Shown: positions 1 to 20,457 of the stretch, in pieces
How positions within the stretch are numbered: the first letter of the stretch is position 1
Layout of the letters: each line of letters starts with the position of its first letter
DNA from: Planctomycetaceae bacterium
GTDB lineage: Bacteria; Planctomycetota; MHYJ01; SBBU01
Length of the DNA: 20,457 nt
Assembly (NCBI GenBank): GCA_005239585.1
Contig: SBBU01000290.1
Location: 1 to 20,457 of the forward strand
Reading direction: 5' to 3'
Translations under genes and position numbers: made by a program
Notes under the pieces: generated by a model
Told to the model about the DNA's origin: nothing
What the model saw: only the letters and a program-made list of their open reading frames with translations
Database searches by the model: none

Positions 1-16
1 CTATTTAACGGAATGC

Positions 17-1171
17 CTATTTCTTTTCCCACTCAGCGGCTTTCATAGGTTTCATCTTATCAAAAAGCAAATTACCCTTGTGAAGCTGCAAAATAATTGT
101 GTATAGCGGAGTCGTGTAGATTGGGCCAAGTTTTTCAGTATGATCTATTGGCTGATCTCCCGAACTTAGCTTTATCAGGATACTGCCATCTTCTTTTTGG
201 GCCTTGATGATCCGATCCCTAAATTCGAAATTGTATTTCTCCCACAACGCTTTTTCCTTGGTGTAAAAACATGCAAGGCCTACGAAAAACAGATGATATA
301 CAGGGCCGTGATGACACGTAGGAGTAGACTTTAGATGTTTTTCTGAAAATGACTTGGGCTTTTTAAACGTCTCAGTATCAGAACCTCCCAGGAGGTACAT
401 TGGCCAGAGGGCGGCAAGAGTTCGGCCAACATAAAATCCCATCCCAATTTCCATATTACCAGTGGGCAATTTGGCAACTTTTCCTGTGAAAGAATAATCA
501 TAAGCACCATTAGGATATTGTGCATCACTGTAAAACTTGATCGCCTCTTTAAAGACCCGTTCATCGACCTCAATTCCAACATGGTTAAGCAATAAAAGGG
601 AGATAATTACCTGGTTGGTGACAAAAGGCATGGCTCCCTTTTCTTCAAGGCAATCTCTTCCGCCGTAACCCCACCCTCCGTCATCTCCTTGCTTTTTTAT
701 AAGATAGTCCCGTATCTTCTCCAAGACCTTTTTTAATTCCTCTGTTTTCTCTGTCTGGTAAACATGGCTAAGAAATAACGCAAAAAATGACATCTCGAAT
801 ATATACATTCCAACCCAATAGAATGATTTCTTCTCACCTTCTAGGACTGCCTTAACAACGACCTCATTTGCCTTTTGAAGCTCTTTTTTATAAGGGCCAT
901 CTTTTGTAGTTGATCCATTTGCGTAGAGGCCAAGTCCGGATATTGCCGTAAAGAAGACTGTATCATTCCAGGTACCATTTTCTTTCTGCTGTGAGATTAT
1001 ATATTTCAATGCCTTTTCTATGACACCGTCACACACCTTGCATGACTTGGGACATGATTCACTATGTTCTGGTTTCGTTTGCGTCTTCTCTTGCGATAAA
1101 CCCAGTATTGTAATTTTATCGGGTACAGAAATGGCAACACAAAATAATGTAACTAGTACAAACCTTGACAT
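17..1171 (-). CDS. Secreted squalene-cyclase/prenyltransferase-fold repeat protein
   Basis: The protein has 384 residues. An N-terminal hydrophobic stretch (residues 4-16) looks like a signal peptide, so it probably acts outside the cytoplasmic membrane. Residues 40-47 read CPKSCKVC (C-x3-C-x2-C). QW-type repeats follow: QQKENGTW, KKQGDDGGWGYGG, AQYPNGAYDY and, near the C-terminus, AQKEDGS followed by GPIYTTPL. These are typical of the alpha/alpha-barrel of squalene-hopene cyclases and prenyltransferase beta subunits. No DxDD cyclase motif is visible and the protein is about half the length of a true cyclase, so enzymatic activity is doubtful. The frame is open 23 codons further upstream, but ATG 1171 is chosen because AAAGGAGG lies just ahead of it (1176-1183). 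It is divergent from the Kelch gene and is a paralogue of the gene at 19347-20369. The biological role is unknown. Confidence 0.85.
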   Translation of the reverse strand: MSRFVLVTLFCVAISVPDKITILGLSQEKTQTKPEHSESCPKSCKVCDGVIEKALKYIISQQKENGTWNDTVFFTAISGLGLYANGSTTKDGPYKKELQKANEVVVKAVLEGEKKSFYWVGMYIFEMSFFALFLSHVYQTEKTEELKKVLEKIRDYLIKKQGDDGGWGYGGRDCLEEKGAMPFVTNQVIISLLLLNHVGIEVDERVFKEAIKFYSDAQYPNGAYDYSFTGKVAKLPTGNMEIGMGFYVGRTLAALWPMYLLGGSDTETFKKPKSFSEKHLKSTPTCHHGPVYHLFFVGLACFYTKEKALWEKYNFEFRDRIIKAQKEDGSILIKLSSGDQPIDHTEKLGPIYTTPLYTIILQLHKGNLLFDKMKPMKAAEWEKK

Positions 1172-1435
1172 AAGACCTCCTTTATCCCTGAATTTCTGAA
1201 AAATAATAGAACTTGACGGTTCGACGAGACCCATGCCCAATTGTGCCGTTGGCGGGTTGACATCGACTGTCGAAGGATTAATTTTTCCGTACTCATCTCA
1301 GTTATTTTCCTCAAGCTACATTGTCTTACCGTAGCTGTTCAAGAGTAGAAGTCAAGTTTACTTGCTATCTTAACCCCGCTGCTATGTAGATGTCAAGCGA
1401 CACCCCAATAAATCTTTTTTCCATTTTGTAGCAAC

Positions 1436-1463
1436 TTGAAAAGGCTCCTTTGGAGATTACAAT
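1436..1463 (+). promoter_or_regulatory. Sigma-70-like promoter abutting the Kelch gene start
   Basis: TTGAAA (1436-1441), a 16-bp spacer, and TACAAT (1458-1463). The -10 box ends 7 bases before ATG 1471, so the predicted transcript starts at or next to the A of the ATG and would be leaderless. This explains the lack of a well-spaced Shine-Dalgarno sequence. Inference from motif match and geometry. Confidence 0.5.
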
Positions 1464-1470
1464 AAACTTT

Positions 1471-2838
1471 ATGAATTGCAGGGGTTTTTGCGCCATATTG
1501 ATTTTATTTGGCACTCTTTCCCTTTCAACTTTACAAGACCAGAATGACCCAAGGCTTAACGAGCTAAAACAGCTAATTAAGAACCTGTCGAACGATGATC
1601 CGCAAGTTAGGGAAAGTTCCCAGATCTCTATTGTAAAGCTCATAACGCAAGAGGCATCGGCGAAAAAGGATACAAAAAAACTATTGGCAGAACTCAAGGC
1701 CACGATAAATCAGGGTAAGGATCAAGAGGTAAAATCAAGACTTGAAGCGGTCATAAAGCTTCTTAGACAAGGCAATTGGAAAAAAATGGCGCCTAGTCCG
1801 CTTGAAGGGAGAGCTGTGCACACTGCGATTGTGTCAGGAGACAAATTGATTATTTGGGGCGGCCTAGGAAGGAACCAAGAGGCATACAATAACGGTGCAC
1901 TGTATGACATGGGTAAAGATACCTGGGGTAAGATGAAGGATAGCTTGCTTGAAGGAAGATGGGGCCACACGGCGGTTGTATCAGGAGATAAACTCGTTAT
2001 ATGGGGCGGACAACGCCCAGATTTTAAAACTTTTAATGATGGGGCAATATATGATATCGGGAAAGATGCTTGGACAAAGATAAAAGCTGGTCCACTCGAT
2101 AGTAGAACTAGTCACACGGCAGTAGTATTAGCAAACAAGATGATTATATGGGGTGGAGATGCTGGCTTTGGCAGTAAAGATGGAACAAGAGACCTCAACG
2201 ACGGTGCTATATATGATATAAGCAAAGATAGTTGGGTAAAGATAAAGAAAAGCCCGCTTTCCGGCAGGTACCACCATACAGCAGTTCTCATAGACGACAA
2301 GCTAATAATATGGGGTGGGATTAACATTTTGTTAAAAACTTACAACGATGGAGCGATCTATGACGTGGAAAAAGATAGCTGGAAAAAATTGAAAGCCGGT
2401 CCACTTGAAAGTAGAGTAAGTCACGGAGCAGCGGCGGCAGAGAATAAGATGATCATATGGGGCGGCGGGGGAATCGATTCACAGGCAGCATTCAACGATG
2501 GCGCGATATATGACATGAAAAAGGATACCTGGACAAAGGTAAAGGATTCCCCTATTAATGGGAGAGAAAGTTATGCTGCTGCAGCATCAGGAGATAAACT
2601 TGTCATCTGGGGTGGATACAGTGGCGGCGGAACCGGGGGCAGAGATTACAACGATGGAGGGATATATAACATGACAAAAGATCGCTGGACAAAGCTAGAT
2701 AGCAGTCCCCTTGGACCCAGGAGTGGCAACACAGCAGTAATATGTGGAGAAAAGCTAATTATATGGGGCGGAAATGATTTAGGTAAAACTTTTAACGATG
2801 GGGCAATATATGAATTGCCAATTGTTTGGGACGAATAA
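1471..2838 (+). CDS. Secreted Kelch-repeat protein, seven-bladed beta-propeller with helical N-terminal domain
   Basis: The protein has 455 residues. A signal peptide (about residues 1-20, hydrophobic FCAILILFG) is followed by a charged helical segment of about 75 residues resembling HEAT/ARM repeats (NDDPQVRESS, KSRLEAVIKLL). From about residue 103 to the end there are seven Kelch repeats of about 50 residues. Each has an (I/V)IWGG strand, an NDGAIYD turn and a KDxWxK strand, which makes one complete seven-bladed propeller. Such propellers usually bind proteins or carbohydrates; no catalytic residues are evident. A TTG 21 bases upstream is also open, but ATG 1471 is preferred because it begins a good signal peptide and sits correctly behind a -10 box. 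The ligand is unknown. Confidence 0.85.
   Translation: MNCRGFCAILILFGTLSLSTLQDQNDPRLNELKQLIKNLSNDDPQVRESSQISIVKLITQEASAKKDTKKLLAELKATINQGKDQEVKSRLEAVIKLLRQGNWKKMAPSPLEGRAVHTAIVSGDKLIIWGGLGRNQEAYNNGALYDMGKDTWGKMKDSLLEGRWGHTAVVSGDKLVIWGGQRPDFKTFNDGAIYDIGKDAWTKIKAGPLDSRTSHTAVVLANKMIIWGGDAGFGSKDGTRDLNDGAIYDISKDSWVKIKKSPLSGRYHHTAVLIDDKLIIWGGINILLKTYNDGAIYDVEKDSWKKLKAGPLESRVSHGAAAAENKMIIWGGGGIDSQAAFNDGAIYDMKKDTWTKVKDSPINGRESYAAAASGDKLVIWGGYSGGGTGGRDYNDGGIYNMTKDRWTKLDSSPLGPRSGNTAVICGEKLIIWGGNDLGKTFNDGAIYELPIVWDE
1774..2838 (+). repeat. Seven tandem Kelch-blade coding repeats, about 150 bp each
   Basis: The coding sequence is internally repetitive at DNA level. Variants of 'aacgatggagcgatatatga' and 'ataatatggggtgg' recur once per blade, seven times. 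The high similarity suggests recent duplication or gene conversion among blades. Confidence 0.75.
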
Positions 2839-2996
2839 GGCTGTCATACTAAATGGCGCAAGTCAGGACTGGCTCGCCGATCTTGCTGTCGGCTAAAGTG
2901 CACATTAAATCAAGATAGGCTCCATCACGAGATCGGAGAGGCTTCAAAACACAATCGCCCTCTTTCAATCGAGGTTTTACTAATCTACCAGTTGCA

Positions 2997-3025
2997 TTGA
3001 CAACATGACCACAAGTAGTCATAAT
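2997..3025 (+). promoter_or_regulatory. Promoter of the toxin-antitoxin operon
   Basis: Consensus -35 TTGACA (2997-3002), 17-bp spacer, -10 CATAAT (3020-3025). The +1 predicted 7 bases after the -10 falls on position 3032, the A of an in-frame ATG. This implies a leaderless message and excludes the upstream ATG 3005, which lies inside the promoter. Confidence 0.7.
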
Positions 3026-3036
3026 ATGGTCATGTT
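3002..3036 (+). promoter_or_regulatory. Operator: 10-bp perfect inverted repeat over promoter and start codon
   Basis: Arms AACATGACCA (3002-3011) and TGGTCATGTT (3027-3036) are perfect reverse complements separated by 15 bp. The site spans the spacer, the -10 box and the start codon of the antitoxin gene. Phd/VapB antitoxins typically repress their own operon by binding such palindromes, so this is the likely autoregulatory operator. Confidence 0.7.
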
Positions 3037-3298
3037 AAAAGATGACGTTACTGTTAAAATTGCGCAGTTCAAGGCACATCTTGCCAAGTATCTAAGAGAC
3101 GTGCGTAACGGGCACTCGATTACGATATTAGACCGAAATACCCCGATCGCAAAGGTGATCTCTTACCAGGTATCACCTGGACGGTTAGCAATTCGAAAGG
3201 CTACAAGAAGCGTAAAGGATGTTAAACTTCCGCCACCATTGAGAAAAAAAATAGATGTTCTGACTGTATTGAAAGAAGAGCGCAGAGAGCGATTGTGA
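3032..3298 (+). CDS. Phd/YefM (VapB-like) antitoxin
   Basis: The protein has 88 residues. The N-terminal part (VKIAQFKAHLAKYLRDVRNG, then SITILDRNTPIAKVI) matches the Phd/YefM antitoxin fold, which dimerises and binds DNA. The C-terminal part is basic and proline-containing (KLPPPLRKKIDVLTVLKEE), as expected for the segment that wraps around and blocks the toxin. The start at ATG 3032 is chosen because the promoter and operator end there. ATG 3005 and ATG 3026 are also in frame but fall inside the promoter or upstream of the predicted +1. Its stop codon overlaps the GTG start of the PIN toxin, so the two are translationally coupled. No Shine-Dalgarno sequence is present. Confidence 0.85.
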   Translation: MLKDDVTVKIAQFKAHLAKYLRDVRNGHSITILDRNTPIAKVISYQVSPGRLAIRKATRSVKDVKLPPPLRKKIDVLTVLKEERRERL

Positions 3299-3711
3299 AT
3301 GCCTACCTGGAATCCTCGGTAATCCTGCGAATAATTTTAGGTCAGCCAGACAAATTCGCAGATTGGAATAGGTTAGATAAGCGTATCTGCAGCTGCCTGG
3401 TTGAATTGGAGTGTCTCAGAGCCATTGATCGCATGCGCTTGGGAGGATTGTTCTCCGAGGAAGAAATGGTTGCCAGGCGAGAGGTTGTTTTTCAACTATT
3501 ACAAACATCTGAAATGATTGATATTACTCGCCCCATACTTGCACGGGCAGCAGAGGCATTCCCAGTTGTAATTGGGACTCTGGATGCCATACATCTTGCA
3601 ACCGCCTTGGCATGGCAGGATGACCAGTCAAAGGATTTGATAATGGCAACTCACGATAAAGCACTTGCCCAGGCAGCCAGGGCAATGGGAATGCAAACAA
3701 TTGGCATTTAA
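3295..3711 (+). CDS. VapC-family PIN-domain toxin ribonuclease
   Basis: The protein has 138 residues. PIN-domain toxins are Mg2+-dependent RNases that cut tRNA or rRNA when freed from the antitoxin. Candidate metal-binding acidic residues are in place: E6 in YLESS (many relatives have Asp here), E37 in LVELECLRA, D97 in the diagnostic GTLDAIHLATAL motif, and D121 in ATHDKALAQAARAMG. The toxin therefore looks intact. The start is a GTG that overlaps the antitoxin stop (GTGA, 3295-3298); the ATG at 3299 is out of frame. Together with the preceding gene it forms a complete type II toxin-antitoxin operon. Its RNA target cannot be read from sequence. Confidence 0.88.
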   Translation: MNAYLESSVILRIILGQPDKFADWNRLDKRICSCLVELECLRAIDRMRLGGLFSEEEMVARREVVFQLLQTSEMIDITRPILARAAEAFPVVIGTLDAIHLATALAWQDDQSKDLIMATHDKALAQAARAMGMQTIGI

Positions 3712-3727
3712 CTGATGGCAGTTTTTT
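3710..3727 (+). terminator. Short intrinsic terminator after the toxin gene
   Basis: AACTG-ATGG-CAGTT (5-bp stem, 4-base loop) runs directly into a T-run. It lies at the toxin stop codon, in the 73-bp gap before the convergent lipoprotein gene. The stem is short, hence moderate confidence. Confidence 0.4.
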
Positions 3728-3784
3728 GTCCCGACCTCTCTCCTCTTGCCCGTCCAACTCGGGGTTTTGGCCCTACTGAAATAG

Positions 3785-4240
3785 CTATCGAGTGTCAATC
3801 ACATCAGGGACAAGTCGCACGCTGCCGCTAATTTTTTTTGCGTCGGGGTCAGCAAGAGTTTTGATCTCGGACATGACACTCGTAGTGCCTGATCTGACAG
3901 GTGTAAAATAAACGGTGGCTACGTGATATAAGGGAGGCTTTATTGGTTGGACATGTTTCGTGACTGTATATGACGTAATCGTTGTCCTGCCTTTAGTAAA
4001 GGTCGAGTCGTCGAATAGGACTGTGCCCGGGAACTCACCCGACCCCTGCTCAATACGCAATATATGAATTATTGAGGCATCATATATGAGAGCTATGGCA
4101 TAAGCGCCTAGATTCACGCCTCCCGTAATTATTTTTACTTGAACAGGGACCTCTCTTTTCTTTATGTTAAAATTTTTTGGCACTGACACGGAGCAGGCGC
4201 TCAGGGCAGAGACGATAAGAGTCCACAGGGCAAACCTCAT
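3785..4240 (-). CDS. Lipoprotein with a cohesin-like domain
   Basis: The protein has 151 residues. Residues 1-16 form a lipoprotein signal ending in lipobox LSAC (C16 would be lipidated), which places it in the cytoplasmic or outer membrane facing outward. Residues about 30-145 resemble cohesin-type jelly-roll domains: VKIITGGVNLGAYAIALIYD, then a Gly-rich stretch with GTVLFDD, and later ATVYFTPVRSGTTSV. Cohesins bind dockerins, and the gene immediately upstream encodes a dockerin on an anti-sigma factor. The start ATG overlaps the upstream stop (ATGA), so the two are coupled. The likely role is a partner, ligand-presenting or silencing subunit of that anti-sigma factor; this is inference. 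The cohesin assignment is by pattern, without an alignment. Confidence 0.7.
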   Translation of the reverse strand: MRFALWTLIVSALSACSVSVPKNFNIKKREVPVQVKIITGGVNLGAYAIALIYDASIIHILRIEQGSGEFPGTVLFDDSTFTKGRTTITSYTVTKHVQPIKPPLYHVATVYFTPVRSGTTSVMSEIKTLADPDAKKISGSVRLVPDVIDTR

Positions 4241-4914
4241 CTTGAATCCTGTAAAACAAGCTTAATAATAGTTTGAACGTCGCAAATGTCGACCGCCCCA
4301 TCTCCGGTTACGTCAGCCTGCAAGTCACTTGCCGTCTCACTGAGGATCCTAGCCTGTAACAATTGTGCATCAATAATATCAACTACTCCATCGCTGTTAA
4401 TATCGCCCTTGATTCCCCCTTGTCTAGTCCCATTTTCCTCGGTTTTCCCCGACCTTTCTACTGAGACAGATGGTCTATGCGCAACGCGTACAGTAACAAC
4501 ATCATCTTTTTTGGGTTTCACAACTTTTGGAATTATCAGATCATTCGCTACTGGCAAGCTCTTACTCTGCAATGTAGGCTGTCGCATCGAGGGAATTGTG
4601 TGAAAGACCACAAGCGACGCGGCAGTAATTAATAATAGCGCCGCAACTCCGATGCGCATTAGATTGCGAAATTTATCCTTTCGCAGGGTCCGCTCTATAT
4701 CGGAAAAGACCGCGTCATCAAGTCTTGGTGATACCTCATTGTCCAACCAAAATAAATCCTTTAGATTCTTTGTTGTCAGGTTGATCTCGGTAAAGCGCTT
4801 TCTACACTCAGCGCAGTCAAGCAGGTGGTCCTCCACATTCTTTGATTTGGACGAATTTAACATCCGTTCACCATAGGCGATCATTTCATAATCAGTCAGC
4901 TCATTTTCTCTCAT
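4237..4914 (-). CDS. Transmembrane anti-sigma factor with zf-HC2 domain and extracytoplasmic dockerin
   Basis: The protein has 225 residues. Residues 30-37 carry H-x3-C-x2-C (HLLDCAEC), the zinc-binding anti-sigma motif (zf-HC2/ZAS) that holds an ECF sigma factor in the cytoplasm. One transmembrane helix spans about 86-107. A Lys/Val-rich linker (108-168) leads to a type I dockerin with two Ca2+-binding loops: D171-N173-D175-G176-D182 (GDINSDGVVD) and D201-T203-D205-G206-D212 (ADVTGDGAVD). The sensor side is therefore a protein-docking module. AAGGAG lies 6 bases before the ATG. The gene overlaps the upstream sigma gene by 14 bases and the downstream cohesin lipoprotein by 4. Carbohydrate-sensing RsgI-type anti-sigma factors of clostridia are the closest concept known to me, but those carry carbohydrate-binding or hydrolase modules rather than a dockerin. 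Confidence 0.85.
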   Translation of the reverse strand: MRENELTDYEMIAYGERMLNSSKSKNVEDHLLDCAECRKRFTEINLTTKNLKDLFWLDNEVSPRLDDAVFSDIERTLRKDKFRNLMRIGVAALLLITAASLVVFHTIPSMRQPTLQSKSLPVANDLIIPKVVKPKKDDVVTVRVAHRPSVSVERSGKTEENGTRQGGIKGDINSDGVVDIIDAQLLQARILSETASDLQADVTGDGAVDICDVQTIIKLVLQDSR

Positions 4915-5470
4915 GATAAACTCCTTTTTGGACCATACGATCCCTCAAAAGAGATATCGCATGGTGAAGCCTGGACTGAACCGTTCCAAGAGGGATCCTA
5001 AGGACCTCGCTTATTTCATCATAAGATAGTTCTTGCCCATACCGAAGGATCAGTATCTCCCGATATGTTTCAGAAATACCTTCAACTGCACGTCTTAGCT
5101 CCGCAGAAAGCTCTTTCTTTTCAGTAAACTCTACAGGGGTCTCGGTTAACATCTCAGGTGCGGTAAGTTGGCCTATGCTCTCGGCAGGCCTTTTTCTTTT
5201 ACGCAAGATATCGATGGATAAATTCCTTGCAACCTGATAAATAAGCGTAGAAAATTTTGCCCGAGGTTCGTAGGTGTTGATTTTGGCGAAGACATATCTA
5301 AAAGTCTCCTGAAAGACATCAGCGGCATCCTCGTGATTACCAGTCATCTGTGTGGCAAAATTCATAATTGGTTGTTTGTGCCTATGATAGAGGGCCGTAA
5401 AGGCAGCCTCACTCCCATCCTTGCAAAGCTGCATGAGCTCCTCGTCAGTAACTTTGCTAAACGCGTCCAT
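4901..5470 (-). CDS. ECF-family RNA polymerase sigma factor
   Basis: The protein has 189 residues. Region 2 is clear (FTALYHRHKQPIMNFATQMTGN, then DAADVFQETF and FSTLIYQVARNLSIDILRKRKR). Region 4 has a helix-turn-helix (ELSYDEISEVLRIPLGTVQSRLHHAISLLRD). No regions 1 or 3 are present, as in ECF sigma factors. The frame extends to a TTG at 5506, but ATG 5470 is preferred: it has a purine-rich GAGAGAAG just upstream, and the TTG lies inside an inverted repeat. The adjacent, overlapping anti-sigma gene is its presumed inhibitor. The sigma factor probably also activates its own operon, but I could not identify a convincing ECF promoter. Confidence 0.92.
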   Translation of the reverse strand: MDAFSKVTDEELMQLCKDGSEAAFTALYHRHKQPIMNFATQMTGNHEDAADVFQETFRYVFAKINTYEPRAKFSTLIYQVARNLSIDILRKRKRPAESIGQLTAPEMLTETPVEFTEKKELSAELRRAVEGISETYREILILRYGQELSYDEISEVLRIPLGTVQSRLHHAISLLRDRMVQKGVYHERK

Positions 5471-5498
5471 TTCTTCTCTCTTATTTAGACGTTCGAGG

Positions 5499-5522
5499 GG
5501 GGACAATTGATAGATTGTTCCC
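5499..5522 (-). promoter_or_regulatory. Imperfect inverted repeat upstream of the sigma factor gene
   Basis: On the plus strand GGGGACAAT (5499-5507) and ATTGTTCCC (5514-5522) form 9-bp arms with one mismatch and a 6-bp spacer. The repeat ends 29 bases before ATG 5470. It could be an operator or part of the 5' leader. The minus strand contains GGAAC, reminiscent of an ECF -35, but no -10 at normal spacing. Confidence 0.3.
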
Positions 5523-5563
5523 GAGATATAAGCGTGGATGTTTGTATTTTGTTCTGTGGAGCC

Positions 5564-5641
5564 CCACGGCTACAGCCGTGGCACCTTCAAATACCCCACT
5601 TCGTGGGGCGACATCCCGCACTACCACGGGTAAACCCGTGG
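5564..5641. repeat. Cluster of three short palindromes (REP-like)
   Basis: Three perfect hairpins occur in 78 bp: CCACGGCT-AC-AGCCGTGG (5564-5581), CCCCAC-TTC-GTGGGG (5594-5608) and CCACGGGT-AA-ACCCGTGG (5624-5641). The first and third share the CCACGG core and are probably copies of one motif. They lie between the sigma gene and the microprotein gene upstream of it, on the same strand. They may be REP-type elements or a compound terminator, although no T-run follows. Confidence 0.55.
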
Positions 5642-5679
5642 CTTTGCTGGGTTAAATCACACTTGACAGTTGCTGTGGG

Positions 5680-5796
5680 TTAAAAGGTGTCAGAGCTGTC
5701 GACTATAACGTTACAGTTTCGGCAGATATACCTGCAGTTCAGCGATGCCATCTTCTGGCGACAAACTATACAGATCTGGCTGTCATACCCTGTCAT
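5680..5796 (-). CDS. Zinc-ribbon microprotein, 38 residues
   Basis: A 38-codon frame, ATG at 5796 to TAA at 5680. It holds five cysteines in the pattern C9-x2-C12-x8-C21-x3-C25-x2-C28 (ICIVCRQKMASLNCRYICRNC), followed by an acidic tail (VIVDSSDTF). Two CxxC knuckles in so short a protein indicate a zinc ribbon. The start lies 18 bases after the stop of the membrane-protein gene. GGAG immediately follows that stop, 14 bases before the ATG, which is a longish spacing. The two genes are likely co-transcribed. Function is unknown; nucleic-acid or protein binding is plausible. The regular cysteine spacing makes a chance frame unlikely. Confidence 0.65.
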   Translation of the reverse strand: MTGYDSQICIVCRQKMASLNCRYICRNCNVIVDSSDTF

Positions 5797-5814
5797 GATT
5801 TAGTCTTTTTCTCC

Positions 5815-6192
5815 TCAGGCCTGCTTGTCATGTCGCTGTAGTTTAAGCCCTATCATAAAAAGTGTCAAGCCTGCGCCTATTACCAGTACCGTCATGCCGG
5901 TGAGTACATAAGCAAGCGACGTTGTCTGAATCGGCACCCTGACGCCTATCTGATAGTAATAATAGCTGGACACAGTATTGTATCTGTCAAACAGAAGGAC
6001 AAACTCTGCAACTTGGGCTACGACAAATAAAACAAGCAGAATAAACCACGCCCCTCTGTTCCTGATCATCCGCGAGAGTCGAAATCCTAAAATAAATGGC
6101 AGGGCATAGAGTGGAATAACGAGCGAGGCAACGAGAAAGATTGAAACCTGGCCTGAATCAGCGTAATACATCCACATCCAATCCGGATACAA
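5815..6192 (-). CDS. Small multi-pass membrane protein, 5' end uncertain
   Basis: The protein has 125 residues as read from a TTG. About three transmembrane helices are visible (FLVASLVIPLYALPFILGF, WFILLVLFVVAQVAEFVLLF, SLAYVLTGMTVLVIGAGLTLF). The TTG at 6192 has no ribosome-binding site and begins with YPDWMWMYY, which looks internal. The same frame continues upstream with a further hydrophobic helix (IGYIFGFLRIRKALG, then FALFVIAAATCYIL) but has no ATG/GTG/TTG before the stop near 6375. An ATG at 6311 would join this frame if the run of four A (6293-6296, plus strand) had one more base. The real gene may therefore span 5815-6311 with a frameshift or sequencing error. I do not recognise the family. 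Confidence 0.6.
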   Translation of the reverse strand: MYPDWMWMYYADSGQVSIFLVASLVIPLYALPFILGFRLSRMIRNRGAWFILLVLFVVAQVAEFVLLFDRYNTVSSYYYYQIGVRVPIQTTSLAYVLTGMTVLVIGAGLTLFMIGLKLQRHDKQA

Positions 6193-6347
6193 GATGTAGC
6201 AGGTTGCGGCGGCAATGACAAAGAGGGCAAAAGTAATCGTGGCAAAACCGAGGGCCTTGCGTATCCTTAAAAAACCAAAGATGTAGCCAATTAAAAGGCA
6301 GCTAAGTTCATCGAGTAAAAGTGTTTTTTTGCTCCTGCTGGCGGTTG

Positions 6348-7160
6348 CTACTTTTCTTCCTTCTTTTCTTCTTTCTTATCCTTTCCCGGCTCATCTTTGA
6401 AAATGAATGATTTTCCTATAATCATGATTGGCGGTTTTTTACCCGGGTCGTCAGTGGAGCTCGTTTTTTTATCTCTTTTCTCAAGCTCGTCCAATATGGA
6501 ATTCACCCTTGATTTCCTCTCTTGATCGCTGTCGTTTCTAAACTGCCTAAGATAAGGCTTGGCCTTTTTTCCAAGCTTCAAGAGTTGATCGTGCGCCTGC
6601 TGGCGTTTCTCTGCCTCATCTACACCAAGGGTCTCTATGAGTTTCAGGACCTGGTCTTTTGTGGTCTTGATTAATTCGACGGCTTTCCTGGCTTCGTCGT
6701 TCCCTTTTTCCGCTTCAAGTAAACCAAGGATTTCATCCCCCAAACCAAGTAATTCCTCCATAGCCTTTTCCTTCACCTTGGAATCAGACGACGCCGAATC
6801 CTTCACAAATCTTTTTACTCTAAGTTGTACGATCTGCTTGAGAAATGTCTTTAGGAGCTCTGCCTCATCACTTCCCAGCTTTTCCTTACTATCATTGAGT
6901 GGGTCTTGTATGCGAGCCAGTATGTCAAGGATCTTTCTATATGCCTCTTCTGTATTACCCGATTTTAGATCGTGCAAGATGTTATCGAGGACGTCCTTCT
7001 TTTCCTGATTATCTTTTTCGGGATTAACCGGAACCATCTTCCCATCAGGTGTTATGATAGTAACGGTAAATTTAGGTTTCTCTTCCTTTGGCTTATCTTC
7101 TTCCTGCGCAACGGCCGATAGTGGCAGAAGCAACATGGTTAAAGAGATGAAATGTCTCAT
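6348..7160 (-). CDS. Secreted charged helical-repeat protein of unknown function
   Basis: The protein has 270 residues. A clear signal peptide (MRHFISLTMLLLPLSAVAQ) is cleaved near residue 19. The mature protein is highly charged and largely helical. HEAT-like helical pairs are visible near residues 120-235 (DSKVKEKAMEELLGLGDEI, EAEKRQQAHDQLLKLGKK, ERKSRVNSILDELEKR). The C-terminal tail is Lys/Glu-rich and probably disordered. CGGAGG lies a few bases before the ATG and fixes the start. No catalytic motif is visible. It resembles the helical part of the Kelch protein in character. Function unknown. Confidence 0.8.
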   Translation of the reverse strand: MRHFISLTMLLLPLSAVAQEEDKPKEEKPKFTVTIITPDGKMVPVNPEKDNQEKKDVLDNILHDLKSGNTEEAYRKILDILARIQDPLNDSKEKLGSDEAELLKTFLKQIVQLRVKRFVKDSASSDSKVKEKAMEELLGLGDEILGLLEAEKGNDEARKAVELIKTTKDQVLKLIETLGVDEAEKRQQAHDQLLKLGKKAKPYLRQFRNDSDQERKSRVNSILDELEKRDKKTSSTDDPGKKPPIMIIGKSFIFKDEPGKDKKEEKKEEK

Positions 7161-7284
7161 ACTTTCCTCCGATTAAAAAACTTTATATATATGACACATA
7201 CGGGGCTCGAAAAACTCCAGACTCCTGCTTAAAAACTAACTTGGGTATAGATTATACATGTTATTTTGATAAAATATAGCAATC

Positions 7285-8178
7285 ATGATCGAGACTCTAC
7301 CGGGCTACAGGGTAATAAAAAAGCTAAACATGGGTGGAATGTCAACTGTATTTCTGGGTACAGACCTAAAAACAGCCAAAAAAGTTGCCATTAAGATTAT
7401 GCTCCCTGTCAAGGCGAAAGACCCAAAGCTTTTAAATCACTTTGCCAGGGAGTGTAATCTTTTAATAGAATTTGAACATGCAAATATAGTCAAAGGCTAC
7501 AAATACGGTGTTTACAAGGGCCTTAACATATTTGTTATGGAGTATTTGCCCGGATCGACTCTGCAGGACCTTCTAGACAAAGGCAGGGCCTTTTCTGAAA
7601 AAGAGGCATTAAGGATAACGCTGCAACTGGCAGAGGCGCTCAATTACATGCACATAAAGGGCTATATTCACAAAGATGTCAAACCAGCGAACGTTGTAAT
7701 CGAACAGCCGGGCTCGATCGTCAAACTACTCGATCTTGGACTCGCCTCCAAGGTAGGCGAAAAAGAGAGACCCGGCTTCACATCGGGCACACCTGAATTC
7801 ATGTCGCCCGAGCAGGCACAAGGTCTTGACCTTGACCCAAGGACCGACATCTATTCCATGGGCATCATGCTCTACTACATGGTAACGGGTGAGCTTCCGT
7901 TCAAAGGCAACCAACCTCGTGAGATTATGGCGGCCCAAGTTAAAGAGTTATTAAACAGCTCAACGCTCAGGGTGAAATCTATTTCGCACACCACGCACTA
8001 TTTTATAGAAAGAATGGTCTCGAAGGAGAAGAATCTTCGTTACCAATCGATTTCGGAACTTGTAGAGGACATCAAAAGTTACACATCAGAGAGTAAAGAG
8101 GGCGGTAAGATGGCGCCCAAGCCAAAGACCGAGACATCTATCATGAAAGGCTTGCGAAGCCTCCGCAGACGACCTTAA
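7285..8178 (+). CDS. Cytosolic Hanks-type serine/threonine protein kinase
   Basis: The protein has 297 residues. The kinase domain covers about 8-265: glycine loop GGMSTVF (17-23), catalytic K37 in VAIK, alpha-C E56, catalytic loop HKDVKPAN (129-136) with D131, metal-binding DLG (150-152), and activation segment ending GTPEFMSPEQ (168-177). All essential residues are present, so it should be active. The loop is HKD instead of HRD (a non-RD kinase) and DFG is DLG. There is no transmembrane helix or sensor domain; the tail (about 266-297) is basic, ending RSLRRRP. No Shine-Dalgarno precedes the ATG. It converges on an FHA-containing diguanylate cyclase gene, a plausible phospho-target. Substrates are unknown. 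Confidence 0.92.
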   Translation: MIETLPGYRVIKKLNMGGMSTVFLGTDLKTAKKVAIKIMLPVKAKDPKLLNHFARECNLLIEFEHANIVKGYKYGVYKGLNIFVMEYLPGSTLQDLLDKGRAFSEKEALRITLQLAEALNYMHIKGYIHKDVKPANVVIEQPGSIVKLLDLGLASKVGEKERPGFTSGTPEFMSPEQAQGLDLDPRTDIYSMGIMLYYMVTGELPFKGNQPREIMAAQVKELLNSSTLRVKSISHTTHYFIERMVSKEKNLRYQSISELVEDIKSYTSESKEGGKMAPKPKTETSIMKGLRSLRRRP

Positions 8179-8230
8179 GCCCCGCTCCTTCAGGGATGAG
8201 ATACGATACAGACGGTCTATTTTGATCCAC

Positions 8231-8262
8231 AAAAATTTCGGAAACGCGTTTCCGAAATTTTT
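8231..8262. terminator. Perfect 32-bp palindrome, probable bidirectional terminator
   Basis: AAAAATTTCGGAAACG (8231-8246) is followed directly by its exact reverse complement (8247-8262). The folded RNA has a GC-containing stem flanked by A-run and T-run in either direction, the design of a bidirectional rho-independent terminator. It lies between the convergent kinase (ends 8178) and diguanylate cyclase (ends 8349) genes, where one is expected. The rest of the 170-bp gap shows nothing else. Confidence 0.8.
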
Positions 8263-8348
8263 CCACAGCCCGGTAACATGCTTCCAGCAAGGCTTTAATG
8301 AAAATTACGGGATGTCGCCATGATGTATTATGAACAGACAGATTAAAC

Positions 8349-10262
8349 CTACGCTAACTTGTCGGAGTACAATTCAATGCGATTGCGTCCGCTCTTTTTT
8401 GCAGAGTAAAGTGCCGTGTCAGCCTTTTTCACAAGACTTTCTGTAGTATCCTCACGCTCAAGCACGGCGATACCCATGCTAATCGTTGCTCGAAATGCGA
8501 TCTGACCAATTGAAAATGTGGTTTTTTCCACCTTGCGCCGTATCTCCTCGGCATAGGCCATAGCATCCCGCGAGCCCAAGTCAGGGACTGCAAGCGTAAA
8601 TTCATCTCCTCCATATCGCCCGAGAAATGACTCATCCGGCGCAAGTGTCTTGATAATCTTCGAAACCTGTGCCAAGACAAGATCACCTGCCTGATGACCA
8701 AGCTCATCGTTTGTCTTTTTGAATTTATCGATGTCGATCATAAAGATCGCAAGCGGTCTTCTCCTTTGTTTATAGCGACGCAACCTATCATCGAGAAGCA
8801 CAAAAAAGAACTGTCTCGTATATGTTTTGGTAAGACTATCTACTGTTGCCTTTTCGAAAAGCCTGGAGTTATCAACTGAGATTCCCAGCGCGTTCGCAAA
8901 TATTACAAGCAGCTCTTGGTCTTGGTAATCAAAGGGCTTTTTATTTACCTTGTCTGTTACCGCAATCACACCAACAGGTCTTGTGTGGCTCTCTATTTCC
9001 TCTCTCGCAACTATAGGACATATAAGAAACGAATCTGATTGATATTTCTTTTCACCTGTGGCCGGAGGGACTTCCTGACAAAGATACGGTTTATTTTCAG
9101 AAAAAACTTTCCCACAATAACCTTCACCCGGCTTTATTTTTATGGTTGACCACAGGAGCGGATCTATGGAATTTGAATATGCAACCTCTAGAAAACCCGA
9201 GTGTTCATTATAAATCAAGATGGAGCACTTGGAGCAATTGAAAATCCCGACTGAATAATCTACTGCCGCCTTTAATATCTTGTATGAGTCAAGCAGTCTA
9301 CTTATGTGTCTCGTAGCTTCTGAGAGCTTGATAAGTTTGTCGTTGTACTCTCGGTTTTTTTCATACATGACGACATTTTCTACGGTTACAGATACCTGAC
9401 TTGCTATCGCACCAAGCAGGCTAAGATCATCTTCTGTGAAACTTTTCCGTTGGGTGAGCCTGTCAACATAAAGCGCCCCGATAATTTTATCCTTAGTCAC
9501 AAGAGGACAGCACATAACTGATTGTATATCCTGACTTATCACCGATTCCGCAAGCGAGAATCTCGTGTCCTCAACTGCGCTTCTGGAGAGCAGGGCCTCA
9601 CGCTGCTCGATAGCCTCTTTGATTAAGGACCTCGACACCTGTTGAAAACCCTTGACCTCACAGTGGCGCGAAATACGTTTGTCATGTAACCTAAGTCTGG
9701 ACAACTCATCATACAGAAGCAAAAAGATCCGGTCTGGTTTAAATATTTCAAACATGGTATCGAAGAGGTACGATTTGATCTGTTCAAAGTTCAATGTGCT
9801 GCTCATCAAAGAGGAAACCTTGAAAAGCGTCTCTACCTTTGTCTCAAGTACCTCTTTTCTCCTGAACGTATCTACGATTGATGTGGGATCGATAGATTTA
9901 AGCCTGGCCCTCAGAGTAGTCGCTTCTTCCTTTGGTGCTGGTGTGATGGCTTTTAATACATCACTAGGTGCGTCATGGGTATCGCTGTTGAAAAGAAGGC
10001 TTACTTTCCCAAGCTGAATCATGTCCCCATTTGACATCTCTGTTGGTTCTAATATCTTGCGGCCATTTAAAAAAACCTCGGTCTGTGGCGTAGAACTTGC
10101 TATAACATAGCGCTCATTTACAAACTCTACCGTAGCGTGATTTGGTTGCACCGATGACTCTTTCAGCACAACAATGCACTCTTCAGAGCTGCCTATGGTG
10201 TTGTAATATGCTAATTCAAATGATCCAAATACCGCCCCGCTTATAACAGTGATCTGAGCCAT
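8349..10262 (-). CDS. FHA-GAF-GAF-GGDEF diguanylate cyclase
   Basis: The protein has 637 residues and is cytosolic. An FHA domain (about 1-95; IGSSEECIVVL, QPNHATVEF, EVFLNG) is followed by GAF 1 (about 130-300), GAF 2 (about 310-460; NCSKCSILIYNEHSG, GEGYCGKVF) and a C-terminal GGDEF domain (about 466-632) with intact active site RYGGDEF (GGDEF at 551-555). It should make cyclic di-GMP from two GTP. The inhibitory RxxD site is missing (PDES at that position), suggesting no product feedback. The FHA domain lacks the usual Gly-Arg and Ser-Arg phospho-Thr contacts (IGS, QPNH), so phosphopeptide binding may be altered. There is no Shine-Dalgarno; a -10 box ends 7 bases before the ATG. Its location between a kinase and flagellins suggests motility control. 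Confidence 0.93.
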   Translation of the reverse strand: MAQITVISGAVFGSFELAYYNTIGSSEECIVVLKESSVQPNHATVEFVNERYVIASSTPQTEVFLNGRKILEPTEMSNGDMIQLGKVSLLFNSDTHDAPSDVLKAITPAPKEEATTLRARLKSIDPTSIVDTFRRKEVLETKVETLFKVSSLMSSTLNFEQIKSYLFDTMFEIFKPDRIFLLLYDELSRLRLHDKRISRHCEVKGFQQVSRSLIKEAIEQREALLSRSAVEDTRFSLAESVISQDIQSVMCCPLVTKDKIIGALYVDRLTQRKSFTEDDLSLLGAIASQVSVTVENVVMYEKNREYNDKLIKLSEATRHISRLLDSYKILKAAVDYSVGIFNCSKCSILIYNEHSGFLEVAYSNSIDPLLWSTIKIKPGEGYCGKVFSENKPYLCQEVPPATGEKKYQSDSFLICPIVAREEIESHTRPVGVIAVTDKVNKKPFDYQDQELLVIFANALGISVDNSRLFEKATVDSLTKTYTRQFFFVLLDDRLRRYKQRRRPLAIFMIDIDKFKKTNDELGHQAGDLVLAQVSKIIKTLAPDESFLGRYGGDEFTLAVPDLGSRDAMAYAEEIRRKVEKTTFSIGQIAFRATISMGIAVLEREDTTESLVKKADTALYSAKKSGRNRIELYSDKLA

Positions 10263-10269
10263 ATGTTGT

Positions 10270-10297
10270 ATTGTAAAATACGGTTAATATTTACCAA
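10270..10297 (-). promoter_or_regulatory. Sigma-70-like promoter of the diguanylate cyclase gene
   Basis: On the minus strand: TTGGTA (10297-10292), 16-bp spacer, TACAAT (10275-10270). The -10 ends 7 bases before ATG 10262, the same geometry as the Kelch gene promoter and consistent with a leaderless message. The -35 match is 4/6. Confidence 0.4.
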
Positions 10298-10316
10298 AGA
10301 CGAGGTGAGTTGTAAA

Positions 10317-10344
10317 TAGAGTGGTCACACAAGTGACCACTCTA
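10317..10344 (-). terminator. Stem-loop after flagellin 1
   Basis: TAGAGTGGTCAC (10317-10328), loop ACAA, then the exact reverse complement (10333-10344): a 12-bp perfect stem 13 bases past the flagellin stop. On the minus strand it is followed by only a weak T-rich stretch. It separates the flagellin transcript from the diguanylate cyclase promoter. Confidence 0.65.
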
Positions 10345-10356
10345 CTTCACTATGGC

Positions 10357-11898
10357 TTATCTGATTAAAGCCAATACCGACTGCGGAGTAATGTTTGCGG
10401 CTGCCATTGATGCAATCGAGGCCTGAAAGAGTATCTGGCTCCTTGTGAATGCCGCCGTTTCCTCTGAAAAATCCAGATCTCTGACAAAGCTTAAAGAGCT
10501 TGATAGCTGTTCAATATGAACACCAACCGCCCTTATATTAGGCTCAACAGTGCCAGCCTGGATTGAGCCCAAGAAGCCTCTTGTCCTTGTAACCTGATTT
10601 ATAGCCGTCCGTACAATTGTGAGTGCGTTTCCAGGGTTGTTGATAAGCGAGTTGGAACCTCCCGTCCTTACACTAGTTAGAAAGCCCCCGGTCAACACAG
10701 TTGATCCTCCTACGTTGCCGCTAGGGGCGCTCCCTGTTATACCGACCTCTGATATCAAATCCCTGACTGCTGTTTCTCCAAGGACAGTTGCCCCTAGGTT
10801 TGGCATACCCATAGAGATTCTGTCGGTGTCTCGCGCCTCTTCATTAAGCTGGAATGTCAAGCCTGTCCTAGCAACTGTAAATGAGGCTGTTGAACCCTGA
10901 GTTATATTCGGAGTAAGGGACTGACCTGTGGAGGGATTAGGGTTAAGCGAAAATTCAAAGTTTGCTACACCATTTAATATAGAAAACCTATTCCCGACTC
11001 CTGTGAACACCTGCCCCTCAGATGTCACCTGAGCATCAACCCCTCTATCAAACGAAACAGTTCCTGCAGTAGAAGATGCTGTAGGAGAAGGCTGCCTCAA
11101 CGTACCGCTTACCACCTCGAGCCTTACAGTCTGTGCATCGCCAAAACCTTCTGTAAACAAACGAAGCATCGAAGCTGTAGATGAAGCAAATATCCCGGTT
11201 GCTTGTGCCACAGAATTAATAGCACTTGCAATGCTCTGGCTTCGACTCCCGCTGCTAAGCGCAACATCCTGGGTTCCACGAGGACCAGTTATTCTAATTG
11301 TTGTGCTACCCACTGCCGAGACCCCGGTAGAAAAGTGAACATTGCCTCGCTCTGGAAGTCTTGATATTGTCAGCGTCAAGGTCCTAGACGTGGTACCTGT
11401 CGCAAAATTTATCTGTCTGACGTTAATATCGATTAGCGAAGATGGAATTGTGCCTGTGAGCTGAAAAGCATTGGTGCCATTAATCAGTGTCCTTCCAGCA
11501 AATCTTGTGGTAGCCGCTATCCTGTCCAAGGCTGCAATATTTTGATCGACCACCCCCTGCTCCGCTGCTATCTGGTCAGCGCTGATACCACCCGTGTTTT
11601 GTACAAAGATAAGAGAGCTCTGTATATCAGAGAGCAAATCTGACGCCTCAGCGATTGATGCGTCTACAGTGGAGACCATGTTAGAAACATTCTGTGAATT
11701 TTCTATCGCCCTTGATAGCGCTGAGATCTGACCGCGCAACTGCTCAGATATTATCAATCCCGCAGGATCATCTGAGGCGCGGTTAATCCTAAGTCCTGTA
11801 CTCAGTCGTTCCAAAGAACGATTCAGGTTTCCATCGTTTATTTGCAACAATCTAAGTGCCCTCATTGAAGGCACGTTTGTGTTAATTCTTAGACCCAT
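10357..11898 (-). CDS. Flagellin (copy 1)
   Basis: The protein has 513 residues. The conserved N-terminal D0/D1 region (about 1-145) starts MGLRINTNVPSMRALR and contains the signature LERLSTGLRINRASDDPAGL. The C-terminal D1/D0 region (about 430-513) contains EQLSSSLSFVRDLDFSEETAAFTRSQIL and ends QSVLALIR. The middle region includes a flagellin IN-type motif (about 185-240; TTIRITGPRGTQDV, then SIASAINSVAQATG) and Gly/Thr/Ser-rich surface sequence. It polymerises into the flagellar filament after type III export. AAGGAG (11907-11912) lies 8 bases before the ATG. A FliA-type promoter is found about 330 bp upstream. Copies 1 and 2 are closer to each other than to copy 3. A fliC-type function is certain; which copy is the major filament protein is unknown. 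Confidence 0.96.
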   Translation of the reverse strand: MGLRINTNVPSMRALRLLQINDGNLNRSLERLSTGLRINRASDDPAGLIISEQLRGQISALSRAIENSQNVSNMVSTVDASIAEASDLLSDIQSSLIFVQNTGGISADQIAAEQGVVDQNIAALDRIAATTRFAGRTLINGTNAFQLTGTIPSSLIDINVRQINFATGTTSRTLTLTISRLPERGNVHFSTGVSAVGSTTIRITGPRGTQDVALSSGSRSQSIASAINSVAQATGIFASSTASMLRLFTEGFGDAQTVRLEVVSGTLRQPSPTASSTAGTVSFDRGVDAQVTSEGQVFTGVGNRFSILNGVANFEFSLNPNPSTGQSLTPNITQGSTASFTVARTGLTFQLNEEARDTDRISMGMPNLGATVLGETAVRDLISEVGITGSAPSGNVGGSTVLTGGFLTSVRTGGSNSLINNPGNALTIVRTAINQVTRTRGFLGSIQAGTVEPNIRAVGVHIEQLSSSLSFVRDLDFSEETAAFTRSQILFQASIASMAAANITPQSVLALIR

Positions 11899-11989
11899 TT
11901 TATCCTCTCCTTAAAATTTTTCTGGCAGTCACGCCATTGACCGCCGCGTCATCTGCTACCCACACTTTGCAGGCAGCAAAAAAAATTTC

Positions 11990-12025
11990 TCAAGAGCCCC
12001 AAGACTCGGTCATCCCCGAAATCAT
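11990..12025 (-). CDS. Possible 11-residue leader peptide in the flagellin 1 leader
   Basis: ATG 12025 encodes MISGMTESWGS and then stops. It is preceded by AAAGGAGGTGA (12034-12044), a perfect complement to the 16S anti-Shine-Dalgarno and the strongest ribosome-binding site in the window. It sits in the untranslated leader about 90 bases before the flagellin. It could be a translated regulatory mini-ORF, or the GGAGG could be a protein-binding or decoy site. Speculative. Confidence 0.3.
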   Translation of the reverse strand: MISGMTESWGS

Positions 12026-12055
12026 TCTAAATCTCACCTCCTTTATTTTTTCAAC

Positions 12056-12078
12056 CATGGCCTAAAAATTAGACCATG
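12056..12078 (-). promoter_or_regulatory. Hairpin in the flagellin 1 leader just before the strong Shine-Dalgarno
   Basis: CATGGCCTAA (12056-12065), AAA, TTAGACCATG (12069-12078): 10-bp arms with one mismatch that would be a G-U pair in RNA. On the minus strand it lies about 12 bases upstream of AAAGGAGGTGA. It might control access to the mini-ORF. Confidence 0.45.
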
Positions 12079-12229
12079 TCGCCTTTTCGGGGATTGGACT
12101 AGGACTTGCGCGTGCGCGATTGGATAGGACAAAAACTATGGCTTGCCTGAAAACTACATACAGACAATCATAGATGGGTCGATTTGGGCGTGTTTTGTCA
12201 CCCTCAAACGAGGGTTGTTATCACTCTAG

Positions 12230-12257
12230 TTATCGGCTATCGATATGAAAATCTTTA
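12230..12257 (-). promoter_or_regulatory. Sigma-28 (FliA) promoter of flagellin 1
   Basis: On the minus strand: TAAAGATT, 12 bases, GCCGATAA (-10 at 12237-12230). The -10 is a perfect match to the FliA consensus and the -35 matches TAAA exactly. The spacing is one base longer than in enteric bacteria and is the same for all three flagellins here. Predicted start near 12222, giving a leader of about 325 nt. Confidence 0.8.
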
Positions 12258-12262
12258 ACTAA

Positions 12263-12357
12263 AGGCCGCTATCAAAATGCGATTCGGCATGCCCGAATCG
12301 CTTCCAAGCCCTTGCGAAGGGCTGGGAGAGCCGAGAGGCTCATTTTGATAGCGGCCT
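12263..12357. ncRNA. Cloverleaf-shaped inverted-repeat element
   Basis: A perfect 17-bp outer stem, AGGCCGCTATCAAAATG (12263-12279) with its reverse complement (12341-12357), encloses three hairpins. Hairpin A: CGATTCGG/CCGAATCG (12280-12300). Hairpin B: AGCCCTT-GCG-AAGGGCT (12307-12323), extended by TCC/GGA across one mismatch. Hairpin C: AGCC-GAGA-GGCT (12329-12340), with a GNRA-type tetraloop. The whole 95-nt unit would form a four-way junction in RNA or a cruciform in DNA. It lies between flagellin 2 and the FliA promoter of flagellin 1, ending 5 bases from the -35. It is not a tRNA: the outer stem is too long and there is no CCA or T-loop signature. It may be a structured 3' end, a palindromic mobile element or a regulatory site. 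Confidence 0.6.
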
Positions 12358-12405
12358 AAATATAGTTCCTTTGTAACGAGCAACTAAACCAAGTAGGATA
12401 AAGCC

Positions 12406-12431
12406 CGCCCTGTATCATAAGATACAGGGCG
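12406..12431 (-). terminator. Stem-loop downstream of flagellin 2
   Basis: CGCCCTGTATC (12406-12416), loop ATAA, GATACAGGGCG (12421-12431): a perfect 11-bp stem. On the minus strand it is followed by GGGCTTTATCC, only a short T-run. Confidence 0.55.
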
Positions 12432-12458
12432 AGATGGCTAAAAGATCAGCCTCCTAAT

Positions 12459-12484
12459 CCCGCCTCTTCACTAGAAGATGCGGG
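12459..12484 (-). terminator. Second stem-loop immediately after flagellin 2
   Basis: CCCGCCTCTTC (12459-12469), loop ACTA, GAAGATGCGGG (12474-12484): 11-bp stem with one mismatch, 15 bases past the stop codon. With the stem at 12406 and the cloverleaf at 12263 it gives three structures in a row at the 3' end of this transcript. Confidence 0.5.
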
Positions 12485-12499
12485 GCTGCCCAGCGTTTT

Positions 12500-14038
12500 C
12501 TATCTTAAAAGAGCTAATACGCCCTGCGGCACTGTATTAGCAGCGGCCAATGTTGCTATACTGGACTGATAGAGTATCTGATTTCTTGTAAACCTAGCTG
12601 TCTCCTCAGCAAAGTCCAAGTCTCTGATGGTGCTCAAGGAGCTTGACAGCTGCTCTATGTGTACGCCCACAGCTGTTATGTTAGGCTGAATCGATCCTGC
12701 TTGTATCGATCCCAACCTACCTCTTGCAGTAGCAACCTGATTAATCGCGCTCCTTACTATGAATGTTGCATTTGTCGGGTTATTTATCAACGAGTTTGTT
12801 CCACCAGTCTTGATTGAGTTCAAGACACCTCCGATTCTTACCGTAATTCCTCCTACATTTCCCGATGGAGCGCTGCCTCCTATGACTGCCTCTGACAGAA
12901 GGTCTCTAACTGTCTTGAAGCCAAGAACTGAGGTGGAAAGGTTAGGGATACCAGTGGCTATTCTGTCTGTATCACTTGGGTTTTCATTCAACTGGAAGTT
13001 TAGACCTGTATTTCCTACAGTGAAGCTCACAGTCGCCCCTGTCGTTATTCCCGGCGTCAGTGATTGACCTGCCCCGGGATCGGGATTCAGAGAGAATTCA
13101 AAGCTGGCAACCCTTGTAAGAATGCTGAACTTGTTACCAACGCCCGTAAAGGTTTGACCTTCAAACGTAATCTGTGCATCTAAGCCTCTATCCGATCTGA
13201 TTGATCCGGCGCTTGCTGCAATGGTGCTAGACTCTCTCAATATACCACTTACGACCTCTAACCTAACTAGCTGACCCTGTCCATAACCTTCGCTAAAGAG
13301 CCTTAGGGTAGTCGCAGTAGAGGAAGCGAATACCCCTGTAAACTGGCTTACAGTGTTTATAGCCCTTGCGAGGCCAGACTCGTTTGTACCACTACCTATA
13401 GCTACGTCTTCTGTACCCTTTGGACCAGTTATTCTCAAGACCGTAGCCCCAACTGACGAGGCGCCTGTCGCAAAGTTTATTTCAGCTCGTTCGGGAAGCC
13501 GCGAAATTGTTAGTGAAAGGGTACGGGTCAAACTACCGGGCGCAAATGATGCTGAATGTACCCTAATATCGTTTAATTGTGCTGGTGAGCTTGCTGTGAT
13601 TAAAAACTCTGCAGTTCCGTTGATCAGGTTTCTGCCAGCAAATCTTGTGGTTGCAGCGATTCGGTCTATTGATGAAATTGCCTGGTCCACAACGTTCTGT
13701 TCTGCATTGATTTGCTCTACAGAGTTACCGCCTGTATTCTGAACGAATACTAGGGAGCTCTGGATACCGCTTAGAAGATTTGATATTTCCTGAATAGCAG
13801 CGTCTGCCGTTGCTATCAGGTTTGAAGCTGTCTGGGAGTTCTCGACTGCTCTATTAAGAGCGCTCAGCTGTCCCCTTAACTGTTCACTTATGACCAGTCC
13901 TGCCGGGTCATCTGACGCCCTGTTTATTCGAAGCCCTGTAGCTAGTTTTTCCAAGCTACCGGCTTGAATATTGTCATTTCTGGTTAACTGTCTCAAGGCT
14001 CGCAAGCTTGAGATATTGGTGTTGATTCTAAGTCCCAT
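12500..14038 (-). CDS. Flagellin (copy 2)
   Basis: The protein has 512 residues. The N-terminal signature MGLRINTNISSLRALR and LEKLATGLRINRASDDPAGL, a central IN-type motif (TVLRITGPKGTEDVAI, then ARAINTVSQFTG) and the C-terminal EQLSSSLSTIRDLDFAEETARFTRNQIL ending QGVLALLR define it as a full-length flagellin. It aligns almost end to end with copy 1 (shared SRLPER, EVVSGIL, GVGNKFSIL, GSAPSGNVGG). The start at 14038 restores the MGLRINTN terminus shared by all three copies and has GGAGG 6 bases upstream. Another in-frame ATG at 14062, also with GGAGG (5 bases away), would add eight residues (MGFSWRKK). Its leader is unusually long. Confidence 0.96.
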   Translation of the reverse strand: MGLRINTNISSLRALRQLTRNDNIQAGSLEKLATGLRINRASDDPAGLVISEQLRGQLSALNRAVENSQTASNLIATADAAIQEISNLLSGIQSSLVFVQNTGGNSVEQINAEQNVVDQAISSIDRIAATTRFAGRNLINGTAEFLITASSPAQLNDIRVHSASFAPGSLTRTLSLTISRLPERAEINFATGASSVGATVLRITGPKGTEDVAIGSGTNESGLARAINTVSQFTGVFASSTATTLRLFSEGYGQGQLVRLEVVSGILRESSTIAASAGSIRSDRGLDAQITFEGQTFTGVGNKFSILTRVASFEFSLNPDPGAGQSLTPGITTGATVSFTVGNTGLNFQLNENPSDTDRIATGIPNLSTSVLGFKTVRDLLSEAVIGGSAPSGNVGGITVRIGGVLNSIKTGGTNSLINNPTNATFIVRSAINQVATARGRLGSIQAGSIQPNITAVGVHIEQLSSSLSTIRDLDFAEETARFTRNQILYQSSIATLAAANTVPQGVLALLR

Positions 14039-14093
14039 TTTTTTCCTCCATGAAAAGCCCATCTAGACCTCCATGCCCAGACAAGGCGATTGG

Positions 14094-14401
14094 TAAATTA
14101 GGCGACCGCACGATTGGGTCCAGCACCCCAAGGTACTGGATAGCTCACCCTCTTCTACATACCCACCACCCCCTTGACTGTATAGTTGTTTTCACTGGGC
14201 AAATAACGCACCTGAGATAATTGGTTTACAGGGTAGAGGAGAGTGTAAACTTGATTGACAGTCAAGTTGTTTGAATCATCAACCCCGTTCACGTCATCAA
14301 CCCGGTTACACCACTCATTCCAATAAGACCAATAAAGTGGGAGGCGACACGGGACTCTGTGTGCCTCCCTAGTCCGCCCAATCGCCCGGATACCTAATTT
14401 A
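14094..14401. repeat. 25-bp imperfect inverted repeat enclosing about 258 bp
   Basis: The arm at 14094-14118 (TAAATTAGG...CGATTGGG) matches the reverse complement of 14377-14401 (CCCAATCG...CCTAATTTA) at 20 of 25 positions, with perfect 9- and 8-bp ends. In RNA it would be a long-range stem closing a domain of the flagellin 2 leader. In DNA it could be the terminal repeats of a small non-coding element. I saw no clear target duplication. Confidence 0.55.
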
Positions 14402-14427
14402 CAATTAGGCCGATTTACCCCGCAACA

Positions 14428-14452
14428 CAAAAATCCCCGCCTGTAAGGGCGG
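14428..14452 (-). terminator. Intrinsic terminator-like stem inside the flagellin 2 leader
   Basis: On the minus strand CCGCC-CTTACA-GGCGG runs into GGATTTTTG. An outer CCCCGC/GCGGGG pairing (14435-14440 with 14456-14461) strengthens the stem. The outer pairing shares bases with the GGGGTTTA/TAAACCCC hairpin (14458-14486), so the two folds compete. It lies about 300 nt after the predicted start and 400 nt before the gene, so transcription may be attenuated here. Confidence 0.45.
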
Positions 14453-14750
14453 AGTGCGGGGTTTACCTCGCCCCTGCTTAAACCCCAATATGAAGATCGA
14501 GTTATGCAACTCGGTTGCTCAGGCAGGCGAGTCGAATGGGCAAGACCAAAAAAAACGTTAACTTTGTGAACACTTGCGAATGAATACGTTTGCGTTGTTG
14601 AAAGTGACTCGGCCTCGTGGCCTGTTAGATCCCCCGGTGGGTTAAACAAATATCCCACCGTACTATCCTCCATGATAACTTTCCACGAACCTCCATGTTC
14701 TGTGACTTTAGGTGGAAAGTTTTTATCTAGTCTCTTCTTATCGTAAACTT

Positions 14751-14778
14751 TAATCGGAAGGAATGATTAAAAACTTGA
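14751..14778 (-). promoter_or_regulatory. Sigma-28 (FliA) promoter of flagellin 2
   Basis: On the minus strand: TCAAGTTT, 12 bases, TCCGATTA (-10 at 14758-14751). The -35 matches TAAAGTTT at 7/8 and the -10 matches GCCGATAA at 6/8, with the same spacing as flagellin 1. A TAAAGTTT 26 bases further downstream has no -10 at this spacing. Confidence 0.55.
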
Positions 14779-14790
14779 GATATGATTGCT

Positions 14791-15025
14791 GGGAGTTGCC
14801 TACGTCGGGTTGAGTAACCGGACGATTGGCACATTGGGCGATTGGGCATTTTTCTTACCCAACCCCTTTCGGCAACTCCCTATAAATTCAAAAGCCCGTA
14901 GCTCGCTGCACATTATCCCCCGGGGTGCAGTATGCTTCGAGCTCTTCTGGATGACGCATCGCGTCATCGATTTTGTCACCGGGAGTTCCCGCCCCAGGTT
15001 GTGTACCTTAGGGCGGGTCTCCCGG
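14791..15025 (-). other. Four consecutive stem-loops between flagellin 3 and the flagellin 2 promoter
   Basis: Reading away from the flagellin 3 stop: (a) 14979-15025, CCGGGAG/CTCCCGG, then CCCGCCC/GGGCGGG, then AGGT/ACCT, an 18-bp interrupted stem; (b) GATGACGC-ATC-GCGTCATC (14950-14968); (c) AGCTCG/CGAGCT with inner CTGCAC/GTGCAG (14900-14943), followed on the minus strand by CTTTTG; (d) GGGAGTTGCC/GGCAACTCCC (14791-14800 with 14871-14880) enclosing GGGTTG/CAACCC and a CGATTGG doublet. Some must act as the flagellin 3 terminator. Element (d) ends 12 bases from the flagellin 2 -35, mirroring the cloverleaf before flagellin 1. I see no gene here. Confidence 0.6.
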
Positions 15026-15048
15026 GGGATCTATTCTACATCATAACT

Positions 15049-16584
15049 CTACCTTAAAAGACCAAGTACAGATTGTGGAATCTGATTAGCCGAAGCCATC
15101 ACGCTTAAATTAGCTTGAAATACAACTTGAGTCCTTAAAAACTTCGATGTCTCTTCGGCAAAGTCAAGGTCTCGAATCGTACTCTCAGCCTTTGTTAATT
15201 CCTGTATATGAACATTTAGTGCATCAAAATTAGGTTGTAGAATGTCTTTAATAACTGCACCAAGGAATGCCCTCACAGAACTCACCTGTCTTATTCCCGC
15301 CTCAACTATGTTAGTTGCGTTCTGCGGATTATTTGAAAGCGAGTTTGTGCCCCCGGTTATTAAAGAGTTTAAAAAACCTCCTGTCGTAACAACAGCACCC
15401 GATGCTGGCGTTCTCCCCCCGAGTATTGCCCGTCCAATAATGTCATCTGTAACACTCCTGCCTAACTGACTTGCCGTAATCCCCATGATCCCTACTTGCA
15501 GACTGTCTGTAGGTAAACCCCTTTCGTTTATCTGAAATCTAAATCCCGTGTTGGCAACAGAAAAAGAAAGATTCGTCCCAGATGCTATTGGTATAAGCTC
15601 TGGATCAAGCCTGAATGTAAAATTAGCGTCAGTTGAAAGAACTGTAAACTCTCTCCCTACGCCTATATAGCGTTGCCCATTGAAATCTATCGATCCATTG
15701 GCTCCAGTATCAAAAAATACGCTTCCGGCTGAAAATGGGCCTGTTGTAGTAACCCCGTTTATCAAAGAACTGCCCGATACCATACCCTCAACTATCTCTA
15801 CTCTAACAATATTCCCTGTGCCAAATTCTTCGGTAAAGAACCCTACTCTGCCGGTCGCAGCAACGCTGCCAGAGGCATATACACCTGTAAATGCGGCCAC
15901 AGAGTTTACAGCCCGTGCAATCCCAGAGGCTATGGCGCCATCTGCTATTCTTATATCTGCAGTTCCTCGCGGGCCGCTTATCCTTATAGTTGTATCCTGT
16001 GCGGCTGATACCGATGTAAGTACAATAGAACCTCTTTCGGGGGTTGCTCGTGTGGTTACTGTAAGCGTTCTGGTCGTTGAGCCCTGGGGAAATACCACGG
16101 TGCGAACCCGTATATCATCTAATTGATCTGGTAAAGTCCCTGTTGTAACAAACTCTACTGAACCATTTAAAAGGTTCTTGCTGCCATATCTTGTAGTTGC
16201 GGCTATACGATCTATAGCATTAACCGCCGCATCCATACTATCCTGCTCTGCCTGAAGCTGCTCTGACGATATCGAGCCACTATTCATAGCAAACACAAGG
16301 GACTCTTTCATACTAACCAAAAGGTCGCTTACTTTCTCAAGGGCGGCATCCGCAACGCTCACAAGGCCGGTCGAATTCTCTGTGTTTTCTACGGCCTGTT
16401 TTAATGCCGAGAGCTGACCCCTTAACAATTCCGATATAACCAGTCCGGCAGGATCATCAGAGGCTCTGTTTATACGCAGGCCGGTGGAAAGCCGCTCAAG
16501 ACTGGTAACCTGATTTCGATCGTTTACCTTTAATGTCCTGAGGGCAGTCAGCGTGCCCGTGTTGGTATTTATCCGCAATCCCAT
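15049..16584 (-). CDS. Flagellin (copy 3, divergent)
   Basis: The protein has 511 residues. Flagellin ends are intact: MGLRINTNTGTLTALRTL with LERLSTGLRINRASDDPAGL at the N-terminus, and TKAESTIRDLDFAEETSKFLRTQVVFQ ending QSVLGLLR at the C-terminus. The central IN-type motif is TTIRISGPRGTADIRI followed by ARAVNSVAAFTG. It differs clearly from copies 1 and 2 in the D1 helices (NTENSTGLVSVADAAL, MKESLVFAMNSG) and the surface region. It may occupy a distinct filament position or be used under different conditions. No good Shine-Dalgarno precedes the ATG (only GAGCTTGTC-type sequence on the plus strand), in contrast to copies 1 and 2, which suggests lower translation. A FliA-like promoter lies about 210 bp upstream. 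Confidence 0.95.
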   Translation of the reverse strand: MGLRINTNTGTLTALRTLKVNDRNQVTSLERLSTGLRINRASDDPAGLVISELLRGQLSALKQAVENTENSTGLVSVADAALEKVSDLLVSMKESLVFAMNSGSISSEQLQAEQDSMDAAVNAIDRIAATTRYGSKNLLNGSVEFVTTGTLPDQLDDIRVRTVVFPQGSTTRTLTVTTRATPERGSIVLTSVSAAQDTTIRISGPRGTADIRIADGAIASGIARAVNSVAAFTGVYASGSVAATGRVGFFTEEFGTGNIVRVEIVEGMVSGSSLINGVTTTGPFSAGSVFFDTGANGSIDFNGQRYIGVGREFTVLSTDANFTFRLDPELIPIASGTNLSFSVANTGFRFQINERGLPTDSLQVGIMGITASQLGRSVTDDIIGRAILGGRTPASGAVVTTGGFLNSLITGGTNSLSNNPQNATNIVEAGIRQVSSVRAFLGAVIKDILQPNFDALNVHIQELTKAESTIRDLDFAEETSKFLRTQVVFQANLSVMASANQIPQSVLGLLR

Positions 16585-16794
16585 ATCTCGAGCTTGTCAA
16601 AAATCCCCGGCTGCTCGATTATAGGTTAAGGTAGTCTGGGGTTTTCTACCCTAATCCCCCGGAATAACATTTCAGGCGTTATCCCACGCGCCTTTCACAC
16701 AAGCTGCGGGAGAGCAACTTGCGATGCGGGTCACATGCCCGCTACTTGTTAGGATCAGTCTTTTTTCCCAACGTTTTCTTCATTGCTGAGAGTA

Positions 16795-16822
16795 GAATCG
16801 ACATAAAAATTTTTTTTCTTTA
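16795..16822 (-). promoter_or_regulatory. Probable sigma-28 promoter of flagellin 3
   Basis: On the minus strand: TAAAGAAA, 12 bases (A/T tract), GTCGATTC (-10 at 16802-16795). The -35 TAAA is exact and the -10 matches 5/8, with the same 28-bp footprint as the other two flagellin promoters. The leader would be about 205 nt and contains GCGGG/CCCGC and GGGT/ACCC hairpins. Confidence 0.45.
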
Positions 16823-16845
16823 GCACTTTTTGCTAACATTCCCAC

Positions 16846-19296
16846 GTGCGGTATTTTCTGTGTTTTTTACTCTTTGCCTCGGCAACTTGCAGAACTGTTA
16901 CTGATTCACAGATTTTAGACTTCCACATCTTCAGCCATTTTCACGCAAGACCCGACAAAGATGAAATGAATGTCTCTGCGCATACCTCAATATATTTCGT
17001 AATAAAAAATTTGGACATCTCAAAAAGCAAGGCGCTAGAGGTAACCCTTATAGAAGAAATGAAAAGCCTTCATGTGTTGAATGATCAAAAGTTTCTGAAC
17101 GGATTCGACGGGAGGTTCATAAACGCAACTGTGGACAAAACAATTGCAACTGCGGTCTATATAGAGCCAAAACAACCCCTGAAAGAAAACACTCGCTACA
17201 CTGTTCAGGTTTATGTAACCGAAGGGGCGACTACAAAACGAGATCAGTGGTCCTTCACCACTGCGCCACACATTCCAGACACACCCGTCTCAATGTCTGT
17301 CGATTTCAACACACATTCTGTCCAGTGGCACGGTCAGTTATTCGCAGGCATCATCAAGCCTAACTACAACACATCAAAAATGTTTCATCAGTTGGATTCG
17401 TATAAAATGATGCAAGAGGTTTCCCGCAAGTATCCAACTGTATGGAGTCTTCAGAGGGACTATTCTCTAACTGAAGATTTTTGGTTCAACGGGGTCTGGG
17501 ACGGTAATCCAAATCTCGTGAGAGAGAAAGAGACTAGGCAAATAAAACACGTTTCTGACACGGACAATTTAACTATCCTAACCATAGAGGATTTCTACGG
17601 GCATCTACAATACGGAATAGAGAGTAATAGGCCACCCAGCGCAGATTATAAAAAAGACGATACGATCTTGATAGCCGATAGAGCCAAATCGGAAACTGCG
17701 CAAATAGTCCACGTAAACGACAAGGACAACACGATAACAATCACAAAACTAAAGCATCCTGCTAATTCATGGGTTTTAGATTATCCCGGATCCACACCTA
17801 TAGATTTTCCAGAGACCCCCGGCCACTTTGGTCTGCCGAGATGCTATCTGAGAAAATTCAAGCCAAGCGGCACACCCGTCTATTTTTGGGACCGCATTAA
17901 TGCCGAAATGGACTTGATACACAAGGAATTCGGCAGGAGATTGGTAGTTAATTTCGCCAGCGTTCCAGTTGATCTCTCTTCAAACGGCCTTCCCGGGCAC
18001 CCCGGCGGCAACGGCAGCCACAGCAAGCCCAAGGACTATCTACAGTACCGGAATTTTATATACACTGTTATAGATCACGTTATAAAAAGATATGGTCATG
18101 CTGCTTTAGATTTCTATTACTCCGTTGGCAATGAGTTTGACCTTAATGTGTATTGGAGTGACACTCAGCAGGAGGCCCATAAGCTCTACGATTACACTGT
18201 AGACGCGATTTTAAAGGCATTCGAGGGGAATAATCTCGACTCCTCAAAAGTTATGGTAGGCGGGCTGGAGTTCGCGACCATTTGGGGGTTAAGCACTGTG
18301 CCCGAGTTTCTTTATCACTGCAGTCCGACTGCAAAAATTCAAGGGAAACCCGAAATTAACACAAATTACGCCTATGCTGATCCTGCTCTGGACGGAAAAC
18401 GATCAAAAAGAGTTGATTCGTTATGCAAGACAAATAACGGAAAAGGTTCACCATGCGACTATATTTCAATCCATCAATATACAAAATCGAATGCGATGGC
18501 AGAGAGCATCATAAAGGCAAAGGAGTTGGCCCTGAAAATCGATGCGGCTTTTTACGAAAAACTCTATGTGAATAGCTTTGAATGCTGTCCCGGTTGGTAT
18601 CCACTGCCCGACCCTGCCCAAAGAGCTATCTATAAAGGCAATGGTTATTTTCCTGCCTGGACGGCCAACGTAATCCAAAAATTGATAGCCAAGGCATGTC
18701 AGGATAAAAAATACGCTTTCGGCGAGACTCTTTTTACAGTCTGGCCAGTCGACTATAACTGCGGAGGAATGACGAGCGTCACGGCTCTGTTTATGATAGA
18801 CGACAACGATGATAAGAAAATGGACAGGATCCTCACCGTAAAAAAGCCTATATTCAACTTTATAGAACTCTTTGGCATGATGTCCCATGACTATTTTGCA
18901 ATTCCAGATACCAAAGTGTGCGGAAATGTTATCAGTGGTTTCGGCTCCAAAAAAGAAAACTCACGACAGTTAATGCTCTATTGCCACAACGAGAATGACA
19001 TCGAGACCAGAACGGATAGGGGCTTTCAGATAAAACTCGAGATGAAAAACATTCCGTGGGGGGAGGTGACTGTCGAGCAATTTAAAATAGACAAGCACAA
19101 CAACTCCGTCTTCCCTGCCGTTATGAAGCTTTCAAAGAAAGATTTTTACAAAGAGCAGGAGATTCTACACTTGACCGAACTAGATGACCTAAAGCCTTTT
19201 AGTATTGTCAAACAATCAATTCAAGAGAACACGCTCGTCCTTGATCTAACTATCGCAACAAACGGCATTACTTTTCTGAATATAATGCAAAAGTGA
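16846..19296 (+). CDS. Secreted clan GH-A (GH39-like) glycosidase homologue with N-terminal Ig-like domain
   Basis: The protein has 816 residues, starting with GTG. Residues 1-16 form a signal peptide (YFLCFLLFASATC); the Cys is preceded by Thr, so lipidation is uncertain. Residues about 40-143 look like a bacterial Ig-like (SbsA/Big_5) domain (IYFVIKNLDIS, ENTRYTVQVYV, WSFTTAP). A (beta/alpha)8 barrel follows (about 160-690). E430 in YSVGNEFDLNVYW is the likely acid/base (N-E pair), and E579 in VNSFECCPGW is a candidate nucleophile. The C-terminal about 120 residues are beta-rich. The arrangement fits GH39-type enzymes (xylosidase/iduronidase-like), although the 149-residue gap between the two Glu is larger than usual. 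There is no Shine-Dalgarno; TAACAT ends 6 bases before the GTG, suggesting a leaderless start. Substrate unknown. Confidence 0.72.
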   Translation: MRYFLCFLLFASATCRTVTDSQILDFHIFSHFHARPDKDEMNVSAHTSIYFVIKNLDISKSKALEVTLIEEMKSLHVLNDQKFLNGFDGRFINATVDKTIATAVYIEPKQPLKENTRYTVQVYVTEGATTKRDQWSFTTAPHIPDTPVSMSVDFNTHSVQWHGQLFAGIIKPNYNTSKMFHQLDSYKMMQEVSRKYPTVWSLQRDYSLTEDFWFNGVWDGNPNLVREKETRQIKHVSDTDNLTILTIEDFYGHLQYGIESNRPPSADYKKDDTILIADRAKSETAQIVHVNDKDNTITITKLKHPANSWVLDYPGSTPIDFPETPGHFGLPRCYLRKFKPSGTPVYFWDRINAEMDLIHKEFGRRLVVNFASVPVDLSSNGLPGHPGGNGSHSKPKDYLQYRNFIYTVIDHVIKRYGHAALDFYYSVGNEFDLNVYWSDTQQEAHKLYDYTVDAILKAFEGNNLDSSKVMVGGLEFATIWGLSTVPEFLYHCSPTAKIQGKPEINTNYAYADPALDGKRSKRVDSLCKTNNGKGSPCDYISIHQYTKSNAMAESIIKAKELALKIDAAFYEKLYVNSFECCPGWYPLPDPAQRAIYKGNGYFPAWTANVIQKLIAKACQDKKYAFGETLFTVWPVDYNCGGMTSVTALFMIDDNDDKKMDRILTVKKPIFNFIELFGMMSHDYFAIPDTKVCGNVISGFGSKKENSRQLMLYCHNENDIETRTDRGFQIKLEMKNIPWGEVTVEQFKIDKHNNSVFPAVMKLSKKDFYKEQEILHLTELDDLKPFSIVKQSIQENTLVLDLTIATNGITFLNIMQK

Positions 19297-19312
19297 TATC
19301 ATTCCCTGTCTG

Positions 19313-19340
19313 TTGCAACTCTGGCAATAGTTTGTAAATT
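19313..19340 (+). promoter_or_regulatory. Possible promoter abutting the second squalene-cyclase-like gene
   Basis: TTGCAA (19313-19318), 16-bp spacer, TAAATT (19335-19340), each a 4/6 match. The -10 ends 6 bases before ATG 19347. On its own this is weak. It is listed because the geometry repeats that of other genes here that lack a Shine-Dalgarno. Confidence 0.3.
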
Positions 19341-19346
19341 CTAGAT

Positions 19347-20369
19347 ATGCTCAAGTCTGTACTCGTAGTGCTATTCATAATCTTTTGTCTTCCTGACCTA
19401 GGAGCCCAAGAAAAGGAGAAGCACTCTTTATCATGCCCAAAAAGTTGCTCATCTTGTGAGCAAGTTATTCAAAAAGGGCTCCAGTACCTTGCCAAAAACT
19501 ACAAAGAGGGGATGTTCTCCATAAACCTGACTGCCATGATGGGGCTTGCCTTTCTCGCATCAGGAAGCACGCCTGAATCGGGGCCTTACAGCAAACAGCT
19601 CCAAGAAATTACTGAACATCTCCAGACGAAAGAGCCCTCGAAGGAGTTTATGGTTTGGCACTATTCGTTTTCCGGACTCTATTTGCTTGAGCTTCTTAAC
19701 AAACAGCCCAAAAACAAAGATGTGCAATCGCTATTACAGAAGGTATTGGCCGGTCTAGAAGAGACCCAGTGGAAGGGATACAAAGATAAAGAGCGCGATC
19801 CGGCCGAGACAGGGTGGGGACACCACGGGCATGTTCCGACCGAAAAAGAATACAAGGATAAAAAAGGGGCCTACAGGACGTTAAATGCCTCAACGGTTCT
19901 GGTAATGATAACGCTTACCTATGCAAAAATGTATGGTCACAAGATCTCTGACGACATTTTTAACGGAGGTCTTCATTACATTAAAGACAGTTGGGAGAAA
20001 GAGGGGGCACTTGGCTACTTTAATCCCAAAGTCAAAGGGTACTTTAGCGCAGTCCCAGAACCCCCACGGACATGGGGCGCAGTTCACCTTATGAAACGCC
20101 TAGCCCTATTGGATGAAAAGACTGCCGAGTCACATTGGAACGAGAAGAAAGTCCTAAGCTATGCCAAAAATGCACTAAAAAACCTGATCGCTAAAGACCA
20201 CGGAAAAACAGCTCCCGCATATGCACTTTTTCTAGCAATGCTTGGGACTAGGGCGCTCGGTAACGAAGACTGGCAGACATTTAAAGGGCATTTTTGGGAC
20301 AAGATCATCGGCGCTCAGGAAAAGGACGGAAGCTTTATCGCACTAGTAAAGAAAGAGAGGCGTTGTTGA
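19347..20369 (+). CDS. Secreted squalene-cyclase/prenyltransferase-fold repeat protein, paralogue of 17-1171
   Basis: The protein has 340 residues. A signal peptide (about 1-20, LKSVLVVLFIIFCLPDLGAQ) is followed by CPKSCSSC (30-37), the same C-x3-C-x2-C as in the paralogue, then by the same helix (VIQKGLQYLAK versus VIEKALKYIIS). QW-like repeats are visible: ETGWGHHG, WEKEGALGYF and AQEKDGSFIAL. A histidine-containing segment (GWGHHGHVP) may bind metal. The protein ends 12 residues after AQEKDGS, whereas the paralogue continues for about 50 residues with a GPIY-type final repeat, so the last helical pair is missing. No Shine-Dalgarno precedes the ATG. It is 50 bp downstream of the glycosidase homologue in the same direction. 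Function unknown. Confidence 0.82.
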   Translation: MLKSVLVVLFIIFCLPDLGAQEKEKHSLSCPKSCSSCEQVIQKGLQYLAKNYKEGMFSINLTAMMGLAFLASGSTPESGPYSKQLQEITEHLQTKEPSKEFMVWHYSFSGLYLLELLNKQPKNKDVQSLLQKVLAGLEETQWKGYKDKERDPAETGWGHHGHVPTEKEYKDKKGAYRTLNASTVLVMITLTYAKMYGHKISDDIFNGGLHYIKDSWEKEGALGYFNPKVKGYFSAVPEPPRTWGAVHLMKRLALLDEKTAESHWNEKKVLSYAKNALKNLIAKDHGKTAPAYALFLAMLGTRALGNEDWQTFKGHFWDKIIGAQEKDGSFIALVKKERRC

Positions 20370-20428
20370 ACTTGACAAGAAAAATCTACGAGTTATAACA
20401 TAATAAAGAAGATTAGAGGGGGAAAGTT

Positions 20429-20457
20429 ATGCGCAAAGAGGGGGTAAAGAACGGGGA
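20429..20457 (+). CDS. 5' end of a further gene, cut by the window edge
   Basis: ATG 20429 is preceded at 6-bp spacing by AGAGGGGG (20415-20422), a fair ribosome-binding site, and opens a frame reading MRKEGVKNG to the end of the window. Too short to identify. Confidence 0.35.

Follow-up and report, generated by a model that had tools for sequence, protein, structure and literature searches.

An ECF sigma operon pairing a dockerin-bearing anti-sigma factor with a cohesin-like lipoprotein: a candidate protein-docking switch

Introduction

In ECF sigma factor families, the sigma factor is bound by the inner domain of the anti-sigma factor, and its release begins when the outer part of the anti-sigma factor is cleaved. 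The inputs that anti-sigma factors sense include sugars, redox state, lipids, misfolded proteins and lysozyme, while the known job of a dockerin is tight, specific, calcium-dependent docking. What, then, would be sensed by an anti-sigma factor whose outer end is a dockerin? This question is raised by a minus-strand locus (positions 5470 to 3785) of the window analysed here, by which we mean the whole stretch of 20,457 nucleotides, where three overlapping genes encode an ECF sigma factor, an anti-sigma factor and a lipoprotein. A previous reading of the locus from its sequence only had proposed that the anti-sigma factor carries a dockerin and the lipoprotein a cohesin-like fold, and that no anti-sigma system using such a pair had been described; the accessible portions of the literature on dockerins together with zf-HC2 or anti-sigma factors, as far as searched, agree with the latter claim and describe no dockerin-bearing anti-sigma factor. 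The combination suggests that the input of the switch may be a docking event between proteins rather than a sugar.

Gene arrangement and sigma factor

All three open reading frames were recovered on the minus strand, in the overlapping arrangement that the sequence-only reading had given them. The sigma factor gene runs from an ATG at 5470 to a stop at 4901 (4901..5470, 189 aa), with a TTG at 5506 as a possible alternative start that would give 201 aa. In this short protein, both region 2 (Sigma70_r2, PF04542; 54 bits, 1.4e-14, cut-off 24) and region 4 (Sigma70_r4_2, PF08281; 53.3 bits, 2.1e-14, cut-off 25.7) score over their curated cut-offs, as does TIGR02937 (112.5 bits versus 42.9), which bears out its identification as an ECF sigma factor. 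Among the best 80 of its 135 relatives, the nearest loci are about 40% identical, and many belong to Neomarinimicrobiota.

The sigma and anti-sigma genes overlap by 14 nt, with AGGAG ahead of the anti-sigma ATG, and the anti-sigma stop and the lipoprotein start share an ATGA overlap. Upstream of the sigma gene, the single ECF-type promoter pattern that was tried gave no match, and a hairpin pattern that was one base too long gave 0 matches; the window has no tRNA and no Rfam match at gathering score.

The anti-sigma factor and its dockerin

The second gene (4237..4914, minus strand) encodes a 225-aa protein. According to the account in PMC7406223, an HX3CX2C motif marks class I (zinc-type) anti-sigma factors, and the protein contains one, read from the letters and found by regular expression, as H30-X3-C34-X2-C37 (4804..4827). 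Its gene also has the sigma-adjacent place (14-nt overlap) and the predicted membrane anchoring of this class, the latter in the form of one hydrophobic segment at about residues 85-104 (4603..4662; mean hydropathy 2.3 over 19 residues). The zf-HC2 profile (PF13490) matches weakly, at 16.2 bits versus a curated cut-off of 22.2, so the zinc-type assignment draws on the motif, on the position of the gene next to that of the sigma factor and on a match to the 'anti-sigma factor' profile NF052375 that is itself below threshold (residues 20-108, 25.7 bits, cut-off 100). The earlier proposal had been a single-pass zf-HC2 anti-sigma factor; the motif and the single hydrophobic segment agree with it, and the zf-HC2 profile stays below its cut-off. 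With Pfam searched up to E 1, no RsgI family came up.

That a type I dockerin with two loops forms the outer end of this predicted membrane protein is, from the sequence, beyond doubt. A linker of about 64 residues separates the membrane segment from the dockerin (residues 169-221; 4252..4410), to which Dockerin_1 (PF00404) aligns at residues 169-220 over profile positions 1-56 of 57, with 40.9 bits (2.4e-10) against a cut-off of 22.9, as the earlier proposal had anticipated. Both calcium loops, DINSDGVVDIID and DVTGDGAVDICD, are intact, and the solved dockerins 6kg9 and 6kge are matched at E 6e-4 and 2e-3, respectively. The protein is reported on 2 contigs in the protein collection, which argues against a chimeric assembly, although both contigs may come from one sample.

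The lipoprotein and its likeness to cohesins

The third gene (3785..4240, minus strand) encodes 151 aa. Read by eye, a lipobox, L13-S-A-C16, follows a short hydrophobic stretch, so that LSAC at 13-16 supplies both the lipobox and the Cys+1 expected of a bacterial lipoprotein, with Cys16 as the predicted lipid-bearing residue. The frame has a codon score of 0.104, and the remaining five frames score negative; the ten genes on which the score was trained reach 0.13-0.23, and two spurious frames used as controls score -0.03 and 0.06, each being beaten by another frame at its place.

Is the mature part (3788-4195) a cohesin? A search of the protein against Pfam gave 0 families even at E 10, so neither the cohesin family PF00963, which the sequence-only reading had led us to expect for 3785-4240, nor MucB_RseB was reached; NCBIfam likewise gave 0 families. 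In the PDB, only pantetheinases are matched by sequence, over about 35 residues at E 0.25-0.4, a likeness that we take for chance.

Cohesins collected from other genomes gave a different picture. These genomes were mostly chosen for dockerin matches, and PF00963 is present in 38 of 40. Of 30 fetched pieces, 28 went into a first profile (the other two were interrupted by a stop codon in the padding at their ends); a second was made from 41 stretches that the first had picked up, and the window was left out of both. Against these profiles the lipoprotein reaches 10.9 and 11.2 bits (P 1.8e-5 and 1.6e-5), more than any of 1000 shuffled versions of the mature part (at most 8.7 and 7.2 bits) and more than its own reversed sequence (1.2 and 1.1 bits), which makes it the best of 1002 test sequences. 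Among window frames of at least 60 residues, the runner-up stays below 1 bit. Seven frames of the loci L001-L118 lie in the range of full cohesins (63 bits and up); apart from these, a single frame, located in L116 and not known as a cohesin, equals the score of the lipoprotein.

The reverse search used the mature lipoprotein as the query against 6650 ORFs, 41 of which are cohesin ORFs (2.9% of residues). Cohesin ORFs took ranks 1 to 6 and 8, that is, 7 of the 10 best places, while 51 of 60 shuffles had no cohesin ORF in their top 10, the maximum was 3, and the reversed sequence had none. Since the scores are low (14.1 bits, E 0.018, for the best match) and one of the 60 shuffles scored higher (16.5), the weight of this result lies on which ORFs match. 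Compared with one of the cohesins, the lipoprotein has 15 of 30 residues in common (E 9e-6 for that one comparison), and the alignment is co-linear over the whole mature part, with cohesin landmarks such as ITGGVNLGAYAIALIYDASII.

Two comparisons weigh against a cohesin. The probability given by hhalign for the match to cohesins is 10% (P 0.003), and a glycine that is invariant in 30 aligned cohesins is absent from the lipoprotein. A structural model has a pLDDT of 77.8 and solved cohesins as its best structural matches, but is partly circular because cohesins were in its input alignment; the single-sequence model (pLDDT 39) is uninformative, and its structural matches are meaningless.

Overall, the sequence likeness to cohesins lies above the controls and constitutes real support, weak as it is in absolute terms (about 11 bits), and we regard the cohesin identity of the lipoprotein as moderately supported: the local profiles, the reverse search and, with partly circular input, the model speak for the original assignment, and Pfam and NCBIfam do not reach the protein. 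The lipoprotein might instead be an unrelated beta-sandwich, with the dockerin alone real and its partner elsewhere or absent. The empty curated searches, the chance-level PDB matches, the weak hhalign probability and the partial circularity of the model would all fit such an explanation; the shuffle, reversed-sequence and reverse-search controls, together with the co-linear alignment and its landmarks, favour a cohesin, and we consider an unrelated fold quite improbable.

Search for relatives

Against 5.8 billion proteins (E 0.001), the whole anti-sigma factor drew 436 candidates and the lipoprotein 37, and in each case only the window's own protein was found; when just the dockerin part served as the query, with the limit raised to E 10, there were 23 candidates and the same outcome. 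Because these searches require shared 5-residue words, distant relatives can escape them. A tblastn search for relatives in 72,556 plasmid records gave no match.

In the loci of the best 80 of 135 sigma factor relatives, no listed neighbour of the sigma gene carries a dockerin, as far as the contigs reach, some of them ending at or soon after the sigma gene, and with the largest overlapping frame sometimes standing in for the true neighbour. Dockerin frames occur in 3 of the 80 loci (L032, L041 and L080), in every case over 3 kb away from the sigma gene.

With the anti-sigma factor as the query, genome searches gave matches in 95 of 193, 0 of 52, 0 of 3 and 4 of 80 genomes at E 0.01, the zeros being without a positive control, and in 1 of 1, 1 of 2 and 67 of 245 at E 0.001; the sets overlap, with centre genomes counted repeatedly. 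In dockerin-rich genomes, up to 12-15 candidates were scored per genome, and 150 in a single-genome search. Each of the matches listed lies in the N-terminal part or in the dockerin, in the latter case reaching no further than into the linker. One match spanning residues 18-189 (genome G139) turned out to be an anti-sigma factor without a dockerin.

A further 132 loci (L081-L212), which are regions around dockerin or anti-sigma matches only, contain 116 dockerin frames in 101 loci, with some fetches overlapping. There is no anti-sigma factor among the 116, and the 9 loci that contain a sigma frame have no dockerin frame. The one match to the HX3CX2C regular expression among the dockerin frames, in L159, belongs to a DxDxDG-repeat protein.

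Among the matches listed from the genomes and proteins searched, which probably do not cover Planctomycetota as a group, we found no second dockerin-bearing anti-sigma factor, and the rarity holds for that range. Conservation of the three-gene order in relatives had been suggested as a check on the sequence-only reading; it is inapplicable here, because these searches found no relative with the anti-sigma-plus-dockerin architecture.

The dockerin may also be read as a cap that depends on calcium, or as a passenger brought to the anti-sigma factor by shuffling, with another role for the cohesin-like lipoprotein and no functional pair between the two. Dockerin-rich genomes do carry dockerins on many proteins differing in size and make, and our searches revealed no conserved example. 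Against this, both calcium loops are intact, and chance coupling of a cohesin-like gene to a dockerin-bearing anti-sigma gene would be improbable even in genomes rich in these modules, so that we hold a passenger dockerin to be unlikely.

A possible docking-controlled switch

Given that the dockerin-bearing anti-sigma factor is translationally coupled to the cohesin-like lipoprotein, a cognate pair is the natural inference. Our main reading, to which we assign a probability of about 0.42, is therefore a tentative one: an ECF sigma switch controlled by a dedicated cohesin-dockerin bond on the anti-sigma factor. The zinc-type N-terminal domain would keep the sigma factor at the membrane, while on the other side the dockerin would plug into the lipid-anchored cohesin with the help of calcium, and the docked state would decide whether regulated proteolysis cuts the anti-sigma factor. 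By analogy with RseB, which shields RseA, we favour docking as a brake that would shield or hold the anti-sigma factor, although the opposite sign is possible. The bond could be lost if calcium were withdrawn, if the envelope were damaged or if a different dockerin protein captured the cohesin, and the sigma factor would then be freed. Against a dedicated bond stand the single example, the lack of a Pfam cohesin match, the hhalign probability of 10%, the shuffle that outscored the lipoprotein in the reverse search, the equally high-scoring frame in L116, the absent invariant glycine and the partly circular model.

Cohesin-dockerin bonds are among the strongest protein bonds, and a mechanical variant can be envisaged in which an outer-membrane cohesin grips the inner-membrane dockerin as an inter-membrane tether, that is, a calcium- and tension-gated fuse reporting force or distance. 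The linker of about 64 residues would span the periplasm, and a bond that is broken or never formed would leave the anti-sigma factor exposed to proteolysis. This variant presupposes an outer-membrane location of the lipoprotein as well as the strength of this particular bond, and we judge it distinctly unlikely.

A third possibility is that surface cohesins are contested between the anti-sigma dockerin and secreted dockerin proteins, so that the anti-sigma factor would sense how far these cohesins are occupied; the lipoprotein would be one anchoring cohesin of this wider network, made in proportion, and the sigma factor would adjust the production of docking parts. Cellulosomes include single-cohesin anchoring proteins, and several of the searched genomes are rich in both cohesins and dockerins (cohesins in 38 of 40). 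Furthermore, PMC6461901 presents the proposal that freshwater Planctomycetes have a cohesin-dockerin complex of a non-cellulosomal kind. However, the frames of the 20-kb window contain no further dockerin or cohesin, and we regard an occupancy sensor as somewhat unlikely.

Under the dedicated-bond reading, the outer sensor would be a docking module, and the operon itself encodes its probable partner. Should this hold, it would give cohesin-dockerin pairs a signalling role and offer cells that are rich in cohesins and dockerins, while lacking a cellulosome, a way to count or monitor both; it would also provide a ready-made protein-docking input for sigma-factor circuits.

Comparison with known systems

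The closest likeness in layout is with RpoE-RseA-RseB and AlgU-MucA-MucB, where an ECF sigma factor is likewise combined with an anti-sigma factor that crosses the membrane once and with an extracytoplasmic partner of the latter's outer part, the partner being a prediction in our case. In the RseA-RseB and MucA-MucB systems, too, the three genes stand together, and to our knowledge neither RseA nor MucA carries a dockerin. As set out in PMC7400510, the RseB-type partner shields the anti-sigma factor from site-1 cleavage, and RseB/MucB has a lipid-binding domain like those of LolA and LppX. It is not a cohesin, and the window lipoprotein shows no MucB_RseB match (Pfam, E up to 10). The operon would work like RseA-RseB while being unrelated to it in sequence.

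In SigI-RsgI of cellulolytic clostridia, too, an anti-sigma factor paired with a sigma factor carries at its C-terminal end an extracellular module of a type found in cellulosome enzymes. The RsgI modules are carbohydrate-binding or enzyme-like in the descriptions of PMC3413522 and PMC12484212, and the portions of these two articles and of PMC6056542 available to us describe no dockerin on RsgI. Unlike SigI, which lacks region 4 according to PMC6056542, the window sigma factor has region 4 as well as region 2. An anti-sigma factor with a protein as its signal is found in RsiV-SigV, as reported in PMC5014341; the ligand there is lysozyme and not an operon-encoded partner.

We know of no classification of RsiV as a dockerin protein.

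Single cohesins fixed to the cell envelope are familiar from the cellulosomal anchoring proteins OlpA, OlpC and ScaE. The window lipoprotein differs from them in that its anchor is a lipid and its predicted client is a transcription regulator rather than an enzyme. In RcsF-IgaA, an outer-membrane lipoprotein and an inner-membrane partner, the negative regulator IgaA, report on the envelope; this system is a phosphorelay, has no sigma factor and uses different folds. The operon would resemble RcsF-IgaA in its working and, as RsgI does, would borrow a module. The nearest non-cellulosomal cohesin-dockerin idea is the planctosome proposal, which makes no link to anti-sigma factors in the accessible text of PMC6461901.

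Observations in other genomes

When the window flagellin was compared with 79 genomes, G167 gave the best match (30% identity over the full length) and G113 the highest identity (49% over 143 N-terminal residues). The searched genomes of the phyla of G167 and G113 contain no dockerin-bearing anti-sigma factor. For the GGDEF protein of the window, a comparison at E 1e-40 gave 0 of 273. As a further marker, PF07596 occurs in 4 of 80 genomes; one of these, G112, is from a phylum represented by 3 genomes.

In a genome of G113's phylum that was chosen by way of the flagellin comparison (L116/L161), an ECF sigma gene and a weakly anti-sigma-like gene (E 0.0018 over residues 7-97) are followed by a gene for an 887-residue secreted protein. 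Against Pfam, this protein exceeds the cut-off for FlgD_ig only, with no cohesin and no dockerin match; against the cohesin profiles, two stretches of 5.8 and 3.1 bits in its N-terminal part give a summed score of 11.1-11.5 bits. Judged by these sequence matches, the locus may possibly be an echo of the operon, and we record it as a lead.

Distribution of cohesin-like and dockerin-bearing proteins

A second neighbourhood in which a sigma factor accompanies a cohesin-like protein is possibly represented by the locus L161 from genome G530, where an ECF sigma factor gene, an anti-sigma-like gene and the gene of a secreted 887-residue protein lie together (4532-8628 of that locus). N-terminal stretches of the 887-residue protein scored as weakly cohesin-like against two local profiles built from cohesins of dockerin-rich genomes, and its C-terminal domain is of the FlgD type; the anti-sigma-like gene gave no Pfam matches.

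Judged from sequence matches, the cohesin-dockerin content of G145, a genome of 5.0 Mb on one contig, is extreme: all 76 of the scored cohesin candidates (141 candidates in total) match PF00963, and a search with the window's anti-sigma factor as the single query, covering G145 alone of its phylum, returned 38 dockerin matches (E 0.001). Dockerin candidates also abound in some genomes of the Neomarinimicrobiota, the phylum of L001, a locus retrieved in the search for relatives of the sigma factor. Most of the consecutive genomes G756-G784, which are mostly small (1.1-3.2 Mb), contain dozens of first-look candidates each, with a maximum of 114, whereas the other genomes listed for this phylum have fewer than 20.

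Sequences flanking the sigma operon and other features of the window

Immediately upstream of the sigma gene, three strong consecutive hairpins (5545-5660; CCACGGGTTTACCCGTGG, CCCCACGAAGTGGGG and CCACGGCTGTAGCCGTGG) yield a z-score of -5.1 when the stretch is folded as single-stranded DNA. We take them to resemble a REP-type repeat element; they could also influence transcription into the sigma operon. A 38-residue frame (5680-5796, minus strand), shorter than the minimum size of the ORF listing, was found by eye in the interval separating the sigma gene from the membrane protein encoded upstream. Its ATG is preceded by GAGGAG and its two CxxC pairs look zinc-ribbon-like, both likewise by-eye judgements. 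Convergent with the 3′ end of the operon, domain matches identify a paired Phd/YefM-type antitoxin and PIN-domain toxin (3005-3711, plus strand).

Two similar-looking proteins occupy opposite ends of the window (17-1240, minus strand; 19347-20369, plus strand). Both match DUF6288, and in both the signal region is followed by a CPKSC...C motif; one of the two gave weak squalene-cyclase matches. Three consecutive flagellin paralogues of 511-520 residues (10357-11898, 12500-14062 and 15049-16584, all on the minus strand) each have conserved ends flanking a long middle part.
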